A stretch of 64,000 nt of DNA from Pseudanabaena sp. BC1403 (lineage in GTDB: Bacteria; Cyanobacteriota; Cyanobacteriia; Pseudanabaenales; Pseudanabaenaceae): contig NZ_PDDM01000017.1 of assembly GCF_002914585.1 (NCBI RefSeq), positions 1 to 64,000 of the forward strand. Reading direction: 5' to 3'. Numbering within the stretch: the stretch's first letter is position 1; the number at the start of each line of letters is the position of its first letter. The position numbers and the translations under genes are program-made. Below, in pieces: positions 1-64,000 of this stretch. Under the pieces are notes generated by a model that saw nothing but the letters and a program-made list of their open reading frames with translations, had not been told where the DNA came from and made no database searches.

Positions 1-1
1 C

Positions 2-58
2 ATTTTTGATGAATATCTTCCTAAATGGAATTATAGAGCCATTCCTCAAAATAACTGA
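2..58 (+). pseudogene. 3' end of a gene entering from the left edge, possibly transposase
   Basis: An open frame enters from the window edge and ends with IFDEYLPKWNYRAIPQNN and a TGA stop. The short tail, with a tryptophan-asparagine-tyrosine near the end, vaguely recalls the C-termini of ISAzo13-type transposases, but eighteen residues cannot support a family call. It may be the intact end of a gene that lies outside the window. No terminator hairpin follows it. Confidence 0.3.
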
Positions 59-205
59 AATGCATAAGTTATTTATTTTTCATTCCTTAGTGGAAATTTC
101 TTGATCTCCCTTGATGATGACAAAAGGCGATCACTTATTTCTTACTTTTGAACTGATCGGCTAAACTAAAACATGACATCAATCTGAGAGCATAGATTCA
201 AAACT

Positions 206-544
206 ATGAATACAAAACTAGTAGAATCCTTAGCCCAAGTAATTGAATCTCTTGCACCAGATGAATATGCCCTATTGCAAGAAAAACTAAAATTTCGCAC
301 AATCCAGAAAACCATCGGCGTATGTGGAGGTCATGCAAGAATCCGCAATACCCGCATCCCCGTTTGGACGATCATCTCACTCCAACAACAAGGAGCCAAT
401 ACATCAGAGCTTTTACGCAACTTCCCCGCCTTAACCACAGACGACTTGAGCAACGTCCGATTCTATTACACTACACATCAAGAAGAAATCGATCTCGCGA
501 TCGCCTCTCATCAATACGAGCAAGAGGAAGCGATCATTAGCTAG
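206..544 (+). CDS. DUF433 family antitoxin-like protein
   Basis: This 112-residue protein has the DUF433 layout. An N-terminal helical part (residues 1-30) is followed by a winged-helix core containing GVCGGHARIRNTRIPVW and the LLRNFPALTTDDL segment, which is diagnostic of DUF433. DUF433 proteins (VapB45-like) are usually the antitoxin partner of a DUF5615 PIN-like toxin encoded immediately downstream. Here the expected toxin is only a fragment (537-596), so the antitoxin appears solitary. The start has no obvious Shine-Dalgarno sequence but fits the family's normal length. The antitoxin role is inferred from family and context. Confidence 0.8.
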   Translation: MNTKLVESLAQVIESLAPDEYALLQEKLKFRTIQKTIGVCGGHARIRNTRIPVWTIISLQQQGANTSELLRNFPALTTDDLSNVRFYYTTHQEEIDLAIASHQYEQEEAIIS

Positions 545-596
545 ATTCTATTCCAACGAAAACTTTGCGATCGCCTTTTGTAGAGATTATTTATGA
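537..596 (+). pseudogene. Remnant of a DUF5615 PIN-like toxin gene
   Basis: In the +1 frame relative to the DUF433 gene, overlapping its stop, the codons read LARFYSNENFAIAFCRDYL and then TGA. ARFY(S/A)(N/D)ENF is the typical N-terminus of DUF5615 toxins, which normally begin by overlapping the antitoxin stop. The expected ATG is TTA here and the frame closes after about 19 codons. No further toxin-like frame is evident before the next gene, so the toxin looks lost. Confidence 0.5.
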
Positions 597-815
597 GATC
601 GCTATCTTTACTGAGTTTTGCTAAACTATGACTGACTTAAGTGCGAGAACTAAAAAAATGACTACTCTAGATATAGCGATCGCAAAATCAAAAAATTACC
701 CACTGATCAACGCAACGAAGTATTTGCGATCGCATGAGTTTTAGCAAATCATCCTACATCTTATGAAGTGAATAATAGAATCGCTGCTTTGCCTAGACTC
801 TATATCTTTGACATT

Positions 816-1250
816 CTAGGAGACTACTCCTTTTTGATAGAGTTCAGTCAATTCACGCAAAAAATTCAAACTCTGCTTGCCAGTCATCGAGATTGGTGAA
901 AATGTCTCCGAACTTGAGTATTTCAAGATAATATCGCGCACTTCGGCGTGATTACCAAGTTGGACAACCTTCATAGACCATAGAGCAAAATCACGATGCT
1001 CAATTTCCGAGAAATCTATCAGTTCAGCATTAACATGACGCTTATCTAGCAGAATGCGATTATAGGTTTGGCTAATCACACGCCGACTGCCCTCTAGTAC
1101 CTGCAAAAACATCGAATCGCCAAAACTCAACATTCCCGTAATTCCTACTTTTTTGTTGTTGCGTTCGGACTTCTCCAAAATTTCAACCAAGTCGGGATAT
1201 TCTAGTCCTGCGATCGCCTGACTAACATAGATTAAACGATAGAGAGCCAT
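816..1250 (-). CDS. pixD: BLUF-domain blue-light receptor, PixD-like
   Basis: Counted from the methionine of MALYRLIYVS, the protein is 144 residues and keeps the PixD/Slr1694 positions: Tyr8, Asn31-Asn32, Gln50 in FLQVLEG, and Trp91 and Met93 in ALWSMKV. These form the flavin-binding and photoswitching network of BLUF proteins. A short C-terminal helical cap follows the BLUF fold, as in PixD. An upstream ATG at 1268 would add MAMNKS, but alignment to PixD favours 1250. PixD normally acts with the response-regulator-like PixE in phototaxis; no pixE lies in this window. Confidence 0.9.
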   Translation of the reverse strand: MALYRLIYVSQAIAGLEYPDLVEILEKSERNNKKVGITGMLSFGDSMFLQVLEGSRRVISQTYNRILLDKRHVNAELIDFSEIEHRDFALWSMKVVQLGNHAEVRDIILKYSSSETFSPISMTGKQSLNFLRELTELYQKGVVS

Positions 1251-1324
1251 AGATTTATTCATTGCCAAGTAATGTATATAAGACTACCAAAAATCGCCAA
1301 TGATTTGCAGCACACAATTGACAC

Positions 1325-1363
1325 AAAAGAGAGTAGCAGCGTTTTGCGCTGCTACTCTCTTTT
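1325..1363 (-). terminator. Hairpin between amylase and BLUF genes
   Basis: A 13-bp perfect stem, GAGAGTAGCAGCG and its complement, flanked by A4 and T4. It lies downstream of the amylase and past a 103-bp repeat. Confidence 0.5.
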
Positions 1364-1377
1364 GGCTCTAGCTACTA

Positions 1378-1480
1378 ATACCAATTCACAAAAGTGTGAC
1401 AACACTTCTGTGAATTAAAAACCAAACCCTGTAAGGGTTTTAAAAACACAAAATGGCTGCGCCACTTTGTGTTTTGGTAT
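1378..1480 (+). repeat. 103-bp palindromic interspersed element, copy 1
   Basis: Begins ATACCAATTCACAAAAGTGT and ends CACTTTGTGTTTTGGTAT. It contains three short hairpins in series: AATTCAC..GTGAATT, AACCCTGTAAGGGTT, and AACACAAAATGG..CCACTTTGTGTT. It sits just beyond the amylase stop. Other copies are at 4942, 18196, 20019, 34674, 36502 and 36782. Confidence 0.9.
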
Positions 1481-1485
1481 AAGCT

Positions 1486-2970
1486 CTACTTTTTGATCCA
1501 TACAGAAACTGAGCCACCATTGCAACAAAACTCTGCCCAGCCTTCGTCGTTGGTGGTCACAGTCTCAGCAACATGCTCCGTGATATCAGTATAGGTACTA
1601 TTAGGATGACCGACATTCATCCATTTCCGTCCGTCTTCGCCGTTACTAAGTACTACCGCCATACCACCAGAATGCTCTTCATCTCCCAATCTTGTCCAAC
1701 CAATCGTATTAGGATGGTCGAAATAGTCTAACTGATCGCCATAGCAATAGGTTTGCCGCGCAAAAAGGAACTTATCAAGTAACCATTGGTGGCTCTCCAT
1801 CCAAATTTCGTACTCTTTACCATCTTTACCCCAATCCTTGTAATGTGCGCCGTAGTAATCACCATAAAAAATACAAGGATATCCTTCTTGCCTTAGCAAA
1901 ATCAAAGCGTAGGCAAGGGGTTTAAACCAAGCCTCGACAATTGATTCTAGAGACTGCAATGGCTGAGAATCATGGTTTTCTACCAAGGTAACCGCGAGGG
2001 TTGGCTGATCTTTGACTAAGGTATTTTCAAAAATTTGGCTGAGGTCATAATCTTGCCCTGCTTGACTGGCGAGATGGAAATTTAAGTGCAAAGGTGCATC
2101 AAATAGATCGACCTTACCCTCAGTAATTGCGATGAAATTATTTAAAGCTTCTACTTCGTAAGACCAATATTCCCCCACTGCAAATAGATCCCGTTTGGCG
2201 TGATGGCGCACATGCTCTAACCATTCTGGAAAGAATCCTGCTGACACATGCTTAACCGCATCAAATCGGAAGCCATCGACATGGGTTGTGTCATAAATCC
2301 ATTCTCCCCAATATTTGAGTTCCCCTTGAACCTCTGAGTTTTGCATGTCAAGGTCACAACCCATTAAATAATCAAAGTTCCCTTTTTCGAGATCAACGTC
2401 ATGATCAAAGGATTTACCCTTAAGCAAATAGATAGCGTCTTCACCTTCGTTATAAACGTTGTAATCGATCGCATCAAAATGCCACCAATGCCATTCCATC
2501 GTCGAATACTTGCCCTTGCGACCCTCAAAAGTAAAGTGAGTCCAAGCTTTGATGTGTTGATATTCGCCGACCGCCTCATTCCGATTTTCCATACTAAATG
2601 GAGTCGCTTCCATTTCTTCTTCGCGATCGGCACCTAGTTTGTGATTAAACACTACATCAGCATAAACATTAATTCCCACTTTCTGCGCGGCTTTAATGGC
2701 ACGAATATATTCGTCTTTAGTCCCATATTTGGTTCTGATAGAGCCTTTTTGGTCAAACTCGCCAAGATCAAATAAGTCATAAATGCCATAGCCCACATCC
2801 ATGCCACCACCCGTACCTTTGTAAGCAGGTGGTAACCACAGAGACGTAATGCCAATTTTGGCTAATTCCTCGGCTTGCTCGGCTACTTGATTCCACAGAC
2901 TGCCATCATCTGGTAAGTACCAGTGAAAGTACTGCATCATCACGCCATTCTGGTCAGACATAGTTGACAT
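1486..2970 (-). CDS. Cytoplasmic alpha-amylase, GH13
   Basis: A 494-residue glycoside hydrolase of family 13 that would cut internal alpha-1,4 bonds of glycogen or maltodextrin. The conserved regions are present: DVVFNH (105-110), GFRFDAVKHV with nucleophile Asp237, AVGEYW with acid/base Glu267, and VENHDSQ with Asp334. The start QNGVMMQYFHWYLPDDG resembles the liquefying-amylase group (subfamily 5). There is no signal peptide, so it should act on internal storage glucan. The start at MSTMSDQ could also be the second Met (residue 4). Transcribed alone; a 103-bp repeat and a hairpin follow. Confidence 0.92.
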   Translation of the reverse strand: MSTMSDQNGVMMQYFHWYLPDDGSLWNQVAEQAEELAKIGITSLWLPPAYKGTGGGMDVGYGIYDLFDLGEFDQKGSIRTKYGTKDEYIRAIKAAQKVGINVYADVVFNHKLGADREEEMEATPFSMENRNEAVGEYQHIKAWTHFTFEGRKGKYSTMEWHWWHFDAIDYNVYNEGEDAIYLLKGKSFDHDVDLEKGNFDYLMGCDLDMQNSEVQGELKYWGEWIYDTTHVDGFRFDAVKHVSAGFFPEWLEHVRHHAKRDLFAVGEYWSYEVEALNNFIAITEGKVDLFDAPLHLNFHLASQAGQDYDLSQIFENTLVKDQPTLAVTLVENHDSQPLQSLESIVEAWFKPLAYALILLRQEGYPCIFYGDYYGAHYKDWGKDGKEYEIWMESHQWLLDKFLFARQTYCYGDQLDYFDHPNTIGWTRLGDEEHSGGMAVVLSNGEDGRKWMNVGHPNSTYTDITEHVAETVTTNDEGWAEFCCNGGSVSVWIKK

Positions 2971-3202
2971 TCTCTATATAAAGGTTAAAAAACAAATCTA
3001 GGAATAAAGAAATTATTGCTTAATTACGAGACTGATTGAGCAATAAATATTTTGAAAAAGCTGGTGATATCCATATATGTTGACGAAACAACCTATATTA
3101 AGTTTTGTGTTGTATTTAATCAAGTTACTCATTTCACTCAATAAATCACTCATAAGGCTGCAAAAGTAAATTTGTGAAAGAAAAAAATAACGGACATTAA
3201 TT

Positions 3203-3460
3203 ATGAGTTTACAAGAAAGAGCTAAAGCCGCAGCCAAAAATATTGAAGGCAAAATTGAAGAAGCTGTAGGCAATATCACTAATGACTCTTCCAAGCAAGC
3301 TGAAGGGCAGGCAAAGCAGGTTGAAGCTGAAGTTCGCAATGCATCTGAAGATGTCAAAGATAGAGCTAAAGATGTTGCTGAAACCGTCAAAGAAAAAGCT
3401 AAGAATGTAGCTGAATCTGTAAAGAATAAGGCGAAAGATGTCAAAAATGCTATTGATTAA
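3203..3460 (+). CDS. CsbD-family stress protein
   Basis: An 85-residue, Lys/Ala/Glu-rich helical protein. Residues 5-50 carry the CsbD pattern (AAKNIEGKIEEAVGNIT followed by KQAEGQAKQVEAEVR). The C-terminal third consists of 11-residue LEA-like repeats (VKDRAKDVAETVKEKAKNVA), predicted amphipathic or disordered. CsbD proteins are general-stress proteins of unknown biochemistry. It opens a four-gene same-strand cluster (3203-4936) whose next member carries two more CsbD domains. Confidence 0.85.
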   Translation: MSLQERAKAAAKNIEGKIEEAVGNITNDSSKQAEGQAKQVEAEVRNASEDVKDRAKDVAETVKEKAKNVAESVKNKAKDVKNAID

Positions 3461-3629
3461 TTCTGATTAACTAAAAAATTACGATTTAAGATTTTTGGTG
3501 TTTTAACCATCAAAAATTTATCTTTATTCTAGTATCTAGCAATATAAGGTATTCCTTACGGACTGCTTTTTCAACTAGATAAATTAAGCCCAAAACCATA
3601 CATTTTTAGAGAGTAATAGGAGAACTAAA

Positions 3630-4115
3630 ATGATTTTGCGAATTTATCGATCACTATTAAATATTGGATTAATTTCAATTCTTTCATTTACCTTCGTCTT
3701 TGGGATTGCTATTCAGAATAGTTCGGCAGAACAATCATTCACTCAACTAGTTAATCCCCCTCATACAGCGATCGCCACAATGGGGAAAATTAAAGCAACC
3801 GCCAAAGATATTGAAGGTAAAACTCAAGAAGCGATCGGCAATGTTACAGGTAATGCCAAAAATCAAATCATTGGAAAGGCAAAGCAAGCTGAAGCCGATG
3901 CTCGGAAAGCGACTGAAAATATTAAAGATGGTGTGAAATTGCCAGAACGAGTAAATGCGAGTGTCGAAAATCTAGAAGGGAAAACACAAGAAGCGTTCGG
4001 TAATTTGACAGGCGATCGCCGAGATCAAGTCACTGGCAAGGCAAAACAAATTGAATCGAAGACTCGCAATTTAATGGAAGATGCCAAAGATAAACTTAAA
4101 GGCATGTTGGAATAA
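3630..4115 (+). CDS. Exported protein with two CsbD domains
   Basis: A 161-residue protein with an N-terminal hydrophobic signal (residues 10-33, ending near SSAEQ) followed by two CsbD repeats: KATAKDIEGKTQEAIGNVTG (around 54-98) and ASVENLEGKTQEAFGNLTG (around 111-155). Both keep the IEGK-x-QEA-x-GN core. An export signal on a CsbD protein suggests a thylakoid-lumen, periplasmic or membrane-associated location, unlike the cytosolic paralogue upstream. Preceded by TAGGAGAAC, a good ribosome binding site. Function unknown beyond a likely stress role. Confidence 0.8.
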   Translation: MILRIYRSLLNIGLISILSFTFVFGIAIQNSSAEQSFTQLVNPPHTAIATMGKIKATAKDIEGKTQEAIGNVTGNAKNQIIGKAKQAEADARKATENIKDGVKLPERVNASVENLEGKTQEAFGNLTGDRRDQVTGKAKQIESKTRNLMEDAKDKLKGMLE

Positions 4116-4155
4116 GTTGAAAACTTCAATGACTAATAAATAAGGATGGAATTGT

Positions 4156-4401
4156 ATGAATTTTCTTTGGTTTATTTTGATCGGTTTAGCTGCTGGCTGG
4201 CTAGCAGGACAACTAATGAGAGGTGGTGGATTTGGATTAGTGGGAGATATCGTTGTCGGTGTCATTGGTGCATTGCTAGGTGGTTTCTTATTTAGCACCT
4301 TTGGTGTATCTACTGGTGGCGGACTGCTGGGTAGTTTGATTGTTGCCACGATTGGCGCTGTTGTCCTCCTATTTGGGCTACGCCTGATTAAATCAGCGTA
4401 A
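4156..4401 (+). CDS. GlsB/YeaQ/YmgE-family small membrane protein
   Basis: An 81-residue hydrophobic protein with three predicted membrane segments and glycine motifs: FLWFILIGLAAGWLAGQLMRG, GDIVVGVIGALLGGF and GGGLLGSLIVATIGAVVLLF. This matches the transglycosylase-associated/GlsB/YeaQ family, a general-stress membrane protein of unknown activity. It starts 40 bp after the double-CsbD gene, supporting a stress operon. Preceded by AAGGATGGA. Confidence 0.88.
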   Translation: MNFLWFILIGLAAGWLAGQLMRGGGFGLVGDIVVGVIGALLGGFLFSTFGVSTGGGLLGSLIVATIGAVVLLFGLRLIKSA

Positions 4402-4465
4402 TTCTTACTTGCGATACGTCGCAATACTTGGCTTAAACAATTACTAAGAGTTTGAATTAAAAATC

Positions 4466-4936
4466 ATGTCTGACGAAAGAGATAAAGAAATCACAAGTAG
4501 AAAAGTTACATCTAACTCTAATACTCCTTTGAGCAGATACAATACTTCTGAAGAACGCACTACTAAAGTCAAAGATGATGGTAGTTCTAACGCTGTGATT
4601 ATTGTCGTCTTGCTTTTCTTGGCTGTAGGCGCAGGAGCAGTTGCATATTATCTAAACAATCGTCCAGTAGCACCGATCTTAGTCCCGAGCGCAGTGGATA
4701 CTGTGAGAGAAAACAAATCAACAATAATCGAACGGAATAACACAACTATTAAAGAAGTAAGTCCTGCAACTTCGCAGCCAACTCCCAAAGTTGAGATCAC
4801 TGTGCAGCCTCAGCCTGTAGCACCAGCACCAGCACCAGCAGTGACTGTAACAGCCCAACCGACCGCAACACCAGCAGCAACACCAAAAGCTGCAACTCCC
4901 TCTGCAACACCAACTACAGGTTCTCCTAATAATTAG
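4466..4936 (+). CDS. Single-span membrane protein with Pro/Thr/Ala-rich tail
   Basis: Not recognised. The 156 residues comprise a polar N-terminus (1-45), one transmembrane helix (around 46-63, AVIIVVLLFLAVGAGAVAYY) and a low-complexity C-terminal half rich in Pro, Ala, Thr and Gln (PAPAPAVTVTAQPTATPAATP). The topology suggests a membrane anchor with an extracytoplasmic flexible tail. It is the last member of the CsbD/GlsB cluster; a rho-independent terminator follows after a 103-bp repeat. Confidence 0.7.
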   Translation: MSDERDKEITSRKVTSNSNTPLSRYNTSEERTTKVKDDGSSNAVIIVVLLFLAVGAGAVAYYLNNRPVAPILVPSAVDTVRENKSTIIERNNTTIKEVSPATSQPTPKVEITVQPQPVAPAPAPAVTVTAQPTATPAATPKAATPSATPTTGSPNN

Positions 4937-4941
4937 TCGTA

Positions 4942-5044
4942 ATACCAAAATACAAAATGGCGTAGCCATTTTATGTTTTTAAAACCCTTACTGGGTTTGG
5001 TTTTTAATTCACGAAAGTGTTGCCACACTTTTGTGAATTGGTAT
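4942..5044 (-). repeat. 103-bp palindromic element, copy 2 (reverse)
   Basis: Same element as at 1378 in the opposite orientation. It starts ATACCAAAATACAAAATGG and ends TTTTGTGAATTGGTAT, exactly 103 bp, flanked by TA on the left. Confidence 0.9.
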
Positions 5045-5067
5045 AATTAGTCAATCCCAATAAAAAT

Positions 5068-5096
5068 GAGGTGGTGCAAAATACTACCTCTTTTTT
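5068..5096. terminator. Terminator between convergent genes
   Basis: GAGGTGGT, loop, ACTACCTC followed by T6, and preceded by A5. It can serve the stress cluster on the plus strand and cobI on the minus strand. Confidence 0.75.
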
Positions 5097-5820
5097 ATTG
5101 AGGATTAGTTTGACTGGGAATCATCACGATCGCCCAATAGGGAACTTCATCGGCAACAACTGAGGCGATCGCCTTAATCGTTTGATTGGGCATCGTGGCG
5201 CGTTCAATATATAGGGCGCGAGAAAATAATCCTAATTCTTCTAAAACTGACTTAACTTTAGCGAAATGTCTACCTAATTTGATGATGATCGCTGCATCGG
5301 CAACCGCTAGGCGATCGCGTAAAACACTAGCTTCTAAAGTTGCAGGCATGATACTTAGCACATCATTGCGATATGTAAGGGGAGCGCCCAGCATTGCCGC
5401 ACTGGCAAAAGTCGAAGATATGCCTGGAATGACTTCTGTATGAAACCTGCCAGATAGACGATTGAAAATATACATAAACGAGCCGTAAAGCATCGGATCA
5501 CCTTCGCATAATACCGCCACATCCCGACCTCCTTCTAAATGTTCGGCGATCTTTTCGGCAGCAATATCGTAATAGGGTTGTGAGGAGCGCTCGACACTAA
5601 AAGGAAGTGGCATCGGCACTTCAATTTGCTCAGGACGAATAAAATCAGCAACGATCGCCCTTGCCAAAACCTTGCCACTTTCCATAGTTGGATAGGCGAT
5701 CACGGGAACTGAAGTCAATATGCGATGCGCTTTGATGGTCAATAGCTCTGGATCGCCAGGCCCAATTCCCAAGCCATACAGATTTCCTTTCTTTGCAATT
5801 ACTTCTTCAACTGGGTTCAT
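5095..5820 (-). CDS. cobI: Precorrin-2 C20-methyltransferase
   Basis: A 241-residue SAM-dependent methyltransferase of corrin synthesis that adds the C20 methyl to precorrin-2. The diagnostic N-terminal loop GLGIGPGDPELLTIKA (residues 16-31), EGDPMLYGSF (around 105-114) and VIPGISS motifs of the CobI/CbiL tetrapyrrole methylase fold are present. It lies about 100 bp downstream of cobH on the same strand, so the two adjacent cobamide genes probably share a transcript. Length is normal for the family. Confidence 0.94.
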   Translation of the reverse strand: MNPVEEVIAKKGNLYGLGIGPGDPELLTIKAHRILTSVPVIAYPTMESGKVLARAIVADFIRPEQIEVPMPLPFSVERSSQPYYDIAAEKIAEHLEGGRDVAVLCEGDPMLYGSFMYIFNRLSGRFHTEVIPGISSTFASAAMLGAPLTYRNDVLSIMPATLEASVLRDRLAVADAAIIIKLGRHFAKVKSVLEELGLFSRALYIERATMPNQTIKAIASVVADEVPYWAIVMIPSQTNPQ

Positions 5821-5921
5821 ACTAACAATCCTAAATCATGTGTGAGAGAATCTTTTCCTTGCATAGCTTGACTAGTAGCGGCAATTCATGAATTACCCTT
5901 ACTAACAAATTAAGTACATTG

Positions 5922-6575
5922 CTATAGCTCATTCTCCATCGCTAATGCATTCAAGGCTGCGGCAGCCATCGCACTACCCCCACGCCGACCATGAATAGTC
6001 AAAAAGGGAACGCCACGACTGTTTGCTGCCAAAGCCGCCTTTGATTCGATCGCACCGACAAAACCAACGGGGAATCCTAGTATAACGGCTGGTTTGGGCA
6101 AACCTTGATCTAGCATTTCTAATAATCGAAATAGTGCCGTTGGTGCATTACCGATCGCTACGATCGATCCCTCGATATGCGATCGCCATAGTTCCATTGC
6201 GGCGGCTGATCGAGTATTGCCAATTGTTTTAGCAATTTCTGGCACTTCAGGCTCATTTAAGGTGCAAATTACAGGATTATTGGCTGGTAGGCGCTTGCGG
6301 GTGACTCCATTAGCAACCATTTGCGCGTCACAGAGAATATTTGCGCCATTTTTCAGCGCTGCCCTACCAATTTTCACCACATCTTCGGAATAGCCAAGAT
6401 CTTTGATAATATCCGTCATCCCACAGGCATGAATTAAACGCACAGCAACTACTTCTAAGTCCTGTGGCAAGATTGATAAATCCGCCTCAGCGCGAATTGT
6501 GGCAAAGGACTTTTGATAAATTTCATTGCCATCACGGATATAGTCAAGCATGTAACTGGTTAAAGGGGATCTCAA
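5922..6575 (-). CDS. cobH: Precorrin-8X methylmutase
   Basis: A 217-residue CobH/CbiC enzyme that moves the C11 methyl to C12, giving hydrogenobyrinate or cobyrinate. The catalytic histidine is His49 in RLIHACGM. ILCDAQMVANG, GNAPTALF, ILGFPVGFVGAIESK and HGRRGGSAMAAAALNAL are also family-conserved. The N-terminus DYIRDGNEIYQKSFATIRAE fits cyanobacterial homologues, so the start seems right. Paired with cobI downstream. Confidence 0.94.
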   Translation of the reverse strand: MRSPLTSYMLDYIRDGNEIYQKSFATIRAEADLSILPQDLEVVAVRLIHACGMTDIIKDLGYSEDVVKIGRAALKNGANILCDAQMVANGVTRKRLPANNPVICTLNEPEVPEIAKTIGNTRSAAAMELWRSHIEGSIVAIGNAPTALFRLLEMLDQGLPKPAVILGFPVGFVGAIESKAALAANSRGVPFLTIHGRRGGSAMAAAALNALAMENEL

Positions 6576-6583
6576 GTATTACG

Positions 6584-6720
6584 CAAATAAACCAAGAACT
6601 CAAGTTCTTGGTTTATTTGATCAAGTCCACTGAAGTAGACTACAAAATACTTCTAAGCAACCCGTTTCAACGGGTTTTAGCTTTTAGCCCGCACTTGAGT
6701 GCAGGGCTTCTGCGTAAGGT
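6584..6720. repeat. Compound hairpin repeat upstream of cobH
   Basis: Three to four hairpins in series between cobH and the SIMPL gene: a perfect 17-bp stem around CAAATAAACCAAGAACT (6584-6619), an imperfect AGTCCACT-GAAG-TAGACT, ACCCGTTTCAACGGGT (near 6660), and AGCCCGCACTTGAGTGCAGGGCT (near 6688). The series looks like a REP-type compound element; a link to IS200/IS605 ends is a guess. Confidence 0.6.
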
Positions 6721-6723
6721 GAG

Positions 6724-7455
6724 TTAATAAGTAATTTGCAAAGTCACTAAAGCCTCGACTTTCTGCTCGCCAGCCAAAATTGGCATAGAAGCAGCTTTGT
6801 TTGCAAATGTGTCCATGCGTGGTTGTGGAACTGGATAAGCGATCGCTGAATCACTAATATTAATCGTCTTGATGGTTTTGGGCGTAAAACCTAAGGCACT
6901 TAAAACAGTATTAGATTGAGTTTGAGCATCTTTAATCGCATCTTGAAGAGCGAGTTGCTTAGCGGCATTTAACTCGGTATCGGTGGCGATAAAGCTGATT
7001 TGCTCAATTTGATTTGCACCTGAGTTAACAGCAGCATCAAGGACTGAGCCCGCTTGATCGATCGATACTACAAAACTCACACTAGTCTGTCCTGTGAAAC
7101 CTTCTTGGCGTTGGCGATTATTTTCATAGACATACTTGGGATTAAGCTGAATACTGGTGGTTTGCAATTTCTCAACGTTTAGTTGCTGCAAGCGCGAGAC
7201 AATGCTATTAGCTTGACGCGCAACTTCTTCTTGAACAGCGATCGCTGTTTTTCCTTCCACATTTACCCCAAGCTGAATTCTTGCTTTAGTGGTTTTGACA
7301 GAGCGTTCACCACGTCCTGTGACCGTGAGAACCCGCTCATTTTTGATTTCAGAATACTTTGCAGAAGATTCTTGTGCCTTTGCTGAAGGTGCGATCGCCG
7401 CGATCGATGGAACACAAAAAGCAAGACTGAGAACAAATGTAGTTAAGTGACGCAT
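6724..7455 (-). CDS. SIMPL-domain (DUF541) exported protein
   Basis: A 243-residue protein with a cleavable signal peptide (MRHLTTFVLSLAFCVPSIAA.., cleavage near AKAQ28) followed by a SIMPL domain. Motifs are LTVTGRGERSVKTTKARIQLGV, LQTTSIQLNPKYVYE and GFTGQTSVSF, ending in VEALVTLQITY. SIMPL proteins form periplasmic oligomers of poorly defined function (oxidative stress protection in BP26/YggE). Length and motif order are typical. Transcribed alone, convergent with nothing; the metallophosphoesterase gene lies upstream on the same strand. Confidence 0.88.
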   Translation of the reverse strand: MRHLTTFVLSLAFCVPSIAAIAPSAKAQESSAKYSEIKNERVLTVTGRGERSVKTTKARIQLGVNVEGKTAIAVQEEVARQANSIVSRLQQLNVEKLQTTSIQLNPKYVYENNRQRQEGFTGQTSVSFVVSIDQAGSVLDAAVNSGANQIEQISFIATDTELNAAKQLALQDAIKDAQTQSNTVLSALGFTPKTIKTINISDSAIAYPVPQPRMDTFANKAASMPILAGEQKVEALVTLQITY

Positions 7456-7587
7456 ATGATTAAATCCTTACGAACCTTTGCTTTTACGATATTGTTGTTT
7501 TTACTGTTTTGAAGATATCACCTGAATTAAATAGGATTCGACGAGGTTACATTTTCGGTAACGTCTAAAAGTTAGGTTCCCATTTTT

Positions 7588-7648
7588 AATAAAGAAGCAA
7601 TTTTTTGTGTCGCGGCAAAGCCGCGACACAAAAAATTGCTTCTTTATT
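7588..7648. terminator. 61-bp perfect hairpin, 29-bp stem
   Basis: AATAAAGAAGCAATTTTTTG.. pairs perfectly with its complement around an AAA loop. The right arm ends at the stop codon of the metallophosphoesterase gene. Confidence 0.85.
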
Positions 7649-8778
7649 TAGATTTTGATATCGCGGCGCGTGATTCGACCATTAGGTGCATCAATATATC
7701 GGGGCAATGTACTTTGATCGATAACTTTTAGCGTATCCATATCGTAGGTTGTATAAATCGTTTCCGCAGTTTCCAACTTAATATCGATTACTGACACTGT
7801 TCTATTTGGTGCTAGATCACCACTTAGTAAGCGACGAGGCCCATCACCTAAAACGCCTGCATGGAGTAGTTCTAATTTGCCTTTATGAGCAGGATAGTAA
7901 GCGTGATGATGTCCACTAATATAGGTATGCACATTATATTTTTCTAATAAGGCTCTAAGACGCTCAGAATCTTCCAAGTAATTGCCAGCAGTCTCCCGCC
8001 CCTTGGAAACTGCATAGAGTGGCAAGTGCCCGATCGCAATTCGTAACTTCGCCTTTTTCGCAGCTTCACTAGCGAGACTCTTTTCCACCCACTTCAATTG
8101 TTCTGATGGAATTTCAGATGTAGATGCATCCCAAGTTAAAAAGAAGACATCATTTTGCTCAAATGTATAGTAAAAAGGAAATCCTGCACGATCAACAAAG
8201 TTTAAATTTGGATCGTTTTTGGGATCATTCCAGTATTTGAGCACAGCATTGCGATCGTTCTCAAAGGTGGATTTTCCGCCAAAGGAGGAGCCTGATGCAT
8301 CATGATTCCCAATCGTAAATCCAAAGGGAAGTTTGGCTTTGCGAATTGGTGCGGCAATATGCTTGTCAAATCCTTTCCACATGGCTTCTATTTCGGAAGG
8401 TTTGAGGGTATTGTCTTGTCCTGCCACCATATCGCCACCACATAGCACTAAGTCTGGTTCCCAATCTGGCAAAAATGCGATCGCCTGTTTAACCTGATCA
8501 ATATAATCCGTAGAACCATAAGCACTATTGAGATCGCTAACCACCACAATTCGCACATCACCCCTCACGGGTGCATATAGTCCTTTTGGTGCAGGGTTTG
8601 ATGATCTTTTGACAGTTGGAGATTTGGTAGGTTTAGGGTTGTTGGCTATGGGAGATGCGGTCTCTGTAGGTGCGACATCAGGTTTGCGGTTCAGAATTCC
8701 CGAAAAAGCAGCCCCACCAATCCCGCCACCAAGCACTAATCCACCAAATATCAATAACTGCCGCCGTTTGAATGCCAT
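7648..8778 (-). CDS. Exported calcineurin-like metallophosphoesterase
   Basis: A 376-residue protein. The N-terminus KRRQLLIFGGLVLGGGIGG looks like a twin-arginine export signal (the RR lies before a glycine-rich hydrophobic stretch), followed by a Pro/Thr/Ser linker to about residue 68. The phosphoesterase core shows SDLN (the usual His is Asn), CGGDMV, GNHD, IGHLPLY and SGHHHAYY, the dimetal-binding motifs. The substrate cannot be deduced. The downstream hairpin merges with the stop codon. Preceded by a long spacer with two hairpins. Confidence 0.88.
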   Translation of the reverse strand: MAFKRRQLLIFGGLVLGGGIGGAAFSGILNRKPDVAPTETASPIANNPKPTKSPTVKRSSNPAPKGLYAPVRGDVRIVVVSDLNSAYGSTDYIDQVKQAIAFLPDWEPDLVLCGGDMVAGQDNTLKPSEIEAMWKGFDKHIAAPIRKAKLPFGFTIGNHDASGSSFGGKSTFENDRNAVLKYWNDPKNDPNLNFVDRAGFPFYYTFEQNDVFFLTWDASTSEIPSEQLKWVEKSLASEAAKKAKLRIAIGHLPLYAVSKGRETAGNYLEDSERLRALLEKYNVHTYISGHHHAYYPAHKGKLELLHAGVLGDGPRRLLSGDLAPNRTVSVIDIKLETAETIYTTYDMDTLKVIDQSTLPRYIDAPNGRITRRDIKI

Positions 8779-9008
8779 AGGATCTTAAATATCTACTTGC
8801 TGCAATATTTTATAGTGATCGCTAGGTGTAATGCTAAATAATTTAAGTTAGTTGAGAGTATTCTGCAAAGCTTGAATGGTTAATGAAAGCGATCGCCTAT
8901 CACTATTAGATCTCTTGTAAATTAGGTTGGGAGTGGGTTAGGAGTGATTTTTTTGAACTTAAGAGGTAGCCAAAAGTATCGAGATCAGGGCAAAGTTATA
9001 ACGGCTTT

Positions 9009-9069
9009 CATAAAACCCAAGAATTGATTGGCGGCGCTTCGCGCCGCCAATCAATTCTTGGGTTTTATG
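9009..9069. repeat. 61-bp perfect hairpin, 29-bp stem
   Basis: CATAAAACCCAAGAATTGAT continues through GGCGGCGC, a TTC loop and the exact complement. It is not at a gene end, so a simple terminator role is unlikely. Confidence 0.85.
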
Positions 9070-9184
9070 TCCTAAGACAAGGGACTGTAGCAATAATTTG
9101 CAAACCGATATAATTTGGCGCAGAAAGCATTGCTAAACTAAAATCTATACACATAGAGCTTTTTGGGCAATACTGTTATCGACT

Positions 9185-9237
9185 CATTGAATAATTAGGC
9201 GTGCGCGGCTTCGTCGCGCACGCCTAATTATTCAATG
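9185..9237. repeat. 53-bp perfect hairpin
   Basis: CATTGAATAATTAGGCGTGC and GCG pair with the complement across a seven-base loop, about 57 bp upstream of the response-regulator start. Confidence 0.85.
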
Positions 9238-9293
9238 GGAAGAGAGTAAGTGTTGATTCGAGAATGAAAGAAGTTGAGATTGATGGGAAACTT

Positions 9294-9977
9294 ATGCGAA
9301 TCTTATTGGTGGATGACGAAGAAGAGCTTGCCGAACCACTACAACGAATTTTGGCAAATCAGGGTTATTTAGTTGATAGCGCTAATAGTGGCGATCGCGG
9401 CTGGGAATTGGCACAGACAGGTGATTATGACTTGCTGATTTTGGATTGGATGATGCCTGAGAAATCGGGGGTAGAAATTTGCAGCTCATTGCGACAGAAA
9501 GGAGATAGTACACCCGTACTCATACTCACTGCCAAGGATACTCTTGACGATCGCGTAGCAGGTTTAGATAGTGGCGCTGACGATTATTTAGTAAAACCTT
9601 TTGAATTGCGGGAGTTACTTGCCAGAGTGAGGGCGTTACTGCGCCGCGCACCCTCTCCACTCGCATTAACAAGTGAGCCTGCAAAATTAAGTTATGGAGA
9701 CTTGGAACTTGATCGCGATAATCAAGTCGTATATCGAGATCAGATTGCGATCGCTTTAACCGAGAGAGAATATCAGCTCTTAGAGTATTTTATGTTTCAT
9801 CCAAACCAATTACTAAGCCATGAACTCATCTCACAACATCTCTGGAAAGAAGGAGAAGATGCCCCAACTAGTAATGCCCTAGCCGCACAGATCAAATTAT
9901 TACGGCGCAAAATTGATCGTGATCGCCAAATTTCTTTGATCAATACTGTGTATGGCAAAGGCTATCGCTTTGGCTGA
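9294..9977 (+). CDS. OmpR/RppA-type response regulator, orphan
   Basis: From MRILLVDDEEELAEPL the protein is 227 residues: a receiver domain with acidic pocket DDE, phospho-acceptor Asp51 (LILDWMMPEKSG) and Lys in LVKPFELRELLARVRALLRR, then a winged-helix output domain (LTEREYQLLEYF.. to NTVYGKGYRFG). The pattern is close to RppA/ManR-like cyanobacterial regulators. An ATG 30 bp upstream (9264) would add ten residues; the chosen start matches the family. No histidine kinase is adjacent; the next gene is tamB. A hairpin follows the stop. Confidence 0.88.
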   Translation: MRILLVDDEEELAEPLQRILANQGYLVDSANSGDRGWELAQTGDYDLLILDWMMPEKSGVEICSSLRQKGDSTPVLILTAKDTLDDRVAGLDSGADDYLVKPFELRELLARVRALLRRAPSPLALTSEPAKLSYGDLELDRDNQVVYRDQIAIALTEREYQLLEYFMFHPNQLLSHELISQHLWKEGEDAPTSNALAAQIKLLRRKIDRDRQISLINTVYGKGYRFG

Positions 9978-9981
9978 AAAT

Positions 9982-10028
9982 CAGATCTTTCTTTGCAAGG
10001 TTTGTTTCGCGAACCTTGCAAAAATCTG
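9982..10028 (+). terminator. Hairpin after response regulator
   Basis: CAGAT..TTTGCAAGGTT, loop, AACCTTGCAAA..ATCTG directly after the stop codon. Confidence 0.65.
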
Positions 10029-10168
10029 TAGTAATCGTACTTTACTTGATAAAGGAAACCTGATATTTTTTAAAAGCTTTGCTTAGTAAGGCTTTCAAAA
10101 ATTGAAACTCGATCTAAGGCGAACATATGTAAAATGGTGTCGTGAGGGCATCAACGGAGTGAAAAATT

Positions 10169-13100
10169 GTGGGACAGGCTCAACTACCGCCGCAGAGACC
10201 GACTAACTCTACATTTGCCAAAAATCTAGGGCGTGTAGGTGTCGGACTAGCGATCGCATTTACAGCAACTAGCTTAGGTGCTTTTTGGTATGGACGCTAT
10301 TTTTTAAATGAGCAACTGTCGCCACTATTACAGACCGAGCTTGCCAAATCGCTCAAGCGTCCTTTACAGCTAGGCAAGGTTGAACGAGTTAGTTTTTCGA
10401 GCATTAGGTTTGGTAAGTCGATCGTGCCACCAACCGATAAGGAGTCAAACTTTTTAGCAGTTGAGGCACTCGAAGTTAAGGTTGATCTTTGGAGCTATTT
10501 GATCAGTCGCAAAATTGGTTTGGATGCGATCGCGGAGCAGCCACAGGTATTTCTAAAGCAGGACGTTACAGGTTTACTGCAATTACCCAAGATCACCCCA
10601 CCAGAAACAACTACCAAAGAAGGCTTTGTTGATCTTCGGACGGTCACTTTTAGTGATGCACAAGTAACTATCCAAACGATCGCTAAGGGTGAGCTGGTAT
10701 CTCTTAGTCAAGTACAGATTGATAGTAATTGGAAAATCACTGATCTAAATAATCAGAGCCTAAAGATGAATGGCAAAGGTCGTGTAACTTTACCCAATCT
10801 TGCTGCGATCGCTGTCCCCCCAAATCCTGAACAGTTAAAAAAGGCGATCGAGACTGCCAATGCAGAAAAAGGAGGCAACAAGGGCAATGTAACTTTTGCA
10901 ATTGATTGGGATCTGACTAGAGGGATAGGCACTGTTGATATTCAGTCTAAAGATTTGCAGGTTGCGGCAATCCAAGGATTTGCGGTTAGCCTGCCCTTTC
11001 AGGTTCAACAAGGTAAGCTTGATGCCGAGGCAAAAATTTCGGTAGATGCAGAAAAGACGACTCCTAGTGATTCGGTGCTAGCGGCAAATAAAATTTCCAT
11101 AACTGCTCAACTTACTGATGGGGTGATCAAATCTCCCCAATTAGCCAAGCCAATCACTGAAATTTCAGGGCAACTCAGCTTTGATGGTACTGATGCAACT
11201 TTAAAGGAATTTTCTGCGAACTACGGTTTGTTGGTGACAACTGTCGATGGGACATTTAATCAGCAAAAGGGTTTTAATTTGAACTTTGCTAGTACCGTAC
11301 TAGATCTAGCGAAAGGACTGGAAAGTTTTAATATCAAAACACCTGTAGCGATCGCAGGCGAGGTGAAGCTCGCAGGTAAACTTACGGGAACAACTAAAAA
11401 ACCCGCCCTGACGCTAAACATTACTACGCCCAAACCTGTGAGCTTTGATCGGGTAACTGTCGATCGCTTTTTAGCCACCATTGAGCTCAAAGATTTAAAT
11501 ACACTCCAAATCAAAAAAGTTCAAGCCGCCTCCACAGGTGCAACGCTCACAGGCGAAGGGCAAATTCGCTTGCCCCAAAAAGATCAACCTGCGGAAGTCC
11601 TATTTACCTCAAGCCTCGTTGGCGTTGCCGAAGAGTTCACAAAACTCTATGGGGCAAAATTACCGATCACCATTGGTCAAATTACTAGTTCTTTACAAAT
11701 TACTGGCGCTCTAGCAAATCCCCAAATTCTGGCTCAAATTGATGCTCCTAATGCGACCTATCCTGCAAAGGGAGAAGTCTTTTTAGCGGATGGATTAGCT
11801 ACGATTCGGAATACGCGGGTGCGGTTTCCCATTGGTGAGATTGGGATAGCAGGTAGCTACAATATCACTAGCGGTGCGTGGAAATCCCAGCTAAATAGTA
11901 ATGGCATTCCTTTATCAGCGTTTCTCCTAAATCAAAAAGGCATTCTCGAAGGATTCATCAATCTACGGAGCGATCGCGGTGGTTTTTCGTTAGCAGATAT
12001 TACTGGTGATGGCACTGTGACCTTGCCCCAAGGATTAACAGAAATCCCCGATGCGATCGCCGCGAATTTGATATGGGATGGAAAGAATCTGCTGATTCCT
12101 TCACTACAAGTTGGTAATTATTTAACCGCCAATGGCAAAGTAGATCTAGCATTCCCTAATAATTCACGTAATGAATTTCCCACAGGCATTGCAGGAATTA
12201 ACCTCGATCTGATTTCGCGCAATGTTAATATCAATCGCTTAGCAACTCTCTCTAGCGCAATACCCGCTCAAGCCTCAGGGATTTTCAACTTTCGGGGCAA
12301 TCTTTCAGGGGCGATCGACCAACTTAAAATTGCTGGAGCATTACAACTGGATAATGTTGATCTAGCTTCTTTAGGTGCTAGCTTTGCCAAGCAAGGGATT
12401 GTGGCTCCGTCACGCGGCTCACTAGATTTTGATGGCTCAATTAATGGTGATCTGACGGCTCCAAGACTAGTCGGTAATCTGCGTGTTGCCAGCTTAAAGG
12501 TTAATCAAATAGAACTTGATAAGCTCACTTTTAACGGAGCTTTAAATGGAATTGGCAGCGTTATTCAAGCAACTGGAGATCTACTACTAGCGGGACTAAG
12601 AGTTGATAAATTAGCCTTTGATCCAAGATTAGAAGGGAAGCTCAATTTTGATGGTAATCAAGGCTTAAATGTTGATTTGCGCGGCAAGCGCGATCGCATT
12701 GCTGCCCGACTAGATAATGCGTTTCGTCCCATCGATTTTACGGTAAATTTGGGAGAATCTACAGCGACAGGTAGACGTTTTGAGAATAACCCTCGTCGTT
12801 TACAAGTTGCAGTCAAAAATATTCCACTTGCCTTAGCTGCTTCTTTGGCTGGGCAAAATGATGTGAGTGGCAAGCTGTCTAGTAATCTCATCGTTGATTT
12901 TACGAATAATCCCACTGCGATCGGAGATGTTACCGTTGAGCGTCCTCGCTTCGGGAGGGTAGTTGCGGAACGTGCGATCGCCAAGGTTTCCTATGCTAAT
13001 GGTGTATTGGATGTTAAAGATGGCAACTTAAATATTCGGCAGGGGGAGGTTAATAATGAGTATAAATTCAATTTGACTTACAATCCTCAAGCTGAAGATC

Positions 13101-15310
13101 CGATCTCAGGTGCTGCCGAAATTACACAGGGCAGAATTCAAGATGTATTCGCCACGCTCCAATGGGCTAACATTGTCGATGTTACCCAAGGTATTACCTT
13201 TGCTAAAAATAGAGCAGCAGAATTACAGCCCTTAGAATCAATCAGATTGATGGGAGAGCCTCTGTACAAGCAGTTACAATATCTCACTCAGATTGAACTG
13301 CGACAAGAACAGCAGGAAACTGTTAATTCAGCCCGCAATTTCAATCTGCCGCCGCTCACGGATTTTCGTGGTGATATCAAGGGCAAGGTCACCTTTGGGT
13401 TTAACAAACGGAGAGGTATTCGTGTCGGGTTCAATCTTACTGGCAAAAAATTTGAGTATGGAAAGTTTGCTGTTGATGATATTCAAATAGAGGGACGTTA
13501 TGCCTATGGTGTTTTCAATATTGCTAAAGCAAATTTCCAGTCCGATAAGAGCTATGGACGAATTACAAAGGCGAGAATTAGACTTACTCCTTCATCCAAT
13601 CCATTATTTCGATTCCGTGAACAAAGTGGTGAAATTGAACTAAAAGATTTTCCCATTGAATCTTTGAGACCATTGCCATTTTTTAGCGCAATTCCCTTTG
13701 ATTTGACAGGCAAAGTTAACGGCAATCTCTCCATCTCTGGTACTAATTTATTGGATTTAGGAGTTAAAGGACAATTGAGCCTGACCGATGGCTCCGTTAA
13801 TCGTCAACCGATTGATTTTGTGGCGGTGAAGTTTAACTATGACAAGTTAAATATTAATTTCAATGCCAATATGAAGGTTGCAGGTAAGGATTCTGTTGTC
13901 GCTTCTGGTAATTTTGGTGTTTTTGGTATCTTTGACGTTAAGCTTGATGTTAAGGATGAAGGTATTGCTTTTATCAATATTTTCAATCAGCCTGTACGCT
14001 GGGTAAATGGGAAAGGCAATATCAATCTCACTGCAAATGGAACATTTAGGGATCCGAAAATCGCAGGCAAGATGACGGTTGAGAATGCAAAGGTCAAAAT
14101 TGCAGGCTTACCAGGAGATTTTACTGAAGTTCAAGGTGTGATCGACTTCACTCGCGATCGCTTAATTAGTAATATCACTAGCAACTTTAGCGAAGGCAAA
14201 CTCGCTTTAAAAGGGATTCTCCCGATTAGTAATCCTAATCTGATACAAACAGATAGTCCAGAATATCAACAAGCCCTCGCCATCAATGCCGACAAGCTCA
14301 AGTTGAATATCCGAGATATTAGTTCTGACAACTTCAATACGCGAGTCATTGTTCGAGGCTCCCTATTAGCACCCATAATCACAGGTGAAGTGGCGCTAGG
14401 AGACGGGCGATTGGTTATCGGTAATGATGCTGCTCCCAATAGCTCGACCCTAGCTGATGACAGTAGCAATTTAGCAGATGTAGCCTTTGACCGCCTCGGA
14501 GTTAAATTGCAAAACATGCAAGTGACACGCTTTCCTCTATTTAATTTCTTGGGAGAAGGAACACTAATTGTAAATGGAACCCTCCTCAATCCAGAACCAG
14601 AAGGTAAAATCAATATTTCACGCGGACAGTTCAACGCAATTTCGACAAGGTTCCGTCTTGATCGTGCTTACGAAAACTTTGTAGAGTTTAAACCCACTCA
14701 AGGACTCAATCCAACTTTAAATGTCCGTGTTTCTGGCGCTGTTGCCGAGATCACCCGCGTACCGATAAATTCTAATCGCCCCGACGATCTATTTCGTCCC
14801 AATGAAGTTCCTGTTAGCAATTTGGGGGCGCAGAAGACTCTAAGAGTCCAAGCTAGTGTCACAGGCACGGCTCTTGCGCCAGATATTCGTCTTTCCAGTA
14901 GCCCACCTCGCAGTCAAGCAGAAATCATTGCCCTAATAGGTGGTGGTATTTTGCAACAACAGGGTGGATCTGACCCTGCTGCGGCACTGGCGAGTTTTGC
15001 AGGTGGTACAGTTCTTAACTTCCTCCAAGATGCGATCGGTGATGCGTTGAATCTGGCAGAATTTAATCTCAGTCCAGTTACTACTAGCACTTCAAGTAAT
15101 AGCAGTACAGGAACATTAGGGCTGTCGGCTGAAGCTGCGATCGATGTCAGTAACAGTTTCTCGATCGCCCTCCAACGGATTATTAATGATTCCACCCAAC
15201 CAACTAATTTCTCCGTTCGTTATCGTGTTGATCCAAATATTTTATTGCGCGGTAACTACGGCACAAATGGCAACACAGGTATCTCAATCGAATACGAAAA
15301 TCGTTTTTAA
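10169..15310 (+). CDS. tamB: TamB/DUF490 family envelope protein
   Basis: A 1713-residue protein with one N-terminal membrane anchor (around residues 21-46, VGVGLAIAFTATSLGAFWYG) followed by long repetitive beta-rich sequence of AsmA/TamB type (repeated LxGxGxxxL, ITGALxNPQI and SGTNLLDL units). The C-terminal DUF490 domain contains SSPPRSQAEIIALIGGG, AEFNLSPVT and the terminal strands YRVDPNILLRGNYGTNG. TamB proteins bridge the inner and outer membranes and serve outer-membrane protein assembly or lipid transfer. The GTG start is supported by GGAG nine bases upstream. Cyanobacterial and chloroplast Tic236 homologues are similar in size. Confidence 0.92.
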   Translation: MGQAQLPPQRPTNSTFAKNLGRVGVGLAIAFTATSLGAFWYGRYFLNEQLSPLLQTELAKSLKRPLQLGKVERVSFSSIRFGKSIVPPTDKESNFLAVEALEVKVDLWSYLISRKIGLDAIAEQPQVFLKQDVTGLLQLPKITPPETTTKEGFVDLRTVTFSDAQVTIQTIAKGELVSLSQVQIDSNWKITDLNNQSLKMNGKGRVTLPNLAAIAVPPNPEQLKKAIETANAEKGGNKGNVTFAIDWDLTRGIGTVDIQSKDLQVAAIQGFAVSLPFQVQQGKLDAEAKISVDAEKTTPSDSVLAANKISITAQLTDGVIKSPQLAKPITEISGQLSFDGTDATLKEFSANYGLLVTTVDGTFNQQKGFNLNFASTVLDLAKGLESFNIKTPVAIAGEVKLAGKLTGTTKKPALTLNITTPKPVSFDRVTVDRFLATIELKDLNTLQIKKVQAASTGATLTGEGQIRLPQKDQPAEVLFTSSLVGVAEEFTKLYGAKLPITIGQITSSLQITGALANPQILAQIDAPNATYPAKGEVFLADGLATIRNTRVRFPIGEIGIAGSYNITSGAWKSQLNSNGIPLSAFLLNQKGILEGFINLRSDRGGFSLADITGDGTVTLPQGLTEIPDAIAANLIWDGKNLLIPSLQVGNYLTANGKVDLAFPNNSRNEFPTGIAGINLDLISRNVNINRLATLSSAIPAQASGIFNFRGNLSGAIDQLKIAGALQLDNVDLASLGASFAKQGIVAPSRGSLDFDGSINGDLTAPRLVGNLRVASLKVNQIELDKLTFNGALNGIGSVIQATGDLLLAGLRVDKLAFDPRLEGKLNFDGNQGLNVDLRGKRDRIAARLDNAFRPIDFTVNLGESTATGRRFENNPRRLQVAVKNIPLALAASLAGQNDVSGKLSSNLIVDFTNNPTAIGDVTVERPRFGRVVAERAIAKVSYANGVLDVKDGNLNIRQGEVNNEYKFNLTYNPQAEDPISGAAEITQGRIQDVFATLQWANIVDVTQGITFAKNRAAELQPLESIRLMGEPLYKQLQYLTQIELRQEQQETVNSARNFNLPPLTDFRGDIKGKVTFGFNKRRGIRVGFNLTGKKFEYGKFAVDDIQIEGRYAYGVFNIAKANFQSDKSYGRITKARIRLTPSSNPLFRFREQSGEIELKDFPIESLRPLPFFSAIPFDLTGKVNGNLSISGTNLLDLGVKGQLSLTDGSVNRQPIDFVAVKFNYDKLNINFNANMKVAGKDSVVASGNFGVFGIFDVKLDVKDEGIAFINIFNQPVRWVNGKGNINLTANGTFRDPKIAGKMTVENAKVKIAGLPGDFTEVQGVIDFTRDRLISNITSNFSEGKLALKGILPISNPNLIQTDSPEYQQALAINADKLKLNIRDISSDNFNTRVIVRGSLLAPIITGEVALGDGRLVIGNDAAPNSSTLADDSSNLADVAFDRLGVKLQNMQVTRFPLFNFLGEGTLIVNGTLLNPEPEGKINISRGQFNAISTRFRLDRAYENFVEFKPTQGLNPTLNVRVSGAVAEITRVPINSNRPDDLFRPNEVPVSNLGAQKTLRVQASVTGTALAPDIRLSSSPPRSQAEIIALIGGGILQQQGGSDPAAALASFAGGTVLNFLQDAIGDALNLAEFNLSPVTTSTSSNSSTGTLGLSAEAAIDVSNSFSIALQRIINDSTQPTNFSVRYRVDPNILLRGNYGTNGNTGISIEYENRF

Positions 15311-15415
15311 AGTTTTGAGGCTCTGGAGGTTCAGAGTTATTGGGTACAAACGGGTTGGCATCCTTTTGAGCTTGCGTTATGAAAATTATTTTGTAAATTA
15401 ACGTGAGTTCGATAT

Positions 15416-15452
15416 AGCCATTTGCATCGCGCTTCGCACGACGCAAATGGCT
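15416..15452. repeat. 37-bp imperfect hairpin downstream of tamB
   Basis: AGCCATTTGC pairs with GCAAATGGCT around a GC-rich middle. It lies about 105 bp after tamB without a T-run. Confidence 0.6.
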
Positions 15453-15571
15453 AAAAACAGTAAGAATCGCTGATATCTTATCATCTCTTCCCTAAATCTT
15501 GATCGCTATTTGACAAAAATTGCCAATATTTGCCATAATTAAATTGTCGGAAATATACATAACTACTAGCT

Positions 15572-15823
15572 ATGACTACAGTAAATATCTCTGTTCCTGA
15601 TTCTATGAAGGCTTTTATAGATGAGCAGGTTTCTAAGGGTGGCTATAGCACTACGAGTGAATATATTCGGCAGTTGCTGCGTCAAGAGGCGGAGAGGATT
15701 GCTCAAGCGCGTTTGGAAACTTTGCTGTTAGAGGGGTTGGATAGTGGTGAGGCGATCGAAATTAATGATGATTGGTGGCAACAAAAACGGATTCAACTTC
15801 TAGATAGACTTCGCAAAAAGTAA
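15572..15823 (+). CDS. parD: ParD-like ribbon-helix-helix antitoxin
   Basis: An 83-residue antitoxin. Residues 1-45 are a ribbon-helix-helix (TVNISVPDSMKAFIDEQVSKGGYSTTSEYIRQLLRQEAER), characteristic of ParD/CC2985-type antitoxins, and the acidic C-terminal tail is the toxin-binding part. The stop overlaps the toxin start by one base (TAATG), which implies translational coupling. It presumably represses its own promoter as other ParD proteins do. Confidence 0.92.
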   Translation: MTTVNISVPDSMKAFIDEQVSKGGYSTTSEYIRQLLRQEAERIAQARLETLLLEGLDSGEAIEINDDWWQQKRIQLLDRLRKK

Positions 15824-16146
15824 TGGCTAGAAGGATTTTAATTAGACCAAAGGCTAGTGTTGACCTTGATGAGCAGTTTGCTTATATTGCGGAGGATAAT
15901 TTTGATGCTGCTTTGAATTTTTTCGATGCTGCGAGACAGACTTTTTCACAGTTAGCTCAATTACCTAGCATTGGTAGCATTTTCGATGTTAAAAATCCGC
16001 GTCTGGTTGGTTTACGGAAGTGGTCAGTGAAGGGTTTTAATAAGCATCTCATCTTCTATTTAGATCGGAATGATTGTATTGAGATTGTTAGGATTATTTA
16101 TGCTGCAAGGGATGTTTTACAGGTTTTAGCAGAAGAAGATTTATAA
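15823..16146 (+). CDS. parE: ParE/RelE-superfamily toxin
   Basis: A 107-residue type II toxin. RRILIRPKASVDLDEQFAYIAEDN, the central TFSQLAQLPSIGS, LVGLRKWSVKGFNKHLIFYL and the final VRIIYAARDVLQVLAEED form the ParE fold. It lies in a one-base overlap with parD. ParE-type toxins often target gyrase, but sequence cannot say whether this one does. No disruption is seen, so the module should be functional. Confidence 0.92.
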   Translation: MARRILIRPKASVDLDEQFAYIAEDNFDAALNFFDAARQTFSQLAQLPSIGSIFDVKNPRLVGLRKWSVKGFNKHLIFYLDRNDCIEIVRIIYAARDVLQVLAEEDL

Positions 16147-16393
16147 CTGGTGATTTAGGCAATCGCTCTTCACAAAAAATAGGCAAAAAGCAAGCACCTT
16201 CTCAATTTACCGATGTAACAATATCATAACAACTTGACGTATTTCAAATGCAGAAACCTCCAAAAAATCTCATGATTTTCAAGGTTTCTTTTTGAGTATT
16301 TTCACTATCCAGCAAAGACAACGTTGCAAAGAATTGATCACTTTTTATTGTTATGGTATTAGTATAATACACACAAACAATGTGTATTAACAT

Positions 16394-16636
16394 ATGTATC
16401 AACGCATTAACATCACATTACCCAACGAAACGCTACAGCTACTCGATCGCATTGCACCCAAAGGCGATCGCAGTCACTTCATTGACCAAGCCGTGAAATA
16501 CTACATCAACGCCGAAGCCAAGAAGAATCTACGGGACAAGCTCAAACAGGGCGCATTGCGTCGCGCAGATCGAGACTTAGGTATTACTCAAGACTGGTTT
16601 AATATCGATGAGGAATCATGGCAAAACGGAAAATAG
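16394..16636 (+). CDS. Ribbon-helix-helix antitoxin of MazF-type module
   Basis: An 80-residue protein starting MYQRINITLPNETLQLLDRI, a CopG/MetJ-like ribbon-helix-helix DNA-binding domain (GDRSHFIDQAVKYYI), with a polar C-terminus that should wrap the toxin. It overlaps the MazF-like gene by 19 bp. About 30 bases upstream of the start is TATTAGTATAATACACACAA, a plausible -10 region. This is the second complete toxin-antitoxin pair within 1.5 kb. Confidence 0.85.
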   Translation: MYQRINITLPNETLQLLDRIAPKGDRSHFIDQAVKYYINAEAKKNLRDKLKQGALRRADRDLGITQDWFNIDEESWQNGK

Positions 16637-16986
16637 AATTTCCCAAGAGAGGCGAAATCTATTTGGTTAACTTTGACCCTACCATTGGCTCAGAAATTCA
16701 GAAAACTAGACCTGCTCTCATTCTCCAAAATGATATTGCCAATCAATACAGCCCCATTACCATCGTTGCTGCCATCACATCCCAATTCGACCCTGAGACA
16801 TATCCCACAGAAGTTTTAATCAATCCCCCCGAAGGTGGACTAACCGTGACATCCGTAGTTCTTCTTAATCAGATTCGTTCCATTGACAAACAACGCTTGG
16901 TCAAAAAAATGGGTATTGTCTCAGATCACCTCATGGGATATGTGGATAACGCAATTCAAATAAGCTTAGGATTGATTGAGCTATAG
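16618..16986 (+). CDS. mazF: MazF/PemK-type endoribonuclease toxin
   Basis: A 122-residue PemK/MazF toxin. The signatures are KRGEIYLVNFDPTIGSEIQKTRPALILQN, conserved beta-strand residues including the Arg of KTRPALIL, and NQIRSIDKQRL. MazF toxins cut single-stranded RNA at short motifs; specificity cannot be read from sequence. GAGG precedes the start inside the antitoxin frame, consistent with coupled translation. Confidence 0.93.
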   Translation: MAKRKIEFPKRGEIYLVNFDPTIGSEIQKTRPALILQNDIANQYSPITIVAAITSQFDPETYPTEVLINPPEGGLTVTSVVLLNQIRSIDKQRLVKKMGIVSDHLMGYVDNAIQISLGLIEL

Positions 16987-17082
16987 AATTAGTTAGCGAT
17001 CGCCTATAACAACCTTGCTGTATATAGATACAAATCATAATCTTCATCATCACCAGTGCAAATCGTTTTTAATTTTGAGAGA

Positions 17083-18111
17083 TTAAGCTCGTAAATCTTC
17101 TAACTTCTGTAACGCCTTTCCACTGCTAATGATCTCTTGAGCATGGACGATCGCATCAGCAATATCGTCATGCATTCCATAGAGCCAGAGATAGAATCCA
17201 CAGTTCCATAATACCGAGTTGAGATATTCGGAAGGTTCCGCTTTGAGCGCAGAAATGATTTTGACAGACATTTCTGATGCATCTGCGATCGCAGGATCTT
17301 CGGAGCTAAATCCATAATTCCTTGCTGATAGGGTTAATCGCTCAAATTGATCGCCGTGATTAATGCCGATAATTGCAGTACGCGATCGCGGTAAGTCCAC
17401 ACTTCCTTCCCAGCCTTTAACCGTAGCAAATTCGGTAATGCCATGTTGAGCGAAAGCTTCGCGGATATTAGTTTCTGTAGGCGGATGCACAAAACCTGAC
17501 ACGATAAATTGTTTACCTTGATAGGGCGACCACATTAGCTCAAGAGTGGCAAAGGGTGGGCGCTTACCGATTTGCTCACGATAGGCGACTAGTCCTTGAG
17601 CAAGGGGAAAATGTCTAGGCAAATAGACAAACCCAAAATTTTGAGTTTCTAAGTTATGTTGAACTTGCTCAATGGAAAGATTTTGCCAATTTAAGCCCAA
17701 AGCTTGCCATATTTCGATAAAAGGCAAACCTTCTTTAGTGGGCATCCGATCGCCTCCATGCATTAATACGGGAACGCCTGCTGTCGCCAAGACGATCGCA
17801 GTCGCAGGACTAACTGGCGCAGTCTTCGATCTGCCATCGTAGGGCGATCCCAGTACTAAAACCTGTTTGTCAGATGCGATTGGCGCAACCTTCGCCCCCA
17901 AAAGCTTATAAGCATCGAGCATCCCTGCTAATTCTTCACTGGTTGGACGTTTAATCCGATGGGCAATCATAAATGCGCCAATCTGAGCAGGAGTTGCGAC
18001 TCCTTGCAACATCATGAGCGTGGCAGCTTCTGCCTCTTGGCGCGTCAAGCTTTTGCTGGTATGTGGACCACTCCCAACTTTACGCAAAAATTCGCGAAAT
18101 TCTTTACTCAT
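17083..18111 (-). CDS. TrpD-like (TrpD2/YbiB family) protein
   Basis: A 342-residue homologue of anthranilate phosphoribosyltransferase. The N-terminal helical domain (LTRQEAEAATLMMLQGVATPAQIGAFMIAHRIKRPTSEEL) and the central fold with VLMHGGDRMPTKEGLPFIEIWQALG are TrpD-like. The phosphate-binding glycine loop of true TrpD (GTGGD) is replaced by LGSPYDGRSKTAPVSPATA. This places it in the noncanonical TrpD2/YbiB group, members of which bind nucleic acid in E. coli, so tryptophan synthesis is not predicted. Transcribed alone. Confidence 0.8.
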   Translation of the reverse strand: MSKEFREFLRKVGSGPHTSKSLTRQEAEAATLMMLQGVATPAQIGAFMIAHRIKRPTSEELAGMLDAYKLLGAKVAPIASDKQVLVLGSPYDGRSKTAPVSPATAIVLATAGVPVLMHGGDRMPTKEGLPFIEIWQALGLNWQNLSIEQVQHNLETQNFGFVYLPRHFPLAQGLVAYREQIGKRPPFATLELMWSPYQGKQFIVSGFVHPPTETNIREAFAQHGITEFATVKGWEGSVDLPRSRTAIIGINHGDQFERLTLSARNYGFSSEDPAIADASEMSVKIISALKAEPSEYLNSVLWNCGFYLWLYGMHDDIADAIVHAQEIISSGKALQKLEDLRA

Positions 18112-18195
18112 TACTCTATGGGTGAATTTAATGCAAAAGTCGGTTAGATGTTGAATTATAGCCTAGAAATTAGATAGTCTCTGCTTTCTAGACTT

Positions 18196-18298
18196 ATACC
18201 AAAACACAAAGTGGCGTAGCCATTTTGTGTTTTTAAAACCCTTACGGGTTTTTGTTTTTAATTCACAGAAGTGTTGTCACACTTTTGTGAATTGGTAT
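18196..18298 (-). repeat. 103-bp palindromic element, copy 3 (reverse)
   Basis: Starts ATACCAAAACACAAAGTGGC and ends TTTTGTGAATTGGTAT; 103 bp. It lies between the LysR and TrpD-like genes. Confidence 0.9.
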
Positions 18299-18309
18299 TA
18301 CATGGCGCT

Positions 18310-19221
18310 TTATAAAGCCACAGGAATTTCCTGCTGAATCATCTGGGCAGCAAGCTTGCAAAAATATTGAATTGGAGGAATTTGAATGCGATCGCTAGTG
18401 GTGACTAGGACAATTTCGCGAGTTAGACAGGGTTCATTTAGCGATCGCACTACTAGGTCTGGATCATGGGCTAATTCCACTAAAAAGGTCTCTGGAAGTA
18501 AGGCGACCAAACTACCTTGCTTAACTACACCGCGAAAAGCTTCAAGGGAATTAAGTTCAAGAGATGCATTTAAACGAAGTCCTTGGCGATTGAACTGATC
18601 TTGGACAAGACGCTGTAACCCATAGCCATCTTTAAATACAGCTTGGGGGACATTATGTAAGTCTTTCCATGTAAGTGATTCTTTTCGACAAAGGGGATGA
18701 TTAATAGTCAGCAAAAGTTGAATTTTTTCTTCATAGAGTTGCTCAACTACCATTTCGGAACTTGCAGTTAAAAATGGATTATTCATAACGATCGCAATGT
18801 CTATCAAGCCATCTTTAAGAACTTTAAGAGCGCGATCGCTTCCCAAGGTTGTTACTCGGAGCTGGACATTGGGATAGGCTTTAGAAAACTTTTGCAATAT
18901 AGGTGGCAGCTGATAGGCACAGGCTGATGGAATCCCTGCCACACATAGCTCTGTTTGTTTGCCCGCCTGCAAATCGAGTAACTCTTGTTCAGCAGCTGAC
19001 CAAATCTGACAAATTTTCTTAGCATGGATTAGCAGGCGATCGCCGCCAACTGTTAGCTTAGAGTTTCCCTGACGATGAAACAGCGAGATCCCAACAGTTG
19101 CTTCTAAAGACTGCACCTGTCGGCTGATAGTTGACTGGCTAACTCCACATCTCTGAGCTGCTTGCAAAAAGTTTCCTGTTTCTGCAACTGCCAAAAATGC
19201 TTGTAACTGTTCCAAACGCAT
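18310..19221 (-). CDS. ntcB: LysR-type regulator, NtcB-like
   Basis: A 303-residue LysR regulator. The N-terminal winged helix is MRLEQLQAFLAVAETGNFLQ with QRCGVSQSTISRQVQSLE as recognition segment; the substrate-binding domain spans about residues 90-295. The N-terminus resembles the cyanobacterial nitrate-assimilation regulator NtcB, but no nir/nrt genes are near, so the specific name is tentative. LysR-type regulators bind T-N11-A sites and respond to small effectors. Length is normal. Confidence 0.72.
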   Translation of the reverse strand: MRLEQLQAFLAVAETGNFLQAAQRCGVSQSTISRQVQSLEATVGISLFHRQGNSKLTVGGDRLLIHAKKICQIWSAAEQELLDLQAGKQTELCVAGIPSACAYQLPPILQKFSKAYPNVQLRVTTLGSDRALKVLKDGLIDIAIVMNNPFLTASSEMVVEQLYEEKIQLLLTINHPLCRKESLTWKDLHNVPQAVFKDGYGLQRLVQDQFNRQGLRLNASLELNSLEAFRGVVKQGSLVALLPETFLVELAHDPDLVVRSLNEPCLTREIVLVTTSDRIQIPPIQYFCKLAAQMIQQEIPVAL

Positions 19222-19322
19222 GAAAAATTAACGATAGCTTTAGTGATGTCTATTATCATTAAGCAACTTCTAGAGTTTTGGAAAAGTAGCGCTAGTAACA
19301 AGTACATTGAATACAACGATTT

Positions 19323-19363
19323 GAGATAAAAAATGCAGCGCTTAGCGCTGCATTTTTTATCTC
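19323..19363. terminator. 41-bp perfect hairpin
   Basis: GAGATAAAAAATGCAGCGC, TTA loop and complement. The right end overlaps the stop codon of the 19362-19772 gene. Confidence 0.8.
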
Positions 19364-19772
19364 ATTTAACTAACGATTCGCCGAAAGTACGAATTGTGGG
19401 CAATGTATCGGTAAACCAGCCTAGCCCCAGTCCAGCTCCAGCAATTAAAGCAAGAACAAAGAAATTCCAGCCACGATTGTTCATGAAAGCGCGAAGTTCA
19501 TTTCTTGCAACATACATAAGTAGCACCCAAACTACGCTAATCCCTAGTGACAATACAAACTGCGACTTTTGATAAAACACAAATATTATCGCTGCGATCG
19601 CCCAGCCTACTGAGAACAGCCATTCCACACCAAAGGCGATCGCCCCAGAGGGAATCCAAATTCGCCAATCTGCCTTGTGGATAGAAAGCAGCCAACCATA
19701 GGCAATATAACCAACCAAAACTAGAGCAAGCGATAGGATCGGTAATTTTCGTATGGTACGCATATTTTGCAT
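19362..19772 (-). CDS. Unrecognised four-helix membrane protein
   Basis: Not recognised. The 136 residues contain about four hydrophobic helices: around 11-30 (ILSLALVLVGYIAYGWLL), 40-67, 71-88 and 101-118 (WNFFVLALIAGAGLGLGWF). Conserved-looking polar residues are few. The gene is on the minus strand between the LysR gene and a repeat cluster. The start could be Met4 (MRTIRKLP) rather than Met1. Confidence 0.7.
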   Translation of the reverse strand: MQNMRTIRKLPILSLALVLVGYIAYGWLLSIHKADWRIWIPSGAIAFGVEWLFSVGWAIAAIIFVFYQKSQFVLSLGISVVWVLLMYVARNELRAFMNNRGWNFFVLALIAGAGLGLGWFTDTLPTIRTFGESLVK

Positions 19773-19864
19773 CTTCAGAGTTAAAGTATTAGTTTCAGGT
19801 TATAACGTAAAATCGCCACATCTATAGCATTTTGCAGTCTAAAATTTGGGGATTCATATTTGAT

Positions 19865-19972
19865 CCAAACCCTAAAAATGGCGTTACCATTTTTAGGGTT
19901 TACAACCCTTGCTGGGTTTTGGTTTTAATCACTGAAAGCGTGACTAAACTTTCGGTAATCAAACCCCAAAAT
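19865..19972 (-). repeat. Diverged relative of the 103-bp element
   Basis: It has the same three-hairpin order as the 103-bp family in reverse orientation. The first stem is AACCCTAAAAATGG..CCATTTTTAGGGTT and the last is GATTACCG/CTTTCAGTGATT, so both arms have changed while pairing is kept. The centre AACCCTTGCTGGGTTTTGG stays recognisable. Confidence 0.6.
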
Positions 19973-20018
19973 AGCAATGGCGGCGCTTAGCGCCGCCATT
20001 GCTATTTTGGGGTTTGAT

Positions 20019-20121
20019 TTTTTAATTCACAAAAGTGTGACAACACTTCTGTGAATTAAAAAATCAAACCCTGTAAGGGTTTTAAAACACAAAGTGGCGT
20101 AGCCACTTTGTGTTTTGGTAT
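20019..20121 (+). repeat. 103-bp palindromic element, copy 4, altered left end
   Basis: From AATTCACAAAAGTGTGACAA to TTTTGGTAT it matches the family, but the left terminus ATACC is replaced by sequence shared with the adjacent GC-rich hairpin (GGTTTGATTTTTT). Confidence 0.85.
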
Positions 20122-20159
20122 TACATTGGTATATTTGCTTTGATTTGTCCTAAAACTAA

Positions 20160-20196
20160 AAAGAGAGTTGCGGCGTGAAATGCTGCAACCCTCTTT
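20160..20196 (-). terminator. desA terminator-like hairpin
   Basis: AAAGAGAGTTGC, ten-base loop, GCAACCCTCTTT, with one mismatch, located 36 bp beyond the desA stop. Confidence 0.65.
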
Positions 20197-20231
20197 ATGG
20201 TTTTGTTTTATGCCCTCGGCAATAGCTTCAG

Positions 20232-21266
20232 CTAAACTGATTTAGCATCAACTTCATCGAAGGTTTTGTAGCATTTCTCTGCATCATAGATATGACACCG
20301 ATCGCCAATATCCTTCATCAAAGCCCAAGAGAACTTAGTCTTGTACATATATTGTCCCCAATTTTCATCGAGAGACTTATGTGCTAAACGTAAGTTATAC
20401 GAGGGAATACCCGTCGAAACATGGTGAGGAACATGCACATTGATATCGTGACATAGCCACTCAACCCAGGCTGGATAGTCGCAATGGACAGTTCCTGTTA
20501 GCTGTTCGGTAGCTGCGTGCCATTTGTCCTTATCTTTGAATTGAATATCTGGCATTGTGTGATGAACAATCGTGAAGGTGCTCATCCAAAAGTGATATAC
20601 AAGCCAAGGCATTACAAAAAAGCTGATAAAGCCAAAGAATCCTGTGGTGATAATTAAAGTTGGGAATGCGATCGCTGCGAAGGCAATGACTAAGCGATAG
20701 GAAAACTTGACTTGAGACTGCTGGCGCTCAGGATAGAGGCTGGCATTAAAATGTAAGTTTGCCCAATGAATAATCGAGCCAGTCCACCAAAAACGGGTGC
20801 GTATCAATCGATAAACATTGGAAATCAGTCCTTTTCCTTCCTCATATTCATCGACAGTAAATGGATACCAAGCGTTATCTTCACCCATCTTATTGGTATG
20901 CAGATGATGATAATCATGCTTGAAGCGCCAACCGTGGAAAGGAAAAATCAATGGTAAAAAAGCAATATGACCGACGAGATCGTTAACCCAAATTTTATTG
21001 GAGAAGGATCGATGTCCGCAGTCATGACCAATTACGAACCAGCCAGTTAGAGCCGTACCCGTAAAAATCCAAGCAAAGGGCAATAAGTACCAAGGAGAAA
21101 ACGCAATGCTGGCATAACCAAGCGCGGCAGTTGTTAATGAGAATAAAACACTCAACCAAGCTCTGAGAGGTTTTTTCTCAAAGTATTCAGAAGGGATAGT
21201 TTTAATAATGTCGCGGAGGGTCGTCTCAGGGGTAAGAGTGTGTGAAGAGTTTTGTATGGCAACCAC
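20232..21266 (-). CDS. desA: Acyl-lipid delta-12 desaturase
   Basis: A 344-residue membrane desaturase that introduces the delta-12 double bond in thylakoid-lipid acyl chains using ferredoxin. The three histidine boxes of DesA are present: HDCGH (81-85), HDYHH (117-121) and HVPHH (278-282), with hydrophobic spans between. Sequence blocks such as [18 protein letters not shown] and [16 protein letters not shown] match cyanobacterial DesA. The start is GTG, sharing its first base with the TAG stop of the upstream 60-residue gene, so translation is probably coupled. Cold induction is expected from the family, not shown here. Confidence 0.93.
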
Positions 21267-21448
21267 TACTGAGCACTCCCTACGGTGGTCAGGCGTTGAC
21301 GGCTTAAGCTTTGCAATTGCTGGAAAAGAACATCGATATCTGATTGCAATTCCGCAAGTTCAGCCTGAACTTCTTCGGAATATAACTTTTTAGCGGTTAC
21401 GTTCAATGTAGAAATCTCTTTAGATGGGGCTTCAGTTTGTTTGCTCAT
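21266..21448 (-). CDS. Small coiled-coil protein coupled to desA
   Basis: Not recognised. The 60-residue acidic protein begins [20 protein letters not shown] and has a predicted amphipathic helix/coiled coil ([20 protein letters not shown], residues 25-45). The start is fixed by AAGGAAG seven bases upstream; an in-frame upstream extension lacks such a site. Its TAG stop shares one base with the desA GTG start (GTAGTGG), the tight overlap typical of a functional pair. The role in desaturase expression or membrane targeting is speculative. Confidence 0.7.
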
Positions 21449-21793
21449 ACTTCCTTTAAAACGTTTGAAAACGTTGCGATCACACCACGAAAACAACAAA
21501 AATATCTTATAACTCAGATTCTATCTTATGTCATGTGTATTTTTGTGTACCATAAATATATCTAATGAGTAATTATACGGATCGAATTAGTTGTAACTGT
21601 CACTTAGTACACAGACAACGTGATTAATTCACATGTTCCCTAGCTCCAAAATGAAAGTCTAGGCTTTGTAAAATTTTTGTTTTTTACAGCGCGTTGCATC
21701 TAAACACAAACCAATAAATATCTTAAAAGTCTTGCTTTGCAGGACTTTTAAGATATTTATTGTGATTAATTTGATCGCAAATTGCCGCAAGTC
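21449..21793. other. 345-bp spacer with one AT-rich hairpin
   Basis: Holds the promoter side of the small gene-desA pair and the hairpin at 21712-21762. No other gene is seen. Confidence 0.5.
21712..21762. repeat. AT-rich hairpin, CAATAAA family
   Basis: CAATAAATATCTTAAAAGTC, loop, complement to TTTATTG. It belongs with similar hairpins at 29005 and 31795 that share ACCAATAAA..TTTATTGTG ends. Confidence 0.75.
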
Positions 21794-22201
21794 TTAGTAT
21801 TTAGTTCCGAGAGGCGTATCGGCGAATAGAATTGGGGCGATCGCAGCGGCAGAACCTAGACGATCATCGGCATATTCTTCGAGGCTATAGTACTGATCCA
21901 TGCGATCGCATAGGCCCTCTGGACTAAGGCTTTGAATGTTGTGACTAATGATATAGCTTTGAGCCGCAGAGCCCCGAAAAGCTGCAAAGGCTTCTTCGCA
22001 ATAGGCTTGCTTAGAATCATTTGAAGCAGCCATCCAGTCCGATCCATGCATATTGCCACTGAGAATCGGCTGACCATTAGCGGGGATCACAGGACGGCGT
22101 TCAGCAGCGATCGCTACTTGTGACGCTGAGAAAAGACTGCAAATCGTCACAATAACTAAAACTAGTCTTGCCAGAATATGAAAATTAAAAAAATTAGTCA
22201 T
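21794..22201 (-). CDS. Unrecognised exported protein
   Basis: Not recognised. The 135 residues begin with a clear signal peptide (residues 10-32, LARLVLVIVTICSLFSASQVAIA, cleavage after AIAA). The mature part of about 100 residues has two cysteines (in AYCEEAF and GLCDRMD), which could form a disulfide in the lumen or periplasm. Tyrosine- and acid-rich end (DQYYSLEEYADDRLGS). No partner gene is adjacent. Confidence 0.7.
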   Translation of the reverse strand: MTNFFNFHILARLVLVIVTICSLFSASQVAIAAERRPVIPANGQPILSGNMHGSDWMAASNDSKQAYCEEAFAAFRGSAAQSYIISHNIQSLSPEGLCDRMDQYYSLEEYADDRLGSAAAIAPILFADTPLGTKY

Positions 22202-22448
22202 GATTTAATCGAAATTGGCAGAAAAAGTCGTTAAGGTTTGATAACATTTCCTGATTAATCGCACCAAACATATCAAAATAATAATCGTAATATTACCGAA
22301 TAGGTTGTATTGTCTAATTTCTGGGGACTTTTAAGCTTCTTTATAAATTCCCAATCCAGATAGTTTCGTTAAACTCATGTTGTTTACGATACAGAAAAAA
22401 TTCACCTATCCTAGTTCATAAAACTTACTAAATTTCCTAGCCCGCCAA

Positions 22449-22718
22449 ATGTCCGAACATTATCTAAATCATCCCACTTTTGGCTTGCTATCTCGCTTAT
22501 GTAGAGTAGATGAGTTTCGTAGTTTGTTTACAACACTCTACGCACAAAGGTTGTTTTTCCTAATTACTACTAGTCCTGACGGTGTTCAGTTTGAGCCTGT
22601 CTCGCGAGCAGATGCCAAGCTTATGGTCGAAAACCAAATGCGATCGCTGCGGCGTGGGGGCACTGATACCGATCAAAAAAACTTACAACACATATACAAG
22701 CGAACTTTTTCCCAATGA
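22449..22718 (+). CDS. pipX: NtcA co-activator PipX
   Basis: An 89-residue PipX, the small protein that binds either the nitrogen regulator NtcA (as co-activator) or the PII protein GlnB, according to 2-oxoglutarate and ATP/ADP levels. The N-terminal Tudor-like part EHYLNHPTFGLLSRLCRV and TLYAQRLFFLITTSPDGVQFEPVSRADA, plus the C-terminal helices (ENQMRSLRRGG), match the family. Its TGA overlaps the ispE ATG (ATGA), so the two are co-translated. Neither ntcA nor glnB is in the window. Confidence 0.93.
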   Translation: MSEHYLNHPTFGLLSRLCRVDEFRSLFTTLYAQRLFFLITTSPDGVQFEPVSRADAKLMVENQMRSLRRGGTDTDQKNLQHIYKRTFSQ

Positions 22719-23623
22719 CCTCGCGTATTTCTCTCAAAGCTGCCGCAAAAATTAATCTCTATCTGGAGATTACGGGGAATCGTGTTGATGGTTATCACGA
22801 TTTGGTGATGATCTTGCAGAGTATCGATCTATGCGATCGCATTGATATTCGTAAAATCGGCTCCGATGAGATTCAAGTAAGCTGTACTAACCCTGAAGTA
22901 CCTTGCGATCGCACAAATCTGGTTTACAAAGCCGCAGCCTTGATGCAAGATATTTATCCTGAGATTGGGGGGATGGAAATTGCGATCGATAAGCAAATTC
23001 CGATGGGAGCTGGTTTAGCTGGTGGCTCAGCCAATGCTGCCGCAGTTTTTGTGGGGATTGATCGTCTGTGGGATTTGGGACTCACCCAGTCACAACTTTG
23101 TGATTTTGCAGCACAGTTAGGCTCCGATATTCCTTTCTGTGTTTCTGGGGGCACTGCTCTAGCGACAGGTCGCGGCGAAGTGCTCTCCCCTTTGCCAGAT
23201 CTCACAGATTTAGTATTAGTGATTTGTAAGCCACGCCAAATTGCGATCGCTACTGCATGGGCATATCAAACTTTCCGAAAACAAGGCTTACTGGCAACTA
23301 GTCAAGTTAAAAACCAAAATTTGTCTAGCCAAATCGTCGCGGCGATCGCCTCTGGGGGTGAGTCTGCTCCCAATAAGATCGGACGATTGCTCTATAACGA
23401 TCTCGAACGAGTAGTATTACCTGAGTATCCTGCGATCGCGGATCTCAAAAATAAATTGCTCGATCAAGAATGTCTTGGCGCAATGATGTCAGGATCAGGC
23501 TCAACGGTATTTGCGATCGCGCCTGATCTAGATCGCGCCCAACAAATTGCTGAGGCTGTAAGAACTGATGATATTGATGTTTGGGTAGTTAAGAGCCTAG
23601 TTCGGTCTATCTTTGATGCTTAA
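22715..23623 (+). CDS. ispE: 4-diphosphocytidyl-2-C-methyl-D-erythritol kinase
   Basis: A 302-residue GHMP kinase of the MEP isoprenoid pathway, phosphorylating the 2-hydroxyl of CDP-ME. KAAAKINLYLEITGNRVDGYHDL at the N-terminus, the ATP loop PMGAGLAGGSANAAAV (around residues 90-105) and C-terminal MMSGSGSTVFAI are diagnostic. Coupled to pipX by a four-base overlap. It ends eight bases before the convergent Crp/Fnr gene. Confidence 0.95.
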   Translation: MTSRISLKAAAKINLYLEITGNRVDGYHDLVMILQSIDLCDRIDIRKIGSDEIQVSCTNPEVPCDRTNLVYKAAALMQDIYPEIGGMEIAIDKQIPMGAGLAGGSANAAAVFVGIDRLWDLGLTQSQLCDFAAQLGSDIPFCVSGGTALATGRGEVLSPLPDLTDLVLVICKPRQIAIATAWAYQTFRKQGLLATSQVKNQNLSSQIVAAIASGGESAPNKIGRLLYNDLERVVLPEYPAIADLKNKLLDQECLGAMMSGSGSTVFAIAPDLDRAQQIAEAVRTDDIDVWVVKSLVRSIFDA

Positions 23624-23631
23624 GCTTCATG

Positions 23632-24315
23632 TCAGTAATCGGTGGCATTTTGTAGGCGATCTCGATCTAACAATTCAATTTGTGAACCATTAATTGCAAT
23701 TAATCCTTCATGGCTCAGGCGATACAATGCTCTAGATAGGGTGGCAGGAATTGTTCCCAAAGTCGCAGCTAGTTGGGTTTTAGTGACATCTAAAGTGATG
23801 ACATTAGCCTGATTTTCGCGATCGCTTAAATCTAATAGATAGGATGCTAGTCGTTGCGGTACATCTTTGCATGATAGTTCTTCGACCATATGCGCTAGTT
23901 TGCGTGCGTGGTTCGCTAGACTCATCAACATATTGATCGCGATCGCAGGATATTGGTGAAGTAAATCCAAAAATGGAAGCCGAGGAAAGAAGATCAATTC
24001 TGTGTATTCCAATGCGATCGCTGATGCTGGAAAAGCTTTGCCGTCAAGGGCAGGAACCTCAGCAAAGTAATCACATATGTTGAGTAAATGTAAGATTTGC
24101 TCTTTGCCATTAGATGCCATTTTAAAAACCTTGACCCGCCCTGTTTGGACTGCAAAAAATCCTGTCGCCTCACTATCTTGGATAAAGATTATCTCTCCTT
24201 TTTGAAATTTTTGCAGTTGCGCGATTTGGGCTAAAGGCATCAGTTGCTCCGATGACAATCCTCGAAAAATGAGAATCATTTGGAGCCAACTACTTAATTC
24301 TGATTTATTTAACAT
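23632..24315 (-). CDS. Crp/Fnr-family regulator divergent from glbN
   Basis: A 227-residue regulator: a cyclic-nucleotide-like effector domain (residues 10-125), a dimer helix (ANHARKLAHMVEELS) and a winged helix whose recognition segment is TLGTIPATLSRALYRLSHEGLI. The SR of the FNR/DNR E-x-x-SR pattern is kept but the Glu is Ala. It lacks the N-terminal cysteines of FNR, so it is more like the NO-responsive DNR/NnrR type. It is transcribed away from glbN, and the spacer between them has a perfect FNR-type palindrome. Nitrosative or redox sensing is inferred from this context. Confidence 0.82.
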   Translation of the reverse strand: MLNKSELSSWLQMILIFRGLSSEQLMPLAQIAQLQKFQKGEIIFIQDSEATGFFAVQTGRVKVFKMASNGKEQILHLLNICDYFAEVPALDGKAFPASAIALEYTELIFFPRLPFLDLLHQYPAIAINMLMSLANHARKLAHMVEELSCKDVPQRLASYLLDLSDRENQANVITLDVTKTQLAATLGTIPATLSRALYRLSHEGLIAINGSQIELLDRDRLQNATDY

Positions 24316-24380
24316 TTACTTCAATAATTTATGGCATGGCTGATATGTATAGCTATAGCCACTTATGTTAAGCCAAAAAC

Positions 24381-24435
24381 AAAATCCATTCATAGAATTG
24401 CGGCGCTTTGCGCCGCAATTCTATGAATGGATTTT
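24381..24435. repeat. 55-bp perfect hairpin in the glbN-crp spacer
   Basis: AAAATCCATTCATAGAATTG and CGGCGC, TTT loop, exact complement. It lies upstream of both divergent genes. Confidence 0.85.
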
Positions 24436-24462
24436 AAGCTTACATTGCTATATAAGTCGGAT

Positions 24463-24476
24463 TTGACTTAAGTCAA
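24463..24476 (+). promoter_or_regulatory. FNR/DNR-type operator upstream of glbN
   Basis: TTGACTTAAGTCAA is a perfect inverted repeat fitting TTGAY-N4-RTCAA. A TATGCT -10-like box at 24500-24505 would put the operator centre about 42 bases before the start of transcription, the usual class II activator position. Confidence 0.65.
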
Positions 24477-24532
24477 AGGCTTCTTCGTTAATCTTCTCCT
24501 ATGCTGGTTTCACAAAACAAAAAAGAAATCTA

Positions 24533-24907
24533 ATGACAACATTATTTGAAAAACTCGGCGGTGCAGAAGCAGTAGATGTGGCAGTAGATCGATTCTACGA
24601 AAGAGTATTACAGGACGATCGCATCAAACACTTTTTCGCAGATACAGATATGGTGAAGCAAAGAAAGCACCAAAAAGCTTTTCTCACCTATGCTTTTGGC
24701 GGCACTGACAAATATAACGGTCATCACATGCGTCAAGCTCATAAAGATTTGGTGAGCAATCAGGGTTTAAACAGCGATCATTTTGATGCTGTTACCGAAG
24801 ATTTGATGATTACCCTCAAAGAGATGGGAGTGAACGATGATCTTTTGGCAGCAGTAGCAGCAGTGGCAGCAGCGCCTCAACATAAAAAAGATGTTTTGAA
24901 CGGCTAG
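24533..24907 (+). CDS. glbN: Truncated haemoglobin (cyanoglobin)
   Basis: A 124-residue group I truncated globin, the same length as Synechocystis GlbN. The haem pocket is preserved: Tyr22 (B10), Gln43, His46 (E10), Gln47 and proximal His70 (F8). The family-specific C-terminal His117 (in PQHKKDVLNG), which in Synechocystis GlbN bonds covalently to a haem vinyl, is also present. Together His46 and His70 predict six-coordinate haem. The likely role is nitric-oxide or reactive-nitrogen defence. An FNR-type site lies 57 bp upstream. Confidence 0.96.
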   Translation: MTTLFEKLGGAEAVDVAVDRFYERVLQDDRIKHFFADTDMVKQRKHQKAFLTYAFGGTDKYNGHHMRQAHKDLVSNQGLNSDHFDAVTEDLMITLKEMGVNDDLLAAVAAVAAAPQHKKDVLNG

Positions 24908-24920
24908 ATGCTTTTTTCAA

Positions 24921-25088
24921 ATGGCAGCTTTGCAATTTCGGCAAATGGAATTTGAGCCTGATGAAGTAGGCGTTGTGCTGGGGCAACTGCCTCAAATTAG
25001 AGAGTTACAGCGCTTTATGTTGTGTCTGGTTAAGCCATACATCCCGCCGAGTAAAAACCATAACAACATACTTAGACGTGGTTCATAG
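24921..25088 (+). CDS. Possible 55-residue ORF antisense to the next gene's end
   Basis: An ATG 13 bp after the glbN stop opens MAALQFRQMEFEPDEVGVVL and continues to a TAG at 25086. The first 32 residues look protein-like and lie before the opposite-strand gene begins at 24992; the rest overlaps its 3' end. No ribosome binding site is clear. It could be a truncated former neighbour of glbN or chance. Confidence 0.25.
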   Translation: MAALQFRQMEFEPDEVGVVLGQLPQIRELQRFMLCLVKPYIPPSKNHNNILRRGS

Positions 25089-26278
25089 AGTACTAAGTCT
25101 AACCACCCTGTCATCAAAAAAAGCATAACGCTGATCACAACTACGACCATCATTCCTTCTGTATCTTTAGCGATCGCGGATTGGAGAGATGTCCAGATTG
25201 TCCAACCGATGATGCCGACAAATGCCAACAGCGCAGGAATTCCTGAACCAACAGCGATCGCTAAAAATAAATTATGCTCATGGGGTAGACCTCTCAAGTC
25301 ATAGCCGATCGACTGGGCTACCAGTGGGAAATTACGTAAACCCCATCCTTGAAGTGGATGTTGAGAGATTAGAGAGAGCGCAAAGTGCCAAACATTCAAG
25401 CGATCAGACGTGGATGCGTAGTCTCCTAATTGCGGATCAATGCTACTAACTAAGCGATTGACAAATCCTTGTGGTAATAGCGATCGCACCGCTTCGCCAC
25501 CTAAGCCAAATTTTTGCCCAAATACTCCCCAAGCAATGATTGTCAAAACAAGTCCAAAGCCTAAAACAAGTTTCCATTGACGGTAGTAGAGAGCTAGGGC
25601 AACAGCGCCGACTACGGCAATTCCCCAAGCATTCCGTGAACTAGTCAGGATCAGCACACAAGTTCCTAATGCTAGGGCTATAGCAGCGATCACTTGTTGA
25701 GATTTAGAAATGCTTTTAACTTTCCCAAGGGCAAAATGAAAAGCGATCGGTAATATCATTAACAAGTAAGCAGCCGTTTCATTAAAATGTCCGAAAAATG
25801 ACTGAATGCGGCGATCGGGACTAAATCCCATGGGGATCGGATAGCTATCAAAAATCACTTTCGGAAAGATTAAATCGGGGCGATCAAGAACTGCTTGCAA
25901 AAGACCAAATCCACTTACCATGATGGAACTCAGCACTAGTAGCCAAAGAAAATGAATAAATTGTGCAGGTGTACGGATGATGTAGCTAGTAGTGGCAGCT
26001 AAGAGAAAATATGGCAAGAAATTAGCTAGTCCACCTGCGGCAGTGGCTGGGTTGAAAGCGATGATAGTAGTAAAAATCATCCATATAGATAACCCGAAAT
26101 AGGCTTGATTAACTGGTGCTGCGATCGCTCTCCATCCATAACAAACCAAAACTCTCAAAGCCAGTATTGACATAAAAATTGGCATGAAAATATTGCTAAT
26201 CACCATAAAAATAGCAACGCTTTGCAGCCAGTTCCACTCTAAGCGCAATTGATCATTGTCTGCTGATTTCCAGAGCAT
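24992..26278 (-). CDS. O-antigen ligase/IctB-family membrane protein
   Basis: A 428-residue polytopic protein with 10-12 predicted membrane helices. The Wzy_C signatures are present: LTSSRNAWGIAVVGAVALALYY near the middle, and the large loop with LQGWGLRNFPL and LPHEHNLFLAIAVGSGIPALL. The family includes O-antigen ligases/polymerases and the cyanobacterial IctB once linked to bicarbonate uptake; sequence does not separate these. The 3' end is antisense to a small ORF. Transcribed alone. Confidence 0.83.
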   Translation of the reverse strand: MLWKSADNDQLRLEWNWLQSVAIFMVISNIFMPIFMSILALRVLVCYGWRAIAAPVNQAYFGLSIWMIFTTIIAFNPATAAGGLANFLPYFLLAATTSYIIRTPAQFIHFLWLLVLSSIMVSGFGLLQAVLDRPDLIFPKVIFDSYPIPMGFSPDRRIQSFFGHFNETAAYLLMILPIAFHFALGKVKSISKSQQVIAAIALALGTCVLILTSSRNAWGIAVVGAVALALYYRQWKLVLGFGLVLTIIAWGVFGQKFGLGGEAVRSLLPQGFVNRLVSSIDPQLGDYASTSDRLNVWHFALSLISQHPLQGWGLRNFPLVAQSIGYDLRGLPHEHNLFLAIAVGSGIPALLAFVGIIGWTIWTSLQSAIAKDTEGMMVVVVISVMLFLMTGWLDLVLYEPRLSMLLWFLLGGMYGLTRHNIKRCNSLI

Positions 26279-26312
26279 CCATTCACCTTACACATTTGCG
26301 TAATAACAATTT

Positions 26313-26353
26313 AAAAAAAGAAAGGGAGTGCATTGCACTCCCTTTCTTTTTTT
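26313..26353 (-). terminator. groEL terminator
   Basis: AAAAAAAGAAAGGGAGTGC, AT loop, GCACTCCCTTTCTTTTTTT, 35 bp beyond the groEL stop, with T-runs on both strands. Confidence 0.85.
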
Positions 26354-26387
26354 AATAAAGATTTGATCTACAAACCTTTATTAATGA

Positions 26388-28128
<1,741 letters not shown>

Positions 28129-28133
28129 AGTGA

Positions 28134-28445
28134 TTATGCAACGATCGCTAAAATATCTTTTTCTGCTAGCAGCACATATTCGTCTGTGCCAAGTTTGATA
28201 TCAGTGCCAGCATATTTGGAGTACAGAACCTTGTCTCCAACTTTGACTTCGAGGGCTTGGCGCTCGCCTTTGTCATCGAGTTTGCCAGGTCCTACTGCGG
28301 CGATTTCGCCAACTTGGGGCTTTTCCTTTGCTGTCTCAGGCAAGAAAATTCCACCAGCGGTTTTTTCTTCTTTAGCGCTTACTTTGATAAATACGCGATC
28401 GGCTAAAGGCTTTACGGTAGTTACGTTTAATGTCGTTGTTGCCAT
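28134..28445 (-). CDS. groES: 10-kDa co-chaperonin GroES
   Basis: A 103-residue GroES with [23 protein letters not shown] at the N-terminus, the mobile loop [43 protein letters not shown] and the closing [11 protein letters not shown]. It caps the GroEL ring. First gene of the operon, beginning 49 bp downstream of the CIRCE operator. Confidence 0.98.
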
Positions 28446-28493
28446 TTGTATTCACTCGGTTGACTAGCATTTTTTGGCTTTGTCTAGAGTGGT

Positions 28494-28520
28494 TTAGCAC
28501 TCTAGGTGACTGAGTGCTAA
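28494..28520 (-). promoter_or_regulatory. CIRCE operator of groESL
   Basis: TTAGCACTC, nine bases, GAGTGCTAA: an exact match to the HrcA-binding CIRCE palindrome, upstream of groES. It predicts heat-shock derepression through HrcA. Confidence 0.95.
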
Positions 28521-28573
28521 TTTAACCGAAATGGTTGCAATGGCTATAGTGTGGTTTACCGAACTGAAAAGAA

Positions 28574-28606
28574 CAAAGCAGGTGACATTACGGGTCACCT
28601 GCTTTG
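28574..28606 (-). terminator. petM downstream hairpin
   Basis: CAAAGCAGGTGAC, seven-base loop, exact complement; it lies 56 bp after the petM stop and upstream of the groESL promoter. Confidence 0.6.
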
Positions 28607-28661
28607 CAGTATAAAAATATTTCTGTACTAAACTTGGCGCAGAGTATAGTTTCTGTAAAGA

Positions 28662-28772
28662 TTAGGCTTCTTCTTTTTCTTCGCCTTGCAGCTTTAGCAA
28701 GAAGAACCCGAAGGCAATACCGACAGGAATTAGTACCATCGATAAGACCATTGCGTTAACCATTTCTCCCAT
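28662..28772 (-). CDS. petM: Cytochrome b6f subunit PetM
   Basis: A 36-residue single-span protein, MGEMVNAMVLSMVLIPVGIA then FGFFLLKLQGEEKEEA. The hydrophobic helix followed by GFFLLKLQG and an acidic end matches PetM (subunit VII of cytochrome b6f), whose end is usually (W/F)GFxLLK(I/L)QG. The first ATG is chosen; the next ATG, three codons on, leaves a Shine-Dalgarno too close. Too short for standard ORF calling. It should sit in the thylakoid membrane. Confidence 0.85.
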   Translation of the reverse strand: MGEMVNAMVLSMVLIPVGIAFGFFLLKLQGEEKEEA

Positions 28773-28876
28773 GATTTTCTCTTTATAAATAATTAAATAA
28801 TATTGCTTTAGAAATTTTACCGTATAAAGATCGGTCATGCGCAGAGCACATCACCTAATCAGCAATTCTCATTATA

Positions 28877-28931
28877 AAAATCGGCTTTGAGGCAAGTCCA
28901 CGAATGGTGGACTTGACTCAAAACCGATTTT
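28877..28931. repeat. Long hairpin with two mismatches
   Basis: AAAATCGG.TTTGAG.CAAGTCCAC pairs across a four-base loop. Confidence 0.7.
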
Positions 28932-29004
28932 GAGGTTTTCAGCGCCGCAGATACTAAAAACCCCAAAAACCTTTTTATACAGCGCTTTGTGCTTAAGACC
29001 GAAC

Positions 29005-29055
29005 CAATAAATTTTTTAAAAGCACTGCTAAGCAAAACTTTTAAAAAATTTATTG
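29005..29055. repeat. AT-rich hairpin, CAATAAA family
   Basis: CAATAAATTTTTTAAAAG, 15-base loop, complement ending TTTATTG; same ends as 21712 and 31795. Confidence 0.75.
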
Positions 29056-29117
29056 TGTTTTTTGATCAGATTTTGATCAGATATTGTTGTAATTAGAATT
29101 GCTGTCATCTAATCTTT

Positions 29118-29822
29118 CTAAATTATGACCTCTACATCGATCGCATCGGCATAATCTTCTTGCTCACTCTTAGCTTGACTATCCTTAGGTTTATGAGAAC
29201 TTTGCTCATTTTGATAGGATTCCATAACTTCAGCTTCGTCTAACCAAACTGGGCGAATCTCGTAATGAACTCGCAGGTTTGCAGGAGTACTGCGTTCAGC
29301 TTCACGCACAAATCGATTAGCTTCCCATTCTGCTTGAAATGTGTTGATCAATTTGAGCGTTTTTAGACGTTGTCGCTCTAGATATGTCCATACTTCCCAA
29401 GCATTGTATTCAGGCTCTTTGGGCGTTTCAATGATTTCTTCAGGTTCAGACACCGTTTCCGTATGATCGCCATGATCTGAAGATTTTTGGCTATCATCAA
29501 CAGGATTATTACTTCGAGCCTCACTCCGATCCTCAAATTCAGAAGGTGATGGCTTTGGACTATCTTCATTGTCGCGAGATTTGCTAGCAACATCCTGCGA
29601 AGTGGCAGAATCTGCGACGGCATCCTGCGATCGCGATAGGCTTTTAATCTCCTTAGCGCGAATTTGTCTAACCGATGGCTGATCATTCGCGATCGCCTTC
29701 ACATCGATCGCCGTCTGAGACTGATCAACCCATCCTTTAAAGATGACTTCCTCACCATTAATTATTAAGCGATCGCCAACTTCTAACGCAAATCCTGCTA
29801 ACGAATTAAACAATGGCTTCAT
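29118..29822 (-). CDS. Unrecognised acidic protein
   Basis: Not recognised. The 234 residues form three parts: an N-terminal beta-rich module (residues 8-65, VGDRLIINGEEVIFKGWVDQ), a long charged low-complexity segment (about 70-135, rich in Ser, Asp, Glu and Lys), and a C-terminal helical part (EPEYNAWEVWTYLERQRLKT, 138-185, containing several tryptophans). There are no membrane segments. The 93-residue RHH-like gene lies upstream on the same strand 101 bp away. Confidence 0.65.
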   Translation of the reverse strand: MKPLFNSLAGFALEVGDRLIINGEEVIFKGWVDQSQTAIDVKAIANDQPSVRQIRAKEIKSLSRSQDAVADSATSQDVASKSRDNEDSPKPSPSEFEDRSEARSNNPVDDSQKSSDHGDHTETVSEPEEIIETPKEPEYNAWEVWTYLERQRLKTLKLINTFQAEWEANRFVREAERSTPANLRVHYEIRPVWLDEAEVMESYQNEQSSHKPKDSQAKSEQEDYADAIDVEVII

Positions 29823-29923
29823 GGTTGGCGTTGAATTAAAGCCGCTATGAATATTTGTATCTTGGTTATGGTTAGCTTGATTGGGGATAGATACATTTGC
29901 CTGACTAGATTTCCCATTATCTA

Positions 29924-30205
29924 TCAGGCTTTGGACTCCCCCAGTTGCATTCTCAACTCACTAATTTGGGCATGTAACGGAGCTAGGCAATTCTCGACAT
30001 ATGTCAAAATTTCAGGATGTAAAGTGAACGGAGCTGTCTCTAGTGATTTCTCTGGAATTGTCTCAGGCTCAAACTCGCGACTGACCACTGTTAAAATCCA
30101 ATCAGCGATCGCCTGTTGTTTGGCATCAGCTTGTGTTTTGATTTGGCTCAATAAAGGCAGAGGAAAACGAAGATTTACCTGTTTTGTCCTATGAGGAGTC
30201 GCCAT
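29924..30205 (-). CDS. Small RHH-like protein with C-terminal coiled coil
   Basis: A 93-residue protein whose N-terminus TKQVNLRFPLPLLSQIKTQA, with DAKQQAIADWILTVVSREF, has the strand-helix-helix pattern of Arc/MetJ ribbon-helix-helix proteins. The rest is acidic with a final helix (LAPLHAQISELRMQLGES) able to oligomerise. The family is not certain. It could be an antitoxin-like regulator, but no toxin is next to it. Confidence 0.6.
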   Translation of the reverse strand: MATPHRTKQVNLRFPLPLLSQIKTQADAKQQAIADWILTVVSREFEPETIPEKSLETAPFTLHPEILTYVENCLAPLHAQISELRMQLGESKA

Positions 30206-30326
30206 TATTTGCCCTTACTTAAAATTTTTGAAAATGTTTGCGAACTCAATTATAGCAATCGGCATCACTAATACCAATTATCGAAAATGTAGTCACACTC
30301 TCGATAATATAAAAATTAAACCCAAA

Positions 30327-30359
30327 AAGAAGAAGCATCGCAATAATCGCGATGCTTCT
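30327..30359 (-). terminator. Terminator of the 39-residue gene
   Basis: GAAGAAGCATCGC, loop, GCGATGCTTCTTC followed on the minus strand by T5, 35 bp beyond the stop at 30394. Confidence 0.8.
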
Positions 30360-30393
30360 TCTTTAGCTTTATAGACATTTCGATAGCCAACAA

Positions 30394-30513
30394 TTATTTA
30401 AACTGTAAAGGGGATTTCCCCAATGAAAGCGTAACCATTACCCACAAAGCCAAGCTAGAGCAGGCAAAAGCGGAAATAACTCCTAAGAAAAAGCTATTCC
30501 AAACAATAGTCAT
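30394..30513 (-). CDS. 39-residue single-span membrane protein, PsbX-like
   Basis: MTIVWNSFFLGVISAFACSS continues LALWVMVTLSLGKSPLQFK. One transmembrane helix occupies residues 8-31. AGGAG is ideally spaced before the ATG and an intrinsic terminator follows, so this is a real gene although very short. The pattern (MTI start, FF.G..S, hydrophobic helix, S near the end, about 40 residues) resembles photosystem II subunit PsbX, but the usual basic end DKVQR is missing. PsbX is a candidate, not a firm call. Confidence 0.6.
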   Translation of the reverse strand: MTIVWNSFFLGVISAFACSSLALWVMVTLSLGKSPLQFK

Positions 30514-30944
30514 TTTGCTTTTCTCCTGAACGCAGAATTCTAGCCGTAATTTACATAATATATATAGCCTAGTACTTTATAAAGTAAATGTATGATTGCT
30601 GACAAAAATTAACAATCAATTTCAGACGGTGAAACAAACAAGTTTGTTCCCACCACTCATGTTTGAGACAGCGATTCCTCTTGCCTAGATGTCTTAAACA
30701 TGAGTGGGAAAGAAACTAAAAATAGCGATCGCAAAGAGAGAAGTTTTCATTATGACCGCAATTTTGGAATTTTCAGCGCCGCAGGTGTTGAAAATTCCAA
30801 AATTGGGTTTGCGGCAATTCCTTCAACAGCAGGCTTGCATCAAACTCAATTTTTAGCAATGAAAATTTATGACAAGGGATAAAAAAGATGAGGCAGCTTT
30901 AGCCGATGATAAAATGAGTATCTGTACTTTTCTATCCCAAAACT
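30514..30944. other. 431-bp spacer with two inverted repeats
   Basis: Upstream of the 39-residue gene and menB. It contains a large imperfect stem (30647-30710) and a second one (30758-30814, arms around GGAATTTTCA/TGAAAATTCC). A 60-codon frame inside looks like chance. Confidence 0.5.
30647..30710. repeat. Long imperfect hairpin upstream of menB
   Basis: TTCCCACCACTCATGTTTGA pairs with TTAAACATGAGTGGGAA across a long loop. Minor mismatches suggest an old palindrome. Confidence 0.6.
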
Positions 30945-31775
30945 ATGACCGATTGGCAAAGCGCCGCCGAATATGAAGACATTCTTTATCACAAAGCAGA
31001 TGGAATGGCAAAAATCACAATTAATCGTCCCCAAGTTCGTAATGCTTTTCGCCCTAAAACGATTACAGAAATGATCGCTGCCTTTGCTGATGCACGAGAA
31101 GATGTCGAAATAGGTGTAGTTTTGCTAACTGGAGCTGGGCCTGCATCAGATGGTAAATATGCCTTTTGTTCAGGAGGCGATCAGAAAGTTCGTGGTGATG
31201 GTGGTTACATCTCCGAGTCTGGTGTACCGCGTTTAAATGTCCTTGATTTGCAACGTTTAATTCGTACTATGCCTCAGCCTGTAATTGCATTAGTTGCTGG
31301 ATATGCGATCGGCGGTGGTCATGTGCTGCATGTTGTTTGCGACCTAACTATTGCTGCTGATAATGCAATCTTTGGGCAGACTGGACCAATGGTGGGTAGT
31401 TTTGATGGTGGTTTTGGGGCTTCCTATTTGGCGCGATTAGTTGGTCAGAAAAAGGCAAGGGAAATTTGGTATCTATGTCGTCAATATGATGCTCAAGAAG
31501 CTCTTGATATGGGCTTAGTTAACAAGGTTGTACCAGTTGAGCAGTTAGAAACTGAAGGTATCCAATGGGCGCAGGAAATTTTAGATAAAAGTCCCTTAGC
31601 GATTCGTTGTCTCAAATCTGCTTTTAATGCGGATTGTGATGGACAAGCGGGTATTCAAGAGTTGGCGGGGAATGCAACGCTATTGTTCTATATGACGCAG
31701 GAAGCGCAAGAGGGCAAGCAAGCATTTCTAGAAAAACGTAAACCTAATTTTCGCCAGTATCCCAAATTGCCATAG
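30945..31775 (+). CDS. menB: 1,4-dihydroxy-2-naphthoyl-CoA synthase
   Basis: A 276-residue crotonase-fold enzyme closing the naphthoquinone ring; in cyanobacteria it serves phylloquinone for photosystem [30 protein letters not shown] (oxyanion segment), [42 protein letters not shown] and the C-terminal [10 protein letters not shown] are MenB-specific. Other men genes are not in the window. Followed by a palindrome shared with the convergent Uma2 gene end. Confidence 0.96.
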
Positions 31776-31794
31776 ATATAATTTGCTCAAACCC

Positions 31795-31855
31795 GAACCA
31801 ATAAAATTTTTAAAAGTGTTGCTTTGCAACACTTTTAAAAATTTTATTGTGGTTC
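31795..31855. terminator. 61-bp hairpin between menB and Uma2
   Basis: GAACCAATAAAATTTTTAAA.. pairs nearly perfectly around a TTT loop. The right arm forms the last codons of the convergent Uma2 gene. Confidence 0.8.
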
Positions 31856-32479
31856 GCTAAATGAGATACGTCGATAAATTTCTGAAAGGGGAATTTCGAC
31901 ATTAAGGCTATGTAATTTCATGGTTTGTTCTATGCGATCGCATATTTGAAATTGCCAGATATCACTATTCTCAGACCTAAAATAATGCTCGATATATGGC
32001 TCTGATTGACTGATGAGTATATATTCAGCGAGACTTGGAATCGAGCGATATTTGCGAAATTTCTCGCCTCGATCGTAGCTTTGTGTTGATGGGGATAAGA
32101 CTTCCACAATCAGCAAAGGATTAAGAATTTCGTCAGAGCGCGTACCATTAAACTCTGGCTCACCATTAATTACCAGCACATCTGCATAAGTCCCACACTG
32201 AAACTCTGGAATCCAGATTCGCATATCGCCGTTACAAATCTCAAAATTAGTATCACGAAGGGTAAGACCTAAAAAAACTGTGATATTTACAGCAATACGG
32301 CTATGGGGATGTGAGCCACCAGACATAATAAAAATTTCTCCGTTGCGGTATTCGAGACGCTCTTCGGAGGTTTCAGATATCGCTCGATATTCGTCTAAGG
32401 TTGCAAAGACTTGGTAATCTTGATCAGCAATATCTGGAGATATCGGCTTAAAGCGATCGATAATGGGAGCAACAACCAT
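31844..32479 (-). CDS. Uma2-family (DUF820) putative endonuclease
   Basis: A 211-residue DUF820/Uma2 protein. RLEYRNGEIFIMSGGSHPHS, the PD-(D/E)XK-like core CGTYADVLVINGEPEF..ILNPLLIVEVLSPSTQSYDRGEKFRKYRSIPSLAEYILIS and the terminal LNVEIPLSEIYRRI are typical. Uma2 genes are expanded in cyanobacteria with unknown function; nuclease activity is inferred from the fold. The last few codons lie within a palindrome. Confidence 0.92.
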   Translation of the reverse strand: MVVAPIIDRFKPISPDIADQDYQVFATLDEYRAISETSEERLEYRNGEIFIMSGGSHPHSRIAVNITVFLGLTLRDTNFEICNGDMRIWIPEFQCGTYADVLVINGEPEFNGTRSDEILNPLLIVEVLSPSTQSYDRGEKFRKYRSIPSLAEYILISQSEPYIEHYFRSENSDIWQFQICDRIEQTMKLHSLNVEIPLSEIYRRISFSEPQ

Positions 32480-32571
32480 GACTGCACCTTTGAATTAATC
32501 TATCGTAATTATAAGCGACTCTCCCAAGATATTCTTCAGGAGCAAAGGGGGGAACTCCTAAATTTTTTATC

Positions 32572-32664
32572 AAAAGCAGAGATTTAGATCTCCGACTTTT
32601 TTTGTGCATTTACAGATTGACTTTGCTTGCGTAGAAAAAGTCGGAGATCTAAATCTCTGCTTTT
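32572..32664. repeat. Long hairpin with 29-bp arms
   Basis: AAAAGCAGAGATTTAGATCT.. and its complement separated by about 35 bases, upstream of the 43-residue gene. Confidence 0.8.
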
Positions 32665-32736
32665 TCCTTTTTTCTCTTGCCCACAAAATAAATTAAGATC
32701 AATTAATTAGTAAAAGCCAAAAATCAATCAAGTTTT

Positions 32737-32868
32737 ATGTCGGAAACCGTTCTTCTCAATACCTTTTTCTGGTCTGCCATTGTACTAATGGCGATCGCAA
32801 CTAGTGGTGTCGGCTATCTTACTTATCTGGAATGGCAAGATCGTCGTCGTCGCGGAGGAAAAAGTTAA
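32737..32868 (+). CDS. 43-residue single-span membrane protein
   Basis: [20 protein letters not shown] continues [23 protein letters not shown]. One helix (residues 9-29) is followed by a strongly basic stop-transfer tail with four arginines, so the C-terminus should be cytoplasmic. Small thylakoid-complex subunits have this architecture, but the sequence matches none I know. Its last 50 bases overlap the 3' end of ribBA on the opposite strand. The start lacks a strong Shine-Dalgarno. Confidence 0.55.
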
Positions 32869-34519
32869 ACCACTCATACATCCGATCTTTTAGCCAAGGC
32901 GTATGCCACGCTAAACCTAAGTTGATTGTTTCCACAAAATTTTCAGGCAAATCAGCGTCATTAATCGCCACACAAAATCTAAAGGTCGCAACCTGTTCCC
33001 ATTGTTTTAGATGTTTTAATATGCGCACGATCGCCTGACGATAGGGATGATTTGGCTGTTCATACCAATCATCAGAAATTTCATTGGAGCGATCAAATCC
33101 TAAATGGACAATTGAGAGATTACTGGAAAACTCTTTTGCTAATAGGTTTGGAGCTTGCGTATCAGCATTGGCAAATAAACTCGCAAAAGCTATAGAGGTC
33201 TCCTCTTGTAGCAATAGATCGTTAGCCGAGGAAACTTCTCGTAACTGATCAAACCATTCAGCAGGTTTATGCGCTGTCCAACGAATCCCAAGGGTAATTA
33301 GTTTAGTCTGCAAGAGCAAATGTCCTAGCTTTTCCGCTTTGGTTTCGAGATAGCGCAAATTATGCTCATTGGTTTCGATGAGTAAAGGCAATCGCCCAAC
33401 AACTTCAATATCAAAACCTTTAAGTCCAGCTAATTTTCTGGGGTTATTGGTAATTAAACGCATTTTCTTAATCCCCAGATCATGTAAAATTTGCGCCCCA
33501 ACGCCATAGGTACGCAGATCAGCCCCAAATCCTAACTTTTCGTTAGCTTCGACCGTATCTAATCCACCATCTTGAAGGTTATAGGCTTTGATTTTATTAA
33601 TCAAACCAATACCACGCCCTTCTTGGCGTAAGTAGACGACTACGCCCCAGTTGGCAAACTCGATCATTTTCAAAGCACTTTGTAACTGTCCACGACAATC
33701 ACAACGGAGCGATCCGAGCGCATCACCTGTAAGACATTCAGAATGTACGCGCACTAACACTTCATTGTTAGGAAATTCCTGTAGATCCCCTTTGACGATC
33801 GCAAGATGCTCAGTATTATCAAGTTTATTGCGATAGGCATAAACCTTAAAGTTTCCAAATAGCGATGGCAAGTTGGCGATCGCTTCTCTCTGCACAAAAC
33901 GATCATGAGCTAGCCGATAACTAATTAGATCGGCAATGCTGATTAATTTCAAGTTATGCAACTTTGCATATTCAATCAGTTCAGGTAGCCGAGCCATTGA
34001 GCCGTCATCATTTTGGATCTCACAAATCACACCTGCGGGATATAGTCCTGACATTTGAGCCAGATCTACCGCCGCCTCAGTATGCCCAGCTCTTTTAAGT
34101 ACGCCGCCATCTTTAGCCCTGAGAGGAAAAATGTGACCTGGGCGACGCAGATCATTCGGGCGCGTATTTGGATTAATCGCCGCCTGAATTGTGCGAGATC
34201 GATCCTCAGCCGAAATTCCTGTTGATGTACCTTCTACCGCATCAATACTGACGGTGAAGGCTGTTTGCTGGCTATCAGTATTGCGATCGACCATCAGTGG
34301 TAGATCTAAGCGGTCAAGACGTTCGCCTGTCATCGCCAGACAAATCAGACCTCGCGCTTTTACCGCCATAAAATTTACCATTTCAGGTGTGGCAAATTGG
34401 GCAGCCCCAATCAGATCGCCTTCATTTTCACGGTTTTCATCATCGACAACGACAATGAGACGACCAGATTTGAGGTCATTAAGAGCATCGGGAATAGAGT
34501 CAAATTGAAACTTAGTCAA
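32819..34519 (-). CDS. ribBA: RibBA: DHBP synthase / GTP cyclohydrolase II
   Basis: A 566-residue bifunctional riboflavin enzyme. The N-terminal DHBP synthase (about 5-205) has [11 protein letters not shown] (26-36) and [10 protein letters not shown]. The GTP cyclohydrolase II part (about 210-400) has the zinc cysteines Cys262, Cys273 and Cys275 in [16 protein letters not shown] and [13 protein letters not shown]-terminal extension of about 165 residues (400-566), with a reductase-like flavour ([13 protein letters not shown]), goes beyond plain RibBA. Extended forms occur in cyanobacteria; the role of the tail is unknown. Confidence 0.95.
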
Positions 34520-35044
34520 GGCTTACTGTCAGGCATTCAAGCTATTTATATCCATCATATAGCAATCTCTATATTGCTTAACCCAGAAAACAAAGAGGGA
34601 GGCAACACCAACTATGTTGTTGGCATATTGGGTGACATAGCTATCGACTCTATCGAGATACCAAAATTGATTCTTACCAATTCACAAAAGTGTGACAACA
34701 CTTGTGTGAATTAAAAAGCAAACCCTGCAAGGATTTTAAAAACACAAAGTGGCTACGCCACTTTGTGCTTTGGTATAACTGGGAAGAGATTAATATATTT
34801 TTAGGGATTTGCGAAAGCAATTAAATGTTTGATTTGCTTGATTTATTTATTGAACTTAATTAATCAAACCTTAATTTAACGACCACTAATGTTTGATTTG
34901 TTTGAATTATTGGTTTTGCAAGTAGAAGTAGTGCAAAATTTTTGAATATGACATTGCTACATCCCATAAAATTTTAGGAACATTTAGTTTAGATATACAG
35001 TCATTCAGGGATATACATAAATATGTATAGGAGAAAAACTCAAA
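34520..35044. other. 525-bp spacer with one repeat copy
   Basis: Separates divergent ribBA and the SLH gene. It contains 103-bp element copy 5 and an AT-rich stretch (34790-34990) with near-repeated TTGTTTGATTTG phrases. No other gene is seen. Confidence 0.55.
34674..34776 (+). repeat. 103-bp palindromic element, copy 5
   Basis: From TTACCAATTCACAAAAGTGT to TTTGTGCTTTGGTAT, 103 bp with a few substitutions (CTGCAAGGATTTT, GGCTACGCC). Confidence 0.85.
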
Positions 35045-36274
35045 ATGACAAATCAAACTAGACGTTCTAGCACTGCATTACTTGTTGCGGTTAGCTTTAT
35101 TGGTAGCTCTGCTATTCCTTTATTCAGCGCAACCTCTGCATTTGCTCAGACTACGTTTAATGATGTGCCTACAGGATATTGGGCGCAGACTTTTATTCAA
35201 GAGTTAGCATCAAGAGACATTATTAAAGGCTTTCCTGATGGGGGATTTCGTCCAAATGATCCAGTAACAAGAGCACAATTTGCAGCGATGCTGAGCAAAG
35301 CTGTGACAAAATCACCAATTCGAGGTGGTGTAACTTTTGTTGATGTTGCTTCAAGTTATTGGGCAGCTTCAGCTATTCAAACTTCATACACAACTGGTTT
35401 TATGTCTGGCTACCCAGGCAATGTTTTTGAGCCGACCCAAAATATTCCTCGTGTGCAGGTTTTAGTTTCCCTTGCTAATGGCTTAAATTATTCTGCTAGT
35501 CAAGCACCTGAGACAATTCTACAAACCTATGCTGATGCTTCTGGCATCCCTAACTATGCCAGAAATAGTGTAGCTGCGGCTACTGAGAATCGATTGGTGG
35601 TTAATTATCCCAATGTCCAGTTCTTAAACCCTAATCAAACCGCAACTAGAGCCGAAGTTGCAGCCTTTATCTATCAATCTTTGGTACGCTCAGGACAAGC
35701 CAATGCGATCGCTTCTCCTTATATCGTGGGACAGACAACTACGACTCCTCCTGTACAAAATCAAGTCAGAATTCCCGCAGGCAATATAATCGCTGTGCAG
35801 TATTCCAAAGACAAGATTTTGCTTGGGCCTGATGAAAAAGTGCCTTTAGTACTCAATGTGTCACAAAATATTGCTAATTCCCAAGGCACCATTTTGATAC
35901 CTGCTGGTACTCAAGTTGTAGGTGAATTGCGAACTGTTTCAGGTGGCGCTCAGTTTTTTGCCAGCGAACTTGTTTTTGCCAATGGTCAAAGAAAGTCGAT
36001 TAATGGAACTTCTAAAGTTGTTACTACAACCGAGAAAGTTGACAAGGGTGTAAACGTTGGTGGACTTCTACAAAATGCTGCTCTTGGTGCTGCTGCCGCT
36101 GCTGCGATCTCAGCTGTAACAGGTGATCGCGCGATCGCAACTGAGGAAGTACTCGGTGGTGCAGGTGTTGCCGCATTAATCGGTCTATTTTTAGGACGTA
36201 ATAGTGTCACTCTTGCTTCTGTCAATCCTAATACTGACCTAGCCGTAACTTTAAATTCCGATCTTTTGCTATAG
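35045..36274 (+). CDS. SLH-domain envelope protein
   Basis: A 409-residue exported protein: signal peptide (residues 10-35, cleavage near AFAQ), then three S-layer homology repeats (FNDVPTGYWAQTFIQELASR, FVDVASSYWAASAIQTSYTT, and a third around residue 160, with FRPNDPVTRAQFAAML). SLH units bind peptidoglycan. The C-terminal part has a beta-rich segment (IPAGNIIAVQYSKDKILLGP) and a Gly/Ala-rich zipper (AALGAAAAAAISAVTGDRA). It lacks the long OprB barrel. AGGAG lies upstream of the ATG. Likely outer-membrane anchoring to peptidoglycan. Confidence 0.88.
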   Translation: MTNQTRRSSTALLVAVSFIGSSAIPLFSATSAFAQTTFNDVPTGYWAQTFIQELASRDIIKGFPDGGFRPNDPVTRAQFAAMLSKAVTKSPIRGGVTFVDVASSYWAASAIQTSYTTGFMSGYPGNVFEPTQNIPRVQVLVSLANGLNYSASQAPETILQTYADASGIPNYARNSVAAATENRLVVNYPNVQFLNPNQTATRAEVAAFIYQSLVRSGQANAIASPYIVGQTTTTPPVQNQVRIPAGNIIAVQYSKDKILLGPDEKVPLVLNVSQNIANSQGTILIPAGTQVVGELRTVSGGAQFFASELVFANGQRKSINGTSKVVTTTEKVDKGVNVGGLLQNAALGAAAAAAISAVTGDRAIATEEVLGGAGVAALIGLFLGRNSVTLASVNPNTDLAVTLNSDLLL

Positions 36275-36363
36275 ATTCTAAAAATTTGTAGCGAAGCTTA
36301 AAGTGTTAAAGCAATGCCATTGCTATTTAATGTGAGTTCGGGTTAAGCGCTAAAAATTAAAAA

Positions 36364-36409
36364 GCCAAAAAGCAAAAGCCTCGCACAGCGAGGCTTTTGC
36401 TTTTTTGGC
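36364..36409 (+). terminator. SLH gene terminator
   Basis: GCCAAAAAGCAAAAGCCTCGC, ACA loop, complement ending in a T-run; strong intrinsic terminator. Confidence 0.85.
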
Positions 36410-36501
36410 ACTGGAATCTTAAAAAAAATTGAGAACTCGAAATCTTGATCATCACCATTGCAAGACTACCGCGTGCCTACCAATCACCAAGATCTCAAGT
36501 T

Positions 36502-36604
36502 ATACCAATTCACAAAAGTGTGACAACACTTCTGTGAATTAAAAACCAAACCCTGTAAGGGTTTTAAAAACACAAAGTGGCGTAGCCACTTTGTGTTTTG
36601 GTAT
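36502..36604 (+). repeat. 103-bp palindromic element, copy 6
   Basis: Starts ATACCAATTCACAAAAGTGT and ends CACTTTGTGTTTTGGTAT; nearly identical to copy 1. Confidence 0.92.
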
Positions 36605-36705
36605 TATTGGCTAAAAGCTAAAGTCATTTAACGATGAATGAACAAATTCAAAGCTTTTCACTGGTTTTATAGCTCTTATAGCTATGTAAGCTTTGCTTAG
36701 GACAT

Positions 36706-36758
36706 AAACCCAAATTAATAAAGGCGGAGAGAAGCTCCGCCTTTATTAATTTGGGTTT
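36706..36758. repeat. 53-bp perfect hairpin
   Basis: AAACCCAAATTAATAAAGGC.. pairs exactly around AGAAG. It lies between two 103-bp copies. Confidence 0.85.
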
Positions 36759-36781
36759 TGATTTGTCTTAGCTATCTCTGT

Positions 36782-36884
36782 ATACCAATTCACAAAAGTG
36801 TGACAACACTTCTGTGAATTAAAAACCAAACCCTGTAAGGGTTTTAAAAACACAAAATGGCTGCACCACTTTGTGTTTTGGTAT
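36782..36884 (+). repeat. 103-bp palindromic element, copy 7
   Basis: Starts ATACCAATTCACAAAAGTGT and ends CACTTTGTGTTTTGGTAT, direct repeat of copy 6 at 280-bp spacing. Confidence 0.92.
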
Positions 36885-36937
36885 AACTAGAGTGCCTAAA
36901 GCTACAGATGCCGATCGCCTGATCACATTCTTGCAAT

Positions 36938-36967
36938 AAAAAAGCTCCCCTAAAGGGGAGCTTTTTT
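36938..36967 (-). terminator. psbA terminator
   Basis: AAAAAAGCTCCCC, TAAA loop, GGGGAGCTTTTTT, 24 bp beyond the psbA stop. Confidence 0.9.
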
Positions 36968-36991
36968 ATTGGTTTAGACCATCGATAGGAA

Positions 36992-38074
36992 TTAACCGTT
37001 GATAGCAGGAGCAGCCATAGCTACAGGAGCAACATCAACAGCAGCCAAATCGAGAGGGAAGTTGTGAGCATTACGCTCGTGCATTACTTCCATACCCAAG
37101 TTTGCGCGGTTGATTACGTCTGCCCAAGATGGTACTACACGACCTTGGCTATCAGAAATCGATTGGTTGAAGTTGAAACCGTTCAAGTTAAACGCCATGG
37201 TGCTTACGCCCAATGCGGTGAACCAAATGCCAACTACTGGCCATAGGGCTAGGAAGAAGTGCAATTGACGGCTGTTATTGAAAGATGCATATTGGAAGAT
37301 CAAACGTCCGAAGTAGCCGTGAGCTGCAACGATGTTGTAGGTTTCTTCTTCTTGTCCGAATTTGTAGCCTGAGTTTTGGCTTTCGTTTTCGGTGGTTTCA
37401 CGGATCAAGCTGGAGGTTACGAGTGAACCGTGCATTGCACTGAACAATGAACCACCGAACACGCCTGCTACTCCCAACATGTGGAAAGGATGCATCAAGA
37501 TGTTGTGTTCTGCTTGGAATACGATCATGAAGTTGAAAGTACCAGAGATTCCCAAAGGCATACCGTCAGAGAATGATCCTTGTCCGATTGGGTAGATCAA
37601 GAATACTGCGGTTGCTGCTGCTACTGGCGCAGAATATGCTACGGCGATCCAAGGACGCATACCGAGGCGATAGGAAAGTTCCCATTCACGTCCCATGTAG
37701 CAGAAAATGCCAATGAGGAAGTGGAATACTACCAATTGGTAAGGACCACCGTTATATAGCCATTCGTCAAGGCTATCTGCTTCCCAAATGGGGTAAAAGT
37801 GCAAGCCAATCGCATTTGAAGATGGTACGACTGCGCCAGAAATCATGTTGTTGCCGAAAAACAAGCTGCCAGCTACTGGCTCGCGGATTCCGTCAATGTC
37901 TACTGGAGGAGCACCAATGAAGGCGATGATGAAACAAATTGTGGCTGATAGTAAGCAAGGGATCATGATTACGCCGAACCAACCTACATAGAGGCGGTTG
38001 TCGGTGCTGGTGATCCAGTTGCAAAACTGATCCCACAGTGAAGCGCTTTCGCGTCTTTGTACTGCTGTTGTCAT
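36992..38074 (-). CDS. psbA: Photosystem II D1 protein
   Basis: A 360-residue D1 that binds the manganese cluster, P680 and QB. Residue 130 is Glu (YMGRE130WELSY), the form associated with high-light D1 in two-isoform cyanobacteria. Manganese ligands Asp342 and Ala344 are in place, and a 16-residue C-terminal extension after Ala344 would be removed by CtpA. HEVERNA-type [13 protein letters not shown] and the QB loop around Ser264 are normal. Transcribed alone, with a clear terminator. Confidence 0.98.
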
Positions 38075-38230
38075 AATTGCAAATAATCCTTTTGGGAATG
38101 AATAAGATGAAAAAAGTTATATGTAAGCTTTCGCTTATATCAATAGATTAGTTGAAGTATTGAGTAATGTAAATACTTAAATCTTAAATCTATCTATAGA
38201 TAAATGCGATCGCTAACAAGTCCCAATTGT

Positions 38231-39127
38231 TTAGAAATGACCGATCATCTTGACTTCGGTTTCCAGTACCACGCCATCGCGATCACTGATTACAGTTTTA
38301 ATGTGTTGAATGAGACTGAAAATATCACTAGCTTTTGCATTCCCCAGATTAACTATGAAATTAGCATGTAATTCTGAGACTTGGGCATTGCCGATTTGAT
38401 AGCCCTTCAAGCCTGCGTCTTGAATGAGTTTTGCGGCAAATTGAGGCAATGGATTACGAAAAACACTACCGCAGTTTGGCAAATGATAGGGCTGTGTGTG
38501 GTGCCTTACTTTAAGTTTTGCCTCAGTATCCTCTGCGATCGCTACTGGATTACCACCAGCTTGAAATTTAAAGGTTGCTCCTGTGACGATGCTTGATGAT
38601 TTTTGTAAAGACGAGGTTCGGTAGCTGAAATCTAAATCTTGAGGATAAATTAGATGAGTTTTACCAGTTAAGGTTACGGTCTGCACTGAAACCACACAAT
38701 CAGCCGCACAGCCGCCCTGTGCTCCTGCATTCATTACAACCAATCCTCCCACAGTCCCTGGAATACCAACTGCCCATTCAAAGCCTGACCAACCATGGCT
38801 AGCGATTTGCATTGCTAATCGAGCTACAGGTTCTCCTGCCGCAGCAGTAACTTGACCAGAAAGATCTTCAAATTCAATGCCACGTAGGTGTCGAGTGCAA
38901 ACGACCAAACCCGCTAAGCCTTGATCACTGATTAAAAGATTGCTGCCAGCACCAATAATTGTGATTGGTAAATGCAGATCACTTGCCCATGAGAGACTTT
39001 CAGCTAGTTCAGCGGATGAGCGAGGCGAAATGAAGTACTCAGCCGCACCTCCAACTCGCATTGAAGTTAGTCCTGCAAGAGATACATTTGAGCGAATTGA
39101 GTTTTGGATTTGAAGATCGAGTGACAT
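38231..39127 (-). CDS. murB: UDP-N-acetylenolpyruvoylglucosamine reductase
   Basis: A 298-residue FAD enzyme that reduces UDP-GlcNAc-enolpyruvate to UDP-MurNAc. LTSMRVGGAAEYF, the FAD segment IIGAGSNLLISDQGLAGLV, GIPGTVGGLVVMNAGAQGG, LPNCGSVFRNP and a terminal EVKMIG are all present. It lies about 115 bp after murC on the same strand with a long hairpin between them, so co-transcription is likely but may be attenuated. Confidence 0.96.
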   Translation of the reverse strand: MSLDLQIQNSIRSNVSLAGLTSMRVGGAAEYFISPRSSAELAESLSWASDLHLPITIIGAGSNLLISDQGLAGLVVCTRHLRGIEFEDLSGQVTAAAGEPVARLAMQIASHGWSGFEWAVGIPGTVGGLVVMNAGAQGGCAADCVVSVQTVTLTGKTHLIYPQDLDFSYRTSSLQKSSSIVTGATFKFQAGGNPVAIAEDTEAKLKVRHHTQPYHLPNCGSVFRNPLPQFAAKLIQDAGLKGYQIGNAQVSELHANFIVNLGNAKASDIFSLIQHIKTVISDRDGVVLETEVKMIGHF

Positions 39128-39200
39128 TGGCTTAAATCAAAGCTAATTAAGTGACAAAACTGCTTTGCACGTTCTCTTTCGTGGGTTCTCTAATTTAACA

Positions 39201-39255
39201 ATTAACCAATTAAATGTGTGGCATGGCTCCGCCATGCCGCATTTAATTGGTTAAT
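39201..39255. repeat. Hairpin in the murC-murB gap, overlapping murC
   Basis: ATTAACCAATTAAATG..GGCATGG, CTCC loop, complement. The right arm extends 13 bp into the murC coding sequence, so the palindrome forms the codons for its last residues (QELTN). Confidence 0.8.
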
Positions 39256-40613
39256 TCTTGGATGGTTGGCGCGATCGCCTGATTAAGATTGCCCGCACCA
39301 AGAAATACAGCTAGATCGCCCGACTGCAAATTTTTCACTAAGAATGATTGGACATCTTTGAGGGTTGGTAAATAATGCACTTGATCTTGTACCGAGGCGA
39401 TCGCTTCAGAAACTTGTAGACCTGTGATCTTGCCATCATTGAGTTCACTAGCAGCGTAGATATCAGTGACAATCACCATGTCGGCATCGGTGAAGGAATG
39501 ACTAAATTCTGCTAAGAATCTTTGGGTGCGACTGTATCGGTGTGGCTGAAAAATCGCAACTACACGACTAGTCGTATTTTGTTGTCTTGCTGAAGCAAGG
39601 GTCGCAATAATTTCGCTAGGGTGATGGGCATAGTCATCAACAAAAGTAATCCCGTTCTGCACGCCTTTAATCTCAAAGCGGCGACTAGCCCCAACAAAAT
39701 CAGGTAAAGCATCGGCGATCGCTTGCCACTCAACACCAACATAACGTGCTACTGCGATCGCAGCGAGAACATTGCTGAGATTATGCTTACCAAGCAAACC
39801 CACTGAAATTCTGCCTAAAGTTTTACCACGTTCGATTACTAAGGCTTGTGTGTCTGAAGGCGTGTAATTCACTTCCGACACCATATAGTCTGCGGTTGGG
39901 TCATGCAAACTATAGGTAATATCTGAATGAATAAATTCCTTTACTGTTGGACAATCAATGCAGCCAACGACAATTTCACAACGTTTTGCAAAAGTCTGGA
40001 AGATTTCAACTACCTGTTCAAGGTTGTGATAGTGATCAGGGTGGTCTAGTTCAATATTGGTAATAATGCCAATATGCGATAAGAATTTCACTAAAGTACC
40101 ATCGGACTCATCGGCTTCAGCAACTAGATATTTGCCTTGCCCCAAACGCGCATTTCCCTGCCAAGCGCTTACTTCCCCGCCAATGATAATACTGGGGTCA
40201 AGTCCTGCTTTGAGCAATAAAAAGCCGACTAAGCTACTAGTTGTTGTTTTGCCGTGAGTACCAGCAACCGAGATCGCCTGAAATTGTTCGATCAATGCTG
40301 CTAATAAATCCGAACGATGCAAAATTGGTAAGCCGTTTGCCTGAGCTACCTGAAACTCAGGGTTTTGTTGATTGATAGCTGTGGAACATACAACCTGAGG
40401 TGCATTTGTCAGATTGATGTTGTCCGCATGATGCCCTTGAAAAATTTTTACACCCAGAGCCTGTAGTTTTTGAGTGATGCGATTGCTACTAAGATCCGAG
40501 CCAGATACCGTAAATCCTTGCTTCGCTAAAATATAGGCGATCGCCGACATCCCGATCCCGCCAATACCCACAAAATGAAACGGTCTACCGCTGAAATCAA
40601 CTGGATTCAGCAT
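39243..40613 (-). CDS. murC: UDP-N-acetylmuramate--L-alanine ligase
   Basis: A 456-residue Mur ligase adding L-Ala to UDP-MurNAc. HFVGIGGIGMSAIAYILA (nucleotide-sugar binding), the ATP loop VAGTHGKTTTSSLVG, EADESDGTL, NIELDHPDHY, LLGKHNLSNVLAAIAVA and DDYAHHPSEI are diagnostic. First of the murC-murB pair. The final codons fall in a palindrome. The length is normal. Confidence 0.97.
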   Translation of the reverse strand: MLNPVDFSGRPFHFVGIGGIGMSAIAYILAKQGFTVSGSDLSSNRITQKLQALGVKIFQGHHADNINLTNAPQVVCSTAINQQNPEFQVAQANGLPILHRSDLLAALIEQFQAISVAGTHGKTTTSSLVGFLLLKAGLDPSIIIGGEVSAWQGNARLGQGKYLVAEADESDGTLVKFLSHIGIITNIELDHPDHYHNLEQVVEIFQTFAKRCEIVVGCIDCPTVKEFIHSDITYSLHDPTADYMVSEVNYTPSDTQALVIERGKTLGRISVGLLGKHNLSNVLAAIAVARYVGVEWQAIADALPDFVGASRRFEIKGVQNGITFVDDYAHHPSEIIATLASARQQNTTSRVVAIFQPHRYSRTQRFLAEFSHSFTDADMVIVTDIYAASELNDGKITGLQVSEAIASVQDQVHYLPTLKDVQSFLVKNLQSGDLAVFLGAGNLNQAIAPTIQELTN

Positions 40614-40653
40614 TTATACTTCTTACCTACCAAATAACGAGCCTAATAATAAC

Positions 40654-40690
40654 AGATCAAAAGGTGACGCGAAGCAACACCTTTTGATCT
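40654..40690. terminator. Hairpin overlapping the crp-like stop
   Basis: AGATCAAAAGGTG, eleven-base loop, CACCTTTTGATCT; the right arm reaches the stop codon of the following gene at 40689. Confidence 0.75.
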
Positions 40691-41381
40691 AAACCATCAA
40701 AGATTCTAAGCCTTCAGGGTTGAGTATGCAAAGCACATCGCGATCGGGAATACGCTGAATTAAATTTTTGCGCTCTAGTTTTCCCAGTACACGAGTGACA
40801 GTCTCTCTTGCTAACCCACTTAGACTACTAAGCTCGCGATGGGGCAAATTAGGGATTTCTAGACCACCACTGACTTTTGTACCTTGTCCCTCGGCTAGAA
40901 ACAGCAGGACATCGGCAACACGAGAAGTACTATCAGCCTCTCGTAATCGTAACCGCCGATTAACTTGACGTAAGCGCTTTGCCATCAGCCTTGCTAAATG
41001 GATTCCCGCAGTAGGCTCTGTTTCAATCAGATGAACAAAATCTGGAGCCGGGAGGCTACCGATAGTTGTCGGCGTAAGCGTAATCACATCAGTGGATCTT
41101 GGCACTTGATCAAGAGGAGCCATTTCGCCGAACATCTCGCCAAAGCCTAGGATATTTAGAGTGATTTCTTTGCCATCGAGGTTATAGGTGCGAATTTTTG
41201 CCCAACCTTCTAATATGAAATAAACTGAGTTGCCCCAATCGTTTTCCAACAAAATTACTTGATCGGCTGGATGGCTGCGCGTGACCATGTGAGCTGTTGC
41301 CCTAATTACGGCTTCATCAGGTAACCCCAAAAAGAATGGGGCAGACATAATTTTTTGCTGAAGATCAGTTCCATCCCGCAT
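40689..41381 (-). CDS. Crp/Fnr-family regulator, SYCRP1-like
   Basis: A 230-residue regulator. In the effector domain FGEMAPLDQVPRSTDV keeps the GE and RS residues of the cAMP phosphate-binding cassette, so it may bind cAMP like SYCRP1. The winged helix has HRELSSLSGLARETVTRVLGKLERK, with the RETVTR recognition segment of CRP type. SYCRP1 controls pilus and motility genes in Synechocystis; such a role here is by analogy. It lacks NtcA's signature. A hairpin overlaps its stop. Confidence 0.82.
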   Translation of the reverse strand: MRDGTDLQQKIMSAPFFLGLPDEAVIRATAHMVTRSHPADQVILLENDWGNSVYFILEGWAKIRTYNLDGKEITLNILGFGEMFGEMAPLDQVPRSTDVITLTPTTIGSLPAPDFVHLIETEPTAGIHLARLMAKRLRQVNRRLRLREADSTSRVADVLLFLAEGQGTKVSGGLEIPNLPHRELSSLSGLARETVTRVLGKLERKNLIQRIPDRDVLCILNPEGLESLMV

Positions 41382-41671
41382 AGTGGCTGCTCGTATTTCT
41401 TGAAGATTTGTTGTAAGTAATCACTCTATCCGAGTTTGTGGCGATAGGTACTGCCATAAGCACAATGACTTATAGCAATTTCTGATCAAGCCCGAGCTTA
41501 CAGCAACTTGCAATTAAGAAAACTACAAAATTTTTGTTGAAAGATTTGGAGAAAAGCTTTTACAACTAAGTTTTAGACAAAAGCCCACTAAATTTTTTGC
41601 AAAAGCCAGTGAAGCAAGACCTTAACAAAAATTTTGTTTTTCATCTCAGTACAAAGCTACATTCGGATAGC

Positions 41672-42181
41672 TTAATTTAAATTTCCAAGCAATTTATGTA
41701 GTCTTAATGCCAAAGATTTAATGATTCCGTTTGGATAAGAGTCTTCGTGAGGAACGATAGAGGCTTCGATATCAGCTACAACATCTGGAGGCAAATCTAG
41801 TATTCTGACTAACCTTTGATAAGCTGCGGCTTCATCAAGATTGATCATTGGTTCATTAGGATTGCGCCGACTAGCTTGGATTACTTGATATCCAAGTCTG
41901 AGAGTCATTTTGCGATCTTCAACACTTTTGATGTTTGGCACAACTTCTTCAAGAGGAATATTTTGCCCTAAGTAATCCTTAAGCCTAGTTTTTAGATCAC
42001 TACGCTCTTTTTCAGTTTTGGCAAATAACATTGCAAATTCATCAAGCATCAGCCGAATTTCATCAGGCTCAAGTTTTCCATCAGCCCAAGCCATTGCAGC
42101 TACAGCACGAAGCATATCCATCTGACGAGGACTAATCGGAGGGGGAAGTTCTTGAGGTGTCATAGATTTACCCTTAGCCAA
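41672..42181 (-). CDS. TerB-like protein
   Basis: A 169-residue helical protein. QMDMLRAVAAMAWADGKLEPDEIRLMLDEF contains the ADGxxxxxE metal-binding pattern of TerB/DUF533 proteins. The N-terminus (MAKGKSMTPQELPPPIS) has a second Met7 that may be the true start. TerB proteins are linked to tellurite and phage or stress responses; no other ter gene is near. The upstream minus-strand neighbour is unknown. Confidence 0.72.
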   Translation of the reverse strand: MAKGKSMTPQELPPPISPRQMDMLRAVAAMAWADGKLEPDEIRLMLDEFAMLFAKTEKERSDLKTRLKDYLGQNIPLEEVVPNIKSVEDRKMTLRLGYQVIQASRRNPNEPMINLDEAAAYQRLVRILDLPPDVVADIEASIVPHEDSYPNGIIKSLALRLHKLLGNLN

Positions 42182-42280
42182 GTTTATTTGCCAAATATGA
42201 ACAAATCATAGGCTAGTTTTTATGAAAATATGTCTTACTTTATTAATGTTTATAGCTAAGCTTTCTTAACGTGCTTGTAT

Positions 42281-42315
42281 AGCGATGAGGCGAAGCTTTG
42301 CTCCGCCTCATCGCT
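42281..42315. terminator. Hairpin downstream of the 42317 gene
   Basis: AGCGATGAGGCG, loop AAGCTTTGCTC, CGCCTCATCGCT, adjoining the stop codon. Confidence 0.75.
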
Positions 42316-42316
42316 T

Positions 42317-42841
42317 CTATGGCTTGACTAGCTTTTGTTTAAGTAAATCAACATTTACAGAGCTTAAATCAATTTGAATTTCTAAGCGTTGGGTTTCGTC
42401 ACGAAATAGTAATACTGCATCACCATTTGGCTGAATAATGCAGCCAAACTGAGGATCGCTGACTTGAGTTTTTTGGTAGACGATCTTGGGTAGGGTAATG
42501 CGGATTTGATAGCTTCGACCTGACGATGGCAGAATGTCTAGCTGTTGATTAAATAGATTGAGTTGGAGATATCCGACGGAGATATTGCGTTCGTCTGGGC
42601 TATTGGGCTTATACCAATAGAGAGTGATGCCGCGTAAGCTTGGTGTTTGAATCGCAAAAGTTTCATCGAGTGCCTGTTTATTCCAGACGATCGCATTGCG
42701 ATCGCTATTCTCGGTCAAGGGGCGTTGTTGCCAGATGATTTCTTGCCCCGCTAAAGATGTCCACCATTGGGCGATACGGGCAAGATTGGCTTCAGCATCG
42801 GGTTCGGTGCTGCCAAGTGTCCAAGTAATGGTTGAGTCCAT
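42317..42841 (-). CDS. Unrecognised soluble protein
   Basis: Not recognised. The 174 residues have no membrane segment and no obvious motif. It looks beta-rich (GITLYWYKPNS, GYLQLNLFNQQLDILPSS) with a tryptophan-rich start (TITWTLGSTEP, WWTSLAG). The strong coding pattern and the abutting hairpin argue it is real. Transcribed alone from the minus strand, divergent from tatA. Confidence 0.7.
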   Translation of the reverse strand: MDSTITWTLGSTEPDAEANLARIAQWWTSLAGQEIIWQQRPLTENSDRNAIVWNKQALDETFAIQTPSLRGITLYWYKPNSPDERNISVGYLQLNLFNQQLDILPSSGRSYQIRITLPKIVYQKTQVSDPQFGCIIQPNGDAVLLFRDETQRLEIQIDLSSVNVDLLKQKLVKP

Positions 42842-42980
42842 TATTTTTTAGTACTTGTTAGATTTACTTGTAAATTCTTTATAGCTTACTGCTTTTGAAT
42901 ACACTCAGAAAGTTCAGTTAGCTTATACTTGCTGAAACAATAGAAGCATGTTCAGATACGTTTTAGGAGATCGAAGTTAA

Positions 42981-43148
42981 ATGTTTGGAATTGGCTGGCC
43001 AGAAGTAATTGTGATTTCGCTTGTGGGTGTAGCAATTTTTGGGGCAAAGCGAATCCCTGAAATTGGTCGCAGTGTGGGACAAGCACTACGGGGCTTCCAA
43101 GATGAAGTAAAGGGTAATGGCGAACCTGATGAATTAGATTCTAAGTAG
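42981..43148 (+). CDS. tatA: Twin-arginine translocase subunit TatA/E
   Basis: A 55-residue TatA-family protein: MFGIGWPEVIVISLVGVAIF then GAKRIPEIGRSVGQALRGFQ and a short acidic tail. The N-terminal helix, the FG hinge (IFGAKRIPEIGR) and the amphipathic helix are the defining features; TatA forms the pore for folded Tat substrates. TAGGAGATCG precedes the start. Too short for routine ORF calling. A terminator with a T-run follows. The gene may interest readers because the 7648 product has a Tat-like signal. Confidence 0.93.
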   Translation: MFGIGWPEVIVISLVGVAIFGAKRIPEIGRSVGQALRGFQDEVKGNGEPDELDSK

Positions 43149-43154
43149 CTAAGA

Positions 43155-43201
43155 ACCCAAAATCTATACTGCCCGTGTAGCGGGCAGTATAGATTTTGGG
43201 T
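43155..43201 (+). terminator. tatA terminator
   Basis: ACCCAAAATCTATACTGCCCG, TGTAG loop, exact complement, then a T-rich run. Confidence 0.85.
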
Positions 43202-43302
43202 CTATTTTTTTAATCATGCTCAATTACGTAAAGATAGCTAAATTAAAAAAAGTATCAGTTCAAAGTCCTAACTTTACCTAACTTTATCTGTAATATGAAT
43301 TT

Positions 43303-43339
43303 CTTGTTAAAAGTAATGCTTGGCATTACTTTTAACAAG
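43303..43339. repeat. Hairpin inside the tsaE 3' end
   Basis: CTTGTTAAAAGTAATGC, a TTG loop and the complement. The tsaE stop lies at 43307, so most of the palindrome forms the last codons of tsaE. Confidence 0.8.
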
Positions 43340-43900
43340 GGTCTTGGTTTCGTCTTCAGCACAAAGTGCTGTCAGAATATCAATATAGGTTTCGCCTTGA
43401 GCGATTAGATGGATAAGGCGAGCTTCAGACAAGACTTCTAGATCATCTTCTAAATTTAAGTCAAGATTTTTTGTCTCTTCTTTATTTTTTGAGCTCATTG
43501 GTACTGAGAGATTAATCTTGAGATGGTTGGGCGGAATTTTAACCAGTTTGCTTGCCCACTCGATCGCCACCACACCGAGAGGAAAATCTTCACCACGCCA
43601 ATATTCTTCTAAATGTAAGCTGGGAATTTGAGACGGCTCTAGGCGGTAAAGATCAATGTGATAAAGTGGCAAGCGACCTTCGGTATATTCATCGATTAGC
43701 GTAAATGTTGGGCTAGTAATTGTAGTGCTAATGCCGAGTGCGCTGCCAAAGGCTTGCATAAAAGTGGTTTTGCCACTGCCGAGATTGCCTTCGAGCAGGA
43801 TAATTGTACCTGTAGTCACAAACTGAGCAAGTTGGGTAGCGATCGCTTGCGTCACACCAAGATTATCGGCATAAATCTCAATCTTTACAGTCTCAGTCAT
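43307..43900 (-). CDS. tsaE: TsaE, tRNA t6A biosynthesis ATPase
   Basis: A 197-residue YjeE-fold ATPase, part of the TsaBDE complex for N6-threonylcarbamoyl-adenosine in tRNA. The Walker A is GNLGSGKT (38-45), with TSPTFTLIDEY and YHIDLYRLE following and AIEWASKLVKIPPNHL. About 40 residues longer at the C-terminus than typical TsaE: an acidic segment plus a tail that ends KSNAKHYF. The tail lies in a palindrome, so read-through of a former stop may have lengthened it. Confidence 0.9.
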   Translation of the reverse strand: MTETVKIEIYADNLGVTQAIATQLAQFVTTGTIILLEGNLGSGKTTFMQAFGSALGISTTITSPTFTLIDEYTEGRLPLYHIDLYRLEPSQIPSLHLEEYWRGEDFPLGVVAIEWASKLVKIPPNHLKINLSVPMSSKNKEETKNLDLNLEDDLEVLSEARLIHLIAQGETYIDILTALCAEDETKTLVKSNAKHYF

Positions 43901-44033
43901 AATTCGGGTAAACTTTTGTACTAGGTGAAGAGTCTGGTCATGGCTGAATGGTTAGCAACGACTAACCATGATTAAATACTTCGTAACCTTGTTTTGTTTT
44001 TATATTATTGAGCTAATTTCGGCAAAGTTTTTT

Positions 44034-44546
44034 ATGGATACGGATATTCTTCAGTCACTCGCTCATCTCGATCAAAGTGGTAATGCTCAGATGGTGGATG
44101 TGACTCATAAACCGCAAACGATAAGACGGGCGATCGCTGTTTGCGAGATATCTATGAAAACAACAACGCTAGATGCTATCCAAGCAGGAAATGTGCCAAA
44201 GGGCGATGTGTTGGGGACGGCAAGGCTAGCAGGGATTATGGCAGCGAAACAAACAGCTAACTTGATCCCCATGTGTCATCCGCTTAATCTCACTAGTGTC
44301 GATGTCAAGATTTTTCTAGATGAAAATATCCCAGGCTATCAAATTGAGGCGGAGGTAAAAACCAAATCTGAAACTGGGGTGGAAATGGAAGCTATGACCG
44401 CTGCCACGATCGCGGCTTTAACCCTTTACGATATGGCAAAGTCCCTCGAAAAGACAATGATCATCTCAAATACAAGGTTGATCCACAAGAGTGGTGGCAA
44501 GTCAGGAGATTTTAATGCGCCTAAAGGCGATTATTGCGATATTTAA
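44034..44546 (+). CDS. moaC: Cyclic pyranopterin monophosphate synthase MoaC
   Basis: From [14 protein letters not shown] the 170-residue protein is a normal MoaC, converting the 3',8-cyclised GTP intermediate to cPMP for the molybdenum cofactor. [59 protein letters not shown] and [17 protein letters not shown] are conserved. An in-frame ATG 66 bp upstream gives a hydrophobic extension ([20 protein letters not shown]) with no counterpart in the family and is rejected. Convergent with the HMA gene. Confidence 0.94.
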
Positions 44547-44584
44547 GAATTAGATGCACGGATTTTCCCCGTATCTAATTCTTA
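44544..44584. terminator. Bidirectional hairpin moaC-HMA
   Basis: TAAGAATTAGAT.CACGG, loop, complement, spanning the stops of two convergent genes. Confidence 0.7.
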
Positions 44585-44776
44585 CTCGGCTTTGTGACCT
44601 GCGATCGCAATTAGTTCACGGATCTTGACTTCAGGCAACTGGCTCTCGATATCTAAAGACTTAGTTGCAGCGTCACCAGTAACCGCTGCCGATGCATCAA
44701 CAGATTGGATCGCTTTTGTAATAGTTTCGATACAACTAGAACAACCGATGGAAGGAACTGAGATCGTTAAATTCAT
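44582..44776 (-). CDS. Heavy-metal-associated (HMA) domain protein
   Basis: A 64-residue single HMA domain, MNLTISVPSIGCSSCIETIT. The metal-binding pair is Cys12 and Cys15 in GCSSC, instead of the more common MXCXXC methionine (Ser-Ile-Gly here). The fold beta-alpha-beta-beta-alpha-beta length is right. It is probably a small copper chaperone like Atx1/CopZ; no partner ATPase is in the window. Confidence 0.82.
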   Translation of the reverse strand: MNLTISVPSIGCSSCIETITKAIQSVDASAAVTGDAATKSLDIESQLPEVKIRELIAIAGHKAE

Positions 44777-44982
44777 AAATAATTAATGTGAATACATAGA
44801 GATCACAATTATAGTTGAGCCATGAAACCTAAGACTCAGAGTAGAGGCTTATTTTTATCTGTATGTATTGGGATATTAAAATCCTGAATTTTGTGAAAAG
44901 CTCACCTTTCGGGTGCACTTTCTCAAAAATTTAGAAAACTTATAGTTAATAGCTGCGACATTTGGTAGAGGATTTGGCGATT

Positions 44983-47787
44983 ATGCAAAATATCCTAGAT
45001 CATGTTCAATGCGGAATCTTTGTTTTGTCGATTGAAGCAAATACGCAAGTATCTGATCTAAATGATCAGGGATTTGTTCTGCGGTTTTCTCTCGCTAATT
45101 CCGCATTTGTCCATCTTGTTTTTGGGGAACGTAGTATCGATCAAACTGTAGATTTAGTTGGCTTACAGCCAAAGGAATGTTTGTCTTTAGAATTTGCTGA
45201 ATTATTGAACAAATATGTTAGTCAATGTTTGCAAATACGACAAGTTGTTGTGTTTGAAGAACAGCTTGATTTGGTAACAAATCGGATACTATCGATTTCA
45301 TTATCATTAGAGGTTGATAGTATCAACAATTCAGCGCGGATCGTTGGAACTTGCCAAGATATTACTGACAAATCACTATCAAAATCCCAAGTTCAAGCTC
45401 TCAATCAAAATAAATTCAGCCATTTAGTGAGTGAAGTTTCTGACGCTTTTGTGGTAGTTGATCATGAAGGCGTAGTGCGATATGTTAATCAATCAGCCGA
45501 GAACTTATTTGGGTGTAAATCTGAAGATATTATCGGTGAAACTTTTGGACTTCCTGTAGTAGCGGGGGAAAGCACTGATGTCGATATTCTCAACCGAGGT
45601 AGTACAACCTCGGCGGAAATGCGCGTGTCAGAAGCAATTGATGAAGATCGTAGAGTCTACGTGGTCGCCTCATTGCGAGATGTCTCAGAACGGAAGCGGG
45701 TAGAGGAGTCTCTGAAATTGCGTGAAAGGGCGATCGCAGCAAGCTCAAATGGGATTGTGATTACGGATGCTACTCAGCCGAATAATCCTATGATTTATGT
45801 TAATCCCAGCTTTGAGAGGATTACAGGCTATAGCGCAGCAGAAGTAATCGGACGTGATTGCCGCTTTTTGCAAGGCGGCGATCGCAATCAAATTGGGCTT
45901 TTAGATTTACGCAAAGCGATTGCAGAAAGGCGAGAATGTCACTCTGTCCTGCTCAACTATCGTAAAGACGGAACACCATTTTGGAATGATTTGTATATTG
46001 CACCAGTCTTTAATGATCATGGCGAACTTGCTAACTATATTGGTATTCAAACTGACATTACGGATCAAGTAAAGTCAACCCAAAGATTGCTAGAAAGTGA
46101 AGAACGTTTGCGAACTGTACTAACATCAATCAAAGAGGGCATTACTTTTAGTGATGATGAAGGCTATTTTGCTATTTTCAATGCTGGGATGGAAAGCCTT
46201 ACAGGATATACGTTATCAGAAGCTAATGCTAGCAAAGATTTTACAAACTTTCTATATCCTGATCGTTCTGAACATGACAAGGCTTTGCAAAGATTGCAAC
46301 ATCTTCAGGAAACTGGCAAAGCGATGACTGTCGAGACCCGCATTTGTCATCGTGAGGGCACATTTAAAGATGTTCTAGTCTCTACAAGAATAATGACTTA
46401 CAAAGGTCGGCGGATGTATTTAAGCAGCTATTACGATATTACTGAGCGCAAAAAAGTCGAAACTCAATTGCGCTATCAAAGTGAGAGAGAACGTTTATTA
46501 AATGCTATTTTACTCAAAATTCAATGTGAATTAAACCTCGATCAAATTTTATCAATTACTGTTAAAGAGGCTCAAGAATTATTGCGTATTGATCGAGTAG
46601 TTATTTATCAATTTCAGCAAGATTGGAGTGGTGCATTTGTTGTAGAAGCTGTTAATAATCCTGTGTTATCCATTCTTGGAAAAACAATTGATGATGCATG
46701 TTTTAATCAGGATTATGTAAAAAAATATCAAAACAAAGCCATATCTAGTATTAATGATGTTGAACTTGCAGATTTAAGCCCTTGCCATAAAGATCTTTTA
46801 CAATGTTTTCAAGTGAAGGCTAATATCGTAGTCGCTATTTCTTTTGGAGATACATTATGGGGATTGTTAATAGCTCATCAATGTCTTGCACCTCGTCAGT
46901 GGGAAGAATTTGAAATTGATTTGCTCAAACAGTTAGCTAATCATGTAGCGATCGCAATTCAACAAGTGAAATTATTTGAACGAGTGCAAGATCTTAACAA
47001 AAATTTAGAACGTCAAGTTAGAGATCGCACTCAGCAACTAGAGCAGAGCCTCAGCCAACTAGAAAGGGCTTTGCTTAGAGAGAAAGAGCTTAACGAGCTA
47101 AAATCACAATTTATTTCTAGAGCTTCCCATGAATTTCGCACGCCACTAGCAACAATCCAGACAGCAAGTGATTTGCTACGAAACTATGGATATAAAATGT
47201 CAGACGAGAAAAAGCTGGAAAGAATTGATAAAATCCAACGCGAAGTTAAAGGAATGACTAACCTATTGGAGGAAGTATTAATCATTGGCAAAACTGAATC
47301 TGGTAAATTTGATTTGCAGTCAGAAGAAATTAATCTTGAAAATTTCTGTTTGGAAATTATCGAGCAAGCTAAATTAATAGGCGACGGCAAGCATCAAGTT
47401 ATATTCAAAAACATCAATGCTCCTGTAAAGATATCAATAGACATTAAATTCTTTAGGCAAATTATTTCTAACTTATTATCAAATGCTATTAAATATTCTC
47501 CAAATAATAGTGAAGTTAATTTTATGATTTCGCTAACTTGCGATCGCATCCCGCAACTTTTATTAGAGGTTAAAGATCAGGGGATTGGTATTCCTGTAAT
47601 TGATCAAGAAAAGATTTTTGACCATTTTTATCGCGCCCACAATGTTGGTATGATCGTAGGGACTGGGTTAGGGATGGCAATTATCAAGAATTCAGTTGAC
47701 ATCCTTGGTGGCACAATTCAACTTACTAGTGTTGAAAATAAAGGTACAACTATAAAGGTAAAACTTCCTTATACTCTTCCCAGTTAA
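44983..47787 (+). CDS. PAS-PAS-LOV-PAS-CBCR GAF histidine kinase
   Basis: A 934-residue soluble kinase. Order: PAS (about 1-130), PAS (145-240), LOV (247-362), PAS (373-493), GAF (505-665), coiled coil, HisKA with His716 in ASHEFRTPLA, and HATPase (NLLSNAIKYSP, DQGIGIP, GTGLGMAI). The LOV part has GRDCRFLQG with adduct-type Cys293, NYRKDGTPFWN and GIQTDIT, so the FMN pocket looks complete. The GAF domain has DACF (Cys573) and SPCH (Cys601-His602), both cysteine motifs of a DXCF cyanobacteriochrome. ATG 44983 is chosen because AGAGGA precedes it; a TTG at 44962 would add seven residues. It is followed by a receiver-EAL gene. Confidence 0.9.
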   Translation: MQNILDHVQCGIFVLSIEANTQVSDLNDQGFVLRFSLANSAFVHLVFGERSIDQTVDLVGLQPKECLSLEFAELLNKYVSQCLQIRQVVVFEEQLDLVTNRILSISLSLEVDSINNSARIVGTCQDITDKSLSKSQVQALNQNKFSHLVSEVSDAFVVVDHEGVVRYVNQSAENLFGCKSEDIIGETFGLPVVAGESTDVDILNRGSTTSAEMRVSEAIDEDRRVYVVASLRDVSERKRVEESLKLRERAIAASSNGIVITDATQPNNPMIYVNPSFERITGYSAAEVIGRDCRFLQGGDRNQIGLLDLRKAIAERRECHSVLLNYRKDGTPFWNDLYIAPVFNDHGELANYIGIQTDITDQVKSTQRLLESEERLRTVLTSIKEGITFSDDEGYFAIFNAGMESLTGYTLSEANASKDFTNFLYPDRSEHDKALQRLQHLQETGKAMTVETRICHREGTFKDVLVSTRIMTYKGRRMYLSSYYDITERKKVETQLRYQSERERLLNAILLKIQCELNLDQILSITVKEAQELLRIDRVVIYQFQQDWSGAFVVEAVNNPVLSILGKTIDDACFNQDYVKKYQNKAISSINDVELADLSPCHKDLLQCFQVKANIVVAISFGDTLWGLLIAHQCLAPRQWEEFEIDLLKQLANHVAIAIQQVKLFERVQDLNKNLERQVRDRTQQLEQSLSQLERALLREKELNELKSQFISRASHEFRTPLATIQTASDLLRNYGYKMSDEKKLERIDKIQREVKGMTNLLEEVLIIGKTESGKFDLQSEEINLENFCLEIIEQAKLIGDGKHQVIFKNINAPVKISIDIKFFRQIISNLLSNAIKYSPNNSEVNFMISLTCDRIPQLLLEVKDQGIGIPVIDQEKIFDHFYRAHNVGMIVGTGLGMAIIKNSVDILGGTIQLTSVENKGTTIKVKLPYTLPS

Positions 47788-47822
47788 TAATTTAGTGGTG
47801 TGCCGCACCACTAAATTATTAA
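47784..47822. terminator. Hairpin at the kinase stop codon
   Basis: TTAATAATTTAGTGGTG, short loop, CACCACTAAATTATTAA. The kinase TAA stop is inside the left arm. It could attenuate read-through into the regulator gene. Confidence 0.75.
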
Positions 47823-47887
47823 TCTTATAACATCCATTCTTTGGATGTGAAGGGAGTATCTAAAGGTATAAAGGAATAAAATAAATT

Positions 47888-49609
47888 ATGACAACGATTC
47901 TAGTCATCGAAGATGTAGAAGCTTTACGCGAAGAGATCATGGAGACGCTCTCCTATGAGGGTTTTGATGTGCTGGGCGCAAAGGATGGAGTCGTTGGCGT
48001 TCAAATAGCAAAAACCTATTTGCCGAATTTGATTATCTGCGATATAGCCATGCCAGAACTGGATGGCTTCGGAACCTTGGTTGCGCTGCGACAAGAACCA
48101 AAAACGTCAATGATTCCGTTTATATTCTTGACAGCAATGACGGAAAAAGCAGATATGCGTCAAGCTATGCAACTAGGTGCAGATGACTACCTGACCAAGC
48201 CATTTACCTCTGCGGAATTATTGGGGGCGATCGCTTCAAGACTACAAAAGTACAACTCGGTTAAAGATCATTACTATGATGAGATTAAAGCTGTAGGTGA
48301 AAGATTTGAATACTTATCTCATCATGATGAATTGACGCAATTACCAAATCGAATCCTGTTTCACGAATCATTAACCCAAGCTGTATTGCACGCCAAGATT
48401 AACAACAAATCTCTCGCCTTGTTATTTCTAGATATGGACAATTTCAATATCATTAACAACACTCTTGGTAATGATATTGGTGATCAATTGTTTATCGCGA
48501 TCGCCGAGCGACTAAAGCGCTACACGGCTCCATGCGATATGGTGGCTCGTATCCAAGGTGATGAATTCGCGCTGATAATTTCTGGTGTCACAGACACGCT
48601 CAGCATCAAACTTGAAACCCAGAAAATTCTCGATCTATTAAGCCGTCCTTATCATCTCTATGGGCATGAGGTTTTCATTACTAGTAGTATTGGCATCACC
48701 ATTTTTCCTGAAGATCATCAAGATGTGGAAGGATTAATCAAAAATGCTGAATTAGCGATGTACTATGCCAAAACCCATAACAGGAATAGCTATAAGCTCT
48801 ATAGCCCAGATCTGAATGTCCAATCTTCAGAATATATGGCGTTAGCAAACAGCCTCCACCGCGCCATCGATCGCAATGAGATTCGGGTTTTTTATCAGCC
48901 TTTAGTCTGTCTCAAGTCAGGTAAAATCGTGGGGGCGGAAGCGCTAGCCAGATGGCAACATCCCGACTTAGGGCTGATTATGCCAACCAAGTTTATCCCT
49001 GTTGCTGAACAAACAGGGCTAATCCTGCGTTTGAGTGAGGTAATTCTATATTCGGTCTGTGAACAAATGCGCTCGTGGCGGGAATCTGGCATAAATTACG
49101 GATTTATTGCCGTCAATCTATCTGGTCAGCATTTTCGTCCAGACAACAATCTAATTGAATTAATTAGTAAGGTTTTACAAGAAACTGGCACTGAACCAGA
49201 CAATCTGGAAATCGAGCTTACTGAAAGCATCATTATGCAAAATGCAGAGTTTACAATTCAAGTACTATCGCAGTTGCAGGAAATAGGAGTAAAAGTAGCG
49301 ATCGATGATTTTGGTACAGGCTATTCGTCTTTGAGCTACCTTAAGCATTTTCCAGTCAATATACTTAAAATAGATCGCTGCTTTGTCCAAGACATCACGA
49401 CCGATCGCCATGATGCGACGATCTCTCTAGCCATCATCGATCTTGCCCATAGTTTGTCATTGAAAGTCATTGCTGAAGGTGTTGAGACAGCCGAGCAGAT
49501 GCAATTTTTAAAGGAGCATGACTGCGATCAGTTTCAAGGCTATTTCTTTAGTCCACCATTACCTGCTCCTGAGTTTGAACAAATGCTAATAGATAGTAAA
49601 TGCTTATAA
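47888..49609 (+). CDS. REC-GGDEF-EAL response regulator
   Basis: A 573-residue regulator. The receiver (1-120) has Asp52 ([11 protein letters not shown]) and Lys104. The GGDEF domain (about 140-310) reads RIQGDEF at 221-227, so the first Gly of GGDEF is Gln and cyclase activity is doubtful. The EAL domain (about 325-570) is intact: EALARW (351-356), NLSGQHF, ELTES (443-447), [10 protein letters not shown] (473-482), KIDRCF, AEGVET and QGYFFSPP. It is predicted to hydrolyse cyclic-di-GMP under receiver control. It follows the LOV/GAF kinase by 100 bp on the same strand. Confidence 0.92.
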
Positions 49610-49701
49610 GAGAGAAAATAGCTCTGCTCTTCGTCTTCTCTTTTCTAGGTTGCGCTAGTCATTGCTATAAAATCTTATCAAGTCCTTCCAAGCCATACTT
49701 C

Positions 49702-50772
49702 ATGAGTAAATCTAAACGCGCCTTAATTACAGGTATCACAGGTCAAGATGGTTCTTATCTATCAGAACTATTGCTAGCAAAAGGGTATGAAGTGCATGGA
49801 ATCATTCGGCGCGCTTCGACAATCAATACTGATCGCCTTGATCATATGTATCAAGATCCTCACTTACCAGAAACTAAATTGTTTCTGCATTATGGTGATC
49901 TCACCGACGGCACTACTTTGGGGCGAATTTTAGAAGCTGTTCGACCTCATGAAGTATTTAACCTCGGTGCTCAGTCCCATGTGCGTGTTAGCTTTGACTC
50001 GCCTGAATATACAGTTGATGCTGTGGGCATGGGAACTTTGCGACTGTTAGAAGCTTTACGCGATTACCAACAGCGCAATGATCGCGAAATTCGTTTTTAT
50101 CAGGCTGGCTCTTCGGAGATGTATGGATTGGTGCAAGCTGTACCACAAAATGAAGATACTCCCTTTTATCCTCGTAGTCCCTACGCTTGCGCCAAAGTCT
50201 ATGCCCATTGGCAAACGATTAATTACCGTGAGTCCTATGGACTATTTGCTTGCAATGGCATTTTGTTTAACCATGAGTCACCGCGACGTGGTGAGACATT
50301 TGTCACAAGGAAGATCACCAGAGCGATCGCACGCATTGTCGCTAATCAGCAGAAAAAACTGTACTTAGGAAATCTCGATTCCAAACGCGATTGGGGCTAT
50401 GCCAAAGACTATGTTGAGGCAATGTGGTTAATGCTGCAACAGGAAAAACCTGATGACTATGTGATTTCCACAGGTGAAACCCATTCAGTCAGAGAATTTT
50501 TGGAAGAAGCTTTTGCTTACGTCAATCTCAAATGGGAGGATTATGTAGAGATCGATCCGCGCTATTTCCGTCCCGCTGAAGTTGATTTGTTATTGGGCGA
50601 CTGTACTAAGGCGAAACAAAAGTTGGGTTGGGAGCCTAAGGTTACTTTCAAGGCTTTGGTTGAGCTAATGGTGGATGCTGATCTAGAGGCATTGGGTTTA
50701 CCTAATCCTAAGGGCACACATTCTCAGGATATTGCCACATTGCGAAATACTGGTCAGGCTTCGACTTGGTAA
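49702..50772 (+). CDS. gmd: GDP-mannose 4,6-dehydratase
   Basis: From [20 protein letters not shown] the 356-residue enzyme converts GDP-mannose to GDP-4-keto-6-deoxymannose. The Rossmann [23 protein letters not shown] with Ser, the YxxxK pair in [30 protein letters not shown] and [11 protein letters not shown] are characteristic. An upstream in-frame start at 49600 adds a hydrophobic stretch with no family match and overlaps the previous gene. Pairs with fcl for GDP-L-fucose. Confidence 0.95.
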
Positions 50773-50805
50773 CTTAAGAGCCATGCAAAACATGGCTCTT
50801 AAGTT
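50771..50805. terminator. Hairpin between gmd and fcl
   Basis: AACTTAAGAGCCATG, CAAAA loop, exact complement, beginning at the gmd stop. There is no T-run, so attenuation rather than full termination is possible. Confidence 0.6.
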
Positions 50806-50849
50806 CAATTTGGATTTTAAATTAATTGGACTTTAATAGAGAAGTTTTT

Positions 50850-51806
50850 ATGTTGGAAAATCGCTCAAAATTACAATTCAAAGATCAAAAGATTCTTGTG
50901 ACTGGGGGGGCAGGCTTTTTAGGTAAGCAAGTAATTGCGCAACTAGTCAAAGCTGGAGCTAGTCCAGATTTAATCACAGCCCCTAGATCAAAAGAGTTTG
51001 ATTTGCGATCGCTTGCTACATGCGAAAGAGTTGTGCAAGGACAAGATTTAATTATCCATCTTGCCGCCCATGTCGGCGGGATTGGACTCAACCGCGAAAA
51101 ACCAGCCGAACTTTTTTATGACAACCTAATGATGGGTGTGCAATTAATTCATGCCGCCTATCAAGCAAATGTGCAAAAATTTGTATGTGTTGGCACAATT
51201 TGCGCATATCCCAACTTTACCCCTGTTCCTTTTAAAGAAACCGATCTCTGGAATGGTTATCCTGAGGTTACTAATGCTCCCTATGGTGTTGCTAAAAAAG
51301 CTTTACTAGTGCAGCTACAGTCTTATCGTCAGCAATATGGTTTTAATGGCATTTACCTACTGCCAGTTAATCTCTATGGGCCAGAAGACAACTTTGATCC
51401 GCGTAGCTCTCACGTTATTCCTGCTCTAATCCGTAAAGTTTATGAAGCTCAGCAAAGAGGCGATCGCTCTATTTCAGTATGGGGAGATGGAACCCCAACC
51501 AGAGAGTTCGTCTATTCCGAAGATGCTGCTATGGCGATTGTCATGGCAGCAGAGACTTATAATGAGCATGAGCCAGTCAATATTGGTACTGGCTTAGAAA
51601 TTTCCATCAAAGATCTGATCTATTTAATTTGTGAATTAATGGGATTCGATGGCGAAATTGTCTGGGAAACTGACAAGCCGAATGGGCAGCCGCGCCGTTG
51701 CCTTGATGTAGAAAGGGCTAAGCAAGCCTTTGGTTTCACAGCACAGGTAGATTTTCGCGAAGGTTTAAATAAGACGATCGCTTGGTATCGTCAACAAGCG
51801 AATTAA
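50850..51806 (+). CDS. fcl: GDP-L-fucose synthase
   Basis: A 318-residue NADPH epimerase/reductase (WcaG) completing GDP-L-fucose from the Gmd product. [64 protein letters not shown] with the catalytic YxxxK, and [11 protein letters not shown] are family signatures. The ATG at 50850 with GAGAAG upstream is preferred over a TTG 24 bp earlier. GDP-fucose supplies surface polysaccharide; no glycosyltransferase lies in the window. Confidence 0.95.
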
Positions 51807-51845
51807 AAGCAGAGTTTCCGAACGAAGTTCGTAAACTCTGCTTTT
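51805..51845 (+). terminator. fcl terminator
   Basis: AAAAGCAGAGTTT.CGAAC, GAA loop, complement and T4, just after the fcl stop. Confidence 0.7.
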
Positions 51846-51848
51846 ATA

Positions 51849-51901
51849 AAAACCCAGTTTTTTGTAGCGCGGCGAAGCCGCGCTACAAAAAACTGGGTTT
51901 T
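51849..51901. repeat. 53-bp perfect hairpin
   Basis: AAAACCCAGTTTTTTGTAGC and GCGGC, GAA loop, exact complement. It abuts the fcl terminator and precedes the 51918 gene end. Confidence 0.85.
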
Positions 51902-51917
51902 AAGTTTTAACTCGAAT

Positions 51918-52805
51918 TTATAGATATTTTAGTAAAATATCATTAACCACTTCTGGCACTTCATCCTGAGGGCAATGCCCCGCGTTCGGAATGTCAATAA
52001 ATTTCTTGACACAGGCAAATTTTGTAAAAGACTTACGCCCCAATTCTATCGGCTCCCAAGGATCGCGATCGCCCCATAGCACGATCGCATCACAGGGCAA
52101 AATCGCTAAGAGATCTTCAGGTCTTGGCCCCTGAGAGTAACGCACAAAAGCCATAAATACATCCACCGCATTCGGATTTTGTGCAGGCTTAATTAATATG
52201 TCAACTAATTCATCGGTCACAGCTTCTTTATGAAAATAAGCTTGCGAAAGTATCTGCTTGACTGATCGCCGATTACGAACTTGATCAAAAAATAATTTGG
52301 CGATCGCCCGATTACCCAAAATATTTTGGACAGCCTTTACGCCAACACGCTTAAACCAAGGCATATCTAATTGATTCTGTTCTTGTAATAATCGTAATGA
52401 ACAATTAATCAATACAGTCTTAGCAACTAGATCAGGTGCATAAATCGCTGCTTGCATTGATACCACTGCGCCGATCGAATTGCCGACTAAGATGCTGCGA
52501 TCACCCACCACCTCGCGCACAAAATCAGCAACCTGTTGCCCCCAAGTCTCAAACGTATAAGCAAGCTCACTCGGTTTAGGCTGTGCCGAAGAACCGAAAC
52601 CAATTAAATCGATCGCATAAACTCTAAACTTCTGAGCAAGAACAGGGATGTTTTTGCGCCAATGCCCCACCGAAGCCCCAAAGCCATGGATCAGAACAAT
52701 TGCAGGCTTATCTAGATTTTTATCTAATCCTTCAACACAATAACCAATCTCATAATCGCGCCATGTCCAGAAGCGATCGGCAAACCTACGATATTCAAAA
52801 AACAT
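51918..52805 (-). CDS. Alpha/beta-fold hydrolase
   Basis: A 295-residue soluble hydrolase. HGFGASVGHWRKNIPVLAQ holds the oxyanion loop, the nucleophile is Ser110 in GNSIGAVV, the acid is probably the Asp of VLWGDRDPWEP, and His in NAGHCPQDE completes the triad. Closest in style to cyanobacterial/plant esterase-like proteins; the substrate is unknown. Transcribed alone on the minus strand. Confidence 0.88.
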   Translation of the reverse strand: MFFEYRRFADRFWTWRDYEIGYCVEGLDKNLDKPAIVLIHGFGASVGHWRKNIPVLAQKFRVYAIDLIGFGSSAQPKPSELAYTFETWGQQVADFVREVVGDRSILVGNSIGAVVSMQAAIYAPDLVAKTVLINCSLRLLQEQNQLDMPWFKRVGVKAVQNILGNRAIAKLFFDQVRNRRSVKQILSQAYFHKEAVTDELVDILIKPAQNPNAVDVFMAFVRYSQGPRPEDLLAILPCDAIVLWGDRDPWEPIELGRKSFTKFACVKKFIDIPNAGHCPQDEVPEVVNDILLKYL

Positions 52806-53033
52806 TGAGACAACTTAATTTTAGGACTTAGAGATAGATCGTACGAAGAGCCAAATATCTCTGGCAAAGGTAAACTTATATTAAGTAAGTAGAACTAGCT
52901 AATTTCGCCTATCCTATCATTGACAAGAGGTTAGCCTCTCATAATTATATTTAGCTTATTTAGCCCCAAACTCATTGTATGTTTGGAAATAGGTATTTTT
53001 ATAACTTTTCGATAATATTTTGGAGATTTAAAC

Positions 53034-53783
53034 GTGGCTCTTCCTTTATTAAATTACGCTCCATCATCGCAGAATTCTCGCGTTGATGGCTTTACAGTCG
53101 GTAGTGACAACACACCTCGCATTTATAACACTGCAAACTTACTCTCTAGTGGTGATCTAGGCGAACTGATTGAAGCTGCCTATCGTCAAATTTTCTTCCA
53201 TGCTTTTACCTCTGATCGCGAAGTTACTCTAGAATCGCAATTACGTTCTGGCAATATATCAGTCAGACAATTTGTGCGTGGACTAGTTCTCTCTAACACC
53301 TATAGAAGCAGTTTTTATGACAAAAACAGCAACTATCGCTTCGTAGAACAAACTGTACAGCGCGTCCTTGGTCGTGATGTTTACAGCGAAAGAGAAAAAA
53401 TTGCTTGGTCGATCGTAGTTGCGACTAAAGGTATTGAAGGTTTCATTGATGCGCTGCTCAACAGCGATGAATATCTTGAAGCATTCGGCGATGACATCCT
53501 TCCTTATCAACGTCGTCGTGTCCTACCTAGCCAAAGAATTGGCGAAGTACCTTTCAACCTCAAGTCTCCTCGCTACGATGCTTACCATCGCGCAAAGTTG
53601 GGCTTCCCTCAACTTATCTGGCAGAATACTGTCCGCAGCTATGTGGTTACCGACAGAGCACCAAAAACAGGCGATCCAGCTTTGTTCTTGAATATGGCTC
53701 GCAGCATTAATACTGCTCCAGCCAACTCAACCCCTGTGTCTGCTCAAAACCTCGATTACGAACGTCTAGTTCCTCGCCGCTAA
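53034..53783 (+). CDS. cpcG: Phycobilisome rod-core linker CpcG
   Basis: A 249-residue linker attaching phycocyanin rods to the allophycocyanin core. The Pfam linker domain (about 12-180) has the N-terminal [47 protein letters not shown] and a [20 protein letters not shown] end. The C-terminal tail lacks a membrane helix, so it is the rod-core type, not the thylakoid-bound CpcG2 form. GTG start with GGAG eight bases upstream. A terminator follows at 53834. Confidence 0.96.
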
Positions 53784-53833
53784 ACCTCAACTTAAAGAGT
53801 AAGTTTCAAAACACGTTGCTCTTTAAAACTCAA

Positions 53834-53868
53834 AAAGCAAAGGGGGCGCATAGCGCCCCCTTTGCTTT
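53834..53868 (+). terminator. cpcG terminator
   Basis: AAAGCAAAGGGGGCGC, ATA loop, GCGCCCCCTTTGCTTT; strong intrinsic hairpin. Confidence 0.85.
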
Positions 53869-53955
53869 GACTACAAATTACTATAAAATTTGTGTCATAG
53901 CTAACGTTTGTTTCTCTTAAGTCTTGCCCTCTTTTAGGTTGTTTATTTTTCACTA

Positions 53956-54477
53956 ATGGATATTCATCAATTTCTCAAACTCTTTGTCGGTCGCTGGCGA
54001 TCGCAACGCAGCGATCACCAATTTAGCAAGGGAAATGGTGGTGATACTCGCGCTGTGATTGAGATTATCCCTCTAAGTCTAGATGATCCAGATTTGCTTA
54101 CAATTTGCCAAAAGTATGACATTCATCCTAATACAGCGATCCATCCGATGAAAATGTCGTGGGAGGAAGAATCTTTAAGCAGTAATAAACCTAAGGGCAA
54201 TGCTCTAGTCATACCTGTGCCTAATGATCTGAATTCACCCCAGAATGGTTTGATTTTGACCAACAATGGTAAAGGTTTTTATGAACTTGGTGTAGATGAA
54301 GCTCTGACAATTCAGACGATTACTGAACAAAATGTGATTGAGGAGCGGATTTGGTTTGGGAATCCTAACTTAAGATTTCGTGTAGCAACTTTGTTGCAAA
54401 GAGATACTGTTAGCGATCGCCATGTCCAATCCTCCAAGTTTTATTCGGAAATTCGCAGCGCTGAACCAAAAACATAA
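53956..54477 (+). CDS. cpcS: CpcS/CpeS-family phycobiliprotein lyase
   Basis: A 173-residue lipocalin-fold lyase that attaches phycocyanobilin at beta-84-type cysteines. The N-terminal QFLKLFVGRWRSQRSDHQF and the central NPNLRFRVATLLQRD and SKFYSEIR strands are typical of the S/U lyase family. CpcS and CpcU paralogues are not separable by eye, so the symbol is provisional. It follows cpcG by about 170 bp and a strong terminator, so it may have its own promoter. Confidence 0.85.
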   Translation: MDIHQFLKLFVGRWRSQRSDHQFSKGNGGDTRAVIEIIPLSLDDPDLLTICQKYDIHPNTAIHPMKMSWEEESLSSNKPKGNALVIPVPNDLNSPQNGLILTNNGKGFYELGVDEALTIQTITEQNVIEERIWFGNPNLRFRVATLLQRDTVSDRHVQSSKFYSEIRSAEPKT

Positions 54478-54508
54478 AGTGAATGCGGCACTTAGAAAAC
54501 TATTCACT

Positions 54509-54613
54509 TTATGTTTTTATTAAATGAGATATTAAAGTCCAAACTTCTAAGCCGATAAAACCCGCTAAAAAGATAAAAATCGCAATATTTAAACCAGTTT
54601 TAATTTTTTCCAT
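54509..54613 (-). CDS. 34-residue single-span membrane protein
   Basis: MEKIKTGLNIAIFIFLAGFI and GLEVWTLISHLIKT. One transmembrane helix (residues 9-27) with basic residues on both sides. Not recognised. The ribosome binding site is weak. The gene sits between the lyase and a large hairpin and runs antiparallel to its neighbours. Its size resembles small photosystem or b6f subunits. Confidence 0.4.
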   Translation of the reverse strand: MEKIKTGLNIAIFIFLAGFIGLEVWTLISHLIKT

Positions 54614-54632
54614 ATTTTTATATTGGGTATTA

Positions 54633-54697
54633 GACTCTTAAATAGATTAGGCTGGGTGGCGATTATTGCTGCCCAGCCTAATCTATTTAAGAGTGTC
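54633..54697. repeat. 65-bp hairpin upstream of the SPOR-like gene
   Basis: GACTCTTAAATAGATTAGGC.. pairs with its complement (one mismatch near each end) across a loop of about 15 bases. Confidence 0.8.
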
Positions 54698-54815
54698 ATA
54701 TATTTGACGAATTAGGTGCTTAAATAAACCAATAATTTTGACTAGAAAAATCATGACTTTATCTAGTTGGGTTAAACTTAACCGTTATTACATTCAAGTG
54801 TGAGGATGTACTGCT

Positions 54816-55916
54816 GTGAATTGGGTCAAAAGGTTTAGTATTCTCGGGTCTGTAGCGATCGCATCTTTAGCAATTGCTCAATCTGCATCGGCACGTTTTG
54901 TGATTTTTGTTTCTGGCAATGATCCCGCGACTTTACAGAGGGTTCGCACTGTTTCTCCAACTGCTTTTGCAACAAAGATCAACGATCAGCCTGCAATTCA
55001 AGCAGGTACATTTAACTCTGAAACTAGCGCTGATAGTCTAGCGATCGCACTGCAACAGTCTGGACTGTCAGCCCAAAAATATTTTCGAGCTTCAGGTGGA
55101 AAGGAAACTAATGTCCAAGTTCCTTTTTCAGAAGCCACCACATCTTCAGTAAATTCTTCAGTTGCTACTTTACCTAACCCGCAACAAGTTATAATTCAAT
55201 CAAGCTCAAATCCTCAACCAGTAAGCTTTCAGGTAGATTCTCAGCCTCAGGTTTTTAACTCTGCGCCTCAACAAGCGATCGCCTATAACCAGAACCAATA
55301 TCAGCAGATCACAACAAATACTGTCGTTCCACAGGTACAAACTCAGCAGGTGCTAGTACCACGTTGGCAACAAGTACTAGTTCCAGAAACAAGACAAATT
55401 GTCACCCAGACAGTTGTTCCTCAAACTCAAATTGTTCAAACTGGCTATACACAACAGACAGTGCAACCAACTACTTATGTACAGCCAACTGTACAAGCGA
55501 CAGGCTATACACAAACAACAGGTTATGTGCAACCACAGACAGGTTTTATTCCTACGACATCAACAACAATAGTCCCAACAACCTACGACAACTCGACAGC
55601 TACTAGTTTCGCCTTGCAGCCTCAGTCAACTAATACAGCTTATAGCTCTAGCAGTTATACTACTACTGCAACCGAGCCACAGTTATTGCAAGCCACCCAG
55701 AATTCTAATTTTCGTTATGTTGTAGCCGTCCCAGCATCTGCAAGCAATCAGTTTTTGCTATCACGAGTGCGTCAATATGTTCCTAACGCCTTTTTGGCAA
55801 ATTCTGGACGTGGTACTTATATTCATTCAGGTGCTTATCAAAGTCGCGATTCAGCCGAAGCTGTATCTCGCTATTTGCGATCGCAAGGTGTTGACTCACG
55901 AGTTCTTTACTTCTAA
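54816..55916 (+). CDS. Exported protein with duplicated SPOR-like ends
   Basis: A 366-residue protein. It has a signal peptide (residues 5-26, cleavage near SASARF), a first SPOR-like unit (27-92, RFVIFVSGNDPATLQRVRTV to QAGTFNSETSADSLAIALQQ), a long Gln/Thr/Pro-rich linker with YTQ/QPT repeats (about 95-290) and a second SPOR-like unit (300-366, RYVVAVPASASNQFLLSRVR to HSGAYQSRDSAEAVSRYLRS). SPOR modules bind denuded septal glycan, so a cell-division or envelope role is inferred. GTG start. It ends two bases before potB. Confidence 0.75.
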   Translation: MNWVKRFSILGSVAIASLAIAQSASARFVIFVSGNDPATLQRVRTVSPTAFATKINDQPAIQAGTFNSETSADSLAIALQQSGLSAQKYFRASGGKETNVQVPFSEATTSSVNSSVATLPNPQQVIIQSSSNPQPVSFQVDSQPQVFNSAPQQAIAYNQNQYQQITTNTVVPQVQTQQVLVPRWQQVLVPETRQIVTQTVVPQTQIVQTGYTQQTVQPTTYVQPTVQATGYTQTTGYVQPQTGFIPTTSTTIVPTTYDNSTATSFALQPQSTNTAYSSSSYTTTATEPQLLQATQNSNFRYVVAVPASASNQFLLSRVRQYVPNAFLANSGRGTYIHSGAYQSRDSAEAVSRYLRSQGVDSRVLYF

Positions 55917-55918
55917 AT

Positions 55919-56824
55919 ATGCCTGTGAATAGCTCTTCAGATATTCCTCCTACCCAAAACCCCAAAACAGTTCGGCGGCTCAAGTGGCTAGAGCCTTTAG
56001 CTTTATTGTTCCCAAGTGGCTTTTGGCTGATCTCATTTTTGATTATTCCAACAGTTTTTATTTTAATTCAGAGCCTTGCCCCTCTGGGTAAAACTGAGTT
56101 TGGACTAGACAACTACCAGAGAGTATTTGAGTACGTTGGTGGCAACTTTATCTATCTAGTCGTCGTATGGAGATCGCTGCTTTATGCAGCTATCACTACA
56201 GGATTTTGTTTAATCTTAGGATTTCCTGTAGCTTACTGGCTAGCTGTGATTGCTCCCAAGCGTTGGCGCAATATTTTGCTACTTCTATTTGTATTGCCTT
56301 TATGGACTTCATCATTATTAAGATCCTATGCATGGATTACAATTTTGCGACCGACTGGAGTTCTAAACACTTTTCTGAACTTCATTGGACTATCAGGGAT
56401 CAATGTATTGAATAAAGCTGAGGGCGTGATCATTGGCATGATTTATACTTATCTGCCCTATATGGTTTTAGTTTTATATACTTCGCTCGAACGTCTCGAT
56501 CTCCGTCTACTTGAGGCAGCAGCTGATCTCGGCGCTAATGCTAAACAAACTTTTTGGCAGATTACAGTTCCACAGGTTTCCTCAGGAATTATCGCGGGAG
56601 CCGCCCTAGTATCGATCACTAGTTTTAGTGATTACATCAACCCGCAACTATTAGGTGGTCCTGCTAGTCGCACGATCGCCTCAGTTATTGAGTTGCAATT
56701 TTTGGGGGCAAGTAGCAATCGAGGTTTTGGCTCGGCGCTCAGTATGGTGCTCATTTTGTTAGTAACAATTGTAATTGCCTTGCTAATTAAATATGGCGAT
56801 CGCAGGGTGGTAAGTGATGGCTAA
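55919..56824 (+). CDS. potB: Polyamine ABC transporter permease PotB
   Basis: A 301-residue permease with about six transmembrane helices. The EAA loop is EAAADLGANAKQTFWQITVPQ (around 200-220) and the LFPSGFWLISFLIIPTVFILIQSL start is typical of PotB/PotH. It begins two bases after the SPOR-like gene and overlaps potC, so the three may be one transcript. The ATPase potA and binding protein potD are not within the window. Spermidine/putrescine specificity is inferred from family. Confidence 0.92.
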   Translation: MPVNSSSDIPPTQNPKTVRRLKWLEPLALLFPSGFWLISFLIIPTVFILIQSLAPLGKTEFGLDNYQRVFEYVGGNFIYLVVVWRSLLYAAITTGFCLILGFPVAYWLAVIAPKRWRNILLLLFVLPLWTSSLLRSYAWITILRPTGVLNTFLNFIGLSGINVLNKAEGVIIGMIYTYLPYMVLVLYTSLERLDLRLLEAAADLGANAKQTFWQITVPQVSSGIIAGAALVSITSFSDYINPQLLGGPASRTIASVIELQFLGASSNRGFGSALSMVLILLVTIVIALLIKYGDRRVVSDG

Positions 56825-57617
56825 TCAAATCAATGTGCCAACCGTTAAGCGCTGGCAAACTTGGTATACGGTAATTGCATTCTTTTACATGTACTTGCCG
56901 ATCGCCGTTCTAACACTTTTTAGCTTTAATGATTCACCATTGCCTTCACAATGGGCAGGATTTACTTGGAAGTGGTATGAAAAGTTTCTTCAAAATCCGA
57001 AATTACTGGCTGCTCTACAAAACAGCCTCGGTGTCGCACTCACAGCTGTTTCAGTCTCCGCTATTCTCGGGACTCTTACCGCCGTCGGATTAGCTCGATA
57101 TTATTTTCCAGGCAAAAGTCTATATCGAGGAGTTACCTATTTACCCTTAATCATTCCTGATATTGCGATCGCTGTAGCGACCCTAGTGTTTTTTGCCGCT
57201 ATTCAGCTACCTCTAAGCCTTGTCACGATTGTAATTGCGCACATTGTTTTTTGTCTTGCTTACGTTGCTATAGTAGTTTCCAGTCGCCTTGCCACCATCG
57301 ATCCCCAACTCGAAGAAGCCGCCCTTGATCTTGGAGCTACACCCGTACAAGCCTTTTTAAGGGTGCTATTGCCGCAGCTTTTACCAGGAATTTTGTCTGG
57401 ATGTCTCTTGGCATTTATTTTGAGCATGGATGACTTTGTAATTGCATATTTCTCAGCAGGCGCTGGCTCGACAACATTACCAATGTACATTTTCTCCACA
57501 CTGCGAAGTGGTGGCGTAACCCCCGAATTGAATGCCCTTAGCGTGTTATTGATTATTGCTTCAGCTTCAATAGCGGCGATTGCGGAAGCGATCAGAAGTT
57601 GGGGCAAATTTGATTAG
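56817..57617 (+). CDS. potC: Polyamine ABC transporter permease PotC
   Basis: A 266-residue permease partner of PotB. It has six predicted helices, LFSFNDSPLPSQWAGFTWKWYEKFLQNP near the N-terminus and an EAA loop EEAALDLGATPVQAFLRVLL. The ATG at 56817 overlaps the potB stop (ATGGCTAA); a GTG three bases earlier would add one Met. The pair forms the membrane part of a polyamine importer. Confidence 0.92.
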   Translation: MANQINVPTVKRWQTWYTVIAFFYMYLPIAVLTLFSFNDSPLPSQWAGFTWKWYEKFLQNPKLLAALQNSLGVALTAVSVSAILGTLTAVGLARYYFPGKSLYRGVTYLPLIIPDIAIAVATLVFFAAIQLPLSLVTIVIAHIVFCLAYVAIVVSSRLATIDPQLEEAALDLGATPVQAFLRVLLPQLLPGILSGCLLAFILSMDDFVIAYFSAGAGSTTLPMYIFSTLRSGGVTPELNALSVLLIIASASIAAIAEAIRSWGKFD

Positions 57618-57825
57618 GTCTGGATAGCGGTGATAAATAATTAATCTCAATCAGATTGTATATATAGCATTTAGATTTATCCGTTTAAATTGACATGAGA
57701 AAATCGTAAAATGCGACATTTTTTAAAGAGCTTTATCAAAAATTAATTGGTTTTACAAACATAGGTTAAAAACGTGTGGTATATTACATTTGGCAAAGCT
57801 AATCAAAGCTACAGAATGACTCCCC

Positions 57826-58269
57826 ATGAGTGAGAAGCCTTTAAAGCTGCGAATCTCAATTCCACCCGTTGAGGGAATCGAGGACATTCCCATCGCAGCA
57901 GTCGAAGTACTCGCTACAAAAATGGGGTTTGATCCTGATGCTGTGCAAGATATCGTACAAGCTCTTACGGAAGCATTAGTTAATGCGGTTCTTTACAGTA
58001 CATCTGATCTTGACGTAGAAGTTGTAGTTTTCGCGGCAAATACCAGCCTAATTGTAGAAGTCCATGATCGTGGATCGGGTTTTGATATAGATAGTGTACC
58101 TCCACCTGATTTTGATTTGATATCCGAGATTGGTGTCAAAAACGGTGGATTTGGTATACATATGATCAAAGCACTGGTTGATAAGGTCGAGATCGAATCT
58201 ACCAATCAAGGTACAACAGTCCGTATGAGTAAGTTCCTGTCTATCCCCAAACCTATTCTCCAATCATGA
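57826..58269 (+). CDS. RsbW-type anti-sigma/serine kinase
   Basis: A 147-residue GHKL ATPase. DIVQALTEALVNAVLYST is the N-box with the conserved Asn, VEVHDRGSGFDIDSVPPPD the G1 segment, and GVKNGGFGIHMIKALVDKVE the G2 segment, as in RsbW/SpoIIAB. Such kinases phosphorylate STAS antagonists and sequester sigma factors. Its TGA overlaps the next gene's ATG, so the STAS protein encoded there is probably the partner. No sigma factor gene is adjacent. Confidence 0.9.
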   Translation: MSEKPLKLRISIPPVEGIEDIPIAAVEVLATKMGFDPDAVQDIVQALTEALVNAVLYSTSDLDVEVVVFAANTSLIVEVHDRGSGFDIDSVPPPDFDLISEIGVKNGGFGIHMIKALVDKVEIESTNQGTTVRMSKFLSIPKPILQS

Positions 58270-58616
58270 CTCATTCCTCATTTTTACAAGATGAACTCAA
58301 GATCGTCGAACAGATTGATGGCGATCAAGTTATTCTCAAACTAAATGGTGCTTTGAGTGTAACGACGGTTCCATATTTTAGACAAGCCGTACAACCATTT
58401 ATTGATCGCAAACTATCAGCGATCGTTTTGGATTTTGAAGGAGTGACTAAAATCGTTAGTAGAGGCGTAGGTGCAGCAATTGATATGGCAGTGCAAGCCA
58501 AGAAACAAGGTGGAAAGTTGCGTCTAGAGAATGTGGGCAAATATGGTCGATCTTTATATATCCAAGGCGTACATTTAGTAGCTGAAGTGCCTGAGCTCGA
58601 AGGATTTGAGCCATAA
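58266..58616 (+). CDS. STAS-domain anti-sigma-factor antagonist
   Basis: A 116-residue STAS protein of the SpoIIAA/RsbV type. DGDQVILKLNGALSVTTVPYFRQAV and IVLDFEGVTKIVSRGVGAAIDMAVQAKKQGGKLRLENVG are family patterns. The phospho-acceptor Ser is kept in KIVSRG, although the second Ser of the usual SSG is Arg. It overlaps the kinase gene by four bases (ATGA), the standard layout of partner-switching pairs. Confidence 0.9.
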   Translation: MTHSSFLQDELKIVEQIDGDQVILKLNGALSVTTVPYFRQAVQPFIDRKLSAIVLDFEGVTKIVSRGVGAAIDMAVQAKKQGGKLRLENVGKYGRSLYIQGVHLVAEVPELEGFEP

Positions 58617-58623
58617 GTTTTAT

Positions 58624-58680
58624 AAAAAGCAAATAAAATAGAGGTAGTGCTTTGCACTGCCTCTATTTTATTTGCTTTTT
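58624..58680 (+). terminator. Terminator after the STAS gene
   Basis: AAAAAGCAAATAAAATAGAG.., TTT loop and near-perfect complement ending in T5. Confidence 0.75.
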
Positions 58681-58706
58681 AAATTGATTTTTAATAGGCA
58701 ATAAAA

Positions 58707-58811
58707 ATGAAAATCATCAGTCGTAAATCATTGGGCATTCAATGCGTTTTCGATATCGGCTTAGAGCGCGATCATAATTTTTTACTAGATAATGGCTGTA
58801 TAGCTTCAAAT
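58707..58811 (+). other. Split-intein C-fragment of DnaE
   Basis: 35 codons containing [17 protein letters not shown] and ending CIASN. The last Asn35 is the cyclising residue, Ser34 stands for the usual penultimate His, and Cys36 of the extein is the nucleophile followed by the classic FN. The Asp of the VFDIG block F is present, so the fragment looks active. Confidence 0.93.
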
Positions 58812-60086
58812 TGCTTTAATAAATCTCATAGCGTCGCCTATGGGTATGTGACTTATCAAACCGCATATCTTAAAGCAAATTACCCTGTGGAATATATGGC
58901 GGCGCTACTGTCTTCGGTCAGTGGTGACCAAGAAAAGGTACAGCGATATATTGCTAATTGCCGCAGTATGGGGATCCCTGTTGTTCCGCCAGATGTAAAT
59001 AGCTCAGGTGAAGACTTTACCCCTCGTGGACATCAGGTTTTGTTTGGCTTAGCTGCAATTAAAAATTTAGGTGCAGGACCTATAGCTTCAATTTTACAGG
59101 CGCGTCAAGAAGGGGCTTTTACATCATTGGCGGATTTATGTAGCCGTCTCGATTCGCGATCGCTAAACAAAAAAGCATTAGAAGCATTAATTCAAACTGG
59201 AGCATTAGATTTACTAGAGCCAAATCGCCACCAATTGATGAACGATCTTGAAATCACGATGGAATGGGCTTCTCGACGAGCTAAGGAGCAGGCATCTGGA
59301 CAAGGTAATATTTTCGATTTCTTTGGTGAAAGTAGTAATACGAAAACTTTTGATACTGCCCCAACTACATCCCGCGTTCAAGACTACTCTTCTCAAGACA
59401 AACTTCGACTTGAAAAAGAACTGTTAGGTTTTTATATTTCCGATCATCCGCTTAGTGTGGTCAGTCGTTCAGCAAAATTAATGGCTCCGATCAATCTCTG
59501 TGATATACCCGACTCTTTAGAGACTAAGGTAGTAACCGCGATCGCTTTAATTCTGGAAATTAAAGAGGTCGTCACAAAAAAAGGCGATCGCATGGCAATT
59601 TTACAGCTTGAAGATTTAACAGGCAGTACTGAAGCCGTTGTTTTCCCAAAAACCTTTGATAAGGTCAAGCATCTAATGGAAAAGGACAAACGCCTAATGG
59701 TCTGGGGGAAAATTGATCGCCGCGATGAGCAAACGCAATTAATTATTGATGATATGCAGCCGATTGAGTCAGTGCGTATGGTACGGGTCGAACTCACTCG
59801 CGAGCAAGCAAGAGATCGGCAGGTTTTGGAGCAACTCAAAAAAGCATTAAATCCTAACCCCAGTTATAGCAGCCATACCAGTAATGGCAATTCCAGTTAT
59901 GGCAAATCCAATTATGGTAGAAATGAGCCTGATATTTCTAACAAAATCCCCGTAATTGCATCGATTGAGTATATGCCGAAGTTAGTTCGCTTAGGCAATC
60001 AGTTCTGGGTGCAAGATGAAGAAACTGCCGTTAAAGCTTTACTGCAAGCAGGATTCAAAGCAACTTACGACGCACTAGTTACTTAA
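58707..60086 (+). CDS. dnaE: DNA polymerase III alpha, C-terminal half, with split C-intein
   Basis: A 459-residue split DnaE-C. The first 35 residues are a C-intein (start [10 protein letters not shown]) and the extein starts at Cys36 with [20 protein letters not shown], as in cyanobacterial DnaE. The remainder is the C-terminal part of the alpha subunit: helix-hairpin-helix region, [12 protein letters not shown], the OB-fold ([37 protein letters not shown]) and a Ser/Asn/Tyr-rich linker near residue 390. It must be trans-spliced to DnaE-N, which is encoded elsewhere. The first Met of the frame is the intein start. Confidence 0.96.
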
Positions 60087-60119
60087 AAGAAGAGAGGTGC
60101 AAAGCACCTCTCTTCTTTT
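60085..60119. terminator. Bidirectional terminator dnaE-C/trmL
   Basis: AAAAGAAGAGAGGTGC, AAA loop, GCACCTCTCTTCTTTT between convergent genes. Confidence 0.85.
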
Positions 60120-60564
60120 ATATTCCTAATTGTCTTCTGGCTTCAAATAGACCAAGAGCCGCACTCACCGATAGATTTAGACTACGAACCTTAGGGTGTT
60201 CCATAGGAATCTGGACAGATGGATTGTTGGCAATGATCTCTTCGGGTAATCCGCTTGATTCACTGCCAAATAGGAGCCAGTCACCATCTTGGTATTGAAA
60301 TTCTCGGAAGCTTTGTGAACCTCGCGCACTAAAGCAAATCCATCGTCCTCCTTTTGAGGCTTCGCGCAAAGATTCAATATTGGGATGTACAGTTACGTTC
60401 ACATATTCCCAATAGTCTATACCTGCGCGTTTAAGTTGGCGATCGCTAATTTCAAAGCCTAAAGGCTCTACCAGATGCAAATGTGTGTTCGTTGCCGCAC
60501 AGGTACGAGCGATGTTGCCAGTATTAGGTGGGATTTCAGGATAGATGAGAGCGACTTGTAGCAT
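60118..60564 (-). CDS. trmL: tRNA (cytidine/uridine-34 2'-O)-methyltransferase TrmL
   Basis: A 148-residue SPOUT methyltransferase acting on the wobble nucleoside of tRNA-Leu. LIYPEIPPNTGNIARTCAATNTHLHLVEPLGF, LLFGSESSGLPEEI (knot motif 2) and VRSLNLSVSAALGLFEA (motif 3) are classic TrmL/TrmJ motifs. A tRNA-Leu gene sits 660 bp away, but the linkage is likely accidental. Two small hairpins follow its start upstream. Confidence 0.95.
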   Translation of the reverse strand: MLQVALIYPEIPPNTGNIARTCAATNTHLHLVEPLGFEISDRQLKRAGIDYWEYVNVTVHPNIESLREASKGGRWICFSARGSQSFREFQYQDGDWLLFGSESSGLPEEIIANNPSVQIPMEHPKVRSLNLSVSAALGLFEARRQLGI

Positions 60565-60575
60565 TGACTATGAAT

Positions 60576-60650
60576 ATATTTAAAGACTGCGTTGTTAACA
60601 CAGTCTTTAAATATAAAAGAATTGCGGCACTTCATGCCGTAATTCTTTTT
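60576..60650. terminator. Two hairpins upstream of trmL, downstream of the 60652 gene
   Basis: ATATTTAAAGACTG.. (60576-60613) and AAAAGAATT.CGGCA..TGCCG.AATTCTTTTT (60616-60650). The second abuts the stop codon of the 60652 gene and has a T-run. Confidence 0.65.
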
Positions 60651-60651
60651 A

Positions 60652-61047
60652 TTACACTTTAGCTCGCTCTTCAATGTCTTCTAGGGTTTGTAGAACTAGA
60701 CGCTTGGCTTGGAGTTTCCAGCCCCATTTTTGCAAGGCGATCGCAGCCCCTGTACCAACAATTGTGGCAATAAAATCTAAGGGTTGCTCCATCGATATCC
60801 CTAAAAGTAGCCCCAGTCCAGCGATACCCCAAAAAGGTAAAGAGACAGTCTGACGATTCTTTTCTACTATTTTGCTAATGTCGTCGGTTGGCATTGCTGC
60901 GACTAACTCAGATTTTGCTTGTTTTTGTTCGGCTTTGTTGAGAGATAGACCGATTTTTTGGCGAAGTTTTTCGATTTTGCGAGCATTGGTGCTGTACTGC
61001 ACTAACTCATCTTCCGCCAACATGATTAAACGCTCTAACTTTGCCAT
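60652..61047 (-). CDS. Unrecognised protein with two membrane segments
   Basis: Not recognised. The 131 residues begin with a charged helical part (LERLIMLAEDELVQYSTNAR, basic helix up to about 65) and then two hydrophobic segments (72-86 VSLPFWGIAGLGLLLG and 93-106 LDFIATIVGTGAAIAL), ending with a basic helix. It resembles small coiled-coil membrane proteins of unknown role. The T-rich hairpin downstream supports it as a real gene. Confidence 0.65.
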   Translation of the reverse strand: MAKLERLIMLAEDELVQYSTNARKIEKLRQKIGLSLNKAEQKQAKSELVAAMPTDDISKIVEKNRQTVSLPFWGIAGLGLLLGISMEQPLDFIATIVGTGAAIALQKWGWKLQAKRLVLQTLEDIEERAKV

Positions 61048-61227
61048 TGGTAAATATATCGAGATAATTAAATGAGATGTACTTCACAGAGTGTCTCAAT
61101 CTAAGCATCATAGCGATCGCGATCGCAATTACCAAAAGGATAGAGGTCGGGCGATCGCCACAAAAACATCAAAAAAATATTTGACAAGATGCACCATTCT
61201 TGTTGTAGAATATAAGTCTTGAAAAAA

Positions 61228-61309
61228 GGGCGAGTGGCGGAATTGGTAGACGCATCAGACTCAAAATCTGACGACTTCGGTCATGAGAGTTCGATTCTCT
61301 CTTTGCCCA
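61228..61309 (+). tRNA. trnL-CAA: tRNA-Leu (CAA)
   Basis: An 82-base class II tRNA with a long variable arm. Acceptor arms GGGCGAG/CTTTGCCC; D-loop TGGCGGAATTGGTAGACGCA; anticodon stem-loop TCAGA-CTCAAAA-TCTGA giving anticodon CAA; variable arm CGACTTCGGTCA; T-arm GAGAGTTCGATTCTCTC. It reads UUG leucine codons. The 3' CCA is not encoded. A terminator follows. Confidence 0.96.
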
Positions 61310-61315
61310 TAAAAT

Positions 61316-61350
61316 AAAAAAGAGTTCTCATTTTGTGAGAACTCTTTTTT
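61316..61350. terminator. Terminator after tRNA-Leu
   Basis: AAAAAGAGTTCTCA, TTTTG loop, TGAGAACTCTTTTTT, shared with the convergent HdrB-like gene's end at 61349. Confidence 0.85.
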
Positions 61351-62245
61351 ATATGGAAATTTTTTGTAAAACCGAACTCGTGGAAACAATGTGGTGATCT
61401 AAGCCAAGCACTTTGGGTTCGATGCCGATCGCCAATCCTATCAATTGTGGTAAGTGCAAAATCGGGATGCCAAGTTTTTGCCCAATTACGCTTTCAACTT
61501 CAGGTTGGCGCGAATCGAGATTGAGATGACAAAGAGGACATGGCGTGACAATACAATCTGCTCCTGCGGCGATCGCAGCGGTGAGGTGTCGTCCCGCCAT
61601 CGAGAAAGATTCTTTGGGCGCATAGCTGGAAATTGGCCAGCCGCAGCATTGCACGCGACCTTCGTAATAGACAGGAGTTGCGCCAACGGTGCGAAATACA
61701 TTTTCTAGAGATTCTGGTCGAAATGGATCGTCAAAGCGAGTGACTGTTTGCGATCGCAACAGGTAGCAGCCATAGAATGCAGCACATTTAAGATTAGCTA
61801 GAGAGCGAGTTACTTTGGCTGCGATATTTTCTAAACCATAGTCGCGGATTAGAACCCAGAGTAAGTGTAAAACTTCGGTAGAACCTTGGAAATCATGTCC
61901 TTGTGTATTCAGGAGTGCATTTACTTCGTCTTTGCGAGTAGTATCCGAGCTTTTGAGTTTATCGTTGACACGACCAAGTACACCCTGACAGGTGCTGCAT
62001 TGCGTCATCACAGTAAGATTTAATTCTTCGGCAAGAGAAATGTTGCGAGCATTGATGACATCCTCCATTAGTTCGTCAGTTTCCTTGAACGTGCCAGAAC
62101 CGCAGCAGGTTGCCTTATGCAATTCCACGAGTTCAATTCCTAATGCTTGTGCGATCGCTGTTGTCGATGCATGTAGCTCTTTACAAGCACCCTTAGCAAC
62201 ACATCCTGAGTAATAAGCGTATTTCAATGCTTTAGTTTCTGTCAT
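61349..62245 (-). CDS. HdrB/SdhE-like CCG-domain protein
   Basis: A 298-residue protein with two CCG domains. The first has Cys15, Cys21, CCG at 47-49 and QCSTC at 82-86; the second has YGCYLL, QCCGWP and PCPLC. Each cysteine-rich domain can hold a [4Fe-4S] or noncubane cluster, as in heterodisulfide reductase subunit B and type-E succinate dehydrogenase SdhE. No HdrA/C or Sdh partner is adjacent, so the electron partners are unknown. The stop falls within the tRNA terminator. Confidence 0.9.
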   Translation of the reverse strand: MTETKALKYAYYSGCVAKGACKELHASTTAIAQALGIELVELHKATCCGSGTFKETDELMEDVINARNISLAEELNLTVMTQCSTCQGVLGRVNDKLKSSDTTRKDEVNALLNTQGHDFQGSTEVLHLLWVLIRDYGLENIAAKVTRSLANLKCAAFYGCYLLRSQTVTRFDDPFRPESLENVFRTVGATPVYYEGRVQCCGWPISSYAPKESFSMAGRHLTAAIAAGADCIVTPCPLCHLNLDSRQPEVESVIGQKLGIPILHLPQLIGLAIGIEPKVLGLDHHIVSTSSVLQKISI

Positions 62246-62290
62246 TTCTCTTATCGCAAATCTTTCCCTTGAGCATCTAAATTACCACCA

Positions 62291-62327
62291 AAAAAGAGAG
62301 GCGGCGCTTAGCGCCGCCTCTCTTTTT
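62291..62327 (-). terminator. rpe terminator
   Basis: AAAAAGAGAGGCGGCGC, TTA loop, exact complement with T5, just beyond the rpe stop. Confidence 0.9.
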
Positions 62328-62333
62328 GATTAA

Positions 62334-63023
62334 TTAAGCAGTGACTAGCTCAGGACGCTTGCTGTTGCGAATACCTTTGATTGCTTCAGCATAGTCGGGC
62401 GCATTAAATACAGCTGAACCAGCAACGATCGCATTAGCACCAGCTTCTAAAACTTGCCAAGTGTTATTAGCTTTCAGACCACCATCAACCTCGATCCAAG
62501 GATCAAGTCCGCGATCGTCACACATTTGACGCAGCTTGGCAATTTTAGGAATTACGTTAGGAATAAAGCTTTGACCACCGAAGCCAGGGTTCACACTCAT
62601 GATCAAAACCAAATCGCAAAGATCGAGAACATACTCAATAAAGCTCAAAGGAGTCGAAGGATTGAGGGAAACACCAGCAAGTTTGCCGAGTTCCTTGATT
62701 TGGCAAAGATTGCGATGTAAGTGAGGGCAAGCAGTATGCTCTGCATGAACAGTGATGATATCTGCACCAGCTTTTGCAAAGTCAGGAACATATCTTTCTG
62801 GCTCAGTAATCATCAAATGCACATCTAAAATTTTGGTCGTCACAGGACGAATCGCGGAAACGATCAATGGCCCAATAGTGATGTTTGGAACAAAGTGACC
62901 ATCCATAACATCAACGTGAATCCAATCTGCACCCGCCGCATCAACTGCACGAATGTCGTCACCCAAACGGCTAAAGTCAGCAGACAAGATTGAAGGCGAA
63001 ATAACTGTGGACTTTTTAGGCAT
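62334..63023 (-). CDS. rpe: Ribulose-phosphate 3-epimerase
   Basis: A 229-residue TIM-barrel enzyme interconverting ribulose-5-P and xylulose-5-P in the Calvin and pentose-phosphate cycles. [61 protein letters not shown] and EVDGGL are characteristic, including the two catalytic Asp residues. Transcribed alone. The terminator and the upstream hairpins at 63152 and 63215 frame it. Confidence 0.97.
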
Positions 63024-63151
63024 ATGATTTACGGGGGGCTCAGCTTTACAAAGATCTAAAAAATGGCAGATAAAGGTAGTTTTAACTACAGTCTTACCTT
63101 AATTATTAATTAAATTTAGCAGTTTTGATCGAAAGAGTCATAATTAAATTC

Positions 63152-63188
63152 AAAAAAAGAAATGGCACTTAGTGTCATTTCTTTTTTT
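63152..63188. terminator. Hairpin between rpe and the phosphate permease
   Basis: AAAAAAAGAAATG.CACTT loop complement with T7, about 110 bp beyond the permease stop. Confidence 0.7.
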
Positions 63189-63214
63189 GGCTTTTAAGAG
63201 ACATAAATAGAATA

Positions 63215-63271
63215 ATAAAAACCAAACTTATTGCGACGGGCAAAGCCCGTCGCAATAAGTTTGGTTTTTAT
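63215..63271. repeat. 57-bp perfect hairpin, 27-bp stem
   Basis: ATAAAAACCAAACTTATTGC and GACGGGC, AAA loop, exact complement, 27 bp from the permease stop. Confidence 0.85.
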
Positions 63272-63297
63272 TTGGATCATCTAATGCTTGGATATCT

Positions 63298-64000
63298 CTA
63301 ACTCAAGCCTAGAAACTGCTGCTGAACTGCAAATAGACTAATAGTATATGTCCCAAATCCAAGCAGAATACAAACTGGTAATGTTAACAACCAAGCTAGT
63401 AGCAAGTTTTGTAAAGTATCACTCTGTACCCCAGACCGATTGGCTACCATCGATCCAGCAATACCTGATGAAAGTATATGGGTGGTGCTAACTGGCAACC
63501 CGAAATAATCGGCTGTAACGATTGTGGTCATGGTGACTAGCTCCGCGATCGCACCTTGAGCATAGTTAAGAGGCTCTTGACCAATTTTTTCGCCAACAGT
63601 TACAACTACTCGCTTCCATCCAATCATTGTGCCCGAGCCAAGAGCGAGAGCAATTGTGATTTTCACCCAATAGGGAATAAATTTGATAGTTTTATCTAAT
63701 TGATTTCGATAGTCAATTAGTAAAGATTGCTGATCAAGATTAGCTAATTTTTGTTGATTTTCTAATTTAGTAATAGTATTAGCCACAAGGTAAATATCAG
63801 TTCTAATTTGAGCGCGATCGCTCTCGGTCATATCCACAAAATCACTACTTATTGATAAACTCTTGCCTATTAAATGACTTTCAAAAGCGAGTGATCGCCA
63901 AATATTTTCATTTAATTGCCCTTGTGGTTTCAAGAAATTAGTAAGCTCACTTTGACTATTAGCAAAAAATTGATGATGAATCGAATTTCCACGGATCTGT
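63298..64000 (-). CDS. Pit-type inorganic phosphate permease, 5' truncated by the window
   Basis: The frame runs to the window edge, so the N-terminus is missing; the visible part exceeds 230 residues. It is the C-terminal half of a Pit/Na+-phosphate permease: a cytosolic helical loop, WVKITIALALGSGTMIGWKR, TVGEKIGQEPLNYAQGAIAEL, GLPVSTTHILSSGIAGSMVANRSG and a final LLLAWLLTLPVCILLGFGTY. The TTHxLSSGIAGSM and ANRSG blocks are diagnostic. A TTG at 63931-63933 is not a credible start because the frame continues upstream. A low-affinity phosphate uptake role is inferred from family. Confidence 0.9.
   Translation of the reverse strand, partial: QIRGNSIHHQFFANSQSELTNFLKPQGQLNENIWRSLAFESHLIGKSLSISSDFVDMTESDRAQIRTDIYLVANTITKLENQQKLANLDQQSLLIDYRNQLDKTIKFIPYWVKITIALALGSGTMIGWKRVVVTVGEKIGQEPLNYAQGAIAELVTMTTIVTADYFGLPVSTTHILSSGIAGSMVANRSGVQSDTLQNLLLAWLLTLPVCILLGFGTYTISLFAVQQQFLGLS

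Follow-up and report, generated by a model that had tools for sequence, protein, structure and literature searches.

The IS1031 group of insertion elements is characterized by a TNA target duplication. Nezha is reportedly a MITE of cyanobacteria, going by the title under which Zhou described it in 2008; it resembles the family described here as a cyanobacterial MITE, a likeness drawn from that title alone and not from sequence. Tourist is a name for MITEs of the PIF-Harbinger type. In the available part of the source, PIF/Harbinger elements have a TWA target duplication (PMC4482050). The present family resembles Tourist / PIF-Harbinger and IS5-type MITEs in being short and non-coding, with inverted ends, a 3-bp TWA-like duplication and an intergenic placement. 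It differs from them in that its TACCAA ends were not found around the transposases examined, in its three internal palindromes and in a duplication that is TNA and not strictly TWA.

REPINs are extragenic hairpin elements mobilised by RAYTs. In the portion of the literature available, compensatory changes were common in REPIN hairpins, which were thought to act as single-stranded DNA and, as mobile hairpins, were read as favoured for their hairpin form (PMC3116915). The family shares with REPINs the extragenic hairpins, the many copies and the common compensatory changes. Unlike REPINs, it has a target duplication and three hairpins, and it was present at none of five Y1 loci.

Template switching has been published for rRNA genes (PMC8794818) and for yeast genes (PMC8604942). 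Its marks, as given in the accessible sections of these papers, are homogenised arms, instantaneous compensatory changes and loop inversion with arms longer than 9 bp. The hairpins of the first paper and the spacer inversion of the second resemble those described here in their instantaneous paired changes and loop inversion, the latter reported there only for arms above 9 bp. The published systems, as far as those sections go, are rRNA genes and yeast coding sequences, whereas the present one consists of mobile repeats and other hairpins in one bacterial genus. It is common to read covariation as proof that an RNA is functional.

A mobile 101-bp family in Pseudanabaena

The window, which is the whole stretch of 64,000 nucleotides analysed, belongs to contig C17 of a draft genome of 5.5 Mb. 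It holds six canonical copies of a 103-bp family, a hybrid copy (copy 4) and a diverged element. The element proper, TACCAA...TTGGTA, is 101 bp long and contains three hairpins, H1, H2 and H3; the terminal inverted repeats TACCAA / TTGGTA are found at both ends of the canonical copies, which are listed here with the basis of each assignment.

1379-1479, plus strand: canonical copy with target site duplication (TSD) TAA (sequence, flanks)
4943-5043, minus strand: canonical copy (sequence, alignment)
18197-18297, minus strand: canonical copy 3, with TTA on both sides and a site that is empty in four relatives (flanks, relatives' sites)
34675-34775, plus strand: canonical copy (sequence, alignment)
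36503-36603, plus strand: canonical copy with TSD TTA (sequence, flanks)
36783-36883, plus strand: canonical copy (sequence, flanks)

When up to three mismatches were allowed, a 28-nt core matched at 149 places in the whole genome and the reversed pattern at none; the family has roughly 150 copies in this genome. The repeat was present in all 26 Pseudanabaena genomes searched (this one and 25 of 25 others). Outside the genus it was found in one of 32 genomes, as a marginal match (E 0.00097). An identical 3-bp sequence stood on both sides of 180 of the 232 copies for which both flanks were available, in every case TNA (100 TTA, 67 TAA, 8 TGA and 5 TCA), a duplication of the IS5 / PIF-Harbinger kind. 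At the site of copy 3, all four relatives looked at (G008, G018, G019 and G010) have the same flanks, a single TTA and no element. Target duplications and clean empty sites demonstrate that the family has been mobile. A comparison of the flanks of fetched copies gave 11 matching pairs, which include one locus twice and some chance matches inside arrays.

The 103-bp family is a non-autonomous, MITE-like insertion, a new family of a known kind. Among the best-ranked literature matches, in a search whose coverage excluded most subscription papers, nothing described the repeat by title or abstract, and no paper combined Pseudanabaena, MITE and transposable.

PF13359 had no matches in this genome, and the eight loci listed for PF01609 there showed no convincing pair of TNA+TACCAA ends. 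The same was true of NF033580 and PF13340 among the matches listed for the genus (30 each). The inverted ends detected at the 14 loci of IS5-type transposases that were tried differ from TACCAA. Pairs of TACCAA ends lying 0.6-3.5 kb apart were considered as candidate autonomous partners; in the four that were inspected (L160, L225, L209 and L292) the ORFs were, by eye, not transposases. A looser pair bounds a 1001-bp stretch (L357:1130-2130), which has TTA and TACCA at both ends and lies near a 96-aa fragment matching PF01609; the stretch starts with the end of an ordinary copy, and beyond TACCA its two ends diverge. The five Y1 transposase loci in the genome had no nhmmer match of the element, so that a linked RAYT (Y1), as in a REPIN, was not found.

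The diverged element

The diverged element and its hairpins were delimited as follows.

About 19864-19967, minus strand: diverged member of the 103-bp (101 bp plus TSD) three-hairpin family with degraded ends (alignment to the seven window copies, 66% to the reference; partial genomic relatives)
19867-19901, minus strand: H3, with 15-bp perfect arms (sequence, fold)
19904-19918, minus strand: H2, AACCC/GGGTT (sequence, centroid fold)
19927-19960, minus strand: H1, with 9 of 12 pairs Watson-Crick (sequence by eye; eight pairs in the fold)

Read on the minus strand, the element aligns over its full length to the 103-bp family in the order H1-H2-H3, which bears out the original prediction, made from the letters at 19865-19972, that the three-hairpin order is kept. 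The same prediction held that the outer stems differ in sequence and still pair. This is true of H3, the arm sequence of which is unlike that of canonical H3: AAACCCTAAAAATGG (19867-19881) is perfectly complementary to CCATTTTTAGGGTTT (19887-19901) across a 5-nt loop. It is true only in part of H1, which has partly decayed, its 12 pairs comprising, by eye, nine Watson-Crick pairs, two G.T and one C.A. The 108-nt stretch folded at -36.7 kcal/mol against -19.6 (sd 2.9) for shuffled sequences (z -5.8; none of 200 as low). Its termini no longer read TACCAA...TTGGTA and no target duplication was seen at the element, which is an old member of the family, damaged at its ends and probably immobile.

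The site is empty in the relatives G008 and G018, and in G010 a different GC-rich hairpin stands in place of the element. In G019, where the flanks match, only H3 and the GC-rich hairpin are present. Comparison of G019 with this genome by eye showed three paired substitutions in H3 (C-G to T-A, C-G to A-T and A-T to C-G); the GC-rich hairpin had two, together with a paired indel. Unpaired changes at the locus, also judged by eye, are restricted to the innermost pair or the loop of each hairpin.

The GC-rich hairpin and copy 4

On the opposite side of the GC-rich hairpin from the diverged element lies copy 4.

19957-20019, no strand assigned: GC-rich hairpin with 31-bp perfect arms, the core of a second repeat family, family B (sequence, family B listing, orthologue in G019)
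20010-20071, plus strand: lengthened H1 hairpin of copy 4, with 29-bp arms over the left terminus (hairpin arm-length measurement)
20021-20120, plus strand: copy 4, with the right end intact (TTGGTA, then TTA) and the left TACC missing (sequence, alignment)

The arms of the GC-rich hairpin (19957-19987 / 19989-20019) are 100% complementary. An arm end of this hairpin had been said to replace the left terminus of copy 4. The hairpin does adjoin copy 4 and the left TACC is missing, but a better description of the supposed hybrid is an H1 hairpin, adjacent to the family B core hairpin, with a left arm that extends across the left terminus. The H1 arms of copy 4 (20010-20038 / 20043-20071) are 29 bp long with one mismatch; the arm length was 15 in 170 of 237 H1 hairpins and at least 21 in seven. 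The stretch left of H1 now repeats, in inverse form, the linker and H2 arm on its right. The missing left end of copy 4 is an H1 arm grown from 15 to 29 bp, and a template switch through H1 may have made it. Lengthened H1 arms similar to those of copy 4 were found in L110, L113 and L224, and the copies at L112 and L116 adjoin a family B arm, as copy 4 does.

An 'AATC' in the linker of copy 4 was considered as copied from the flank; this was dropped, as it also occurs in other copies (e.g. L023) and at family B ends. At L226:7770-7835 there is a solo H1 hairpin with 31-bp arms and the inverted left terminus on both sides.

Covariation in the family

The 742 nhmmer hits included 322 of nearly full length, or 292 once duplicates were removed; the 233 with E <= 1e-20 were aligned and gave 223 distinct rows, so that counts on the tree leave out the 59 weakest, most diverged copies. 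A second alignment of 57 rows was made up of 60 diverse copies chosen by script, minus L166, L223, L255 and L271:835-937, plus the diverged element. In these 57 sequences RNAalifold, unaided, placed the three hairpins in the same places, with changes on both sides in 16 of 22 pairs, and 95.0% of the cells were pairing against 83.9% when shuffled.

The excess of compensatory changes over chance, on which the original prediction depended, proved significant. Double-changed cells numbered 113 in the 57 rows against 22.6 when shuffled (none of 500 as high) and 247 in the 223 distinct copies, where shuffles averaged 42 and reached 58 at most. On the tree there were 82 doubles of any kind, compared with 8-17 once partners were slid. 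Event numbers from the tree are rough, given its basis of about 103 columns and possible recombination among the copies. Such a tree basis, the possibility of recombination and the several variants common to many copies are what would be expected if the covariation were an artefact of subfamily structure or of recombination between copies, in which paired states inherited as blocks are counted repeatedly. This is very improbable. Slid-partner controls keep the relatedness of the copies, yet gave 18-27 double-changed cells in the 57 rows, and paired changes were seen directly at orthologous single loci. Among orthologous family copies, L246/L260 and L106/L109 each have one paired change, the latter pair together with an inverted H3 loop.

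Double events from one Watson-Crick pair to another on the 223-copy tree numbered 23 in H1 and 47 in H3 (23 and 51 with other tie-breaking), with none in H2 or the terminal stem. H2 is the stem most conserved in sequence, yet it has no complementary double events. Only the long hairpins, H1 and H3 with their arms of about 15 bp, covary. What this demonstrates is the upkeep of pairing between arms; it does not demonstrate selection of an RNA. The paired changes mostly concern single pairs (68 of 71 hairpin-branch cases), and 15 of 74 doubles are pair flips (A-T to T-A or C-G to G-C).

Transcribed RNA as a possible selected form

The original prediction took covariation of this kind to imply selection on structure rather than on sequence, and the structure so selected could be that of a transcribed RNA such as a terminator, an mRNA stabiliser or a small RNA. 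Besides the strength of the covariation, this reading is consistent with the placement of the family between genes. Of the 193 copies that were classified, three fell within an ORF; 52 had convergent genes on either side and 30 divergent ones (ORFs were taken from our own script, and 40 of the 233 copies lay at an edge and were left unclassified). Orientation relative to co-directional genes was even (56:52), which argues against it. So does the search of Rfam, in which no family reached the gathering threshold for the repeat and the only match in the window was a tRNA, and so do the lack of covariation in H2 and the absence of copy 3 from its site in four relatives.

The G-U preference expected of a structured RNA was not found in H1-H3. 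Single changes away from pairing on the tree gave G-U to A-C counts of 41:55 in H1, 49:51 in H3 and 15:17 in H2, or 105:123 for the three together (p 0.26). On the transcribed strand of copies between co-directional genes, G-U was no commoner than A-C (76:81, p 0.75). A lean towards G-U, as the RNA reading would have it, was seen in the terminal stem (31:14) and in hairpins outside the family, with 17:9 in 43 of 50 orthologous pairs, though not in a looser comparison (20:18). Selection on transcribed RNA is improbable. A family present in 26 genomes of one genus shows strong covariation, in its long hairpins only, without an RNA strand preference in H1-H3.

Proposed arm-to-arm copying and possible selection on DNA structure

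We lean, on balance, towards the reading that paired changes in the long hairpins arise mostly at the DNA level, by arm-to-arm copying (template switching), with selection on structure secondary. A base in one arm of H1 or H3 would mutate; the arms may then fold onto each other at replication, and the polymerase could switch template so that one arm is copied onto the other. The same process could invert loops. It could also lengthen arms past the end of the element, which would account for the lost left terminus of copy 4. Both the copying as cause and the secondary place of selection are what we infer from comparing sequences.

Arm-to-arm copying is favoured because loops occur in both orientations, because doubles in hairpins outside the family are all complementary and because the arms of family B pair. 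The H3 loop was GTA in 75 of 223 copies and the inverse, TAC, in 56; TGC was found in 34 and GCA in five. Eleven loop inversions in H3 and seven in H1 were reconstructed on the tree. Loop inversion and arm change as one event was rejected, as no association was found (H3, one of 49 branches, p 0.73; H1, none of 22).

In 50 pairs of hairpins at orthologous sites, 28 of 28 doubles were complementary, beside 43 singles, and the mirrored flanking columns used as a control had 24 doubles and 365 singles. A looser comparison of 64 orthologous pairs gave 45 doubles, all complementary, and 60 singles. Four of 54 pairs were dropped as too dissimilar from the first set and 29, beside the 64 used, from the second; both tables partly retain reciprocal rows, and some flanks are themselves repeats. 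Loop inversions were found in 14 of 64 rows of the looser comparison (two of them reciprocal duplicates by eye) and in two of 50 pairs of the first, where the test seeks a bare 3-nt loop first and under-calls. The 51-nt hairpins of L124/L126 are identical except for an inverted loop.

Family B hairpins were found 41 times by pattern search in the fetched loci, with TTAGGACA/TGTCCTAA outside in 19 of the 41; the search pattern specified the ends and the GC core but left the intervening arm free. In 37 distinct hairpins, 514 of 518 pairs were Watson-Crick, and the arms differed at 53% of positions (gapless). The arms are hypervariable, yet 34 of the 37 are perfect over the pairs tested.

The main rival to template switching is selection on DNA structure, under which only copies with a well-folding H1 and H3, as single strand or cruciform, would be mobilised; spreading lineages would keep their pairing and old copies decay. 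Changes per site numbered 6.8, 5.1 and 9.3 in the stems of H1, H2 and H3, against 13.0 and 14.6 in the linkers and 23.5 and 25.7 in the loops of H1 and H3. Stems slower than linkers and long-hairpin loops are expected under such selection and weaken template switching, because pure copying does not predict them. Doubles were also relatively commoner on internal branches (in H3, 18 doubles to 19 pair-breaking singles, against 29 to 134 on terminal branches), which is expected if mismatched copies spread less and likewise weakens template switching. Seven of the 50 orthologous pairs carried family motifs and had three single changes and no double, a count that again favours selection over copying. 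The rival also accords with the lack of G-U bias in H1-H3, because strand symmetry is expected where DNA is the selected form, and with the common compensatory changes of REPIN hairpins thought to be single-stranded DNA, as given in the part of PMC3116915 available. Against it, complementary doubles are absent from H2 and the terminal stem, which are part of that one predicted fold, paired changes occurred after insertion at an orthologous site (G019) and in non-family hairpins, and inverted loops are left unexplained. On this evidence we regard selection on DNA structure as the chief cause as possible but rather doubtful.

Arm-to-arm copying is weakened further because loop inversions and doubles fall on different branches, because doubles are mostly single pairs and not multi-base bursts, because one-sided gaps in the 50 orthologous pairs outnumber two-sided ones by 31 to 2 and because non-family hairpins and the terminal stem lean to G-U. 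The conclusion drawn in the original prediction from covariation is not confirmed, in that H2 and the terminal stem have no complementary double events, G-U is not preferred in H1-H3, loops are found in either orientation and non-family hairpins carry complementary doubles. These patterns fit DNA-level copying between arms at least as well as selection. Some constraint on the stems is likely, because they change more slowly than the linkers and most loops.

More tentatively, Pseudanabaena may have an unusually active arm-to-arm copying at long hairpins, which would keep mobile and ordinary hairpins near-perfect while their sequence drifts; covariation would then be the signature of a mutational process and would not prove an RNA. 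Should template switching be the true cause, bacterial repeats could pass covariation screens without an RNA function, and the copies of the family would be a natural set for measuring the rate of the process.

Other hairpins and gene order

In L124/L126, L017/L230, L003/L305 and L237/L338, hairpins at corresponding sites differ in that the loop is inverted (nearly so, by eye, in the last pair), with flanks about 77-99% identical. In the window, family B occurs at 9014-9048, 19957-20019 and 36707-36741 in the form AAACCC...GGCGGCGC-loop-GCGCCGCC...GGGTTT. The ORF of G018 that is orthologous to window 19362-19772 contains an insertion of about 98 bp (L074:1217-1314), which carries a family B-like hairpin, and the frame appears interrupted there.

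Gene order among G000, G008, G018, G019, G010, G020 and G021 is strongly shuffled-looking, with about 8 kb shared around the diverged element. G020 and G021 were tried as a close syntenic pair and found to be of little use, with 14 blocks over 400 bp and 25.8 kb aligned in 200-kb stretches centred on one shared gene. A third hairpin repeat, ACCAATAAA...TTTATTG, is present in the window at 21697-21767, 28990-29060 and 31784-31854, with arms that differ but pair. An inverted repeat at 32572-32664 has 37-nt arms that are 92% complementary and 19 nt apart.
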